NCBI GenBank assembly: GCA_019359315.1
Contig: JAHHHO010000042.1
Coordinates: forward strand, 1-49,868
Source: Myxacorys californica WJT36-NPBG1
GTDB taxonomy: Bacteria; Cyanobacteriota; Cyanobacteriia; Leptolyngbyales; Leptolyngbyaceae
Reading direction: 5' to 3'
DNA length: 49,868 bases
This document shows, piece by piece, positions 1 to 49,868 of this stretch. Position numbers and translations under genes: made by a program. The stretch's first letter is position 1, and each line of letters starts with the position of its first letter. Below the pieces are notes generated by a model that was not told the DNA's origin, searched no databases, and saw nothing but the letters and a program-made list of their open reading frames with translations.

Positions 1-236
1 CGCCAACGCTTCGAGGATTGGCGGGAAATCACGTGTTTGGAAGTTGCTGCCTAAAATCGAGCAAGGCTGAATGTTCAAGGATTATCGTACTTAATTTCGA
101 ATATTCCCGGTTAAGTTGACGATACCCTCAATGCCTGCCTTCACCACAAAAACTGGCTACGATTCGCAAGCTATGAACGATCGCCTTGCAGAAGAGTCAC
201 AACTTGATAGGAGTGCAACATAAAGCCTAGCTTTTA

Positions 237-908
237 TTACACCCTGTAGAAATCGTTAAAGCCTTCAAATTGCGGCGTTTCAGACATGGGTGCCTGGTCG
301 GAGGGAACATCTGCGGCATTAGCCTTTCTCTCAGCCTGAAGATTGCGATCGACAGGAGCAATAGGGGTGAAAATCTGAGTTGCTTCTTCCTCTTCTACAG
401 GACTGAGCCAAACGATGCGATCGCTGACCTGCAACATCAACTCATCGGTTTCCAGTTGAACAAAAAAGTTCTCCTGACTAAATGCGATCGTCCGAACCGC
501 TTCCCACCCTTGCGACGTTAGGACGAGCAGTGGAGCTTGATCCTTTTTTTTGCTGTAATAAATGCGCCAAATCTTCCAGAGTTGTCTCACTTCTGTACTG
601 TTTAGCTCATATCCAGGCGGAATCGGGCGACGCTCATATTCCACAAAGCCCTTTTCGTTCACACTGATGGGAATGTAGCGATGTTCGACTAGAATTCGAT
701 TGATTAGCTCTTGATAGGTAGAAGATTGGCGAACTAACACTGAGCGAATTTGACCGACAAGCTTCGCGGTTGCTAAAAGTCCGCCTTTCTTGGACAACAG
801 TTGCGCCGTATCAAAAGCTGGCTCCACTCGTAGATTTTGATTAGCCAGTAGCGAGAGTTCTCCTTGAACAAACTTTTGAATTAATGCGATGTCATTATCT
901 GGATTCAT
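237..908 (-). CDS. Conserved hypothetical protein, 223 aa
   Basis: I do not recognise a named domain. The protein is soluble, with no signal peptide or membrane segment. The N-terminal 50 residues look helical, the middle is basic with an aromatic WKIWRIYYSKKK stretch, and the C-terminal 40 residues are acidic, proline-rich and probably disordered. The start is the ATG at 908. The gene is separated by about 255 bp from the divergent gene at 1165, so the two may share an upstream region. It looks like a cyanobacterial protein of unknown function; no role can be assigned from sequence alone. Confidence 0.6.
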   Translation of the reverse strand: MNPDNDIALIQKFVQGELSLLANQNLRVEPAFDTAQLLSKKGGLLATAKLVGQIRSVLVRQSSTYQELINRILVEHRYIPISVNEKGFVEYERRPIPPGYELNSTEVRQLWKIWRIYYSKKKDQAPLLVLTSQGWEAVRTIAFSQENFFVQLETDELMLQVSDRIVWLSPVEEEEATQIFTPIAPVDRNLQAERKANAADVPSDQAPMSETPQFEGFNDFYRV

Positions 909-1164
909 AAATTATTCCCGTTAGTCGCTAGTCCAGCTTGAGAGGCTGGTGATATTACGGTATAAAGCCGCTGATTGATATCCTTATTATTACTTAGATG
1001 CTTTGCAGCAATTTGTTGTTTCTAGGTATTTTCATTAAAGATTTTGTGTTGTTTGCAGCCAAAGCTTAGTCCCACTTCGACACCAGGGCATGTTACCTAG
1101 CTAGTACATTTACTTAAATGACAAATTTGATGAAGAATAGAAGAAGCGAATGAGAGGTGAATGA

Positions 1165-1566
1165 ATGGGACAGTATGACCGCTTGATTCTAATGGCAGAA
1201 GATGAGCTGACGCAGTACAGCACCGATGCCCGCAAAATCGAGAAGCTACGGCGCAAAATTGGGCTTTCGGTGTCGGCGAAGGAACAACAGCAGGTGAAAG
1301 AGCAACTACTGGCTGAAATGCCGACCGATTCGTTTAATAAAATTGTAGAAACCCAACGTCAAAGCGTTGCCCTTCCGTTTTGGGGAATCGCCGGATTGGG
1401 GCTGCTGCTCGGTATTTCGTTTTCGCAACCAATCGATTTTGCAGCAACGATCGTAGGCGGCGCGATCGCAATCTACGTTCAAAGACTCGGCTGGAAGCTG
1501 CAAGCCAAACGACTCGTCATTCAGACGCTAGAAGACATCGAAGAACGAGTGCGTAAGCCAGACTGA
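1165..1566 (+). CDS. Small membrane protein with N-terminal coiled-coil-like region, 133 aa
   Basis: The first 65 residues are charged and helical (Lys/Arg/Glu/Gln-rich). Two closely spaced hydrophobic segments follow at about residues 70-87 and 91-106 (AGLGLLLGI and ATIVGGAIAIYV cores), then a basic helical C-terminus. This looks like a hairpin membrane anchor. The ATG at 1165 is preceded by a GAGAGGTGA purine stretch a few bases upstream, which supports it over the overlapping ATG at 1161. It is convergent with the large GH15-like gene, 23 bp away. Function unknown. Confidence 0.6.
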   Translation: MGQYDRLILMAEDELTQYSTDARKIEKLRRKIGLSVSAKEQQQVKEQLLAEMPTDSFNKIVETQRQSVALPFWGIAGLGLLLGISFSQPIDFAATIVGGAIAIYVQRLGWKLQAKRLVIQTLEDIEERVRKPD

Positions 1567-1589
1567 ACGACGAGACTCTCTATCGATCG

Positions 1590-4500
1590 CTAAGCGACGG
1601 CTTGTCCTAACTGAGTCAGGAATTGCAGTGCTTTTGCCACATATCTTGCACAGTCGTAAGGCGACGTTTCATAGAAGGATCGCCATGCAGAACCTTTAAA
1701 TTCATCATACCGATCGGCGTGATCGGCATGATTTTCCAGCCAAGCGAGACGAACCGCGTGACCGACCAGAACGTCCATCACGATGTACTCTTCAACTTTA
1801 AAGTCTGGGTTTTGGGCTGAGATCGCGGCAAGTTCCATCAGCGCTTCGACATTAACTTGGCGATATTCTGGCGCTTGCATTTTGTTCAACAGGTGTTCCA
1901 CTTTCAGCGCAAAATTCTTCTCTCCTGCTGTCATTTCAGTGATTAACGATTCACTATCTAATCTATTGCGTCGTTCGAGCTTGTCACCAATCACTAACCC
2001 TTTGCAATGATGAAGTAACTTCCATACACCCGGATAGAAATCTTTAGGGACACGATTGACGGCTCCTTCTAGTTGTCGTTTGCGTCGCCAATTTTGATTG
2101 GCGGGTTCAATCTCTGTTTGTTCATCTGAAACGACAACCCAATCGATGCCGCGATCGGGAAGTTTTACTTTCAGCGATTCTTGTTTAAATAACGCTTGAT
2201 TCAAATCGGCGTATCCAACCAAAATTTCATGCAGTCGGGTTTTGATCTCAAATGGACTCAATCGCATCAACCGTTCGTAAGCTTCGTCTTGCGTCACGTC
2301 TAACTCACGGGCAAGATCGCTGGTCATGAGCAAGATCAGATAGCCAACCCGCAGGGTCAGCAAGCCTTTGAATAATTGGGGTTCGGCTTTAATGAGCAAA
2401 CTGAGATAGACGAGGATTTCTTGAGTCAGGACGCGATCGCCATTATCTTCACGGCAAAAGTTGCGAATTTTTTCTAAAACTTCTGTGTGTGGCAACGGCT
2501 GCACAATTAGCGAAGCCTCGCTGTAGGCACGACCCACCGAAATTTGTTTCTGACGCACGAGAATGTCAGTGACGGCATCTGACAACCCGACATCCACTTT
2601 GTCGAGCAATCCTGCAACCCGACGAACAATGCTCCAGTAAGGCGAGCGTGCAGCGTTTCCTTTACTCGCTCTGGTATAGATTTCATTCAATAGATCGTGC
2701 ACGGTTACAGGCGCACCCAAGTCTACCGTTGAGTCCAATCCTCTAAGACGGACTAGCGTGCTGAGAATTTCCACTTGTTCATAGAGGTTCTCTGACTCGC
2801 GCAGATTTTGAATTAGCAAGGGAAAATCCGCTTCGTAGTCTAGCCGAAACTCCTGCATAAAGTTCAACGGCTGCGTCTTCTGAGGATCGTGAGCTAGATA
2901 AAATTTTGAAATTCCAACTTCAGCCACAGAAGTCGATTCAAATTGGAAATCGTGAAGATAATCGATCCGCTCTGTACTGGCAGTGAGAATAAATTGTCGA
3001 AGTTGTCCTAACTGAACCGGGATGTCTCCACAGCGCCCTCCATGCAAATCTTGAACGAGATCTAAGAGCGCCTCTCGACCCAGTTCTAACATGTCTTTTG
3101 TGAGCAGCAGCGTTACCGTTGGTCTGCCCAAATGCTGCCAATGACGATGAATGTGCGCCATCTCGCTTTTGATGTTGGAAACCAAGAAGTGATAGTCCAA
3201 CGTCAGATAAAACCGCTCAGGCTCCAGAAATGACGGCAGAAACACGATCGTTTCTCCCCGAACTTTATAGACGCGAGAGGTTGTTAAACTTCGCATTCGT
3301 CGCTGAGGACGACCCGTTAACCCAAGTTTGTCATTTCGCCCAATTTGCGTATAGGCGGCTGCGAGTTCTCTAGCGTGGCGAACTTGAATTGGTGCGACTT
3401 GTTCTAGCGTTTGCGTTTCTATATTATTTGCAGCAAGTCTTGCCTGTAATGCTTCATCTTCAGCAATCAGTACGACTTGTATTGTAGCTTTACGGCGTTG
3501 TCCTAGCCGCAGATGCCGTCCGCATGGATCAATATCGCCCACCGAAATTAGACTGTCTTGCAGCAGTTGAGCGAGAATATAAAGGCTCTGCGCCCATACA
3601 AGTGGAACGTTGTCGTTTGGGAGGCGCGTTTGAGTGTGAGGATGTTGTTTTTCGGCTGCGATCGCGCTCTCCGGCACGTAATATAATTCGGGCACCAAAT
3701 CCAGTCCATCTCGATGCACCGTGATTTTAGCGAGACGATCGAGATAATCTTGCGCCTGAGTGCGGTCGCCCCGAAAAATTCCGTCTAATGCCAAATACGT
3801 AAAAAACAAAGGCCATTCGCACTCAATATGCTCAAACTGCTTCAACTCCCACGGTTCGTAGTGCAAGCGAGTGTGATCTTCTAGTACCGCTTGGTGTCCA
3901 TCGCGGAGAAACCGTTTGCAGCCGTAGTTGCCTTGAAGTAAATCGATAATTTTAGTTCGGGTGCGATCGACGAGTTCAGTATCTTCGATCGCAAAGGCTG
4001 GAAACCCAATGACGCTGAGCAGCGCTGCGTCTACTTCTTTAGAGCTTGATTCTCGTGGCAGCAGTGAATCTAGCGTGACTCGGCAGCGGGCGATTTCATC
4101 GGGCAACACATGAATGACGGAAGCGCGATCGCCATGCACCCCATAAAGATCTAATCCATTCATGGCTTCCAGCGCTGCTTTCGCCATTCCAACGGAACTC
4201 CCGTTCAGTTCAGGGTTGCCGTGATTGATTTTGTTTCCCCGTTCCCATATTCCGTAATCGGGAGTGCGATAGGTTCTGCCAATGTAGTAGACAAGGTTCT
4301 GAATAAAATTAACTTCGTCGTTTGTATAGATGATTGATAGCCCAGAATTGATCATCTGTGCCAACATTAAGAGAAACAGTGAAGTGGCATCAAGCTGCAA
4401 ATGTCCCCACTGATCGTCTGCTACCACAGTTGACCCGGTTGCAGTGTCGTATTTGGCATGAAGCGCATCCAAGGCGACTTGATTTTCTTTAAATTTTTCG

Positions 4501-4805
4501 ACTTTATCGGCTTGCCGCATCATCGCAAATAACAAACCGCGCATCAGTTTAATAACGCTGTGTTCTAGCTCGTACGTGCGTCCTCGGTCGTCCCGTTTTC
4601 GGTACGCTAACGCCAAGCCCCAAACCGCCAAAATGCTATACACATTGTCTCTCACCCAAGCATCGGTATAATCGCCGTGAGCATTAACCGCCGTGCTGGC
4701 AGGCAGCAATCCTGAAATCGGATTTTGCCGGCTCAGGATCACAGAATGCACTTGCTGATAGTAGCGATCGAGCCGGTTCGCTACGTTTAAAGCTTGGTTG
4801 GTCAT
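1590..4805 (-). CDS. Glycoside hydrolase family 15 / phosphorylase kinase alpha-like protein, 1071 aa
   Basis: The N-terminal half has the (alpha/alpha)6-barrel-like pattern of GH15 glucoamylases and of eukaryotic phosphorylase-kinase alpha/beta subunits: GDYTDAWVRDNVYSILAVWGLAL near residue 45-65, DDQWGHLQLDATSLFLLMLAQ near 130-150 and YGIWERGNK near 185. The C-terminal half resembles the PhK-alpha extension rather than a starch-binding module. Family knowledge suggests a role in glycogen or glucan metabolism, but no catalytic activity is shown here and substrate is unknown. No signal peptide, so probably cytoplasmic. The ATG at 4805 follows a GAGGTGAAAT ribosome-binding site. Length is typical for cyanobacterial members. 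Confidence 0.85.
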   Translation of the reverse strand: MTNQALNVANRLDRYYQQVHSVILSRQNPISGLLPASTAVNAHGDYTDAWVRDNVYSILAVWGLALAYRKRDDRGRTYELEHSVIKLMRGLLFAMMRQADKVEKFKENQVALDALHAKYDTATGSTVVADDQWGHLQLDATSLFLLMLAQMINSGLSIIYTNDEVNFIQNLVYYIGRTYRTPDYGIWERGNKINHGNPELNGSSVGMAKAALEAMNGLDLYGVHGDRASVIHVLPDEIARCRVTLDSLLPRESSSKEVDAALLSVIGFPAFAIEDTELVDRTRTKIIDLLQGNYGCKRFLRDGHQAVLEDHTRLHYEPWELKQFEHIECEWPLFFTYLALDGIFRGDRTQAQDYLDRLAKITVHRDGLDLVPELYYVPESAIAAEKQHPHTQTRLPNDNVPLVWAQSLYILAQLLQDSLISVGDIDPCGRHLRLGQRRKATIQVVLIAEDEALQARLAANNIETQTLEQVAPIQVRHARELAAAYTQIGRNDKLGLTGRPQRRMRSLTTSRVYKVRGETIVFLPSFLEPERFYLTLDYHFLVSNIKSEMAHIHRHWQHLGRPTVTLLLTKDMLELGREALLDLVQDLHGGRCGDIPVQLGQLRQFILTASTERIDYLHDFQFESTSVAEVGISKFYLAHDPQKTQPLNFMQEFRLDYEADFPLLIQNLRESENLYEQVEILSTLVRLRGLDSTVDLGAPVTVHDLLNEIYTRASKGNAARSPYWSIVRRVAGLLDKVDVGLSDAVTDILVRQKQISVGRAYSEASLIVQPLPHTEVLEKIRNFCREDNGDRVLTQEILVYLSLLIKAEPQLFKGLLTLRVGYLILLMTSDLARELDVTQDEAYERLMRLSPFEIKTRLHEILVGYADLNQALFKQESLKVKLPDRGIDWVVVSDEQTEIEPANQNWRRKRQLEGAVNRVPKDFYPGVWKLLHHCKGLVIGDKLERRNRLDSESLITEMTAGEKNFALKVEHLLNKMQAPEYRQVNVEALMELAAISAQNPDFKVEEYIVMDVLVGHAVRLAWLENHADHADRYDEFKGSAWRSFYETSPYDCARYVAKALQFLTQLGQAVA

Positions 4806-5365
4806 ATTTCACCTCAAAGCGAGACGCTGAAGAACGCCTTAAACAGGTTGCCCCAAAAAATTGTCTTACGTCCAAATCTCAAAGTGCTTAGGTTTAGAAT
4901 TGGTTAGGGTGGTGCATAAATATAAGAACTCTAGTTCAATCACTTGTGTAGTGGAGTTTAATAAGAACATTTCAAGTAGAGATTTTAGATTCTACCTTGA
5001 AGATGTCTGGCTTTAGCCTAGGACCGAAAATTGTAAACTGAAACTCATTGAATTTCAGAATAGATGCAGTGAATCAGCATGAAGAAAATCTGTGATCAAG
5101 ATAACCCTAATTAAGTTCTGGTAGCACGAGTCGGTAGTGAGCTTCGATTTTGCCACTGTATGCGATCGCTGTTTGGCGCCTCACTTGATTTGATTAAATA
5201 ATTCTTGTCTCTGGCTATTATAACCAGTGTTTACAATATTGTTGCTTATAAATCAACGTTCTATTTACCCAAACGTAGCTTACCTTATTAACAAAGCAAC
5301 CTAGAATCAGTAACCCAATTGGCTCAGTCTTGTGAGATTTACCACTAAAGTCCAAAGACAACAAA
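4806..5365. other. 560-bp non-coding stretch between the GH15-like gene and the cytochrome b-like gene
   Basis: No credible open reading frame. It is AT-rich, contains one HIP1 site (GCGATCGC at about 5162) and a near-palindrome CTGGCTATTATAACCAG at about 5212-5228. It must hold the promoter of the minus-strand gene starting at 4805, but I cannot place it with confidence. Confidence 0.4.
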
Positions 5366-6004
5366 TCAATCGCGCCGTTGTTTAAACCACTGCTTAATTA
5401 GGTCATTGGAGCGAATTCTCCAATCGACGATCGACAGCAGCAGCAGTGGCACTCCGCCTACTTTTAAGCCCATCAGCACATGTAACACAAGAGCAATCAC
5501 AATCGTTGCCCAAGCCAGCAGATGCAGTGAGTAGATGGGATGAAGTAAATCACCACTCAATAGCCAGTCTGCCTGCGTTCGGTTTCCGGTCGCGGTTCCT
5601 GCGGAGTTGCGCTTTGCGCTAATCGCAACGAGTGGCGCTAGGAGAAGCACAGTGTTTACCAGTCGGTGCAGGGTGTACCACCAAATCGGCTTCCCAACTT
5701 TGGTTAACTTCTCTAGAGAATTTCGTTGAATGAGGCGTTTGTTCCCGAAGGCTAGGCCGTAAAGCGCAAACGCTAGAACGATCGCAAATAAACCCCATCC
5801 AAGATTCGCGTGAATGCTAATAATCGTGTCAATCCTGGATAAAGGAAGTTTTCCAAAGCGGTAATCAAATGTGTTGTAGATTAGAAAACCCGATGCGATT
5901 AGCGCAAAGCGCAACTCCGCAGGAACCGCGGCAAAAACCAGCACTCCATTCGCGCTATGAAGAATTCGCAAAAATACTGGCTGATAGGGCTTAATGAGAG
6001 GCAT
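5366..6004 (-). CDS. b-type cytochrome (cytochrome b561 / hydrogenase-b-subunit-like) membrane protein, 212 aa
   Basis: Four hydrophobic segments (about residues 15-43, 62-86, 112-128 and 155-190) and histidines H16, H65, H113, H155, H161 and H175 fit the four-helix di-haem cytochrome b561/Ni-Fe-hydrogenase b-subunit/formate-dehydrogenase gamma fold. It would pass electrons across a membrane; the partner is unknown because no redox gene adjoins it. The oddity is that residues 25-37 (AVPAELRFALIA) and 127-138 (AISAKRNSAGTA) are encoded by two identical 36-bp repeat copies in opposite orientation. The second forms a hydrophilic loop and the first lies in a membrane segment. Start is the ATG at 6004. 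Haem ligands are inferred, not shown. Confidence 0.7.
   Translation of the reverse strand: MPLIKPYQPVFLRILHSANGVLVFAAVPAELRFALIASGFLIYNTFDYRFGKLPLSRIDTIISIHANLGWGLFAIVLAFALYGLAFGNKRLIQRNSLEKLTKVGKPIWWYTLHRLVNTVLLLAPLVAISAKRNSAGTATGNRTQADWLLSGDLLHPIYSLHLLAWATIVIALVLHVLMGLKVGGVPLLLLSIVDWRIRSNDLIKQWFKQRRD
5591..5626 (-). repeat. 36-bp dispersed element, copy A (inside cytochrome b-like gene)
   Basis: Read on the minus strand it begins GCGATTAGCGC, has GCGCAACTCC in the middle and ends GGAACCGCG. It is the exact reverse complement of copy B (36 of 36 bases). In the host gene frame it encodes AISAKRNSAGTA (residues 127-138), a polar loop between membrane segments. Confidence 0.9.
5895..5930 (+). 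repeat. 36-bp dispersed element, copy B (inside the same gene, opposite orientation)
   Basis: Plus-strand GCGATTAGCGC at the left end and GGAACCGCG at the right end, identical to the reverse complement of copy A. Because the host gene is on the minus strand, the element is read backwards and encodes AVPAELRFALIA (residues 26-37), part of the first hydrophobic segment. Copies A and B are 268 bp apart. Confidence 0.9.
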
Positions 6005-7404
<1,400 letters not shown>

Positions 7405-7406
7405 GT

Positions 7407-7449
7407 AAATGCGCGATCGCTCTCGAAATGAAGGTGCGATCGCGCGTTT
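7407..7449 (+). terminator. Hairpin after gap1, built from two HIP1 sites
   Basis: The arms 7407-7420 and 7436-7449 pair over 14 bp (core GCGCGATCGC/GCGATCGCGC, one G-T pair), with a 15-nt loop, ending in TTT. Starts 3 bp after the gap1 stop. The T-run is short, so termination strength is uncertain; both arms contain GCGATCGC. Confidence 0.6.
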
Positions 7450-7503
7450 ACAAACACGATCAGAAAAATTTTGGATAAGTAATTGAGCATCTAAACTCAA
7501 GCT

Positions 7504-8068
7504 CTAATCCGACAACCACCCGAACACTTCTCCGACTGTGAGACGAAACTCATTGGCAAAATCAGGCACAGGAATTTGCTGTTCTGCCACATCAAAAAAT
7601 TGAGTCGGGCGATCAGCATGATAAACAAATACAATTTTTTCATATAGATCGATCATCCAACCGAGTTGAGTTCCCTGTTCAAGGCAGTGCAGAATGTTTT
7701 TAATGACTCTGGTTGGGCTTTGATCGGGAGATAAAATTTCAATTGTCCAATCAGGCGCAATTTCAAACGAGTTGGCAATTTCGCCGTTCTCATCACGCGG
7801 CAGCCTATCCCAAACGAATACTGTCACGTCTGGAACCGTTGAGCGCCCACCAAAGGTACATCGCAACTCAGGATAAGCTCGCGCAATGCGTTTCGGCTTT
7901 AACTTCAACTCCATTGCAACTGGTAAGATCCCGTTGAACTGTGCTGTGTTTTCCTTGTGGCATTGGCTTCTGGCTAATTCGACCATCAAAATATTCGCTG
8001 GCGGGTTTCGTTTCCGGCAACGCCAAAAATTCTTCTAACGTGAGAGATTTAGCGGGAGTCTGAACCAT
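7504..8068 (-). pseudogene. Uma2 (DUF820) family endonuclease-like gene with a frameshift
   Basis: Two overlapping minus-strand frames together give one Uma2 protein. The first frame, from ATG 8068, supplies MVQTPAKSLTLEEFLALPET through GKHSTVQRDLT. The second supplies AMELKLKPKRIARAYPELRCTFGGRSTVPDV to the end at 7504. Removing one base (the T at 7921, an A on the coding strand) joins them as QRDLTVAMELKLK, the family consensus order. PD-(D/E)XK-like residues (VPDVTVF, DWTIEILSPDQS) remain. It is either a recent pseudogene, a sequencing error, or (less likely) programmed frameshifting. Uma2 genes are abundant in cyanobacteria and their role is unclear. The next gene upstream is the helicase at 8092. 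Confidence 0.75.
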
Positions 8069-8091
8069 ATCTATCGCCTCTCAAAGATTCT

Positions 8092-10422
8092 CTAGAACTC
8101 TACGTTATCATCTTCATCCGAGCCGCCAATCACCGAGAGCGGAAAGCGTTCTTTTAATGCAGGAATAACGGGACACGGTTTACGCTCGTCCAAATTCTCT
8201 GGTTTGCTCCAAGCGAAAGGAGCTTGTTTTGCCGCCGACATCCACAGCAATCGTTTGGCGCGAGTCATCGCGACGTAGAGCAAGCGAAATTCCTCTGCTG
8301 TTTTGAGATAGCCTGCGCGTTCCCAAGCTTCTTCCGTGCCGGGAATGGGGTAGTTGTGAACGATCGCTCGGATCTGCGATCTCGCTACTTCTGACAGGGT
8401 AAAATCTCCCAAAAACTGCATGAGCGGCGGCACGTAGAGCGATCCCGGAATCGTGTTTTCATGCAAAAACGGCAGAAACACATAATCCCAATCTAACCCT
8501 TTGGCTTTGTGCATTGTAATAATTGTGATCTGTGCGGGACGAATATAGCGATCGTCATCTTCCGCCTCAACGGGTTCAAACCGTTCGGAACTAACAATTT
8601 CGTTTAGCACCTCTAGCATTGCTCCTAGCGAACTCTGTTGAGTTTGCTGCATGATTCGCTCAGTCAATTTATCTGCTGTTGCTAATTCTGTTTGATCATA
8701 GTCAAGCGTGTAAGCGAGAAAGGGAATCAGTTGATAGAGCGGAAGTTCTATTCTGGCTCTCAGTAAATTGATGCAATAACGACTAGACTGTTGAACAGTC
8801 GGGGATTGTGGTGGATCGAGTGGAGAGGGATACAAAAACTGTTCGGGGAACAGAATCAGCGCGTTGAGATCTTGGTTAGGGATAAGTCGCCGTCCAACTA
8901 ATACTGACAATGCTGCTTTGAGATTGTCGGACGAATGAGGACGATCGAGAAACTGCAAGAGAGACAGAATTTCGCCCGGAATGTGAGATTGGCGATCGCG
9001 CTGTCCGACTTCAAACACGCTCAATTTTTCGTCATACCACCGAGCAAGCTGTTGAGCGACAAATCGCCCTTGTTCGTTCGTTCTCACGAGCACCGCTACC
9101 GAGGTGTTGGGGTTTTGTTGAAAGAGCGCGATCGCCCTTTGCCCAATCATTTCCACGGTTTGATACACGTTATCTGGCGTGTGCAGTTCGAGTCCCAATC
9201 CTTCAGGAGCAGGATTAGCATCTTTTTGCGGATCGTTTGCGGAAACTGGATGGATCGCCTGTGGACGGAATGGTGCTTCTGCCTCGGTAGCAGAATCGGA
9301 AGGTTTGCCGTACTTACGATTAATCCAGGTGAGAACAAAATTTGCAGCGTTGATGATCGCGCGGCTGCTACGACCCGCTTGGTTCATTTCAGCGAGTCGA
9401 TTTTCAGTGGCACAAGTTTGGCAGAAATCACGGAAGAAAACCGGATCGGCAGGCGTAAAGGTCGAGTTAATCGCTTGGTTTGGATCGCCAACGCGCACTA
9501 AGTTTTGAATAGAAGAATTCGTGGGATCAGCGGATAGAATTTCTAGTAATTTCGTTTGTAATGGACTTGAATCTTGAGCTTCATCTTCAAACACCGCAAA
9601 GACTTGAGTTTGCCAACGATGCTTTGGAGTTTCGTGAAGCGAATCGCGCACATTTGAATACTCTAATACTCGCAATGCTCCTAAAATCATCTCATCATAA
9701 TCAATCAAATTTCTTGCTTTCAGTTGAGTTTGATATTGCTCATAGAGTCCTGCTGCGATCGCGAGAATTGAATACTCATCATCTACCTCGCAATTTCGCA
9801 AATCTTGCGGCGTCAATCCAGAACTCTTTGCTTCTCGAATCACTGTTGCGGCTAAATCGGGCAGCACTTCTGTTCGCAGAACTGATTGCCGTCGTAATCG
9901 CTCGGTTTCTTCTCCATCAAACTGTCTGCCTTCAAGCAACCGTTGATACAACGCTGGATTCAGGCCTAACCATTGCTCAACGCTAGTACGAATTAACCGA
10001 TGTCCTTGAGTCGGCGTAATCAAGACTGCATCTGGATTTAAGCCCGATAGTTCTGGGTAGCTTCGGGCGATCGCCCATGCCAATCCATGCAGGGTGTGAA
10101 CGACAAAGCCCCCTTGGGGCAGCGCTAATTCCTTTAGATGTTTGCGAATTTTGGCTTTGATGTTTGCGGCAGCAGATCGCGTGAAGGTGACGACGACTAA
10201 TTGGTGGCGCGGATGCAGTTGATGACGCGCGATCGCAAAGGCGGCAGCAACAGCCATTCCGGTTGATTTTCCGGCTCCAGGCACGGCAGAGACAGCTAAG
10301 CGCCCGCTTTGCCAATCGGCAATCTCGCGCTGTCCAGGACGCAATGTGTTACGAAGCGATCGCAGCAGATCGTCGCGTCTAGTTGATGGAGCATCTGAGG
10401 TGAGCCAAGTATCAGCAGACAT
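8092..10422 (-). CDS. UvrD/Rep-type superfamily 1 ATP-dependent DNA helicase, 776 aa
   Basis: All SF1A motifs are visible: Walker A PGAGKST (residues 48-54), motif Ia TFTRSAA, motif II DEAQDSS, motif III VGDPNQAI, motif IV GRSSRAIINAA, motif V TMHKAKGLDWDYV and motif VI LLYVAMTRAKR. It should unwind DNA 3' to 5' in repair or replication-fork processing. It resembles a cyanobacterial UvrD-like paralogue rather than canonical UvrD, PcrA or RecB, and I see no nuclease domain at the C-terminus. I choose the ATG at 10422; a GTG two codons upstream (10428) is also open. It is flanked on both sides by Uma2-family genes, though the plus-strand one is divergent. Confidence 0.85.
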   Translation of the reverse strand: MSADTWLTSDAPSTRRDDLLRSLRNTLRPGQREIADWQSGRLAVSAVPGAGKSTGMAVAAAFAIARHQLHPRHQLVVVTFTRSAAANIKAKIRKHLKELALPQGGFVVHTLHGLAWAIARSYPELSGLNPDAVLITPTQGHRLIRTSVEQWLGLNPALYQRLLEGRQFDGEETERLRRQSVLRTEVLPDLAATVIREAKSSGLTPQDLRNCEVDDEYSILAIAAGLYEQYQTQLKARNLIDYDEMILGALRVLEYSNVRDSLHETPKHRWQTQVFAVFEDEAQDSSPLQTKLLEILSADPTNSSIQNLVRVGDPNQAINSTFTPADPVFFRDFCQTCATENRLAEMNQAGRSSRAIINAANFVLTWINRKYGKPSDSATEAEAPFRPQAIHPVSANDPQKDANPAPEGLGLELHTPDNVYQTVEMIGQRAIALFQQNPNTSVAVLVRTNEQGRFVAQQLARWYDEKLSVFEVGQRDRQSHIPGEILSLLQFLDRPHSSDNLKAALSVLVGRRLIPNQDLNALILFPEQFLYPSPLDPPQSPTVQQSSRYCINLLRARIELPLYQLIPFLAYTLDYDQTELATADKLTERIMQQTQQSSLGAMLEVLNEIVSSERFEPVEAEDDDRYIRPAQITIITMHKAKGLDWDYVFLPFLHENTIPGSLYVPPLMQFLGDFTLSEVARSQIRAIVHNYPIPGTEEAWERAGYLKTAEEFRLLYVAMTRAKRLLWMSAAKQAPFAWSKPENLDERKPCPVIPALKERFPLSVIGGSDEDDNVEF

Positions 10423-10641
10423 AAGCACAATAGATCACTTGCACTAATCCTACTAGACTTCCTGCAAAACTGTTTTAGCAGATGTAGCGACTGAATGGAT
10501 GAAAACTAAGGTTGAGTGATTCTTGTAGGCTTAATTCATTGGAGAAAACTAGAAGCGTTATTATCTAGGAGAGCAGATTTCAGTGTTCAGCAGCGCTACT
10601 GATTTGCAAATCGCTCCCTATTTTTGTTGTGCCTTCACACT

Positions 10642-11259
10642 ATGATTCAAGCTCTTGCACAATCGATTGCGTTTGATGAGTTTATCGCTTGGTATCCAGA
10701 AAACTCAGAGACTCGCTACGAATTGCATCGTGGGGTAATTGTTGAAATGCCAAAACCAAGAGGCAAACATTCTGATGTTGCAGGGTTCTTAAGCGGATCG
10801 CTGTTTGTTGAAATAGGGCGAATGAACCTTTCCTACTTCATTCCTAGAGAGTGCATCGTTAGAACAATTGATGGAGAATCGGGCTATGAACCCGATGTGA
10901 TTGTGTTGGACAGACAGACGATCGCAGACGATCCGCAGTGGGAGAAAGAATCGGTTATTACCAAAGGGAAGTCTGCACGACTGATCATCGAAGTGGTTAG
11001 CACCAATTGGCGAGATGATTATGCCCACAAATTCACAGATTACGAAGCGCTAGAGATCCTTGAATATTGGCAGGTTGATTATTTGGGTTTAGGCGGTAGA
11101 CGTTATATCGGCAATCCTAAGCAACCGACCCTCTCGGTTTGTGAACTAGTCGATGGAGAATATGAAATCCGTCAGTTTCGAGGCAGCGATCGTATCATTT
11201 CTCCAACATTCCCAGATCTGCAACTGACCGCAGAACAGGTTTTCGCGGCAGGACAATGA
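10642..11259 (+). CDS. Uma2 (DUF820) family endonuclease-like protein, 205 aa
   Basis: Typical Uma2 architecture of the PD-(D/E)XK superfamily: FDEFIAWYPENSETRYELHRG near the N-terminus, GKHSDVAGFLSGSL, EPDVIVLD (the conserved D), and RLIIEVVSTNWRDDY with a E-x-V-x-S metal-site-like motif, then DYEALEILEYW. Molecular function is not established for the family. The ATG at 10642 is used; the open frame extends 6 codons upstream to a TTG with no ribosome-binding site. Intact, in contrast to the frameshifted relative at 7504-8068. Confidence 0.85.
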   Translation: MIQALAQSIAFDEFIAWYPENSETRYELHRGVIVEMPKPRGKHSDVAGFLSGSLFVEIGRMNLSYFIPRECIVRTIDGESGYEPDVIVLDRQTIADDPQWEKESVITKGKSARLIIEVVSTNWRDDYAHKFTDYEALEILEYWQVDYLGLGGRRYIGNPKQPTLSVCELVDGEYEIRQFRGSDRIISPTFPDLQLTAEQVFAAGQ

Positions 11260-11437
11260 AATGGGCACCACGACTTTTTGATAGGTCAGGCTCAGATACC
11301 AACCTGATTAAAGTGCCAAGCCGCGCTTTTGCCTGCTGGTTGAAGCCGCTTTGCTATGCCGCCTAATGGACTAAGTCGAGCTCAGCCCTTTTTGGCTTAA
11401 AGTAGCTACATTCCGTCTTGACTAAATTCCGGCTTGA

Positions 11438-11794
11438 CTAAGAATCATCTCTATTTCGTCTAAAGAACTTCCAATTGAAGGCGCGCGATCGCATTCGTCG
11501 CTGCTGACGATAGCGCAAGGCAGAAGCCTCTCGGCGGCGCCTACGATTGGCTCTGTCGGAAGGATCGCGAGTCATCGCTTCGGTTCCTTCTTCGTCGATG
11601 AGTTTCGGATCGGGTTCTGTTCTTTCGTCTTTGCTGAGCCACCAGTCTACAATCAAGCCGCTCGCTAAGCCGCCTAGCGCTCCTAACGCAATGCTGAGCA
11701 GCGCAGAATAACCACTCCAATATAGGCTAAGCAAAAACAAAAGCCAGATCTGCAACCCGGCTGAAAACCCTTTAGAGATGGGCTGTCTACGCAC
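11438..11794 (-). CDS. Small membrane protein with basic cytoplasmic tail, 118 aa
   Basis: Two hydrophobic segments at about residues 11-29 and 32-51 (WLLFLLSLYWSGYSALL and IALGALGGLASGLIVDWWL), followed by an acidic linker and an extremely Arg-rich tail (RANRRRRREASALRYRQQRRMRSR). GTG at 11794 is the likely start, with AAGG 8 nt upstream; no ATG lies in the N-terminal part. I do not recognise a domain. The tail could bind nucleic acid or acidic lipids, but that is inference. Confidence 0.6.
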   Translation of the reverse strand: MRRQPISKGFSAGLQIWLLFLLSLYWSGYSALLSIALGALGGLASGLIVDWWLSKDERTEPDPKLIDEEGTEAMTRDPSDRANRRRRREASALRYRQQRRMRSRAFNWKFFRRNRDDS

Positions 11795-11866
11795 GATCGT
11801 TACCTTTGCGACTTTAGACAGGATACAGCGAATTTCAAGCCTCAGACAGGAGATTCGATGAGGGAA

Positions 11867-11900
11867 GAGGGATGAAAGATAATCTGCTTATCCATCCCTC
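11867..11900. repeat. GAGGGATG/CATCCCTC inverted repeat after the kinase gene
   Basis: Arms 11867-11874 and 11893-11900 pair perfectly over 8 bp. The same vocabulary (GGGATGAA..TTCATCCCTC, CATCCCTCATCCCTC) recurs at 30851-30885 and 41032-41048, so it is a dispersed intergenic repeat. It lies just downstream of the stop at 11906 (minus strand) and may also act as a weak terminator. Confidence 0.55.
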
Positions 11901-11905
11901 ATCCC

Positions 11906-13417
11906 TTATCCCTCCTTCCTAGCCGTATCGATCGTCTTCACCAACGGCTGTTCCTCATCAGTAAACGGCTCCATGTGTTGATTAGACAGAACATCAGTTG
12001 TTGCATCAGAGATGTCGCCTTGACGCTGTTGAACCCGTTGCTGCAATACCTCATCTGGCGCAGTGCAATGAAGAATTTCCAGGGAAATTTGATGGGTTTG
12101 AGCTGCTTGGATGACCTGCGATCGCGTGGCTTGGCGATCATATTTTCCATCCAAAATCACGGTATAGCCTTGAGCCGCTAACTTGATGCCGAGGTCAAGT
12201 AAGCGATCGTAGGTTTTCTGCGTCATCTCTGAACTGTAGAGCGACGCATCGCCTTTTGCATCTAGCTCAACGCCGCCTAAGTGCTTGCGAACCGCATCTG
12301 AACGAATCTGAATTGCTCCAGACTGACGGGCTAAGGTTCGAGCTGTAGTGCTTTTGCCTGAGCCAGAAAGCCCAGACATCATGACTAGCTTGCCTGTCTT
12401 CTGCTGCGTGTAGTGCCACGCGAGCTGATAGTAACGACTCGCCGTTTCCTTTGATTCTTGTTGTACAGCCTCTGGAATGCCCGGATCACCGAGCAAGAAT
12501 GATGTGACTTTTGCCCGTACATACGCTTGACGGCTGAGGTAAAGCGGCAACACCTGCACGCCTTCCCAGTCCCCTGTTTGCTCAAGGTAGGCGTTGAGAA
12601 ATAAATTACTCAAATCAGGACGGTTCCGAGCATCAAAATCCATAATGATGTACGCAATATCGAACATCACATCGACGAATCGGAAGGGTTCGTTAAATTC
12701 AATGCAATCGAATAGAAGAATTTTGTTGTGCCAAAAGCAAATGTTTCTGAGGTGAACATCACCATGACATTCGCGAATCCATTTGGTTTGAATTCGACTA
12801 TCAAAGAGAGGTTTTTGCTCGGCGAATAGTTTGTCGGTGTATGCCTTCGTTTCGTCAAACTGTTGCTGCGTTTGAGCCACGCCAATGTAGTTGACGGTTT
12901 GATCGTAGTTCTCATCGATCGCTTGACGAATTTGCGCGACCTCTCCAAAGCTGAGGATGTAATCATTCGTGGGTGCCGCCTTGTGAAAATCTGCCAGGAC
13001 TTTTGCGAGTTCTTCGAGGTGCTGCTCGCTCAGTTCGCCGCGATCGTACATCTCACTCAGCAGCGTCTCTTGCGGAAATTGCTGCATCTTCACGACGTAC
13101 TCAACTGCTTCTCCCTCGCCATCCAAGACAAAATTCTCCCCGTCTTGAGCGATCGGCAACACATCTAAATACAACTCGGCTGCACCCCGTTGATTAAGCC
13201 GCAGTTCCTCATGGCAAAAGTGTTTGCGTTTCTCTAGGGTTGAGAAATCTAGAAAGCCATAGTTCATCGGCTTCTTGAGCTTGTAGACCAATTCACCTGT
13301 GAGCAACACATAAGAAATGTGAGTTTGCACCAGTTGAATCGGTTCAGTCACCACATGTGGATAAAACTGGGGGCGCAGCATGGACTGGACTAAAGGAGGC
13401 AGAGTTGAGGTTGTCAT
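11906..13417 (-). CDS. Aminoglycoside-phosphotransferase-like / P-loop kinase fusion protein, 503 aa
   Basis: Two kinase-like modules. Residues 1-300 are an APH-fold domain with the Brenner motif HGDVHLRN (218-225) and the metal-site LLFDCIEF (235-242). Residues 345-503 form a zeta-toxin/shikimate-kinase-like P-loop domain with GLSGSGKST (349-357), then IRSDAVRK. This is the COG2187+COG0645 arrangement; the substrate is unknown and no resistance role should be assumed. I start at ATG 13417, giving MTTSTLPPLV. The frame stays open 19 codons upstream to a TTG (13474), and that extension is a degenerate copy of the 36-bp repeat. Transcribed on the minus strand, after a terminator that closes the rplY unit. 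Confidence 0.85.
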   Translation of the reverse strand: MTTSTLPPLVQSMLRPQFYPHVVTEPIQLVQTHISYVLLTGELVYKLKKPMNYGFLDFSTLEKRKHFCHEELRLNQRGAAELYLDVLPIAQDGENFVLDGEGEAVEYVVKMQQFPQETLLSEMYDRGELSEQHLEELAKVLADFHKAAPTNDYILSFGEVAQIRQAIDENYDQTVNYIGVAQTQQQFDETKAYTDKLFAEQKPLFDSRIQTKWIRECHGDVHLRNICFWHNKILLFDCIEFNEPFRFVDVMFDIAYIIMDFDARNRPDLSNLFLNAYLEQTGDWEGVQVLPLYLSRQAYVRAKVTSFLLGDPGIPEAVQQESKETASRYYQLAWHYTQQKTGKLVMMSGLSGSGKSTTARTLARQSGAIQIRSDAVRKHLGGVELDAKGDASLYSSEMTQKTYDRLLDLGIKLAAQGYTVILDGKYDRQATRSQVIQAAQTHQISLEILHCTAPDEVLQQRVQQRQGDISDATTDVLSNQHMEPFTDEEQPLVKTIDTARKEG

Positions 13418-13418
13418 A

Positions 13419-13456
13419 GCGTTTCTTTCAGAGTTTGCGCCTTGAGCGCTAATCGC
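13419..13456 (-). repeat. Degenerate copy E of the 36-bp element, abutting a start codon
   Basis: On the minus strand it reads GCGATTAGCGC at the left end and ends GAAACGC one base before the ATG at 13417, with several mismatches and about two extra bases relative to copy D. It is in frame with the downstream gene and would encode AISAQGANSERNA, echoing AISAERNSKGNA of the NirA copy. It forms the 5' leader or, if the TTG at 13474 is used, the N-terminus. Confidence 0.6.
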
Positions 13457-13486
13457 AATGGGTATTCCGGGCAAAGAGCTATCTAA

Positions 13487-13514
13487 AACGAAAAAGCCAG
13501 GGATTGCTCCCTGG
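13487..13514 (-). terminator. Rho-independent terminator for rplY (purA-rplY unit)
   Basis: On the minus strand the stem CCAGGGA/TCCCTGG (7 bp, loop of 4) is followed by CTTTTTCGTTTT. It lies about 40 bp beyond the rplY stop and separates that unit from the downstream kinase gene. Confidence 0.8.
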
Positions 13515-13551
13515 TCTTCTATATATACACTGAATTTTTCACACAGCAGAC

Positions 13552-14184
13552 TTATCCTGCGGGTGTGGCTGCCGCAGATTCTTCGGCTGCCGCAGATTCT
13601 TCTTCGGCAGCGTCGCTTACTGCTGCCGTGCTGACTCCCGCGATCATCACAACGACTCGATCTGACTCTCCGAGGGCTTCTACACCAGCGGGAAGCGTTA
13701 GCTCATTCACATGCAGCGCGTCTCCTACATTGAGTGCAGTCACATCCACATCAATCTTCTCAGGAATTTGCTCAGGGTCACATTTGACGGCTAATTCGGT
13801 GAGAACACTATTGAGTGTACCGCCATCGTTTTTAACGCCAGTCGCATCGCCCACAAAGTTGAGTGGAACCGTCACTTCAATCGAGCTTTGTGCCGCGATC
13901 GAGAAGAAACTGATGTGATACAAATGTCCTTTCCAAGGGTGCTTTTGCACTTCTCGCAAGAGCGCTTTGCCTTTCCAAGGCATATCTGGCACATTCACCT
14001 GAATCAAAGTGTTATTGACCGCCGCATCTCGGACGAGAAATCCGGCTTTCTTGGCATCGATCACAAGTTGAACCGATTCAGTCCCATTGTGACCATAGAG
14101 CGTCGCCGGAATTTGTCCACCTTGGCGCAGGGCGTTCGGCTTGCTGCCGTCAGGACGTTTTTGACATTCGATCGTAAGTGGCAT
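13552..14184 (-). CDS. rplY: 50S ribosomal protein L25 / Ctc family, 210 aa
   Basis: Binds 5S rRNA in the large ribosomal subunit. The N-terminal L25 domain (about residues 1-90) shows LRQGGQIPATLYGH and the KHPWKGHLYHISFF segment; the C-terminal TL5/Ctc beta domain (about 95-185) shows VPLNFVGDATGVKNDGG, KCDPEQIPEKIDVDV and LHVNELTLPAGVE. The last 25 residues are Ala/Glu-rich and probably disordered, as in other long L25 forms. It starts 43 bp after purA on the same strand and is probably co-transcribed; a strong terminator follows. Confidence 0.93.
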   Translation of the reverse strand: MPLTIECQKRPDGSKPNALRQGGQIPATLYGHNGTESVQLVIDAKKAGFLVRDAAVNNTLIQVNVPDMPWKGKALLREVQKHPWKGHLYHISFFSIAAQSSIEVTVPLNFVGDATGVKNDGGTLNSVLTELAVKCDPEQIPEKIDVDVTALNVGDALHVNELTLPAGVEALGESDRVVVMIAGVSTAAVSDAAEEESAAAEESAAATPAG

Positions 14185-14227
14185 GGTACTTCTGAAGTAG
14201 TAATTTAGATAGAACGGCGGTGTGGTC

Positions 14228-15574
<1,347 letters not shown>

Positions 15575-15616
15575 TTAGTGTAATAGAGTTTTCAACAAAC
15601 TCCCATTATCTCATTA

Positions 15617-15662
15617 AATTGGCGAGTGTCAAATGGTCGAATTGGCGAGTGCCAAATAGTCA
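15617..15662. repeat. 23-bp tandem repeat, two units, upstream of ilvE
   Basis: Units at 15617-15639 and 15640-15662 start AATTGGCGAGTG and agree at 20 of 23 positions. They lie between the divergent purA and ilvE starts, about 50 bp upstream of purA and 200 bp upstream of ilvE. No operator is known to me that matches. Confidence 0.75.
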
Positions 15663-15861
15663 GGCGTCAGCCAAACTTTGGGGTGAGCAGGAGGTGTCTT
15701 TAGCAGCGCTTTCCAGAGGGGTAAGATGGGTGAAAACTGCGGCGGACCTGTGATAATTCGGTATTTGTGTAAGATCGAAATACTCTAGATTTTAAGATCT
15801 GTGCTTCAGATTTCAGGTTAATCTTAAAAATCTCTTTCCCTCCATTCCCCTCTTCGACACC

Positions 15862-16803
15862 ATGCACACTTTTCTTCCCCTCGCGTATTTCAAGAATCAA
15901 TTTGTGCCGTTTGAGCAGGCGAATCTGTCGATCGCGACTCATGCCCTGCACTACGGAACTGGGGCTTTTGGAGGATTGCGCGGCATTCCTGATCCGCAGA
16001 CTCCCGATCAAATATTACTATTTCGGCTCGATCGACATTGTCAACGGTTGAGCAACAGTGCTAAGTTCCTGATGCTCGATTTGCCCGCCGATAAGATTCA
16101 AGCAATCATTACAGATTTTGTTAAAAAAAATCGACCTCAGACCTCGTTTTATATTCGTCCATTTGTTTACACATCGGATTTGGGAATTGCGCCTCGGTTA
16201 CACAACATTGAAAAAGATTTCTTTGTGTATGGGTTGGAGTTGGGAGATTACTTATCGCCGGATGGGGTAACGTGTCGGATCAGTTCTTGGTCTCGTCAAG
16301 AGGATCGCAGTTTACCGTTGAGAGGAAAAATTAGCGGTGCTTACATTACGTCGTCATTAGCCAAAACAGAAGCGGTCGAATCGGGATTTGATGAAGCGAT
16401 TTTACTAAACACTCAAGGTAAGGTGAGCGAAGCTTCTGGAATGAATGTGTTTTTAGTGAGAAACGGTGAGTTGATTACACCAGGATATGAACAAGATATT
16501 TTGGAAGGAATTACGCGAGATAGCATCTTAACTATCGCTAGAGATATCGGGATTAAAGTAGTTGAACGACCAGTTGATAAAACAGAGTTATATATTGCAG
16601 ATGAAGTGTTTTTGAGTGGAACGGCAGCTAAGATTACTCCAGTAAAACGGATTGAGACATATACGTTACCTCAACAGCGACCAATTACAGATAAATTACG
16701 AGAAAAGTTGACCGCAATTACGGAAAATCAAGATCCGAAATACAAGGACTGGATTTTCGCCATTAATACTGGAAGCGATTCTGAGGCAACTGCGATGGGA
16801 TAA
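15862..16803 (+). CDS. ilvE: Branched-chain amino acid aminotransferase (class IV PLP enzyme), 313 aa
   Basis: Transfers the amino group between glutamate and the 2-oxo acids of Leu, Ile and Val. Fold-type IV markers: ATHALHYGTGAFGGLRG (residues 27-43), the PLP lysine in RGKISGAYITSSLAKTEA (about residue 156), GKVSEASGMNVFLV, and the GITRDSILTIARDIGI and DEVFLSGTAAKITPV blocks. Length is usual. ATG at 15862; no good Shine-Dalgarno sequence precedes it. Divergent from purA with tandem repeats between, convergent with txlA. Confidence 0.92.
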   Translation: MHTFLPLAYFKNQFVPFEQANLSIATHALHYGTGAFGGLRGIPDPQTPDQILLFRLDRHCQRLSNSAKFLMLDLPADKIQAIITDFVKKNRPQTSFYIRPFVYTSDLGIAPRLHNIEKDFFVYGLELGDYLSPDGVTCRISSWSRQEDRSLPLRGKISGAYITSSLAKTEAVESGFDEAILLNTQGKVSEASGMNVFLVRNGELITPGYEQDILEGITRDSILTIARDIGIKVVERPVDKTELYIADEVFLSGTAAKITPVKRIETYTLPQQRPITDKLREKLTAITENQDPKYKDWIFAINTGSDSEATAMG

Positions 16804-16860
16804 ATCACATGGGATAGATCACAATGCAGGGTAGCTGTACAGCACTACCCCGACTAAAGG

Positions 16861-17442
16861 TTAGCTTTTGTTGACAACTTGGCTACCGTGGCTTCGAGGA
16901 TCGGCAGCGCTCTCTTGTGAAAGGGAAGATGAAAATTCTGAAGTCTGCCCCGTTGCTTGGGCATAAGGAAGCGTTGTTCCCTCCACTAAGGCAATTAGAT
17001 TCTCTTCCAGAATTTTGTGAGGCTGCTCGCCGATCGCTTGCCCAATCGATTTTCCGTCATTACCCAAATACACAAAATGAGGAATTCCATCGATGCGATA
17101 GGAGAGAATTTCGGGCAACCATTTCTCGTTATCGACATTAAGCATGACAAAGTTAACGCGATTGCCATACTGCTCTTTTAGCGACTCGATTTCTGGAGCC
17201 ATTGACTGACAACTCGTACACCAATCTGCATAAAACTCCATCAGGGTTGGTTTGCCGTTACTGAGAGCGGTTTCTAGAGGCACAGATTCTTTCGCCATTG
17301 CGCTTAGGGAAACGGCCGTTGTCTGAGTCTTGAAGCTGAGCGCAAAGATGACGGTCAGCACGATCGCAGCCAGCGCAATCAGAAAGTTTCTGATCCGCGC
17401 TCCATTCGTTGAATTGGCAGGTTCTGGAGTTGAAGAGGTCAT
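16861..17442 (-). CDS. txlA: Membrane-anchored thioredoxin-like protein TxlA/HCF164 type, 193 aa
   Basis: One N-terminal membrane segment (about residues 18-36) and a thioredoxin fold with YADWCTSCQSM (redox pair C75/C78), then LNVDNEKWLPEILSYRIDGIPHFVYL with the cis-proline. In cyanobacteria and chloroplasts this family (TxlA/HCF164) faces the lumen and passes reductant for cytochrome c maturation/cytochrome b6f assembly. I choose ATG 17442; the frame extends 6 codons to a TTG. A short GGGTAG/CTACCC palindrome (16829-16850) lies between this gene and ilvE, where the two converge. Confidence 0.88.
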   Translation of the reverse strand: MTSSTPEPANSTNGARIRNFLIALAAIVLTVIFALSFKTQTTAVSLSAMAKESVPLETALSNGKPTLMEFYADWCTSCQSMAPEIESLKEQYGNRVNFVMLNVDNEKWLPEILSYRIDGIPHFVYLGNDGKSIGQAIGEQPHKILEENLIALVEGTTLPYAQATGQTSEFSSSLSQESAADPRSHGSQVVNKS

Positions 17443-17551
17443 AACTGAATTGTTAAGCAAACACTTTTAGTGTAACCATTGGCTGTTACGACTACAATCT
17501 CAGTAAGTGCAAGCTCAGTGAGTATAACTAAGCGATGAGTATAATTAGAGA

Positions 17552-17956
17552 GTGAAAAAACGAGTCACTCTTACATTTCCCAAGCGCTCTGTGCAGATGC
17601 CTGTCACCTATCGGCTGGCAAAAGATTTTAATGTCGCTGCAAATATTATTCGCGCCCAGGTTGCACCCAACCAAATCGGAAAATTAGTTGTAGAGTTGCT
17701 AGGCGATATTGATCAGCTAGATGCTGCGATCGACTGGATGCGATCGCAAGATATCAATGTCTCGTTTGCCAGTCGTGAACTCGTGATCGATGAAGAATCC
17801 TGCGTAGATTGTGGGCTATGTACGGGAGTGTGTCCGACGGAAGCGCTAACCCTCGATCCGCAGTCGTTTAAACTGACCTTCACGCGATCGCGCTGCATCG
17901 TGTGCGAGCAGTGCATTCCAACTTGCCCCGTTCAAGCCATCTCGACCAATTTTTAG
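17552..17956 (+). CDS. NIL domain plus 2x[4Fe-4S] ferredoxin protein, 134 aa
   Basis: Residues 1-75 match the NIL (ACT-like) domain otherwise found at the end of MetN methionine transporters. Residues 80-130 form a bacterial dicluster ferredoxin with C84-C87-C90-C94 and C115-C118-C121-C125. Related NIL-ferredoxin proteins in archaea are linked to sulfur transfer/homocysteine synthesis, so a small-ligand-sensing or sulfur-relay electron carrier is plausible but unproven. GTG at 17552 is the start (GAGAG just upstream). Divergent from txlA, convergent with narM. Confidence 0.82.
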   Translation: MKKRVTLTFPKRSVQMPVTYRLAKDFNVAANIIRAQVAPNQIGKLVVELLGDIDQLDAAIDWMRSQDINVSFASRELVIDEESCVDCGLCTGVCPTEALTLDPQSFKLTFTRSRCIVCEQCIPTCPVQAISTNF

Positions 17957-18028
17957 GTGAACAGCGCCAGTTAATTCGAGAAGATCTGCAAGCTTGTTAA
18001 ACAGTTTGAGAGACGCTCAAGCAGGCTG

Positions 18029-18478
18029 CTACGCCAAATCAAACTCTTTCAGTGCAGGTAGAAAATTCTTGTTCTCGTGATTGGAACGGCTTAATTTGAT
18101 CAGGGCAAACCGCTGCAAAGGCGTTAGATTTTTCCATTGAGTCGCTTGAATCGTCAGCCCTAATTCTTGGGCTTGAGTCTGCACGCTCTGGGGTATGGTC
18201 GTCTCCAACCACTCGGGATGCGGATCAACGGGTAAATCGCTGGCTGTTTCTCCCGATCTCTGCTGAATGAGATCATGAAGATCCGAGCGATAGGTTTCAA
18301 TTTCTGATGCTGTGCTGCACGGCATCTCTACTAACTGGTGGCGATCGCGCTCATTAAACTGATTCCATTGGTGTAGTTTTAGCTTCACACCGCACGTGTC
18401 TAGCTTGAATCGCACTTGCATTGGAATGCAACGCAAAGAATCAACAAAATCAGATTCAAATTGAAAGAATTCAGCCAT
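18029..18478 (-). CDS. narM: Nitrate reductase-associated protein NarM, 149 aa
   Basis: Small soluble protein matching the cyanobacterial nitrate-reductase-associated family: FFQFESDFVDSLRCIPMQVRFKLD at the N-terminus, LKLHQWNQF, and PLQRFALIKLSRSNHENKNF at the C-terminus. Genetic work in Synechococcus showed NarM is needed for an active assimilatory nitrate reductase, probably in maturation. Here it lies about 620 bp beyond narB on the same strand, with one gene (PsiE family) between, consistent with that role. ATG at 18478. Confidence 0.85.
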   Translation of the reverse strand: MAEFFQFESDFVDSLRCIPMQVRFKLDTCGVKLKLHQWNQFNERDRHQLVEMPCSTASEIETYRSDLHDLIQQRSGETASDLPVDPHPEWLETTIPQSVQTQAQELGLTIQATQWKNLTPLQRFALIKLSRSNHENKNFLPALKEFDLA

Positions 18479-18501
18479 TGTGTTTTTAATGGGGTTTTAG
18501 T

Positions 18502-18972
18502 TTAATGAATATTTTTAGGAGCAACTTTACGAACAATCCAATAACTAATCGACAGGGCAAGAATTGCACATGCAAGGGCAATGAGATCCAGCCCAGCTGT
18601 TTTTTCTAGATCCAGAATAATGATTTTACGGGCAACCGCAATCAGTGAGGTAACAATAACCAACTCTGCTTGCACTACGTGATGCTTCAGGTACGCCGTA
18701 ATATTTTCTAAAATTTCAAGGGCAATTAAAACATTCAAAAACAAGCCAAAAATCGAGAAAAGCGTTCTGCCAAATTGACCAATCGGTGGCGAATAGAACA
18801 ATTCCTTCACCATAAAGATGAGCAACTCGGACACTGACGCGAAAATAACTACCAGCATCGCAAGGGCTAAAACTTTAGAAACCCATCGTTCAATGTGGCT
18901 TGTGAACTTTAAAAAGCTGCTGTCTCCAAGACCGCTTCTAATATTTTGAGATAACCGCGTTAGCCGACGCAT
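18502..18972 (-). CDS. PsiE-family (phosphate-starvation-inducible E-like) membrane protein, 156 aa
   Basis: Four hydrophobic segments at about residues 35-57, 70-90, 102-120 and 128-148; LIALEILENITAYLKHHVVQAELVIVTSLIAVARKIIILD matches the PsiE family core. Biochemical function is unknown. It sits between narB and narM on the same strand and its stop is 23 bp before the narM start, so it may be co-transcribed with narM. ATG at 18972. Confidence 0.8.
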   Translation of the reverse strand: MRRLTRLSQNIRSGLGDSSFLKFTSHIERWVSKVLALAMLVVIFASVSELLIFMVKELFYSPPIGQFGRTLFSIFGLFLNVLIALEILENITAYLKHHVVQAELVIVTSLIAVARKIIILDLEKTAGLDLIALACAILALSISYWIVRKVAPKNIH

Positions 18973-19098
18973 AGCAAACCATTTTGAACTGCTGCTGTGA
19001 GCATACTAGGTAGAAAGACTCATCGTAAAGAGATCTGCGGCAGTTAGGAGATGAAACTTCTGTGAGCGCACCATCGCTCTTTCTCTATAGCTAACCCG

Positions 19099-21339
19099 CT
19101 ATCGCACAAGCGACGGCTCAAACTCCTGAACCTGAACTGCTATCCCAGGCGACATCGACACAATTTCCACAGCACAGGCTTTTAATTCGGGCTGTTTTGA
19201 ATCGGGACATGAGACTGGATGCGTCAGAGCATTGGCTTCGGCTTGGTCTGCCCATAGCGCGCCCCAATGCATCGGCACAAAAACGGTTCCCGGCGTGATC
19301 GCTTTTGTGACCATCACCGGAAATTTTGCCTTGCCCCGCCGAGATCGCACTTCCACCCACTCATCAGGTTTCACACCCAATTTATCTGCATCTTTCGGAT
19401 GAATTTCGATGAACGGATTGGGGTGCATTGCCCGAAGTTTTTCAACGCGTCCGGTGCGGGATTGGGTGTGCCAGTGTCCATAAAGTCTGCCTGTCGTCAG
19501 CACAAACGGATAGCGATCGTCGGGTGGTTCAGCCAACCCACGAGAATGATAAGCTCCAAAGCGGGCACGACCATCAGGCGTGTGGAACTGATGGTCGGTA
19601 TAAAGCCGGGCGGCGACGGATACCTTTTGACCCGGACGGATTTGACCCGATAATCCAGCTTTTTCGGGTGAATCCGGCTCTTCAGTCACTAGCGTGCCCC
19701 ACTGAGTTGGGCCATGCTCAAACAAATAGGTATGGCTCAGTTGGGACTGATCGCAGGGCCGTCCTTGGGTCAGCAGGGCATATTCGCGGTAGACTTCAGC
19801 CGAATAGTTGTAGGCAAACTGCTTTGAGAAGCCGAGCCGCCGACCCACTTCTGCAAAAATCATCCAGTCCGGTTTCGCTTCACCCGGAGGGGTGCGGAAC
19901 TGAGAGCAGAGCGTCACGCGCCGCTCAGAATTGGTCATGACTCCCGTTTTTTCGCTCCATTGCGCGGCAGGCAGCAAGACGTGAGCATACTCCACCATTT
20001 CGGTTGGATAGTAGCAGTCTTGATAAATCGTGAAGGGCGATCGCTTCAATGCGGCTTTCGTGCGCTCTAGATCGGGCATACTCACCGCTGGGTTGGTTGC
20101 CGCTACCCACAGCAACCCGACTTCTCCTCTCTCAAGCCCCATGATCATTTCCCACGCGTTGCGCCCCGGATTGGGAGAAATTTTGCCAGGAGGTAGCCCC
20201 CAAAACTGCTCAACGTAATCCCGGTGCTGAGCATTCGTAACCGACCGATAGCCTGGCAGTAAGTGAGCTAAGCCGCCCGCTTCTCGTCCGCCCATCGCGT
20301 TTGGCTGACCTGTCAGCGAAAACGGACCTGCGCCCGGTTTACCAATCTGCCCAGTCATCAAGTGGAGATTAATAATTGAGCGAACTTTTGCTGTGCCTTC
20401 CGAAGATTGATTCACGCCCATCGACCACATGGACAACACTCGCTGAGCCTGTGCCCAGAAGCGAGCCGCTGTAGATAAATCGGCTTCCGAAATGCCACAG
20501 CGCTCGGCGACGACAGGTGGAGGATAGTGACGAATGACCTCAACAAATTGATCAAACCCGTTGGTGTGGTCATGGATGAAGGTACGGTCGAGGTCGTGCC
20601 AGCGCCAGAGCAGGTAAGCGATGCCATTGAGTAGATCGATGTCCGTTCCGGGCTTGATCGCTAAATGTAAGTCCGCGCCTTCTGCGGTTGCCGTGCGACG
20701 GGGATCAACGACGACGATTTTAACGTTACGGTTTTTCTTGTGATGCTTGCGTAATCGGTTGTAGAGGATGGGATGGCATTCTGCTGTATTTGTGCCGATC
20801 AGAAACGCGCAGTCGGTTTCGTCTAAATCGTCATAACAGCAGGGGGGACCGTCCGACCCAAAGCTTTGAAGGTACCCCGCTACCGCAGAAGACATGCAGA
20901 GTCGAGAGTTGGCGTCAAAATTGTTAGTGCCCAAACAGCCTTTGATCAGCTTTTGGGCGATGTAGTAATCTTCGGTTTGAAATTGCCCAGATCCATACAT
21001 GCAAATGGCATCCGGCCCCTGAGTAAAGCGAACGACCTGAATGCGGCTGACGATGGTTGCGATCGCGGCTGCCCACGTCACCTGACGAAACGGCTGATCC
21101 AGCGAATCGCGCACCATGGGATAGCGCAATCGGTCTTTGTGCAGCGCCTCTGCGACCGTTGCCCCTTTTACACAGACCATACCCTGACTCGACGGGTGAG
21201 CGCGATCTCCTCTGATGTGCCAAATTGGGGTTCCGTCTTTATCTCGATTGATTGCCTTGCCAGGCTGAGCCGGAGGCAACACTTCTAAGCCGCAGCCAAC
21301 CCCACAGTATGGACATAGAGTTTTGGTTGGTTGAGCCAT
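19099..21339 (-). CDS. narB: Ferredoxin-dependent assimilatory nitrate reductase, 746 aa
   Basis: Reduces nitrate to nitrite in the cytoplasm using a bis-MGD molybdenum cofactor and one [4Fe-4S] cluster. The cluster cysteines are C9, C12, C16 and C56 (CPYCGVGC and GMVCVKG). The Mo cysteine is probably that of [11 protein letters not shown]. The C-terminal molybdopterin-dinucleotide-binding domain shows [16 protein letters not shown]. Length agrees with cyanobacterial NarB. I choose ATG 21339 ([13 protein letters not shown]); the frame reaches a TTG two codons upstream. Last gene of the nirA-nrtABCD-narB operon, after the DUF1830 gene, with 24 bp between. Confidence 0.96.
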
Positions 21340-21363
21340 GATCAAGACCTCTTAAGCGTAGAT

Positions 21364-21666
21364 TTAGTCACACCCGCCTTTTGACTGAGCGTGTAGTGTC
21401 TGACAGGGAATGGTGTTGAGTAATGTCACACCATCCAGTTCGGAATAGATATAAATTTCTATCCAAGCGTCGGACAGGGCTTCAAACAAGATGCGCTGCT
21501 TTGGAAAAACAACTCGCTCTAGTTTTAGGCCTGAAGACCCCGAAGTTTTTGCAATCTGAAGCTGATTGGTGGAGTTGGTGTAGTAACAAAGAATTCGGTT
21601 GACAACTGATGAGGTGACGACCGATAAGGGGGCTGTTTCGGAAGAAGCCATTTGTACGGATTCCAT
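21364..21666 (-). CDS. DUF1830 protein inside the nitrate operon, about 100 aa
   Basis: The body RILCYYTNSTNQLQIAK, ERVVFPKQRILFEAL, and LLNTIPCQTL match DUF1830, a small cyanobacterial family of unknown function. It lies between nrtD and narB, 24 bp before narB, so it is surely co-transcribed. The start is uncertain: ATG 21666 is used, ATG 21651 is possible, and the frame is open upstream to a GTG at 21747. No ribosome-binding site distinguishes them. A link to nitrate uptake or NarB function is only inferred from position. Confidence 0.75.
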   Translation of the reverse strand: MESVQMASSETAPLSVVTSSVVNRILCYYTNSTNQLQIAKTSGSSGLKLERVVFPKQRILFEALSDAWIEIYIYSELDGVTLLNTIPCQTLHAQSKGGCD

Positions 21667-21937
21667 CGCGACGGTGGATAAGCAGAATTCAACAGGAAAT
21701 ATATCGGGTTGGCGTTCCAATAGACTGTGCGAACCCCGAAATCGCACCGAACCAGTATTGACTTGCTAAAAAACGGCAAATCTCAAATCCTGCCTGCAAG
21801 CAGCTTGATCTAACAGATCACGACAGGCTCTATTGTTGATCTAGAAGGGATGCAAAACTGTGCTTCTAGATACTTCACTTTACCTTTGAGCGGAAAACCG
21901 TTCTAAATTAACCGGAGGCGTTGCCGCCGCTTGCCCG

Positions 21938-22774
21938 TTACTCTACTTCGGTTAAGGCAAATCGACCATACAAGAAATCTAGTGCCTGATTTCGCAACGT
22001 GTAGTACTGCGGGTCTTCTATTAACTGAGTACGATTGCGGGGTCGGTCAAATGGGACATTCATGATTTCGCCAATTTTAGCCGCAGGGCCATTGGTCATC
22101 ATCACGATACGATCGGCCAGAAATAGCGCTTCGTCAATATCGTGGGTGATCATCAGCACAGTGACTTTGTGCTGTCTCCAAATGTTGAGCAGTTCTTCTT
22201 GGAGTTCCTCTTTGGTAATGGCGTCAAGAGCGCCAAATGGTTCGTCTAGCACTAAGACTTGCGGATAGATGGCGAGGGCACGTGCGATCGAAACGCGCTG
22301 TTTCATCCCGCCAGACAGTTGCCCAGGCTTTTTATTTGCCGCTTCATCCAGCCCAACCATGGTGAGATGAGTGCGGACAATCTCGGTTTTTTCTGCTTTC
22401 GATTTTTCGGGATACACCGAGTTCACAGCCAGATAAACATTCTCATACGCTGTTTTCCAGGGCAAGAGTGAGTAGTTTTGAAACACAACCATGCGATCGG
22501 GGCCAGGACGGGTGACGCGCTTACCTTGCAGACGCACTTCGCCGCTGGTCGGCTCGCGGAAGCCAGACACCATGTCGAGCAACGTCGATTTGCCACAGCC
22601 CGAGTGCCCGATGACGCAAACAAATTCGCCTTCATTCACCGTGAGGCTAATGTCATCTAGCACCACGTTGTCGCCTTTTGGTGTGGAATAGATTTTTGAG
22701 ACACCATCGATCTCAAGGAAGGAAGGGGTTTCGACCAACTGAGATTGGGAGTCGGGAGTAGAGAGGATTTGCAT
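21938..22774 (-). CDS. nrtD: Nitrate/nitrite ABC transporter ATP-binding subunit NrtD, 278 aa
   Basis: ABC ATPase with Walker A GHSGCGKST, Q-loop FQNYSLLPWK, signature LSGGMKQRVSIARA, Walker B VLVLDEPFGALD and H-loop MITHDIDEA. It pairs with NrtC to energise nitrate/nitrite import through NrtB. I choose ATG 22774 because homologues begin close to here; an open frame reaching 23056 is the out-of-frame shadow of nrtC. It lies 121 bp after nrtC; no strong Shine-Dalgarno sequence is visible. About 270 bp separate it from the DUF1830 gene. Confidence 0.95.
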   Translation of the reverse strand: MQILSTPDSQSQLVETPSFLEIDGVSKIYSTPKGDNVVLDDISLTVNEGEFVCVIGHSGCGKSTLLDMVSGFREPTSGEVRLQGKRVTRPGPDRMVVFQNYSLLPWKTAYENVYLAVNSVYPEKSKAEKTEIVRTHLTMVGLDEAANKKPGQLSGGMKQRVSIARALAIYPQVLVLDEPFGALDAITKEELQEELLNIWRQHKVTVLMITHDIDEALFLADRIVMMTNGPAAKIGEIMNVPFDRPRNRTQLIEDPQYYTLRNQALDFLYGRFALTEVE

Positions 22775-22895
22775 AGCGAAAAGGGCTGGGGTGAAGATCA
22801 ATCGAACGGAGAGTAATGCTATAGTCCACAATTCGGGAATGGGCCAATTGATAGGAGAGCGATGCATCCGAACCACTGCCAGATGCACGCTCAAG

Positions 22896-24914
22896 TTATA
22901 CCGCGATCGCGAGACTGCTCTCGCTAACGCTATCGATAATAATCTCTTCGATGCGAATGTCTCGGCAAATATCAAGGCTATTGAGATAGCCAATCGGATC
23001 GTCAGGGTTAAACACCTTGCCATCGAACAACTCAAACGACGTGCGGTTGCCTTCATTGTCCGGCAGCCCTAGTTCTCTTGCCGCTCGGCCATAGAGATCC
23101 ACTCGACGCACCCGGTCTAGCACTTCAATCCAGTTGCGCGGGAAGGCGGTGATGTTCCACCGGGCAAGCTGAGTCAAAATCCACAGTCCCTCTGCCCGTC
23201 CAGGACAGTTGGCATTGTCAATATGGAACTGATTGAAGCGCAGCAGGGTTTCGGGGGCTTCACCCATGCCGCGATCGTACGGGTCAATAAAGCCGGGACG
23301 TGCGTATTCTGCTGATGGACCCATGTACTGAGGGCGTGCCAATAAGCCGAGAATTTCTTCCCGGTTGCGGCGATCGTCGCAGTATTCACACGCTTCGAGC
23401 AGGGCTTTCACGAGGGCATTGTGAGTTTCAGGATGCTGATTTGTCCAGTCTTCTCGTACGCCTAGCACTTTTTCCGGGTGGGATGCCCAAATCTCGAGAT
23501 CGGTCGCGATCGCGTAGCCCAAGCCGTCCCGAATCGCGCGGGAGTTCCACGGCTCTCCCACACAATAGCCATCGATATTTCCGGCACTGAGGTTTGCGAC
23601 CATTTGTGGCGGCGGGACGATCGTCATGGTTAAATCGTGATCGGGATCAATGCCTGCCGATGCCAACCAATAGCGCAACATCAAGTTGTGCATCGAAGTC
23701 GGATGAACGGTTGCCATCGTGTAGACCTGATCTGGGACGCCTTTAAGTAACGATTTAAAGGCGCTTAAGGAGCGGACGCCGCGATCTAGAAGTTCTTTTT
23801 TTAGCGTGATCGCGTTGCCGTTGCGGGAGATCACGAGTGCTGTGACAACTGGCAGTTGAGGATTATCGCCATAGCCCAGCGTCATGGAGAGCGGCATTCC
23901 TGCCAGCATGTGCGCCGCGTCTAATCGCTTGGTTCTGATCCCATCGGCGATCGCGTTCCAACTCGGTTCGCGGCTGAGGGTCACTTCTTCTAACCCGTGC
24001 TTGGCAAAGAAGCCTTTTTCTTTGGCGACCACGAGGGGTGCACAGTCGGTGAGCGGTACGAATCCAATGTTGAGATTGACTTTTTCCAGGCCATGGCGCG
24101 CGATCGCCACCACTTCTTTGCGCTTGCGCTTTTTGTCCCGCTTCTGCTGATTGAGGAAATAAATCATTTCATTTCTCAATCCGTAGTAGCTCGGATGGTT
24201 CACCACTTCTAAGCGATGGCGCGGACGCGGAATCGGCACATTTAGAATTTGTCCAACGTGAGATTCGGGACCGTTAGTGAGCATCACGATTCGATCTGAA
24301 AGCAGCAAGGCTTCGTCTACATCGTGCGTTACCATCACACAAGTGACGTGGCTCTCCTCACAGATTTTCATTAACTGTTGCTGCAAGTTCCCCCGAGTCA
24401 GGGCGTCGAGTGCGCCAAACGGTTCGTCGAGCAACAAGAGCTTCGGACGAATGGCAAGGGCACGCGCGATCGCGACTCGTTGTTTCATGCCACCAGAGAG
24501 TTCGCGGGGCTTCTTGTCAGCGGCTAAGCGCAACCCCACCATATCGATATGATGCTCAATCAGGCTCTGGCGTTCGTCTTTTGGTAAATCTTTGAGGACT
24601 TTATCAACCGCAAGCGCAATGTTTTCGCGGACGGTTTTCCACGGCAGTAGCGAATAGTTTTGAAACACCATCATCCGGTCAGGCCCTGGTTCGGTTACTT
24701 GCCGCCCGTCGAGAATGATCCCGCCTTGGGTCGGTTTGTCGAGTCCTGCCAGAATATTGAGCAGCGTGGACTTACCGCAACCCGAGTGACCAATCAGCGT
24801 CACAAATTCTCCCTTCTGAACTTTGAGTTCGATATTCTTGAGGGCGATGTAGCTGCCGCCATCTTTAAGTGGAAAGGTGCGATCGATATGATCAATTTCA
24901 ACAAAGAAAGACAT
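22896..24914 (-). CDS. nrtC: Nitrate/nitrite ABC transporter ATPase with NrtA-like regulatory domain, 672 aa
   Basis: Residues 1-255 are an ABC ATPase (Walker A GHSGCGKST, signature LSGGMKQRVAIARA, Walker B LLLLDEPFGALD, H-loop MVTHDVDEA). After a basic linker (QQKRDKKRKRKE) residues 280-660 form an NrtA-like solute-binding domain beginning NIGFVPLTDCAPLVVAKEKGF. In Synechococcus this cytoplasmic domain mediates ammonium/nitrogen-dependent inhibition of uptake. Start ATG 24914. Between nrtB and nrtC lies a copy of the 36-bp repeat. Confidence 0.96.
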   Translation of the reverse strand: MSFFVEIDHIDRTFPLKDGGSYIALKNIELKVQKGEFVTLIGHSGCGKSTLLNILAGLDKPTQGGIILDGRQVTEPGPDRMMVFQNYSLLPWKTVRENIALAVDKVLKDLPKDERQSLIEHHIDMVGLRLAADKKPRELSGGMKQRVAIARALAIRPKLLLLDEPFGALDALTRGNLQQQLMKICEESHVTCVMVTHDVDEALLLSDRIVMLTNGPESHVGQILNVPIPRPRHRLEVVNHPSYYGLRNEMIYFLNQQKRDKKRKRKEVVAIARHGLEKVNLNIGFVPLTDCAPLVVAKEKGFFAKHGLEEVTLSREPSWNAIADGIRTKRLDAAHMLAGMPLSMTLGYGDNPQLPVVTALVISRNGNAITLKKELLDRGVRSLSAFKSLLKGVPDQVYTMATVHPTSMHNLMLRYWLASAGIDPDHDLTMTIVPPPQMVANLSAGNIDGYCVGEPWNSRAIRDGLGYAIATDLEIWASHPEKVLGVREDWTNQHPETHNALVKALLEACEYCDDRRNREEILGLLARPQYMGPSAEYARPGFIDPYDRGMGEAPETLLRFNQFHIDNANCPGRAEGLWILTQLARWNITAFPRNWIEVLDRVRRVDLYGRAARELGLPDNEGNRTSFELFDGKVFNPDDPIGYLNSLDICRDIRIEEIIIDSVSESSLAIAV

Positions 24915-24955
24915 GGAACTGCGGTGTGAAGGACAAGAGTAACGGGACAGAACAA

Positions 24956-24991
24956 GCCATTAGCGCAGAGCGCAACTCCAACGGAAACGCG
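24956..24991 (+). repeat. 36-bp dispersed element, copy C (between nrtB and nrtC)
   Basis: Plus-strand sequence begins GCCATTAGCGCAG and contains GCGCAACTCC and GGAAACGCG. It matches the other copies except for a few substitutions. It begins 3 bp downstream of the nrtB stop codon (24995-24997) and ends about 40 bp before the nrtC start, so here it is non-coding but within the operon mRNA. Confidence 0.85.
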
Positions 24992-24994
24992 GGA

Positions 24995-25831
24995 CTAGTG
25001 ATCAGAGCTAATGCGAGACCCAATCCATCCGACAAGCCGATCGAGTGCGAGACCCACCAAACCGACGTACAGCACGCAAATGACAATTTCGCTCATGCTA
25101 TTTTCGTTGCCCGCGTTGTAAGCATCCCAAATCTTAAACCCGATGCCGCCTTCTGCCTTCAACATTTCAGCCGCCACAATTGCCAACCACGCTAAGCCAA
25201 TTCCAATCCTTAATCCTCCAAATACGTAAGGAACGGTCGAGGGCATCAAGATGCTGAAAAAGTACTCTTTTCCAGACAGACGCAGCACTTTCGCGACGTT
25301 GTTGTAGTCCTGGGGGATTTGCTGCACGCCTACCGCAGTGTTGATCAAAATGGGCCAGATAGCAGTAATAAAAATTACAAAAATAGTGGCTGGATCGCTA
25401 CTTTGAAAAATTCCTAACGCGATCGGGAGCCATGCCAAGGGCGGAACTGTCCGCAAGACTTGAATAATCGGGTCGAGTCCGCGCCGCATAAACGAGTTCA
25501 AGCCGATGAATGCCCCGATTGAAATGCCAGCGATCGCGGCTAACGAATACCCAAAGGCGACTCGCTGCAAACTAATCAAAATCTGCAATCCCAAGCCTTT
25601 ATCGGTGCCACCATTGTCATAGAACGGATCGAGAATGAGCGTCCAGGTTTGAGCAATGACTTTGAGCGGCCCTGGCATTTTAGAATCTGGAGCAAGGCAG
25701 AGCAGTTGCCAGATTCCGAGCGCTACTGTTAAGCAAATCACGATCGGAATCAAAGACTTCGCGACGTTAGATGCTTTCTGTGAAAACGGAGAGGACTTTC
25801 TGAGCCGAGCCGATGGGCTAATGGTAGTCAT
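24995..25831 (-). CDS. nrtB: Nitrate/nitrite ABC transporter permease NrtB, 278 aa
   Basis: Inner-membrane permease with about six hydrophobic segments and the ABC coupling motif region (EYFFSILMPSTVPYVFGGLRIGIGLAWLAIVAAEML, the EAA-like loop). Matches the NrtB/SsuC family and sits between nrtA and nrtC, as in other cyanobacterial nrt operons. ATG 25831, 97 bp after nrtA. The stop TAG is immediately followed by repeat copy C. Confidence 0.95.
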   Translation of the reverse strand: MTTISPSARLRKSSPFSQKASNVAKSLIPIVICLTVALGIWQLLCLAPDSKMPGPLKVIAQTWTLILDPFYDNGGTDKGLGLQILISLQRVAFGYSLAAIAGISIGAFIGLNSFMRRGLDPIIQVLRTVPPLAWLPIALGIFQSSDPATIFVIFITAIWPILINTAVGVQQIPQDYNNVAKVLRLSGKEYFFSILMPSTVPYVFGGLRIGIGLAWLAIVAAEMLKAEGGIGFKIWDAYNAGNENSMSEIVICVLYVGLVGLALDRLVGWIGSRISSDH

Positions 25832-25928
25832 GAGAAAAATTCCTAAAGCGGTGGGTTCAAACTAGACGGAAGACAACAGAAAGCAGAGTTGAGATTGGCA
25901 GCAAGCTTAATCCGCTCGCTTGCATAAA

Positions 25929-27263
25929 TTAGGCTTTCTTGAACTTGAGGCTATCTAGATATGTTTTTGGATTGGTTGGATCAAAGGTGACCCCATCGAA
26001 GAACGTCTCGATCCCGCGCGAATCGTTTTTAGGAATCTCTGCATCTGCCACGCCGATCGCCTTCGCGGCTTCCTTCCACAAATCAGACCGATTGACTTTA
26101 TCGACCAAGGCTTTAGCGTCGGTATCACCCGGCAGATAGCCCCAGCGAATGTTTTCAGTCACAAACCAGAGATCATGGCTCTTGTAAGGGTACGACGCAT
26201 TATCGCGCCAGAATTTCATCAGGAGATCGCTTTGTTCTAGCTTGCGACCATTGCCAAAGTCAAAATTCCCCTTCATGCGCTCAACAATGTCAGAGGCAGG
26301 CGCTTTGATGTACTTATCTGCCGAGACAATTTTTGCCATCTCTTCTTTGTTTTCGTCTTTCGCGCACCACTGCTGCGCTTCTTGCACGGCCATCAAGATC
26401 GCTTTCGCCGCTTTCGGATTTTTATCGACCCAATCGGCTCGCATCGACAGGGCTTTCTCGGGGTGATTCTTCCACATTTCGCCGGTTGTAAACGCGTTGA
26501 ATCCAAGGTTTCTGGAGATTAAACGCTGATGCCACGGCTCTCCCACACAGAACGCATCCATCGTTTTCGTTTCCATGTTGGCGACCATTTGTGGCGGCGG
26601 AATCACCACAATGTCTACATCGTTGATGGGGTCGATGCCATTTGCGGCTAGCCAATAGCGCATCCATAAGTCGTGTGTGCCTCCCGGAAAGGTGACGGCG
26701 CACTTAAACTTCTGATTTGCCGCTTTGCGCTCGTCTACCTTTGCCTTCAGCTTTTCAGCTTTGGTCGTAATGTCGAGATCTCTAAAATCGTTGGAGAGGG
26801 AAATGCCCTGACCGTTGGTATTGAGCCGCGCCAAGAGGTACATCGGTACAGGAGTGCCGCCTTTGGTAATCTTGCCGGTCGTTAGCAGAAACGGCATCGG
26901 CGTCAGAATGTGTGCGCCATCAATCCCACCGTTACCGCTACCCAGTTCAAGGTTGTCGCGCGTGACGGCCCAAGACGTTTGCTTTGCAACATTCACGTCG
27001 GTCATGCCGTATTTGGCAAACATGCCTTTCTCTTTGGCGATCGCGAGCGGAGAGCAGTCGGTAAGGGCAATAAATCCCAGCGTTGCTTTAGTGGTTTCTG
27101 GAGTATCGGCTGTGCCGGAATTCACCGCTGGAAGCGCACTTGGATTCGACCCACTGCTGGACGCACTTTTGTTCAGACCTGTGCTGCAACCGTTTACCAA
27201 CAATGCGCCCGTTGCGCTTGCGCCTGCGGTAATAATGAATTTCCGTCTTGAGAAGTTAGTCAT
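25929..27263 (-). CDS. nrtA: Nitrate/nitrite-binding lipoprotein NrtA, 444 aa
   Basis: Periplasmic, membrane-anchored binding protein of the nitrate ABC transporter. The N-terminus has a Tat-type SRRKFI motif and a lipobox LVNGC (lipid-anchored Cys at about residue 26), then a Ser-rich linker and the NrtA/CmpA fold beginning TLGFIALTDCSPLAIAKEKGMFAKYG. PGGTHDLWMRYWLAANGIDP and VIPPPQMVANM are typical ligand-domain blocks. ATG 27263 with AGGA 5 bases upstream. It follows nirA by 198 bp, which contain a very strong hairpin. Confidence 0.96.
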   Translation of the reverse strand: MTNFSRRKFIITAGASATGALLVNGCSTGLNKSASSSGSNPSALPAVNSGTADTPETTKATLGFIALTDCSPLAIAKEKGMFAKYGMTDVNVAKQTSWAVTRDNLELGSGNGGIDGAHILTPMPFLLTTGKITKGGTPVPMYLLARLNTNGQGISLSNDFRDLDITTKAEKLKAKVDERKAANQKFKCAVTFPGGTHDLWMRYWLAANGIDPINDVDIVVIPPPQMVANMETKTMDAFCVGEPWHQRLISRNLGFNAFTTGEMWKNHPEKALSMRADWVDKNPKAAKAILMAVQEAQQWCAKDENKEEMAKIVSADKYIKAPASDIVERMKGNFDFGNGRKLEQSDLLMKFWRDNASYPYKSHDLWFVTENIRWGYLPGDTDAKALVDKVNRSDLWKEAAKAIGVADAEIPKNDSRGIETFFDGVTFDPTNPKTYLDSLKFKKA

Positions 27264-27264
27264 T

Positions 27265-27418
27265 TCGTCCTAATCGATTGGGTAAGAGTGAATTCTTAGA
27301 GAGACATCGGCAAGCGCACTTGCTAATTACTGAAACAATCGGATGGATTAGTTCAGAGAAACCAGTCAGATTGAACAAGTACACCTGAATGGTATTAAGT
27401 AAATGACGCGAAATTAGA
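27265..27418. other. nirA-nrtA intercistronic spacer
   Basis: AT-rich spacer with no credible gene; an open minus-strand frame across it (69 codons) begins inside the hairpin and runs into nrtA, and shows no recognisable protein features. It holds the nrtA leader and any processing or secondary promoter sites. Confidence 0.4.
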
Positions 27419-27464
27419 TGATATTTACATTGCTTAAAATATGATTTAAGCAATGTAAATATCA
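27419..27464 (-). promoter_or_regulatory. 20-bp perfect hairpin at the end of nirA
   Basis: Arms 27419-27438 and 27445-27464 are exact inverted repeats of 20 bp with a 6-nt loop; the outer end overlaps the nirA stop codon (27462-27464). The bases after the stem on the transcribed strand (CATCTAATTT) are not a U-tract, so it is not a classic terminator. Its position between nirA and nrtA suggests an mRNA stabiliser, processing site or partial attenuator that sets the NirA to NrtABCD ratio. The function is inference. Confidence 0.75.
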
Positions 27465-29429
27465 TGCATCTAATCGAACTTGACCAACAGGGCGAGCAAT
27501 ACAGGTGAGGATCTGACCCGTCTCGCGATCGTGGTCATTCAATGCATCGGGATCGCCGTCATAACTGACTTCACCCGAAAGCAATTTTGTTTTGCAGGTT
27601 CCGCACGAACCAGACCGACAACTGCTGTCGATTGCCACTCCCGCTTGCTCTGCAATTTCTAAAATTAAGTTGTCCTGTGTACAGGCGATGCTCTGATTGG
27701 ACTGCGCGAAGTTCACCATTGCGGGAGCCGCGTTTCCTTTGGAGTTGCGCTCTGCGCTAATCGCTGCTAGAGGAGGTGAGGTGATTGCTGCTATGGGAGG
27801 AGCAGATTCACGGACGAGGGTTGCTGTCGCCGGACCAGAGCCATTCATTGATGCCGTTGCCTTAGTCGGAAGGTTCATCGCGGTTGGCATTTCGGCTCGG
27901 GGCTGTGCTCCAAATTCCTGAATTAAAATATCCCGTAGAATTGGCTTGAGATCCTCGCAGGCAATGCCTTTCTGAACACACGTGCCAAGGTGGGCATCTT
28001 TACCAACCTTGCCACCCCGATAGAGATCGACGCCCTCCACGGTCTTGCCATCTTTCCGAACTTTCGTGCCCATCAAGCCGATGTCGGCCACCTGAGGCTG
28101 ACCGCAAGAATTAGGGCAGCCCGTCCAGTGAATTCGGACCGGACGAGAACAATAGAGTTCGCGCTCGATTTCGTTGATTAGCGCCACGGCGCGATTTTTG
28201 GTTTCAATTAGCGCAAAGTTGCAGAACTGAGCGCCTGTGCAGGATACCAGTGCCCGCGCTAGGTTTTCCGGCTGAACCGGAAAGCGCGATCGCACCAGGG
28301 GTTCTCTCGACAATGCGGCAACGCGAGAATCGGGGACATTGGGAATAATCACATTCTGCTCAACCGTGAGGCGAATTTCGCCACTGCCATACACTTCTGC
28401 AATACGAGCGAGGTCAAACATGTCTTGTGCAAACAGCCGGCCCACCGGAACATGCAGCCCGACGTAGTTGAGACCCGGTTGCTTTTGAGCATGAATGCCA
28501 ATGTGATCGCGCTTATCCCACAAAAATTCATCTTTCGGAGCCGCCGTTTGCAGCATGCCGCCAAACTGTTGTTCGACCTCCCGGCGAAACTTCTCCATGC
28601 CCCACTCGTCAATCAGCCACATCAAGCGAGATTTCTGTCGGTTGGCGCGTAAGCCATGATTGCGGTAGACAATTAAGATGGCTTCGCTCAGCGCCACGAC
28701 ATCGCGGGCATCCACCCAAGCGTCAAGCGGGACCGCCGCCTCACACCGTTTTGCCGAGAAGAATCCTCCCACGACCACGTTGAAGCCTAGCGTTCTATTT
28801 TTATAGGCAGGAATAAAGGCAATGTCATTGATTTCAGCGTGAACCGAGTTGTCGCGGCAGCCAGCGATCGCAATGTTAAATTTGCGCGGCAGATTCGTAA
28901 AGCTCGGATTGCCACGACCGTTATTTGTGATCATGTCCTGCACTTTCCGCACTAGGCCCCGCGTGTCAATTAACTCATCGGCATCGATGCCTGCTACTGG
29001 AGAGCCAGTAATATTACGAACATTGTCCATGCCAGATTGAACGCTCGTGAGTCCCATCTGCTCAAACTTGCGGAAAATATCAGACAAATCCTCGATCCGA
29101 ATGCCGCGCAGTTGGATATTCTGACGAGTGGTAATATCTCCATACCCATTCTCACCGTAGCGTTGCAGCGTCTCTGCCAGAATGCGCATTTGTCCACTCG
29201 TGAGAATGCCATTGGGCATCCGCATTCGCAGCATAAATTTGCCAGGAGTCACCGGGCGAAAGAACACTCCCAACCACTTGAGGCGGTGGTCGCGATCGGT
29301 GCCATCCATCGCTTCCCAGCCAATGTGAGCAAAATGCTCCAGTTCAGCCTTTACCGCAAGACCGTCTTTTTCGGCTTTGATCTTCTCAAACTTATTGAGG
29401 GTCGCTGCGGCTGAAATCGTGTCTGTCAT
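27462..29429 (-). CDS. nirA: Ferredoxin-nitrite reductase with fused C-terminal [2Fe-2S] ferredoxin domain, 655 aa
   Basis: Reduces nitrite to ammonium with six electrons. Residues 1-510 are the sirohaem/[4Fe-4S] reductase; the cluster cysteines are in CTGAQFC (about 395-402) and HWTGCPNSCGQPQ (about 435-440). After a low-complexity Ala/Pro/Thr linker, residues 575-655 are a plant-type ferredoxin with CRSGSCGTC and a later LTC (about 600-640). Ordinary cyanobacterial NirA is about 510 aa and lacks this tail; the same fusion is known from Plectonema boryanum (from memory). Twelve linker residues (556-567, AISAERNSKGNA) are encoded exactly by repeat copy D. ATG 29429, AAGG upstream, and a canonical NtcA promoter. 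First gene of the operon. Confidence 0.96.
   Translation of the reverse strand: MTDTISAAATLNKFEKIKAEKDGLAVKAELEHFAHIGWEAMDGTDRDHRLKWLGVFFRPVTPGKFMLRMRMPNGILTSGQMRILAETLQRYGENGYGDITTRQNIQLRGIRIEDLSDIFRKFEQMGLTSVQSGMDNVRNITGSPVAGIDADELIDTRGLVRKVQDMITNNGRGNPSFTNLPRKFNIAIAGCRDNSVHAEINDIAFIPAYKNRTLGFNVVVGGFFSAKRCEAAVPLDAWVDARDVVALSEAILIVYRNHGLRANRQKSRLMWLIDEWGMEKFRREVEQQFGGMLQTAAPKDEFLWDKRDHIGIHAQKQPGLNYVGLHVPVGRLFAQDMFDLARIAEVYGSGEIRLTVEQNVIIPNVPDSRVAALSREPLVRSRFPVQPENLARALVSCTGAQFCNFALIETKNRAVALINEIERELYCSRPVRIHWTGCPNSCGQPQVADIGLMGTKVRKDGKTVEGVDLYRGGKVGKDAHLGTCVQKGIACEDLKPILRDILIQEFGAQPRAEMPTAMNLPTKATASMNGSGPATATLVRESAPPIAAITSPPLAAISAERNSKGNAAPAMVNFAQSNQSIACTQDNLILEIAEQAGVAIDSSCRSGSCGTCKTKLLSGEVSYDGDPDALNDHDRETGQILTCIARPVGQVRLDA
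27729..27764 (-). repeat. 36-bp dispersed element, copy D (in the NirA linker)
   Basis: Read on the minus strand it begins GCGATTAGCGCAG, contains GCGCAACTCC and ends GGAAACGCG. It coincides exactly with codons 556-567 of nirA, in phase, in the linker joining reductase and ferredoxin domains. Confidence 0.9.
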
Positions 29430-29538
29430 GGGTTAAGCCTTGTAATAAACCGTGTCTGAGACAAACCGAAAATTGCGAGACCGAGTGCAAAACTTGGGAA
29501 ATTCGTCGTGCGGCGGATTGACAATCTTCATGCCATTC

Positions 29539-29580
29539 AAGTTAGGCGAGATCAAAAGTGGAATTCGTATCACCAATTAC
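29539..29580 (-). promoter_or_regulatory. NtcA-activated promoter of nirA operon
   Basis: On the minus strand GTAATTGGTGATAC (29580-29567) is a perfect GTA-N8-TAC NtcA box; exactly 22 bases later comes TAACTT (29544-29539), fitting the TA-N3-T -10 element of class II NtcA promoters. Predicted transcription start is near 29532, giving a leader of about 100 nt. Confidence 0.88.
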
Positions 29581-29605
29581 AAAGTTTTGCTAACTATTGC
29601 TTCTT

Positions 29606-29631
29606 TGCATTACTCTGATGCAAAGTTTGCA
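29606..29631. promoter_or_regulatory. Likely NtcB (LysR) binding site upstream of nirA
   Basis: TGCA-AAGTT-TGCA at 29619-29631 fits the TGCA-N5-TGCA (T-N11-A) motif reported for NtcB at the Synechococcus nirA promoter (from memory). A further TGCA lies at 29606-29609, making CTTTGCAT/ATGCAAAG a second inverted repeat. It lies about 40-50 bp upstream of the NtcA box in the nirA direction, and equally upstream of the Rieske gene on the other strand. Confidence 0.7.
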
Positions 29632-29699
29632 TTAGCAATCGAGAGCCATAAAATTGAGGTCAAGATGGAGGGCGGCTTTGACGAAGTTGCGCTACATAA

Positions 29700-29732
29700 G
29701 CATTGATTGAGCATTGATTGAGCATTGATATA
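29700..29732. repeat. 11-bp tandem repeat (GCATTGATTGA), about three units
   Basis: Units at 29700-29710 and 29711-29721 are identical; the third (29722-29732) diverges at the end. It is in the leader of the Rieske gene, 30-60 bp before its ATG. Confidence 0.8.
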
Positions 29733-29762
29733 GAAAAAATTCTGCAATTTTTGGGAGAACAC

Positions 29763-30206
29763 ATGGATCGTCGCAAGTTCTTATCTTGGGCTGGAGCCGG
29801 TTGGCTCAGTAGTCGGTTGCCCATTCTGGCGACTCTCACCCATCTTGTGTCTTGCTCAAACAACAATCAGGCTAAAACCTCGACTCGTCCTGATGAATTT
29901 GTCCCTGTCGGCGAGATCGAGGAGTTAGACAAATCAGGTCAATTGTTGGTCGAGCAATCTGCGATCGGTCCGGTTTCTGTCGTTCGTAGTCCAACTGATC
30001 CACAGGCATTAGCAGCGGTGAACCCAACCTGTACGCACCAAGGCTGCCTTGTGCAGTGGAAGAGCGAACGGAAGACCTTTGTCTGCCCATGTCATAATTC
30101 TGGGTTTGCGGCGGATGGCAAAGTGTTAGAAGGCCCAGCAACAAAGCCGTTGCCTACGTACGCCGCAAAGCTAGAAGGAAAATCAGTATTAGTAAAAGGG
30201 AGTTGA
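29763..30206 (+). CDS. Tat-dependent Rieske [2Fe-2S] lipoprotein, 147 aa
   Basis: The N-terminus has a Tat motif DRRKFLSW (RR at 3-4) and a lipobox-like LVSC (Cys31). A Rieske fold follows with C90-T-H92-Q-G-C95 and C108-P-C110-H111, so all four cluster ligands (C90, H92, C108, H111) and the structural disulfide pair (C95/C110) are present. It is too short and lacks the membrane anchor of PetC, so it is not the b6f subunit; it is probably an exported, lipid-anchored electron carrier. I choose ATG 29763 (GGGAGAA upstream); the longer frame from a TTG at 29718 runs through the tandem repeat. It is divergent from nirA and shares its NtcA/NtcB region. The partner is unknown. Confidence 0.85.
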   Translation: MDRRKFLSWAGAGWLSSRLPILATLTHLVSCSNNNQAKTSTRPDEFVPVGEIEELDKSGQLLVEQSAIGPVSVVRSPTDPQALAAVNPTCTHQGCLVQWKSERKTFVCPCHNSGFAADGKVLEGPATKPLPTYAAKLEGKSVLVKGS

Positions 30207-30275
30207 CCCCATAGATAGATTTTCTCTCAATCCTCTTAAAACACCGTTAGATTAACGTTTTTGAGATTTGATTTT

Positions 30276-30512
30276 ATGTCTACTACAACTGAAAACTCTC
30301 GCGCTATGAGCGACCTAGAGTACGATTTGATTACTGTTTTGAAGAACAAATCAGAAGCAGTCAAAGCTTACGATACTTATATCCAAGACGCTCAGGGCAT
30401 GGATTCTCAACCCTGTGTTGAGCTATTTCGTAAGCTAAAAGAAAATGAGATGCAGACGGCTCAAGAAGTTCGCTCGCATCTGCAAGAAGTTATGCAAAAA
30501 GGCAAAATGTAA
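30276..30512 (+). CDS. Small conserved helical protein, 78 aa
   Basis: Acidic/helical protein with no membrane segment: SDLEYDLITVLKNKSEAVKAYDTYIQDA then ELFRKLKENEMQTAQEVRSHL. The pattern resembles a short helical-hairpin, ferritin-like fragment, but I do not recognise the family with certainty. ATG at 30276; the frame extends to a TTG at 30261. Followed by a clear terminator. It lies 70 bp after the Rieske gene and may be co-transcribed. Confidence 0.65.
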   Translation: MSTTTENSRAMSDLEYDLITVLKNKSEAVKAYDTYIQDAQGMDSQPCVELFRKLKENEMQTAQEVRSHLQEVMQKGKM

Positions 30513-30544
30513 TTCCCATTCTCTCAATTAGACTCCCTCTAGAA

Positions 30545-30571
30545 AGCATCCTATCTGTAGGGTGCTTTTTT
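30545..30571 (+). terminator. Rho-independent terminator after the 78-aa gene
   Basis: Stem AGCATCCT/AGGGTGCT (30545-30552, 30559-30566; one G-T pair), loop of six, followed by TTTTTT. Confidence 0.88.
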
Positions 30572-30919
30572 GCATAATGCCATCTCCAGATTCACGTCCT
30601 TAAAAAACCTTTAAACAAACCTTTGGTCATACCTGCTTCAACTTCAGTAAAGTGGATGCTCTAACTTGAGCCGGTCAAACTCATCGAATCGCCCCGCTTG
30701 GCGCATGGCAAATTGGGGCTGGATGTGGCAAAGTGATTTCAGTAAATGCGTCGATTTTCTGAACTTGGCGTTTTCTGAACTTGATATAGTACTGTCAAAT
30801 TTGGATTGATGGGTCTGGAAAGGGATGCTTGCGGCAACGCTCCGCAAACGGGGATGAAAGAATAATTATCCTAACTTCATCCCTCAATCCTTGTGTGACG
30901 AAGCAATAGTTCAGTCACT

Positions 30920-30953
30920 CTTCAAGTTGCAAAAACCTTCAAGTTGCAAAAAC
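30920..30953. repeat. 17-bp perfect tandem duplication
   Basis: CTTCAAGTTGCAAAAAC occurs at 30920-30936 and again directly at 30937-30953, upstream of the HEAT-repeat gene. Confidence 0.9.
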
Positions 30954-30980
30954 GCTGTGCTGTTATGAGGCAACTTAATT

Positions 30981-31021
30981 AGCAGTCTACTCTAGGCAAT
31001 CTACTCCAGACAATCTACTGT
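30981..31021. repeat. 14-bp tandem repeat, three units, adjoining a gene start
   Basis: Units AGCAGTCTACTCT, AGGCAATCTACTCC and AGACAATCTACTGT at 30981-30993, 30994-31007 and 31008-31021. The last unit ends 4 bp before the ATG of the HEAT gene and replaces any Shine-Dalgarno sequence. Confidence 0.75.
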
Positions 31022-31025
31022 GCAG

Positions 31026-32375
31026 ATGAGTTACCAAGAGCTTTTAGACCAAGCGCAGCACGCATCTCAGATTGGAGATTGGGCACTACTAAGCCAATGC
31101 TTGCAACAACTGCTGCTGGGCGAAGAAACACCCACTGCCCGATGTTCCCGCTTCACCGATTCTCAAACCGCTAGTCTTCTTGACCTGGTGTTTCAAGTTC
31201 TGAGGTTTGGTAGCTTTCCAGAGCGCTGGGAGATTGTCAAGCTGTTTCCGACATTTGGCATGGATGCTGATGATTCGCAGTTTCCGAAGGTAATCGCGCC
31301 TCTCATTGATCTTCTTCAAGACGAAGACGCTGATCCTGACGCGCAATGGTTTGCAGTTCGCGCTTTGGGTGAGTTTAACCATTCACAGGTCATTATCGCT
31401 CTCATTGAAGTGCTAAAAACCTCTGACAACGAGGAACTCAAGGAGATGGCTGTGACCGCGCTTGCTCAGATTGGAAAACCGACCATTCCAGTGTTGGTGG
31501 AGTTGCTGAGTGACGATTCGACTCGTTTATTCGCCGTTCAAACCTTGGGACACATTCGCCACTCTGAAACCATTCCAGTCTTGCTAAGTGTGGTGAATGA
31601 TGCGGACGCGCAAGTTAGAGCGATCGCAGTCGAATCTCTGGGCAGTTTCCATTCGCCGCAGATTACAAACGCATTAGTCCAAGCGCTGAGCGATCGCGCG
31701 ACTCCCGTTCGACGAGCCGCCGTGTCTGCTTTAGGATTTTGTACTCCCGATGATATGGGTGACATAGACGTGGTGGCCCATCTGCATCCTCTGTTGCGAG
31801 ATTTGAATATCGAGGTATGTTGTCAAAGCGCGATCGCGCTGAGCCGAATCGGAACGGTAGAAGCAATCGAAGCGCTATCTGATGTCTTGCGATCGCCTCA
31901 CACCCCGGAACGCTTATCGATTGAGATTACTCGTGCGCTGGTTTGGACTAACCAACCAGAAGCCTTAAACCAGATTCATCAAGCATTAAGCGGGCTGGCG
32001 CTGCGGGATGGAGTCCGGCTCGAGATGGTAACAGCATTAGGACGCCTTGACGATGCTGTTCTCAAAGGTTTAGCAACGCAAATCTTACTTGATGTCTTAA
32101 ATCAGGATTCTAGTTTTGCCAAGTCTGCGACGGTGCGACAAGCGATCGCGCTGTCCTTGGGGCAGCTCGGCGATCAGTGTGCCATCAATCCGCTCATTCA
32201 TCTCCTTGCTGATCCTGATGTTGGCGTTCGACTGCATGTTATTTCTGCGCTCAAGATGCTCGATCCAACAGTGGCCCATCAAGCATTAGCAGATCTTTCT
32301 AAAACAGAACTGCCAGCAGAATTGAGGGAAGGGGTTGCGATCGCGCTTCAAGAATGGAACATTAATTCCGCTTAA
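31026..32375 (+). CDS. HEAT-repeat (PBS-lyase-like) protein, 449 aa
   Basis: After an N-terminal 90-residue helical region there are about ten HEAT/armadillo-like units with the typical core AVRALGEF, AVTALAQIG, AVQTLGHIR, AVESLGSF, AVSALGF, AIALSRIG, AIALSLGQLGD, VISALKML. Such repeats occur in phycobilin lyases (CpcE/F type) and in scaffold proteins; this one is not next to phycobilisome genes, so a protein-interaction role is the safe reading. ATG at 31026 is used; a GTG two codons upstream lies inside the tandem repeat. Soluble, no signal peptide. Confidence 0.85.
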   Translation: MSYQELLDQAQHASQIGDWALLSQCLQQLLLGEETPTARCSRFTDSQTASLLDLVFQVLRFGSFPERWEIVKLFPTFGMDADDSQFPKVIAPLIDLLQDEDADPDAQWFAVRALGEFNHSQVIIALIEVLKTSDNEELKEMAVTALAQIGKPTIPVLVELLSDDSTRLFAVQTLGHIRHSETIPVLLSVVNDADAQVRAIAVESLGSFHSPQITNALVQALSDRATPVRRAAVSALGFCTPDDMGDIDVVAHLHPLLRDLNIEVCCQSAIALSRIGTVEAIEALSDVLRSPHTPERLSIEITRALVWTNQPEALNQIHQALSGLALRDGVRLEMVTALGRLDDAVLKGLATQILLDVLNQDSSFAKSATVRQAIALSLGQLGDQCAINPLIHLLADPDVGVRLHVISALKMLDPTVAHQALADLSKTELPAELREGVAIALQEWNINSA

Positions 32376-32491
32376 ATGAAGATTGGATGTACAATTAACG
32401 CCACTTCAAAGGAAATGGCACTGCCAAGTTTCAACGAATTGCAGCGAGTGAATCAGTAATGCCCGACAAATCACAAACTGCAAATCGTCCT

Positions 32492-32533
32492 GTATCTATT
32501 CTTACTAAAGTGTGAATCTAAATCCGTTACAGT
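32492..32533 (+). promoter_or_regulatory. NtcA-activated promoter of ntcB
   Basis: GTATCTATTCTTAC (32492-32505) is a perfect GTA-N8-TAC box, and exactly 22 bases later TACAGT (32528-32533) fits TA-N3-T. Predicted start near 32540, about 20 bp before the ntcB ATG. Confidence 0.88.
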
Positions 32534-32559
32534 CACTGAAAAGGTGATCTTCATAACAC

Positions 32560-33510
32560 ATGCGATTAGAGCAGGTGCAGGCGTTTTTAGCCGTGGCGGA
32601 TACGGGCAGCTTTCAGCAAGCCGCTCGAACGTGCAACGTGACCCAATCCACAATCAGTCGTCAGGTCCAAGGACTGGAAACTGAATTAGGATTGCCACTG
32701 TTGCACCGCACCGCTCAAGCAAAATTAACCATTGCGGGAGAGCAGTTTCTGCCGCGCGCCCGCCGAATCTGGCAAGAGTGGCAAAGTGCCAACCGCGAAC
32801 TCGAAGAGCTCCGCCTTGGTAAGCAGCCCGAATTGTGCATTGCTGCCATTCATTCAGTCTGCGCGTTTCATTTACCACCTATCCTGCAACGCTTCTGTCA
32901 AGAACATCCAGAAGTTCAACTGCGCGTCACCTCGTTGGGTAGCGATCGCGCCCTCAAAGTCCTCAAAGATGGCTTGGTCGATGTTGCGATCGTCATGAAC
33001 AATCGCTTTCTGACAACCAGTCCAGACCTAGTGGTGGATCAGCTTTACGACGAACCCGTCCGCGTGTTGATGTCAGCCGATCACCCCCTCACCCAGTTTG
33101 CTCAAGTACCGTGGTCAGAACTGGTGAAGTATCCCCAAGTGGTCTTCAAAGACGGCTACGGAATGCAGCGCTTAGTTCAAGAACAATTTCAACGGCAAGG
33201 CGCAGACCTCAAAGCGGTGCTCGAACTCAATACCCTCGATGCCTTTCGTGGAATTGTCAGACAAGGAGAACTGATTGCCTTACTTCCCCAAGGGGCGATT
33301 CAGGATGTCCAGCACGACCCCACCTTGGCCATGCGTCCAACCAGCGATCCCTCACTGATTCGGCAGGTCGTTCTCGTCACAACGCACGATCGGCTGTTAA
33401 TTCCACCGATTCGCCGCTTTAGAGCGCTTGTGCAAGATGTGATGGCAGCCCAAGGCTTTCTGTCAGAAAACTATCAAACCTTGTCATCAACTGCTCTTGC
33501 AGAACTTTAG
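32560..33510 (+). CDS. ntcB: LysR-family nitrate-assimilation activator NtcB, 316 aa
   Basis: N-terminal winged helix-turn-helix MRLEQVQAFLAVADTGSFQQAARTCNVTQSTISRQVQGLE, then the LysR effector domain from about residue 90. The DNA-binding region and the RTAQAKLTIAGEQFLPRAR segment resemble NtcB, the nitrite-responsive activator of nirA operons. The context (3 kb from nirA, own NtcA promoter, TGCA-N5-TGCA site at nirA) supports NtcB over other LysR members such as CmpR. ATG at 32560. Confidence 0.9.
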   Translation: MRLEQVQAFLAVADTGSFQQAARTCNVTQSTISRQVQGLETELGLPLLHRTAQAKLTIAGEQFLPRARRIWQEWQSANRELEELRLGKQPELCIAAIHSVCAFHLPPILQRFCQEHPEVQLRVTSLGSDRALKVLKDGLVDVAIVMNNRFLTTSPDLVVDQLYDEPVRVLMSADHPLTQFAQVPWSELVKYPQVVFKDGYGMQRLVQEQFQRQGADLKAVLELNTLDAFRGIVRQGELIALLPQGAIQDVQHDPTLAMRPTSDPSLIRQVVLVTTHDRLLIPPIRRFRALVQDVMAAQGFLSENYQTLSSTALAEL

Positions 33511-33520
33511 GGAGCGGCCT

Positions 33521-33541
33521 GATCCGCTATACTGACGGATC
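33521..33541. repeat. GATCCG/CGGATC inverted repeat between ntcB and the TrpD2-like gene
   Basis: 6-bp arms at 33521-33526 and 33536-33541 enclose CTATACTGA, which contains a TATACT -10-like hexamer. Could be an operator overlapping the promoter of the gene at 33606, or a weak hairpin; no U-tract. Confidence 0.4.
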
Positions 33542-33605
33542 CTATATTTGTACTGTTGGCAGAGCAATCGGCTCTGCTAAACTTCCAAGGATCGCGGGGC
33601 GAACT

Positions 33606-34670
33606 ATGAGCCAGGCATTTCGAGAACTACTTAAAAAAGTCGGGAGTGGCCCCCACACCAGCGAAGACTTAACCCGTGCCGAATCGGCTGCTGCCACTCG
33701 CATGATGCTGCTACAAGAAGCCACTCCCGCTCAAATTGGTGCGTTTATGATTGCTCACCGGATCAAGCGCCCGACCGGAGAAGAATTGGCAGGAATGCTA
33801 GATGCCTATGAAGAATTAGGACCTAGACTTCAACCGATTGAGTCTGCCTATCCTGTGACCGTGATGTGCATTCCTTATGATGGGCGATCGCGCACCGCTC
33901 CGACCAGCCCGCTGACGGCTCTCGTCTTAGCCGCCGCAGGCGTTCCCGTAGTTCAGCATGGCGGCGATCGTATGCCCACGAAAGAAGGTGTGCCCCTGAT
34001 TGACCTCTGGCAGGGCTTGGGCGTCCGGTGGGAACAGTTGACCTTAGAGCAAGTTCACCAAGTGCTCCAAACCGTTCAACTCGGCTTTGTCTACCTGCCA
34101 ACGCATTTTCCGTTAGCTCAAGGCTTGGTGACTTATCGAGAGGAACTTGGCAAACGTCCTCCCTTTGCAACGCTAGAACTGATGTGGTCTCCCTACGCTG
34201 GTGATGCTCATTTGGTATGTGGATTTGTGCATCCACCCACTGAGAAGATGTTCCAAGATGCCTTTGCAATGCGCGGAACAGAACGCTTCACTACAGTGAA
34301 AGGATTAGAAGGCAGTTGTGATTTACCACGCGATCGCACGGCTATTATTGGCGACAAAAAGCCTCACTCTGAGTTCGAGCGCCTGCACTTAGTGCCTCGC
34401 GAGTCTGGTTTCGCCGCGAAAGAACTGCCGCTCACGCCAACTCCCGACTTGATTTCTCAAATAATCTCTGTCCTTCAGGGCGATCCCTCAGACTTTCAAC
34501 AGGCTACTCTTTGGAACAGCGGATTCTACCTTTGGCAGTGCGGCGTTTGCCCTAATTTAGAAACCGGTTTCTCCACAGCAGCAGACCTATTGAGCCAAGG
34601 TATCGTGGCTCAGAAACTTAAGCAAGTAACTGAAATGGTAGATGCAACGGGGGCAGCTGTCAGCCGTTAA
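33606..34670 (+). CDS. Anthranilate phosphoribosyltransferase-family (TrpD2-like) protein, 354 aa
   Basis: N-terminal helical domain FRELLKKVGSG..LTRAESAAATRMMLLQEATPAQIGAFMIAHRIKRPTGEELAGML matches the glycosyltransferase family 3 N-domain of TrpD/TrpD2; the PRPP-site glycine loop is altered (GVPVVQHGGDRM in place of the TrpD KHGNR-type motif). TrpD2 relatives bind nucleic acid or modified bases and are often not tryptophan enzymes, so anthranilate activity should not be assumed. It follows ntcB by 95 bp on the same strand. ATG 33606. Confidence 0.8.
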   Translation: MSQAFRELLKKVGSGPHTSEDLTRAESAAATRMMLLQEATPAQIGAFMIAHRIKRPTGEELAGMLDAYEELGPRLQPIESAYPVTVMCIPYDGRSRTAPTSPLTALVLAAAGVPVVQHGGDRMPTKEGVPLIDLWQGLGVRWEQLTLEQVHQVLQTVQLGFVYLPTHFPLAQGLVTYREELGKRPPFATLELMWSPYAGDAHLVCGFVHPPTEKMFQDAFAMRGTERFTTVKGLEGSCDLPRDRTAIIGDKKPHSEFERLHLVPRESGFAAKELPLTPTPDLISQIISVLQGDPSDFQQATLWNSGFYLWQCGVCPNLETGFSTAADLLSQGIVAQKLKQVTEMVDATGAAVSR

Positions 34671-34721
34671 GACTCAATCATTAGACAATTGAGGCGTACT
34701 AGGTTCAGGGATAGATTTTTC

Positions 34722-34756
34722 GGTAGTCCTAAACAAGCGTGTTCCTTAGGACTACC
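34722..34756 (+). terminator. Strong hairpin after the TrpD2-like gene
   Basis: Perfect 11-bp arms GGTAGTCCTAA (34722-34732) and TTAGGACTACC (34746-34756), loop 13, followed by AGATTTGTT. U-tract is poor, so it may be a weak terminator or a 3'-end stabiliser. Confidence 0.55.
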
Positions 34757-35086
34757 AGATTTGTTAAGTCCGATGCGCTTTGATTCCTAATCAACATGAT
34801 GCTGCGATCGCGGTTCGAGATGCGCTGCGATCGTAAGTGTTACCTATAGAACCCATTTGAGAGCTGATTTATAAAGAGAAGCTAAAAAGCGTCTGGCTGA
34901 ACCCGAAGCAGATTTTAGAGTAGAGCAAGTTGAACGGTTGCTCTGCTGATGGCTCGTCTGCCTGAAATCACTAATCCTACACGCAAGCCCTACCCCAGCG
35001 ACCTCAGGGCTGATTTATCGGCAGTAGAAAAAGGAGAATAAAGGAGTTGTTCTTGATCTGACTTGTCATGAGCTTGATTGAACAAT

Positions 35087-35131
35087 TAAACAAAAAATTG
35101 CCTGACTCTTAAAAGCCCCCAGAGTCAGGCA
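35087..35131 (-). terminator. Rho-independent terminator on the minus strand
   Basis: Perfect 11-bp stem TGCCTGACTCT/AGAGTCAGGCA (35099-35109, 35121-35131), followed on the minus strand by ATTTTTTGTTT. No protein gene feeds it, which implies a minus-strand non-coding transcript. Confidence 0.8.
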
Positions 35132-35159
35132 GTCTACCTGTAAGGACGCCTTGTTATCG

Positions 35160-35226
35160 AAAAAACTAAACAAACTTAGTTGCCCCCTAGTTGTTTAGCT
35201 CTGTCCGAATGCGTTCCTCAGATTTG
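35160..35226 (-). ncRNA. Candidate small RNA with its own terminator, about 65 nt
   Basis: The minus strand has the stem CTAAACAACTAG/CTAAGTTTGTTTAG (35199-35188 with 35179-35166; two single-base bulges) followed by TTTTTT (35165-35160), 30 bp before a second terminator. A CATACT -10-like hexamer at 35237-35232 would start an RNA near 35226. I do not recognise it as Yfr1, Yfr2, SRP RNA or tmRNA; the Yfr1 signature ACTCCTCACAC is absent. The 5' end is a guess. Confidence 0.5.
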
Positions 35227-35451
35227 AATCTAGTATGGAATACATACGGATATTTCCCCTCACAGAAAGTACTCGTTTTTACATCAATTTTGAATTCAAC
35301 ACGTAGAAGAATTCCGTAAATTCTCTCCCTGCACTTGCTAAAACACCCGTTCAAGTGGGTTCAAATCTAGCTTAACGAAAACTCCTGAGCTAAAGCAGAT
35401 AAAATTAAGATAGACCGACTCAGTTCGTTGTACCGAAGCAAGCCGCAACTC

Positions 35452-36396
35452 ATGCTAATTCCCCTTAGCCGCAAAAAATTTGAAGATCTAATTCCGCTTG
35501 TCGCGACAGGCGCTCAATATAAGTACTGTTGGGGAAAGTTTCCAGATTTTCTAAGACGAATTCTCGTGTCCATCTCAGCCCTCGCGTCTATTCTTTTAAT
35601 TCGAGCGGTTTTTGGCTCTGGAGAATATCAGGACAGCTTACAAAGCGTAACGTTCTTCATCGGATTGTTTGCCTTGGTGTATTGGTTATGGAGTCCAGTC
35701 TTGCAAGCGAGCTTACGGAACTTCGCTTACCGGCGCTATAAATTTTCTGGTTTTTTGCAGGGAGAGGTGTTAGATGTTTACCTCAGTGACGAATTAATTA
35801 GCACTGAAGAGAATGTCAACAGCCGAGGAGAGTTGGTGGTAGTTGAAAACCGAGAGCGCCGAATTAATCTAGAAGTTGGGGATGAATCAGGATTTACAAC
35901 TTTGCTACAGGTTCCGCTTCGGCAAGAGCATCAAGCCATTTTGCCGGGAGACGCTGCCGAACTGCTAGTCGTCTCGAATCGCCCAGATTTAGGGCGAATT
36001 GCAAAAGTTTCAGACATCTTTATTCCTAGCAGTGGAATTTGGGTCAGCGACTATCCCTATCTGCGACGCGATGAGTTTGAAGCAGTGAGCCGCCAGTTAG
36101 AAGCGGCTGGATACGTTGAGTCTGAGGATGACGGCGAGTTGCCAAGAAGACCGTTTTACACCGACGCACCTCGACGTTCTTCTCGCACTGAAGTACCTCG
36201 ACGTTCCTCTCGCTTAGCCTATGATCAGTCTGACAATCAATATGATGAAGCTCCGAGAAGAGGAGCCTCTTCTCGGTCATTTAAGCCATCTGAAGACTCT
36301 ATCCGCGCCGACTCTCAAGCACGGCCTAGAAAGCGCATTCCAAAAACTGGTGCAAACGGAAACGATCTGTATCGCCGAGCCGATCCTCGCGATTAG
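35452..36396 (+). CDS. Membrane protein with disordered basic C-terminus, 314 aa
   Basis: Conserved cyanobacterial protein beginning MLIPLSRKKFEDLIPLVATGAQYKYCWGKF, with two membrane segments (about residues 35-55 and 66-84), a soluble beta-rich middle (residues 105-225) and an Arg/Ser-rich low-complexity tail with the repeated PRRSSR. Relatives are sometimes labelled phosphate ABC transporter permease, but I see no permease loop and do not support that. ATG 35452 is preferred; a TTG at 35428 extends the frame by 8 codons. The stop codon falls in a degenerate copy of the 36-bp repeat. Confidence 0.72.
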   Translation: MLIPLSRKKFEDLIPLVATGAQYKYCWGKFPDFLRRILVSISALASILLIRAVFGSGEYQDSLQSVTFFIGLFALVYWLWSPVLQASLRNFAYRRYKFSGFLQGEVLDVYLSDELISTEENVNSRGELVVVENRERRINLEVGDESGFTTLLQVPLRQEHQAILPGDAAELLVVSNRPDLGRIAKVSDIFIPSSGIWVSDYPYLRRDEFEAVSRQLEAAGYVESEDDGELPRRPFYTDAPRRSSRTEVPRRSSRLAYDQSDNQYDEAPRRGASSRSFKPSEDSIRADSQARPRKRIPKTGANGNDLYRRADPRD

Positions 36397-36410
36397 CATT
36401 AGGCGCAACT
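36389..36410 (+). repeat. Degenerate partial copy F of the 36-bp element at a gene end
   Basis: GCGATTAGC (36389-36397) and GCGCAACT (36403-36410) occur with the same 5-bp spacing as in the intact copies, but the middle and right end differ. The TAG in GCGATTAGC is the stop codon of the upstream gene. With only 17 matching bases this could be chance. Confidence 0.4.
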
Positions 36411-36537
36411 ACCGTCTGAAATGATGACTCTTTGTCGTCTTTATCAACACCAAAGAATCATTGCTTAAAACCGACAAACCAGAATAGGCGAAGTCTTACC
36501 ACCCGGTTATGATAAATGCGAGCAGTTCCGTCGCTAA

Positions 36538-37887
36538 TTACTCGCTAATCAATTGCGCTGGACCTAACAGCGAGATGTAAGCTGTCTCAAAACAACGAAG
36601 TGCAGCGCTTTGAGCGGTTTCAGCCGTGACAGCCGCAACTTCTTCCTGAAAGCGCGTATCAAACTCTACACCGAGTTCAAGCGTCTCGTACCAACCAAAG
36701 ATTTGCGCTAATTGGGAATTTGTTTGTTTACCCAATGCATATTGTCCAAGCAGTTTATTCTTGGCGGTTTGTAGTTCTTCTGACGTGAGAGGAGTGGTTC
36801 GGAGGCGCTCTATCTCAGTTTTGAGTCCGTCGAGCGCGATCGCAGTATTGACTGGAGCCGTTCCCATATACGTGACAAAATGCGATGTGTTGAGCCGAGT
36901 GGGATAGAAGGCAGACACTTCATAGGCCAATCCTCGCTTTTCTCGCAACTCAACAAATAAGCGACTCGATAATCCGTTGCCCAAATACGTATTCAATAGC
37001 TTTAGGGCAGCGTAATCGGTCATCGTTCCATGCGCTTGCAGGGAAGGAGCTAAGTAGCCCAACATCACAATGGACTGCTGCGTTTCTTGAGGCGTTGTCA
37101 CCCGATGTTCAGTCGGTGAGGTTCCGTTTAACTGCCCCGCGATCGCCGGAAAATTTAGAATCGGGCGCTGTTTTGACCCAGCGCTCCAGTCGCCAAAGCT
37201 TTCTTCTACCAGTGCAACGGCTTCATCTGGAGTGATTCGACCAGCAATGCTGATGACCAAATTATCAGGGCGAAAATGAGTTTCATAGTACTCTTGCAAA
37301 TCTTGGCGGGTCAGTTGAGACACCGTTTCTTCGGTTCCTAAGCCCGACAGCGCATAGGGATGTTGACCATACATCGCTTGACGCAACCGATCGAAGGCAA
37401 CGGTAAACGGCTGTTCTTGCTGGGAACGAATGGCTTGTAGCGTGAGCCGCTGTTCTAACCCGACTTCGGCTTCTGGAAAGGTGGGCGATCGCATCAGCTC
37501 TGCCGCCAGCGACAGCATGTCTGCAAAGTCGGACGACACTGTTTTTAAGCTGAGCAAGAAGTAATCTGATGCCGCATCCGTTCCCAGACTTGCGCCAATT
37601 GATTCGACTCGTTCTGCAATATCTAACGAGGAAAGCCGCTCTGTTCCTTTCGTTAAAACGGCTGAAAGGAGGTTAGAGAGCCCAGCTTTTTCTCGCGATT
37701 CCCAACGAGTCCCGGCTTTGAGAAACAGCCGCGCCGCAATAATGTCGGCAGACGGATTTTCAATCACGAGTACCGTGATGCCATTGTTCAAAATGCGACG
37801 ATGAATGGTGCGATTTTGAGGAAGCGCAATAGTTGAAGTCACGGTAAGAAAATCCTTGGCGCGGGAGCTGCCTGAAACACACCTCAT
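36538..37887 (-). CDS. M16-family peptidase-like protein, non-catalytic partner, 449 aa
   Basis: Insulinase/processing-peptidase fold, N-domain and C-domain both present, but the zinc motif HxxEH is replaced by GLSNLLSAVLTKGT, so it cannot bind zinc in the usual way. It should act as the regulatory subunit of the neighbouring catalytic M16 protein, like mitochondrial MPP alpha with beta. It starts 28 bp after the catalytic gene's stop, on the same strand. ATG 37887 is used; GTG 37842, giving VTSTIALPQN and preceded by AAGGA, is an equally good start. Confidence 0.85.
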   Translation of the reverse strand: MRCVSGSSRAKDFLTVTSTIALPQNRTIHRRILNNGITVLVIENPSADIIAARLFLKAGTRWESREKAGLSNLLSAVLTKGTERLSSLDIAERVESIGASLGTDAASDYFLLSLKTVSSDFADMLSLAAELMRSPTFPEAEVGLEQRLTLQAIRSQQEQPFTVAFDRLRQAMYGQHPYALSGLGTEETVSQLTRQDLQEYYETHFRPDNLVISIAGRITPDEAVALVEESFGDWSAGSKQRPILNFPAIAGQLNGTSPTEHRVTTPQETQQSIVMLGYLAPSLQAHGTMTDYAALKLLNTYLGNGLSSRLFVELREKRGLAYEVSAFYPTRLNTSHFVTYMGTAPVNTAIALDGLKTEIERLRTTPLTSEELQTAKNKLLGQYALGKQTNSQLAQIFGWYETLELGVEFDTRFQEEVAAVTAETAQSAALRCFETAYISLLGPAQLISE

Positions 37888-37915
37888 TCTAACGGCTCAG
37901 GTGCAGAGTTGCGAA

Positions 37916-39259
37916 CTACAAAGGTTTAACGACGACTGCCGCATAGCGGTAGGGCGAAAGATACTGACTTGCCAGGTTTTGTAGATCTTCAGTGGTAAAC
38001 TCTTGGATCCATTGAGGATAGGCGATCGCAGTCTCTAAATCTGCCAAGGTGTGATAGTAGCCGTAGAGTCCAGCAATTTGGCTGGGCGTTTCGGTCGAGA
38101 AGGCATGATCGCTGCAAAGCAAGCGTTTGCTGCGCTCTAATTCCGATTCGTTAATTCGAGCGGTAATGAGGTGAGAGAAGCGATCGCAGATCAGCGCTTC
38201 GACGCGCTCCAGATTTTCGGCATCTAGCCAAGCCGTGATCGTAAATAAGCTCGACTCTTGCTGTAAGGAAAACCCACTACTCACTTCTTGTACTAACTGA
38301 CGCTCTTCGCGGAGTTCTTGCACGAGCCGCGATGTTCGCCCTTCCGCTAAGGTGGCAGATAGCAGATCCAATCCGCACGCATCTTTGATCGGATCGAGAT
38401 GGTGTTCGGGTGAAAAGCGGTTCCACGGCAGAACATCATCGCGCTTTTCCTGCACGAGAGGATCGATGCCGGGGCCCATCCATGCCATCATCAGCCGAGC
38501 TTGTTCTAGTCGAGGCAAGCGCAACTCTTGCCGCCGAATGTCGGTCATGGGCGGTTCTGCTTCAGCCTCGTGCTGGGGGCAATCGCCCGGAGATGGAAAA
38601 TCTCGGAATGATCGCTCGACTAAGGCAATCGCCTCGTCTTGATCCAGATCGCCGACCAGCACAACCGTCATATTTTCCGGTTGATAGTGGGCGCGATGAA
38701 ACGATCGCATTTCAGCCGGCGATCGCTCCTTCAGCAGTTCCTCAGTGCCCAAGATTGGACGCCCGTAAGGATGGCGTTGATAGACACCTTCAATTAATGC
38801 CTGAAATGCAAGACAGTCAGGACTGTCATAGGTTTGATAAATTTCCTCAAAGACCACCTCGCGCTCGCGCACAAATTCCTCATCGGGAATCGCGGCATGG
38901 AGCAGCAATTCTGCTAAATAGGGCAATGTATCTACTAAATCTTGAGCGGCAAGAGTCATGAAATAGTGGGCATAGTCGTAGCTGGTTGCCGCATTTGTCA
39001 TGCCGCCTCGACCCTCGATCGCATAGTCAAACTGCCCAGGCAGAATGCGATCGGTTCCCTTAAAGATCATGTGTTCAAGAAAGTGCGCCATCCCCGACCA
39101 CTGATCAATTTCGCGAATCGAGCCTGCTTTGACCCACACATCGACAGCAGCAACTCCGCATCCTGGAATATGTTGATGAATCAGCGTTAGTTTGTTGGCC
39201 AGCTTGAGGGGAGTTGCTGGTAACGAAAGGGTTGATTGGGGCGTTCTAATAAAATTCAA
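37916..39259 (-). CDS. M16-family zinc metallopeptidase, catalytic subunit, 447 aa
   Basis: The inverted zinc motif HFLEH is present in GMAHFLEHMIFKGT, with the downstream glutamate likely in REREVVFEEIYQTYDSP. Overall similar to the processing-peptidase beta type (YmxG/PqqF group). No signal peptide, so cytoplasmic or thylakoid-associated. First gene of a two-gene unit with the non-catalytic partner. ATG 39259. Confidence 0.9.
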   Translation of the reverse strand: MNFIRTPQSTLSLPATPLKLANKLTLIHQHIPGCGVAAVDVWVKAGSIREIDQWSGMAHFLEHMIFKGTDRILPGQFDYAIEGRGGMTNAATSYDYAHYFMTLAAQDLVDTLPYLAELLLHAAIPDEEFVREREVVFEEIYQTYDSPDCLAFQALIEGVYQRHPYGRPILGTEELLKERSPAEMRSFHRAHYQPENMTVVLVGDLDQDEAIALVERSFRDFPSPGDCPQHEAEAEPPMTDIRRQELRLPRLEQARLMMAWMGPGIDPLVQEKRDDVLPWNRFSPEHHLDPIKDACGLDLLSATLAEGRTSRLVQELREERQLVQEVSSGFSLQQESSLFTITAWLDAENLERVEALICDRFSHLITARINESELERSKRLLCSDHAFSTETPSQIAGLYGYYHTLADLETAIAYPQWIQEFTTEDLQNLASQYLSPYRYAAVVVKPL

Positions 39260-39566
39260 GGTAAGTGTTGACCTGAATTAGGGAAGTACAACTGGGACTA
39301 AGTAAGGTTGAACTAAGAACCAATAATTTGGCGGGAAGTCTTCATGTTATCTCGCTATCTTTACGACTGCAAATTAAGGTCGCTTGTGCATTCCAAGCAG
39401 CCTAAATTAGTCAAAAGAAAAATCTGCGACGACAACTTGTGTACTCAATTCTTAACTCTCATCTTCGCATTAAGACAAGGTTAAATCATCGCTCGAAAGG
39501 TATTCTTGATAAAACGCAAACTTCAGTAGAGTGTTGCACACAGAGCTTGTCTAATAATAACAATTT
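39260..39566. other. Intergenic region upstream of the M16 pair
   Basis: No coding or structured feature visible; it carries the promoter of the minus-strand peptidase unit. The ncRNA candidate terminates at its right end. Confidence 0.35.
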
Positions 39567-39598
39567 AATAAAAATTCCCCCGCTAAATCTAGCGAGGG
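39567..39598 (-). terminator. Rho-independent terminator of the ncRNA beside purK
   Basis: On the minus strand CCCTCGCTA/TAGCGGGGG (9 bp with one T-G pair, loop GATT) is followed by AATTTTTATT. Confidence 0.8.
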
Positions 39599-39746
39599 AT
39601 CAAAAAAGATAGGGTACCGCAATGCCGTCTTGCCTCAGTTTTTGACCTGGTAAAAACCAGGTGGGTACCGAACGCCTGACTTTAAGTTTCTGGGTACAAG
39701 CCCAGTCTACTGCCGTCAGACCTTATTGGCTCCCGAAAGTGACAAA
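39570..39746 (-). ncRNA. ssaA: Structured non-coding RNA beside purK; possible 6S RNA
   Basis: A 16-bp-spaced promoter (TTGGTG...TATGAT) and an independent terminator bound a 177-nt minus-strand region with no open frame. It contains two perfect hairpins, CTGGG-N6-CCCAG (39690-39705) and ACCTGGT-N4-ACCAGGT (39645-39662), three GGGTAC motifs, and ends AAGACGGCATTGCGG, loosely like the 3' arm of 6S RNA (GCGGCGGCATCTCGG in E. coli). Length and linkage to purK fit the cyanobacterial 6S/6Sa RNA as I remember it. The long-range closing stem I can draw is only partial, so the 6S identity is tentative; the transcript itself is better supported. Confidence 0.5.
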
Positions 39747-39752
39747 GCATAG

Positions 39753-39780
39753 ATCATAAAACATTATTGGCAGTCACCAA
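39753..39780 (-). promoter_or_regulatory. Sigma70-type promoter of the ncRNA
   Basis: -35 TTGGTG (39780-39775), 16-bp spacer, -10 TATGAT (39758-39753). Predicted start about 39746. It lies 70 bp after the purK stop. Confidence 0.65.
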
Positions 39781-39849
39781 CACCGCAGTACAACCTTCGA
39801 TCATTCTAACCGGATAACTTTCAAAGTGGTAGCTTTAGCCAAACTTTTT

Positions 39850-41034
39850 CTAGCTGAACTGCTCAGGCACCTCGTACCAGATGGCTTCGATTGTTTCGGT
39901 TAAGGTTAGGGCCTGGTGGTGCAGTTCAGCAGCAGAGGGGGCTTCGAGTAAAACGGTCACATGACCAAGCTTCCGCCCGGGACGGGACTGGGACTTACCG
40001 TACCAATGCACAACCGACTTTGGAATCGCGGCAAGGCGCTGACGTTTCTCGGAATAGTCGTTCTGGGCAGTTTCATAGCCCAGCAGATTCACCATTACGG
40101 CTCCGCCAGACTTCAGAGCAGGATTGCCTAACGCTAGATCGCTAACAGCGCGCAACTGTTGCTCAAATTGGGAGGTAACGCAAGCATCGAGCGTGAAGTG
40201 CCCTGAGTTGTGAGTTCGAGGCGCAATTTCGTTTACTAGAACTTGTTGATCTGCTGTAAGAAAGAATTCAATCCCAAAAATTCCCACCGCTTCCAGACGG
40301 CTCAAAATGGTTCGGGCAATGGCTTCAACGTCAGCTGCAACCGATTGGGGAATATCCGCAGGCGCAATTACCCAATGACAGACTTGATGCTTCTGATGGG
40401 TTTCGACAATGGGATAGACCACAATTTCTCCCGTCTGCGATCGCGCGGCGATCGCGGCAAGCTCTCGCTCGAACGGAATGAATTCTTCCACTAAAAGCGG
40501 ACAAGATTTAAGCGTTTGAAGGATGGCTTCCCAGTCTGTTTGGTTTCTGACAATAAAGGTTCCTTGACCATCGTATCCATGACGACGCGTTTTGAGAACA
40601 ATGGGAAACTGAGGGGATGAGTAGTCTTCAAGCCGCCAAAATTGCGGCGTCGGCAGGTTGCACTCCCGCAGAAAACAGCGCTGATTGTACTTATCCAGCA
40701 ACGGTTTGAGTGTTTCTAAACGGGGACGAAAATCGATGTCTTGATGACCCAGTGCCTCTAGATTAACGAACTCATTTTCAAAGGTGACGACATCAGTTTG
40801 GGCAGCGAGTTGAGCCGTTGCGGTGGCATCATCGACGGGTGCAAAGATCGTTTCGTGCGCGATCGCAACCGCTGGATCATCCTGGCTAGGCGTCTGCACC
40901 ACCAATTCGATCCCCAATTTCTTGGCGGCGTCTGCCATCATCCACGCCAGTTGTCCGCCCCCAATCACGCCAACTCGTTTAACCGCCAATTGATCAACGC
41001 GCCCACGCTTATTAAGTACACCTTCATCCGTCAT
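39850..41034 (-). CDS. purK: N5-carboxyaminoimidazole ribonucleotide synthase, 394 aa
   Basis: ATP-grasp enzyme of purine synthesis converting AIR and bicarbonate to N5-CAIR. VGVIGGGQLAWMMADAAKKLG (residues 22-40), DVVTFENEFV, KTRRHGYDGQGTF, and EIAPRTHNSGHFTLDACVTSQFEQ are all present. The ATG at 41034 lies inside the dispersed GAGGGATGA-type repeat, which also supplies the GAGGG upstream; the first 18 residues are not conserved in the family, so the true start may be further in (for example the TTG at codon 16). It begins 16 bp after the pentapeptide gene and is probably co-transcribed with it. Confidence 0.94.
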   Translation of the reverse strand: MTDEGVLNKRGRVDQLAVKRVGVIGGGQLAWMMADAAKKLGIELVVQTPSQDDPAVAIAHETIFAPVDDATATAQLAAQTDVVTFENEFVNLEALGHQDIDFRPRLETLKPLLDKYNQRCFLRECNLPTPQFWRLEDYSSPQFPIVLKTRRHGYDGQGTFIVRNQTDWEAILQTLKSCPLLVEEFIPFERELAAIAARSQTGEIVVYPIVETHQKHQVCHWVIAPADIPQSVAADVEAIARTILSRLEAVGIFGIEFFLTADQQVLVNEIAPRTHNSGHFTLDACVTSQFEQQLRAVSDLALGNPALKSGGAVMVNLLGYETAQNDYSEKRQRLAAIPKSVVHWYGKSQSRPGRKLGHVTVLLEAPSAAELHHQALTLTETIEAIWYEVPEQFS

Positions 41035-41048
41035 CCCTCATCCCTCAT
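41032..41048. repeat. CATCCCTC-type repeat overlapping the purK start
   Basis: CATCCCTCATCCCTCAT on the plus strand, between the pentapeptide stop and purK start; same vocabulary as at 11867-11900 and 30851-30885. The purK ATG and its GAGGG ribosome-binding site are part of it. Confidence 0.6.
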
Positions 41049-41050
41049 TC

Positions 41051-41578
41051 TCAAGGACACCCTAACGATTCTCGTGTCTCCACTCCTGTTTTAGAATTCA
41101 CGCCTATTGCCACTTTACAGAGTTCTTTCGCCTGAGCGCGATCGAGAATCGCATCTGAAAAATCTGCACCTGCGATGTTAACATCCTGAAACTCACTGCG
41201 TAGCAAAATCGCATCGCTGAGATTGGCGTTGCTCAAGTCAACCCGAATAAAGAAAATTTGGTCGAGCATGGCCTGAGTCAGGGTTGCGCCGCTCAGATTT
41301 GTGTCGGTCATGGTTGAAGCGCTCATTGCCGCGCCTGTGAGATCGGCATTAGAAAAATTGACCCGATTCAGGTTGGCGTTGGCAAACTCTGCCAGTCTCA
41401 AGATTTGCCCGGAGAAATCTTGTCCTCGTAATTCAGCATTGCCGTAGGAAACTGGAGGGCGATACTGCTCGGAGTAGCGTTTTCCAACTGGTGCGGGATC
41501 AGCCCATGCAGAAGTCATCAAGAGACAACCCATCATGATCCAGGCCAGAACACATCCTGCAAGTTGTCTGAACGCCAT
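41051..41578 (-). CDS. Exported pentapeptide-repeat protein, 175 aa
   Basis: A signal peptide (MAFRQLAGCVLAWIMMGCLLMTSAWADPA, cleavage near AWA-DP) precedes about ten A(D/N)LXX pentapeptide units (ANLNRVNFSNADLTGAAM, ANLSDAILL, ADFSDAILDRAQ). Such proteins form a right-handed quadrilateral beta helix and in cyanobacteria are often in the thylakoid lumen; function unknown. ATG 41578 with AGGTAA just upstream is better than the GTG at 41599. Cys residues near the C-terminus (ELCKV, LGCP) could form a disulfide. Confidence 0.85.
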   Translation of the reverse strand: MAFRQLAGCVLAWIMMGCLLMTSAWADPAPVGKRYSEQYRPPVSYGNAELRGQDFSGQILRLAEFANANLNRVNFSNADLTGAAMSASTMTDTNLSGATLTQAMLDQIFFIRVDLSNANLSDAILLRSEFQDVNIAGADFSDAILDRAQAKELCKVAIGVNSKTGVETRESLGCP

Positions 41579-41631
41579 ACCGTTACCTACGAGCAACACA
41601 TTTCAGCTTATCGTATCGAGCTTGAGGGCGT

Positions 41632-43638
41632 TCACCTCCCAAAGCCGAGATAACCGCGTGGCGTAATCATACGATCGCAGTACATCTGCGTACTCTGATT
41701 GCCAATGAGAACTGTTGTCAGCATATCAATGGGTTCATCTAGCAGCTTTTCTAAAGTGGTGAAGCGGATCTCTTCATCTGGGCGATAGGCAGAGCGAACG
41801 AGAGCAACGGGAGTGGCGCGATCGCGATGCTGAAGAAAAATTTGCTGCGCGATCGCAATTTGTCCTGTGCGAGTTTGAGATTTGGGATTGTACAGCGCCG
41901 TCACAAAATCGGCTTGTGCTGCCGCCGTCAGTCGTTTTTCAATCACCTCCCAAGGCGTCAGCAAGTCGCTGAGACTGATGGCACAAAAATCGTGCATTAA
42001 CGGTGCACCGACTCGCGCGGCTGTTGCTTGCAGTGCCGTAATGCCTGGAAACACTTGAACGTCAGGCGTTCCCGTCCACTCTTGGGCGCGGAGTTCTTCT
42101 AGCACCAAGCCTGCCATGCCGTAAATGCCACAATCGCCGGAAGAAATGACCGCCACCGTCAAGCCCCAGTTAGCGAGCTGGATCGCGCGTTCGGCTCGCT
42201 GTCGTTCTTGAGTGATCGGCAAGGCTTCGACGATCTGACCGGGACGCAGAATTGGAGCGACCAGATCGACATAGAGGGAATAGCCGATCACGACATCAGC
42301 GTGCGCGATCGCGCTTTGAGCCGCAGGCGTAATTTGAGCAAGTTCTCCAGGTCCAATCCCGACTAGCCAAAGTTTTCCGGTGCGTCCGGTGTATTCTTGC
42401 GGCGATTGAGCGACTGCGATTGTCACTGCGCCCGGTTGTCCGGCTTGCCGAACGATCTGTTTTGGGATCAGAAGCGGCGGATGGGGAGCAGATGGGAGAT
42501 TGGGATCAAGGAGTTTTGTCTCCGCTCCATTCGTCACAAAATTCGCTGCCAATAGTGCGGCGGCCTCTGCTACGCTCGGCGTTCCAACTTCCGCCTCAAC
42601 CACGTCGGACGGAGTTGGAACGCTGACTGTCCGGAGGTCTTCAGCCGAAAAGCATTTCAGGGGCAATGCGCGATCCTTCGGAGCTTGGCGGGGCCAATCG
42701 CGGCAAAAATCGAGCAATCCCGCTTCATCGGCTTTGAGATCGATCGTCGCAATGCCTGCGATTGCGCCTTCTGCCAAATGATGCGCCGCAAACACCTCTT
42801 GAATCGCTTGCTCGATCAACGCTTTTGATGTGCCTCGCTCACAGCCGATCCCCACCCACAGCACTCTTGGATGCCACTGCACCTTGCTCGAATCGGGCGC
42901 AAATCGCCGTTGAATCGCACTAATCCAAACTCGCGCGGTCGGCTCAAGACCCTCTTCTCGAACGGTTGCTGTGAATTCAGGAAAGCCAAATTGAAATGAA
43001 TGATGCTTCGGTAAGTGCGATTGCCACAGCGTAGACCCTGTTTCCTGAATCACCTGTACCGGATCTTGACGCGCGATCGCAGCGCTCACTCCCGTCCAGT
43101 CTCCCTCTCCTTTCGTCCAGCCATAGGGCAGCCCTAAAGCATCGATTCCAGGTAACCCCAGCCGATTGGATGCTCCTGTTAGAACTGGGGTTGCACCGAT
43201 CTGGAGGGCGATCAGTTGAGTGAGTCGATCCGCCCCTCCTTGATGCCCACCGCACAAGCTAATCACAAACTTTCCAGCTTCATCAACCACCACCACCGCT
43301 GGATCAGTCTCTTTGTTCTGAAGCAACGGCGCAATCAGCCGCACCACTGCCCCGGTAGTTAAACAAAACACTAAACTTTTCTGCTGATCCCAAAGCTGAG
43401 CTAGATGATCTTGCAGGGGTTTCTGGTAAACTTGAATACACGGACTTTCAGAAGTTACAGAAGCAGGCACCCAGAGAGTGGTCTGCAACAATTCTGTTAG
43501 GACTTGTAAGCGCTTTGCTCCGAGGGGAGTTGTTGCGATCGCGGCAAGTGGAAGAAATTCTTCAAACAAGGATGGTTCGAGGCTTTGTAAAGAACATTGA
43601 AAATCTTGACCCGCTCGGTTAGAGTCGGTGATGGTCAA
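41632..43638 (-). CDS. cobJ: CbiG-CobJ fusion: cobalt-precorrin hydrolase / precorrin-3B C17-methyltransferase, 668 aa
   Basis: Residues 30-215 and 250-330 resemble CbiG (LVFCLTTGAVVRLIAPLL, GGHQGGADRLTQLIAL, VLWVGIGCERGT), which opens the macrocycle ring in anaerobic cobalamin synthesis. Residues 425-668 are a SAM-dependent CobJ/CbiH methyltransferase (KLWLVGIGPGELAQITPAAQSAI, GDCGIYGMAGLVLEE, ALYNPKS). The two are joined by a Pro-rich linker. The fusion is common in cyanobacteria, which make pseudocobalamin. ATG 43638. No cobalamin riboswitch is visible upstream, and the neighbours are unrelated. Confidence 0.9.
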   Translation of the reverse strand: MTITDSNRAGQDFQCSLQSLEPSLFEEFLPLAAIATTPLGAKRLQVLTELLQTTLWVPASVTSESPCIQVYQKPLQDHLAQLWDQQKSLVFCLTTGAVVRLIAPLLQNKETDPAVVVVDEAGKFVISLCGGHQGGADRLTQLIALQIGATPVLTGASNRLGLPGIDALGLPYGWTKGEGDWTGVSAAIARQDPVQVIQETGSTLWQSHLPKHHSFQFGFPEFTATVREEGLEPTARVWISAIQRRFAPDSSKVQWHPRVLWVGIGCERGTSKALIEQAIQEVFAAHHLAEGAIAGIATIDLKADEAGLLDFCRDWPRQAPKDRALPLKCFSAEDLRTVSVPTPSDVVEAEVGTPSVAEAAALLAANFVTNGAETKLLDPNLPSAPHPPLLIPKQIVRQAGQPGAVTIAVAQSPQEYTGRTGKLWLVGIGPGELAQITPAAQSAIAHADVVIGYSLYVDLVAPILRPGQIVEALPITQERQRAERAIQLANWGLTVAVISSGDCGIYGMAGLVLEELRAQEWTGTPDVQVFPGITALQATAARVGAPLMHDFCAISLSDLLTPWEVIEKRLTAAAQADFVTALYNPKSQTRTGQIAIAQQIFLQHRDRATPVALVRSAYRPDEEIRFTTLEKLLDEPIDMLTTVLIGNQSTQMYCDRMITPRGYLGFGR

Positions 43639-43696
43639 GGCAAAATGATTCAGGGTGCGCTGACTGTGAACAAATCGCGTTTAGTGGAAATAGATC

Positions 43697-44677
43697 ATGC
43701 GAGTCTCCAATCGTCACACCCTTCCCGTTGTACTGACATTAGCTGTAGGTGTGGTTGCTGCTGGGTGCGATGAAGCCCCTGATCTGGTCAGCGCTTATGC
43801 AGCCGATGATCGCTATGATGTTGGCTTAACCGATCCAGCCTACTACATTAACTTAGGTCAAGAATTGCGCAGCAGCAATAAGCCTGATGACGCCATTGAA
43901 GCGTACCGCAAAGCGATCCAAATTGATCTTAAAAGTGCCGCTGCCTATCATGGATTAGGGGAGGTCTTGTCTCAACAGCATCGCTCTGAAGAAGCGATCG
44001 CGTCGTACCGCCGTGCGATCCAAATCAATCCTCAAGATGCCAGCGCCTACCATGGCATGGGAAATGCCCTTGCTGATCAAAAGCGCACCGAAGAAGCGAT
44101 CGCGTCTTACCGCCGTGCCATTCAAGTAAATCCGAAAGACGGAACCGCTTACGCTGGGTTGGGAAATGCGTTGATGGAGCAGCGTAAGATCTCAGAGGCG
44201 ATCGCGGCCTACGAACAAGCGTTGGCAGTAGCCGACAAACCCAAACAGAACGTCAATGCTCGTACCTTGGCGCTGCTTGGATTGGGGCGGGCACTCTATG
44301 CGCAGGAAAAATGGGACGATGCGATCGCGCTATACCGCCGCGCGATTGAACTCAGCCCAACTTACACCTGGACTTACATTTATTTAGGGCATGCCCTAGT
44401 CGAGCAGAAACAATTCCAAGAAGCCAACCAGAATTATCAGCAAGCTCTCAAGCTTCCGAATGCGAAAAAGCTGAAGTTAGGAGACAGTCATGCCCTAGCG
44501 CATAACGGTTTAGGAATGGTGCTGCAACGCCAAGGTAAACTTCAACCTGCGATCCAGCACTATGAGCAAGCCATTAGTCTAGATCTGAGTTACGAGACCG
44601 GACACAAAAATCTTAAAGGTGCAAGGCAGATGCTCACGAATCAAGCTCAGCAAGGCATTGTCCCAAAGCGAGCGTGA
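43697..44677 (+). CDS. TPR-repeat lipoprotein, 326 aa
   Basis: A signal peptide with lipobox VVAAGC (Cys about residue 24) precedes about seven tetratricopeptide units (AAAYHGLGEVLSQQHRSEEAIASYRRAIQINPQD and its variants at 34-aa intervals). It is probably an exported scaffold. Three consecutive units share near-identical DNA. ATG 43697; about 60 bp from the divergent cobJ. Confidence 0.85.
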   Translation: MRVSNRHTLPVVLTLAVGVVAAGCDEAPDLVSAYAADDRYDVGLTDPAYYINLGQELRSSNKPDDAIEAYRKAIQIDLKSAAAYHGLGEVLSQQHRSEEAIASYRRAIQINPQDASAYHGMGNALADQKRTEEAIASYRRAIQVNPKDGTAYAGLGNALMEQRKISEAIAAYEQALAVADKPKQNVNARTLALLGLGRALYAQEKWDDAIALYRRAIELSPTYTWTYIYLGHALVEQKQFQEANQNYQQALKLPNAKKLKLGDSHALAHNGLGMVLQRQGKLQPAIQHYEQAISLDLSYETGHKNLKGARQMLTNQAQQGIVPKRA

Positions 44678-44694
44678 TCTTGCTATTAAATGTG

Positions 44695-44733
44695 AAAACA
44701 AAAATCGTTCGATCAAGGGGCGATCGAACGATT
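44695..44733 (-). terminator. Terminator of ndhB
   Basis: Perfect 12-bp stem AATCGTTCGATC/GATCGAACGATT (44703-44714, 44722-44733), loop of 7, followed on the minus strand by TTTGTTTT. It also lies 25 bp after the convergent TPR gene. Confidence 0.85.
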
Positions 44734-44756
44734 CAAAAGCTAAATTTTAGCGTGTT

Positions 44757-46388
44757 CTAGCTAGAAAGGTTTGACTTAGGAAGACTGGCAGCGCTCTTAG
44801 CTAAATCTTCCGCAAGTTTCGAGAAAGCTGCTTTTTCAGGGGAAGCTTGCGCGGCAATCGGCGCTTTTGTCCGCCCTAATGCCTGCTGCAACATCGGTGT
44901 TTTGAGAACCGAATCATTCGCCAAGGTGAACAGAGGATTCGAGAGAATTCCTGCGATCGACGTTGCAATCAAGGCGGCAACTAAGCCAACCTGCAACGGA
45001 CGCATTCCTGGCAGCGTCCAGTTGCTCGGTGGGTAGTTCTTCACCGAGTCAGACATCTCTTGCGGCTCTTTCACCACCATCATCTTGACCACGCGGATGT
45101 AGTAGTAAATCGAAATTACGCTCGTCACTAGACCTAAAATCACCAACGGATACGCACCGGCTTGCCAACCTGCCCAGAACAAATACAGCTTGCCGAAGAA
45201 CCCGGCAAGGGGAGGAATGCCGCCTAGCGAGAGCAGGCATACGCTGAGCGCCAGCGTTAGTAAGGGATCTTTCTGATATAAACCAGAGTATTCGCTGATT
45301 TGGTCGGTTCCAGTTCTCAGCGAGAACAAGATCACGCAGGTAAACGCGCCCAAGTTCATAAACAGGTAAACCATCAGGTAGAACACCATGCTGGAGTAGC
45401 CCGCATTCGTACCCAAAATTAACCCGATCATCACAAAGCCCGCTTGCCCGATTGACGAGTACGCCAGCAGTCGCTTCATGCTCGTCTGTGCCAGCGCAAC
45501 TACGTTGCCCAGCACCATACTGAGAACGGCCAACGCCGTCATGACAAACTGCCATTCCTCACTCACGAGCGGGAAGGCCGTGACGAGCAATCGAATCGCT
45601 AGAGCAAATCCAGCGGCTTTTGATCCCACGGACAGAAACGCTACGACTGGCGTTGGTGACCCTTCGTAGACATCCGGTGTCCACTGGTGGAAGGGAACCG
45701 CCGCAATTTTGAACGCAATCCCCGCGATCGCAAACACCAGCGCGATCACTAGCCCGATGGATTTATCCAAGCCAGCCGCCGCGATACCCGCTGAAATTGC
45801 ACTGAGTCTGGTTTCTCCGCCCGACAAGCCGTACAGCAGCGACGCGCCGTACAAGAAGATTGCCGAACTCGATGCCCCAATCAACAAATACTTTAGCGCT
45901 GCCTCATTTGAGCGAGGATCGCGCTTTGTATAGCCCGTCAATAAATAAGAGGAAATACTGAGCGTCTCTAACGAAACATATACAGCAACTAGCTCATCCG
46001 AGCCAGACAGAAACATCCCGCCTAGGGTGGCGGTGAGCAGAATCGTAATAAATTCTGCTAGAGAGGTGCCTGACTGAGTGACATAGCGAATCGACATGAG
46101 AATCGTTGTTGCTGCCGATAGAGCAATGATCCCCCGGAACACAACGCTGAGCGCATCGCCGTTAAATTCACCAATAAAGCTAATTGGGTTAGCGATATCC
46201 CATTGATAGAAGAGCGCTCCAACTGAGGCCAGCAGACCCGCGATCGCAATGTAGGGCGTCCACTGCATCGACGCTTGGCGTCCGATAATCAAATCGACCA
46301 CCACAACCGTCATCAAGGTAACGATTACGATCGCCTCTGGTACGATCGTGCCAGCATTTAACTGAGCAGCAAGAGAAGCAAAATCCAT
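44757..46388 (-). CDS. ndhB: NAD(P)H-quinone oxidoreductase subunit 2 (NdhB), 543 aa
   Basis: Proton-pumping antiporter-like membrane subunit of the NDH-1 complex, about 14 hydrophobic helices. Diagnostic segments: [22 protein letters not shown] with the channel Glu, [59 protein letters not shown], and [18 protein letters not shown]. The C-terminus has a 40-residue non-membrane tail. ATG 46388. Not next to other ndh genes, as usual in cyanobacteria for ndhB. Confidence 0.96.
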
Positions 46389-46684
46389 AAAACGAAATCC
46401 AACTAAGCAGAGTTAACGAAACTTTATGATGAACGCATCTAAAGTTCTGTAGATCTGACGGTCATAGGTCTTCATAACGGATTTTAGCGTGCAACCTCGT
46501 TTAGTTCCCGTTAAATGTCAAATCCCTTCTTTAGAGCTTAACCAATAGACTCTTCTAGCGTTATGGTCTAAAGTCTAGGTCTTGAGAACTCATTTAAGGC
46601 TCTATGAATCAAAATCTGAATTTATCTAGATGGTGAATCCGTTTCATTCCTTGGGTATGGTTATAAGTTAAGAGAGGGGTAGCC

Positions 46685-46831
46685 ATGACTCATCTTTCTA
46701 GCCCGTTGAATGATCATCTGTGTGATCATCGGCTGCTCACCCAACCTACGCTGCTGGTCTTGACCCTTAGATTGGTTATCCGAACTCCACGATTATTCAG
46801 ATTTGGTGCTATTGATGAGATAGACCTCTGA
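46685..46831 (+). CDS. Possible 48-aa small ORF upstream of topA
   Basis: ATG 46685 follows GAGAGGGG by 5 bases, the best Shine-Dalgarno sequence in the spacer. It encodes MTHLSSPLNDHLCDHRLLTQ and then a hydrophobic/basic stretch, ending 42 bp before the topA ATG. It may be a leader peptide, a small protein or noise; I have no homologue in mind. Confidence 0.25.
   Translation: MTHLSSPLNDHLCDHRLLTQPTLLVLTLRLVIRTPRLFRFGAIDEIDL
46710..46729. promoter_or_regulatory. ATGATCA-N6-TGATCAT inverted repeat upstream of topA
   Basis: Perfect 7-bp arms 46710-46716 and 46723-46729. Operator-like symmetry, but it lies inside the small ORF, so it could equally be a coding coincidence. Confidence 0.4.
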
Positions 46832-46873
46832 GCCTTTCCTTCTGTCGAACTGCGAATTTCTTCAACGAGACCC

Positions 46874-49642
46874 ATGTCAACTCTTGTTATCGTCGAATCT
46901 CCAACCAAAGCAAAGACTATCCGCAACTACTTGCCGCGCGGCTATCGGGTAGAGGCGTCGATGGGACATGTGCGTGATTTGCCGCAATCGACGGGTGACG
47001 TTCCCGCCTCCATTACCGACAAGAAAGTGCGGGAGCTTGGGGTAAACGTTGAGGCGAACTTTGAGCCAATTTATCTAGTCCCCAAAGACAAGGCCAAGGT
47101 TGTCAAAACGCTGAAAGACGCGCTTAAGGACGCTGATGAACTGGTTCTCGCAACTGACGAAGACCGCGAGGGGGAGAGTATTAGCTGGCACTTATTGCAG
47201 CTTCTCAAGCCAAAAGTGCCTGTTAAGCGCATGGTCTTTCACGAAATTACAGAAGAGGCGATTCAGGAGGCGATTCAGAATTGCCGTCAGGTCGATGAGC
47301 GGCTGGTGCGAGCGCAGGAGACGCGGCGCATTCTCGATCGCTTGGTGGGCTACACTCTCTCGCCCCTCCTCTGGAAAAAGATTGCGTACGGTCTATCAGC
47401 AGGACGGGTGCAGTCCGTCGCCGTTCGCGTGCTGGTGAATCGCGAACGAGAACGCCGCGCCTTCCGTAAAGGGAGTTATTGGGATCTCAAAGCGCTGCTT
47501 GCCGTTGAAACTGACACTAAAAGTAAAGCTAATAGCGAATTTGAAGCGAAGCTCGTTACATTGGCAGGTCGCAAACTGGCAACCGGAGCCGATTTTGATG
47601 AATCCACCGGACAGGTTGCAGCGGGTCGAAACGTCGTGTTGCTTAGCGAAGCGGAAGCGCGATTGCTGCAAGAGCGCCTAAGGGACAAACAGTGGACGGT
47701 AACAGACCTAGAAGAACGTCCCGTGACGCGCAAACCTTCGCCGCCGTTTACTACTTCAACGCTGCAACAGGAGTCGAACCGTAAACTTGGCTTGTCGGCT
47801 CGCGACACGATGCGGACGGCGCAAAGCTTGTATGAGCAGGGCTACATCACCTACATGCGAACCGACTCGGTGCATTTGTCGGGTCAAGCGATCGCGGCGG
47901 CTCGTAGTTGTGTCGAAGCCATGTATGGCGCACCTTACCTGAGTCCTCAGCCTCGCCAATATACAACCAAGAGCAAAGGCGCACAGGAAGCGCACGAAGC
48001 CATTCGCCCCTCTGGAAGCACCTTCCGGACTCCCCGCGAAACGGGTTTGAAAGGACGAGAGTTTCAACTCTACGATCTGATCTGGAAGCGCACGGTGGCA
48101 ACCCAGATGGCTGAAGCGCGTCAAACGCAAATCACGGTGCAAATTGGGGTAGAAGATGCAGGCTTCCGCGCCAGCGGCAAGCGCATTGACTTCCCCGGAT
48201 TTTTCCGAGCGTATGTCGAAGGATCAGATGATCCGAATGCCGCAATCGAAGATCAAGAAGTGATTCTGCCCGCGATGCGATCGGGGGATCATCCCGAATG
48301 TCGAAATTTGGATGCGATCGGGCATGAAACCCAACCGCCGGCACGATTTACTGAAGCATCTTTGGTGAAGACGTTGGAGAGCGAGGGCATTGGGCGACCG
48401 AGTACCTACGCCAGCATTATTAGCACCATCATTGACAAAGGCTATGCTCAACTAGTTGGAAGTGCCTTGATTCCAACCTTTACCGCATTTGCCGTTACGG
48501 ATCTGCTCGAAAAACACTTCCCGGATATTGTCGATCCAAAATTTACCTCCAAGATGGAGCAAAAACTGGACGATATTGCCGATGGAGATATTGATTGGCT
48601 GCCGTACCTGCGAGAGTTTTATCTCGGCAATACAGGACTCGAAACTCAGGTGCGCGATCGGGAAAGCAACATCGATCCCAAAGACGCCCGCACTATCCAC
48701 CTCAACGATCTAGAAGCCAAGATCCGCATTAGCAAGACTGGCGCTTACATCGAATCCGAAAGCGGCAACATTAACCTTCCTAAAGATCTGCCGCCTGCCG
48801 ATCTCAATGCCGAGAAGGTTGAGGTCTTGCTGAAAGGGCCTAGTAAACTTGGGCTACATACTGAGACCGGGGAGCCGATTTACGTCAAGCTAGGTCCTTA
48901 CGGACATTACATTCAGCTTGGCGACAAAACGGACGAGAACCCGAAGCCTAAAAACGTGTCTTTGCCGAAAGGCGTGAATCCAGAGCACGTCACGATGGAG
49001 CAAGCGCTGGGGTTGCTGTCCTTACCTCGCACGCTGGGGATGCACCCAGAGACAGGCAGAAAGGTTCAAGCCGCGATCGGTCCTTATGGCCCCTACGTTG
49101 TCCATGATGTGGGTAAAGACGAGGAAACGGGAAAACCGAAGAAAGACTATCGATCGCTCAAAGCAGGCGACAATGTCATCACCATTACCTTTGAGCGTGC
49201 CTTGGAAATGCTGGCAGAACCGAAAGCGGCACGGGGCAAGCGGGGAACTGCAAAACCGCTTCGTGAGCTAGGCGGACACCCAGAGGACGGTGAACCCGTT
49301 AATGTTTACGATGGTCCCTACGGTGCATACATCAAGCACGGCAAAGTGAATGCGTCTGTCCCCGAAGGGCAGACCGTTGAGTCGTTGACGATGGATATGG
49401 CGGTGGAAGCGTTGTCCGCCAAAGCAGGTACGAAGAGCAAAGGGCGTAAGTCGTCTAAAACCTCTACCAAATCGACCTCGGCTAAGTCGGGCGAAACGAA
49501 GACGACTGCGAAGAAGTCCGGCACGACCAAAACGGCGGCGAAGACTACGGCTAAAAAATCAACTGCTAAAAAATCGACGACCAAAACGGCGGCTGCAAAG
49601 AAGACAACTAGTACTCGAAAAAAGGTTCAAACGCCTGAGTGA
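46874..49642 (+). CDS. topA: DNA topoisomerase I (type IA), 922 aa
   Basis: Relaxes negative supercoils by single-strand passage. The N-terminal TOPRIM domain begins [19 protein letters not shown] and has [15 protein letters not shown]. The active-site tyrosine is in [11 protein letters not shown] (about residue 325). The C-terminus lacks zinc fingers and instead has three or so repeats of the GxHPETGxxVxxxxGPYGxYV type (residues 675-830). The last 65 residues are Lys/Thr/Ala-rich (KKSTAKKST), like histone H1 tails, and probably bind DNA or phosphates. ATG 46874, no obvious Shine-Dalgarno sequence. Confidence 0.95.
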
Positions 49643-49743
49643 ATCTGGGTCTAACTAGTCTTGGGAGCTTACCTCGAAGAAGGAGCGTTAGTTCTACTAA
49701 CTTGTGACGTTAAAAAAACCTAGTTTCATCCGGGCAAAACCTA

Positions 49744-49779
49744 GGTTCTGTTGACATTTGAGATAATAGCAACAGAACC
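49744..49779. repeat. GGTTCTGTT/AACAGAACC inverted repeat; possible insertion-sequence end
   Basis: Arms 49744-49752 and 49771-49779 are perfect 9-bp inverted repeats with an 18-nt spacer. CTAG precedes the left arm, as would a target duplication of IS5-type elements. The right arm may be part of the terminal repeat or a promoter hairpin. Confidence 0.4.
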
Positions 49780-49799
49780 TCTCCCTACTCTCAATGCTT

Positions 49800-49868
49800 A
49801 TGGCTTTAGATGATCGCACTTGGCAATCAATCCTGACGTTTTTGCGCCAGCAGCCAGATGTTTAGGTA
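49800..49868 (+). pseudogene. Start of a transposase-like gene, interrupted by a stop, cut by the window edge
   Basis: ATG 49800 (or 49794) encodes MALDDRTWQSILTFLRQQPD, which resembles the start of cyanobacterial IS5-type transposases. Codon 22 is TAG (49863-49865) where TAC would continue as DVYV, and the frame continues open for the one codon left in the window. Either a decayed copy or a programmed element; identity comes from memory of the family and only 20 residues are visible. Confidence 0.35.

Follow-up and report, generated by a model that had tools for sequence, protein, structure and literature searches.

Related Repeat Systems

SDR5 repeats are reportedly 21–27 nt long, adopt a hairpin structure supported by compensatory changes, and are said to be dispersed by mobility. 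According to a later account, they insert between nucleotides 3 and 4 of the octamer HIP1 (Elhai 2008, as cited in Elhai 2015, PMC4390886), the biological role of which is described there as little known. In the descriptions compared here, the palindromic elements of Rickettsia are about 150 bp long, form in-frame insertions in unrelated Rickettsia genes, and are presented with no mention of a HIP1-like target. REPs are described in PMC3733652 as extragenic and tagged with GTAG or CGTC. The palindromic amphipathic repeat coding sequence of Mollicutes and other microbes is placed in PMC2996958 among the intragenic tandem repeats of repeat proteins.

Here we describe a 27-nt repeat of the cyanobacterium Myxacorys californica WJT36-NPBG1, found in a 49,868-nucleotide stretch of DNA (contig JAHHHO010000042.1) that is referred to in full as the window. 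By the description of SDR5, the repeat looks like a member of that family. It likewise lies between bases 3 and 4 of HIP1, with an uninterrupted HIP1 in relatives; its net insertion of 27 bp fits the size reported for SDR5; and one of its two hairpins carries compensatory changes, the other being nearly invariant. It differs in its high copy number in Myxacorys; its in-frame load on genes and its frame bias are measured here.

The in-frame load on unrelated proteins (50 of 54 in-gene copies open) recalls the Rickettsia elements, a parallel that had been drawn in a first-pass annotation of this DNA. The parallel holds in effect, as the repeat works like those elements, in frame in many genes, but it does not extend to kinship: the lengths are about 150 bp versus 27 bp, and the hosts are unrelated. 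With the REP/REPIN elements associated with RAYT, the repeat shares the character of a short dispersed hairpin repeat, but about half of its copies are genic, it has one fixed target, and the window's genome yielded no intact Y1 gene. It is palindromic and protein-coding like the amphipathic repeat coding sequence, but consists of single insertions into HIP1. Both the family of repeats and its target HIP1 have already been published, so that this kind of mobile element is known; in-frame coding copies are not reported in the literature searched, outside of which Elhai 2008 falls. What is added is a view of the consequences: 54 in-gene copies among 101 in one genome, several of them with an intact HIP1 in relatives.

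An Inverted Pair in a Cytochrome b561-Like Gene

Two copies in the window (5591–5627 and 5894–5930) are exact reverse complements over 37 bp, or 43 bp at 95% identity in a longer alignment. Both are contained in a minus-strand open reading frame of 212 codons (5366–6004) that runs through them without a stop, reading copies A and B as AISAKRNSAGTA and AVPAELRFALIA, in agreement with the initial report of an exact inverted pair, in frame, in one membrane-protein gene. The features of the window are as follows.

5366–6004, minus strand: host gene, cytochrome b561-like membrane protein, 212 aa (PF01292, E 9.7e-9)
5592–5594, plus strand: GCG, left half of the HIP1 split by copy A
5595–5621, plus strand: copy A, 27-bp element, which the host gene reads in reverse and which adds ISAKRNSAG (placement by alignment)
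5622–5626, plus strand: ATCGC, right half of the HIP1 split by copy A
5895–5899, minus strand: ATCGC (on the minus strand), right half of the HIP1 split by copy B
5900–5926, minus strand: copy B, 27-bp element, read forward by the host and adding VPAELRFAL
5927–5929, minus strand: GCG (on the minus strand), left half of the HIP1 split by copy B
24961–24987, minus strand: fourth copy, diverged, two mismatches to the family pattern, outside the scored reading frames
27733–27759, plus strand: third copy, exact HIP1 flanks, in frame, in the linker before a 2Fe-2S domain

Deletion of 27 bp at each site of the host gene restores GCGATCGC, the HIP1 octamer, which is read as A-I-A. The net insertion is thus 27 bp, or nine residues, per copy, and the insertion point lies between bases 3 and 4 of HIP1 (GCG^ATCGC). 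The 37-bp pair accordingly comprises the 27-bp element, the pre-existing HIP1 halves and one matching base per side. A fixed 36-bp unit, as the first-pass annotation had proposed, was rejected in favor of 27 bp; the inserted unit is real, and what remains of the 36 bp is accounted for by the HIP1 halves and one base that matches by chance.

The protein was matched in 31 of 58 genomes, including that of the window. In a MAFFT alignment that covered 29 of the 30 other matching genomes (those that came with the locus), the nine residues are absent at both sites in all 29 cytochrome b561 orthologues, so that a missing block was found where one had been predicted, although nine residues long and not 12. 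Copy B falls within the first hydrophobic segment of the protein, which agrees with its assignment to a membrane helix as regards position; the residues that it introduces there, however, include Pro, Glu and Arg.

The identity of the copies over 37 bp and their location in the same gene could also arise from a local inverted duplication in place of two family insertions, and past the 37 bp one side still matches at four of six bases. This origin is highly improbable, as exact identity stops one base beyond the HIP1 halves, removing either copy gives back a HIP1 of its own together with its own ancestral peptide, found in orthologues, and about 110 other copies exist in the genome. Nor does the similarity run on into gene-specific sequence at both ends, as a local duplication would have it. 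Insertion of two family members is therefore the reading adopted for the pair.

The third copy is hosted by a gene (27465–29429, minus strand) in which nitrite/sulphite reductase is fused to a 2Fe-2S ferredoxin domain at its C terminus; the linker that contains the element in the window is variable among relatives. The rejoined octamer of the fourth copy is one mismatch off HIP1.

Empty and Shared Sites in Relatives

The uninterrupted octamer was also found at other sites. In the same-genus genome of Myxacorys almedinensis (G001), the orthologues of a glutamate synthase and of a solute-binding protein read GCGATCGC at the exact insertion point, the two insertions having opposite orientations relative to their genes. 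Among the 12 genomes searched for the solute-binding-protein site (L039), GCGATCG is present in all eight that align across the junction, with the full GCGATCGC in five; four (L182, L185, L186, L187) do not align at the junction, and L188 and L189 repeat places already counted and were excluded. At the glutamate synthase site (L091), also with 12 genomes, L161 does not align, seven of the 11 aligned genomes have exact GCGATCGC, and in four the sequence is not HIP1. The site of the copy in L097 is GCGATCGC in G001, and the site of the copy in L056 shows an exact 27-nt gap in genome G061, where it reads GCGATCGT. In three of the five genes in which an empty site was sought, the nitrite reductase (linker), a glycosyltransferase (in which the gap varies in length) and an acetyl-CoA synthetase (end), the comparison is weak or ambiguous, because these regions are variable or terminal.

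Not every insertion is recent, since the copy at L115:2005–2031 is matched by a diverged one at the corresponding position of M. almedinensis (L140, near 1673–1909).

A copy in a large kinase-AAA gene (L060:2004–2030) occupies the same site in L233 and L234 (genome G103) and in L243 and L244 (genome G133). Its flanks share 87–90% DNA identity with these genomes, which belong to another family; either the insertion is old and has long been kept, or the gene was transferred between families with the element.

The Repeat Family and its Target

A 27-nt family pattern with up to three mismatches matched 112 copies genome-wide, whereas the reversed control pattern gave no match in the same genome, which excludes chance and bears out the expectation that the repeat would recur elsewhere. 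Of these, 101 distinct copies were analyzed further, one of them known from another search alone. When the flanks are rejoined, they form HIP1 exactly in 35 of the 101 and within one mismatch in 67; the octamer has 0, 1, 2, 3, 4 and 5 mismatches in 35, 32, 18, 8, 7 and 1 copies, respectively. The 34 copies with at least two mismatches are read as probably decayed. Conservation of the flanking bases extends for 3 bp on the left of the element and 5 bp on the right, where it stops sharply. MITEs are marked by terminal inverted repeats together with a target site duplication. There is in general no target duplication across the 101 copies; the A at element position 1 that a 2-bp AT duplication would need is found in 15 of them.

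The element can fold into two adjacent hairpins. At pair 4–10 of hairpin 1 the 101 copies have 80 C-G, 10 T-A, 1 G-C, 7 T-G, 2 C-A and 1 G-G, and two-sided changes are therefore present. The ten T-A changes may reflect common ancestry, and some probably belong to one subfamily. Hairpin 2 is nearly invariant and for this reason says little. In a BLAST comparison of 300-bp flanks, the surroundings were similar or overlapped for nine pairs of copies; with just nine such pairs, most copies lie at separate sites.

Several copies have particular surroundings. Two copies 51 bp apart (L077:5251–5328) are part of a local duplication, with one HIP1 half lacking a base, and L077:2004–2030 is a third copy related to this pair. 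The copies at L062:2027–2053 and L078:1999–2025 have about 75 bp of common flank at 93% identity and both lack the right HIP1 half, which suggests that the element was carried within a larger repeat. Eight copies (L082, L084, L089, L090, L092, L100, L105, L109) form a subfamily with a hairpin 1 resembling TTTCT..GAAG, changed on both sides; exact HIP1 is seen in one of the eight, and the subfamily is perhaps an older wave. A single sub-threshold Rfam match (16.4 bits against a cut-off of 65) lies outside the element and was taken as chance, and no match to the element was found in phage records.

Reading Frame, Orientation and Selection

The codon score used to call host reading frames was trained on these loci themselves, and 54 of the 101 copies lie within such frames. 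All but four of these are open, the four carrying a stop. The open insertions affect 49 host proteins, of which 40 have a Pfam match at E 0.001, a few of the matches being below Pfam's own cut-off. The fixed-length insertion at the fixed HIP1 point occurs in both orientations relative to genes, with a pronounced bias. In the HIP1 frame GCG-ATC-GC, 35 copies are inserted in reverse and encode the hydrophilic peptide AISAERNSEGTA, exactly or in a closely similar form, versus seven forward, all open (p 1.5e-5). The second frame has six forward copies, which are open, and two reverse copies, both with stops. In the third frame there are four reverse copies, two of them with stops, and no forward copies, the canonical forward reading of which contains a stop. 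Orientation thus follows the encoded frame and not the direction of transcription.

The genic share of the copies (53%) is well below that of the unoccupied HIP1 sites of the same loci, edges and occupied sites left out, where 358 of 431 (83%) are genic (p 1.8e-9). The frame mix of the copies differs mildly from that of free HIP1 (p 0.011).

The first-pass annotation had interpreted the openness of the element in both orientations as selection for coding-neutral insertion, that is, a sequence whose many open frames evolved to let it live in genes. The length of 27, a multiple of three, the four open frames out of six in the two commoner of three forms tested (three in the third form) and the large proportion of open in-gene copies would agree with such an element. 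Dinucleotide shuffling of the element, however, gives at least four open frames in 85% of cases (5000 shuffles), and such openness is therefore ordinary for its composition. Moreover, a pattern with free loop lengths, searched with gene context ignored, gave 22 matches that do not differ in length, and genes hold a smaller share of the copies than of free HIP1 sites. We thus regard selection for a coding-neutral element as quite unlikely. The genic depletion and the frame-linked orientation instead indicate that purifying selection filters the insertions.

A simple model explains the data: the element inserts precisely into HIP1, and purifying selection acts afterwards. Each copy is very probably a mobile two-hairpin repeat of the SDR5 kind that was inserted at GCG^ATCGC and subsequently filtered in this way. 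The 27-nt repeat enters the octamer at one exact point, after its third base, and leaves no obvious target duplication; it would move in trans as a single strand, of RNA or DNA, at an opened HIP1. Since 27 is divisible by three and genic HIP1 sites are mostly in the frame GCG-ATC-GC, the insertion adds nine residues and, in whichever orientation, does not close the gene. Purifying selection would then retain mainly the orientation and frame that read as hydrophilic AISAERNSEGTA, and selection on the host proteins alone would suffice to explain the bias in both.

With this bias, insertion and selection can be told apart, and the copies amount to a naturally occurring collection of nine-residue insertions into ordinary enzymes. 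They could also be used to test which machinery moves a 27-nt element and what makes HIP1 its choice. The balance is even for a broader reading, in which HIP1 sites serve as genome-wide landing pads and cyanobacterial proteins are naturally linker-scanned by in-frame, mostly hydrophilic nine-residue peptides, in core enzymes such as glutamate synthase and with some kept across families. If it is true, the repeat would be among the shortest known mobile elements that invade proteins, with host selection recorded in its orientation and frame.

Candidate Machinery

IS200/IS605 elements have hairpins and insert at specific targets without target duplication. The two hairpins, the strict target and the lack of general duplication would correspondingly suit an element of REP/RAYT type, mobilized by a single-strand transposase of the Y1 (HUH) class, and cyanobacterial TnpA-REP genes with REP insertions are described in PMC6006769. 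Such an origin is unlikely, since the consensus ends lack the REP tags GTAG and CGTC, and the sole Y1 transposase gene (PF01797) found in the window's genome (C103:16325–16680; L285, L295) is broken despite the 112 copies, although it may have been lost after the spread. The Y1 transposase is intact in G001.

RNA-mediated copying, by reverse splicing of an element transcript or by priming at a nicked HIP1, is possible but doubtful. The authors of the SDR work are said to have proposed an RNA intermediate. One strand of the element with its HIP1 halves folds better than the other (−11.2 versus −6.8 kcal/mol), into one long hairpin and not two, and the window's genome has one long reverse transcriptase of PF00078. 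On the other hand, no PF00078 match was found in G001, which has 59 copies, and wobble pairs, which might have betrayed an RNA form, are evenly split between the strands (20, made up of 15 T-G and 5 G-T, versus 20, made up of 18 C-A and 2 A-C). Neither the Y1 transposase nor the reverse transcriptase was found intact in both Myxacorys genomes, and both were set aside as the obvious driver.

Occurrence in Other Genomes

With mismatches allowed, copies were found in 34 of 194 genomes, with 112 in that of the window, 59 in G001 and 21 in the next. In five other genomes, the stretches around the listed copies contain 71 copies, which are not all independent, as some are kin (the LETLA and VSVEA groups). 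Forty-two of these are in genes and all 42 are open, in agreement with the window's genome; they fall into frames of 22, 13, 4 and 3 copies, the 22 being the equivalent of the AISAERNSEGTA frame. The exact octamer is present in 24 of the 71, and in none of the 11 copies of G008. A scan of 84,980 genomes, which may omit records of the window's own genome, found the exact core with ATCGC in 20 stretches, all cyanobacterial and 13 of them in M. almedinensis. Similar sequence also occurs on plasmids of Nostoc, Leptolyngbya, Calothrix, Aulosira, Kovacikia and Gloeocapsa (14 records, five of them from Nostoc).
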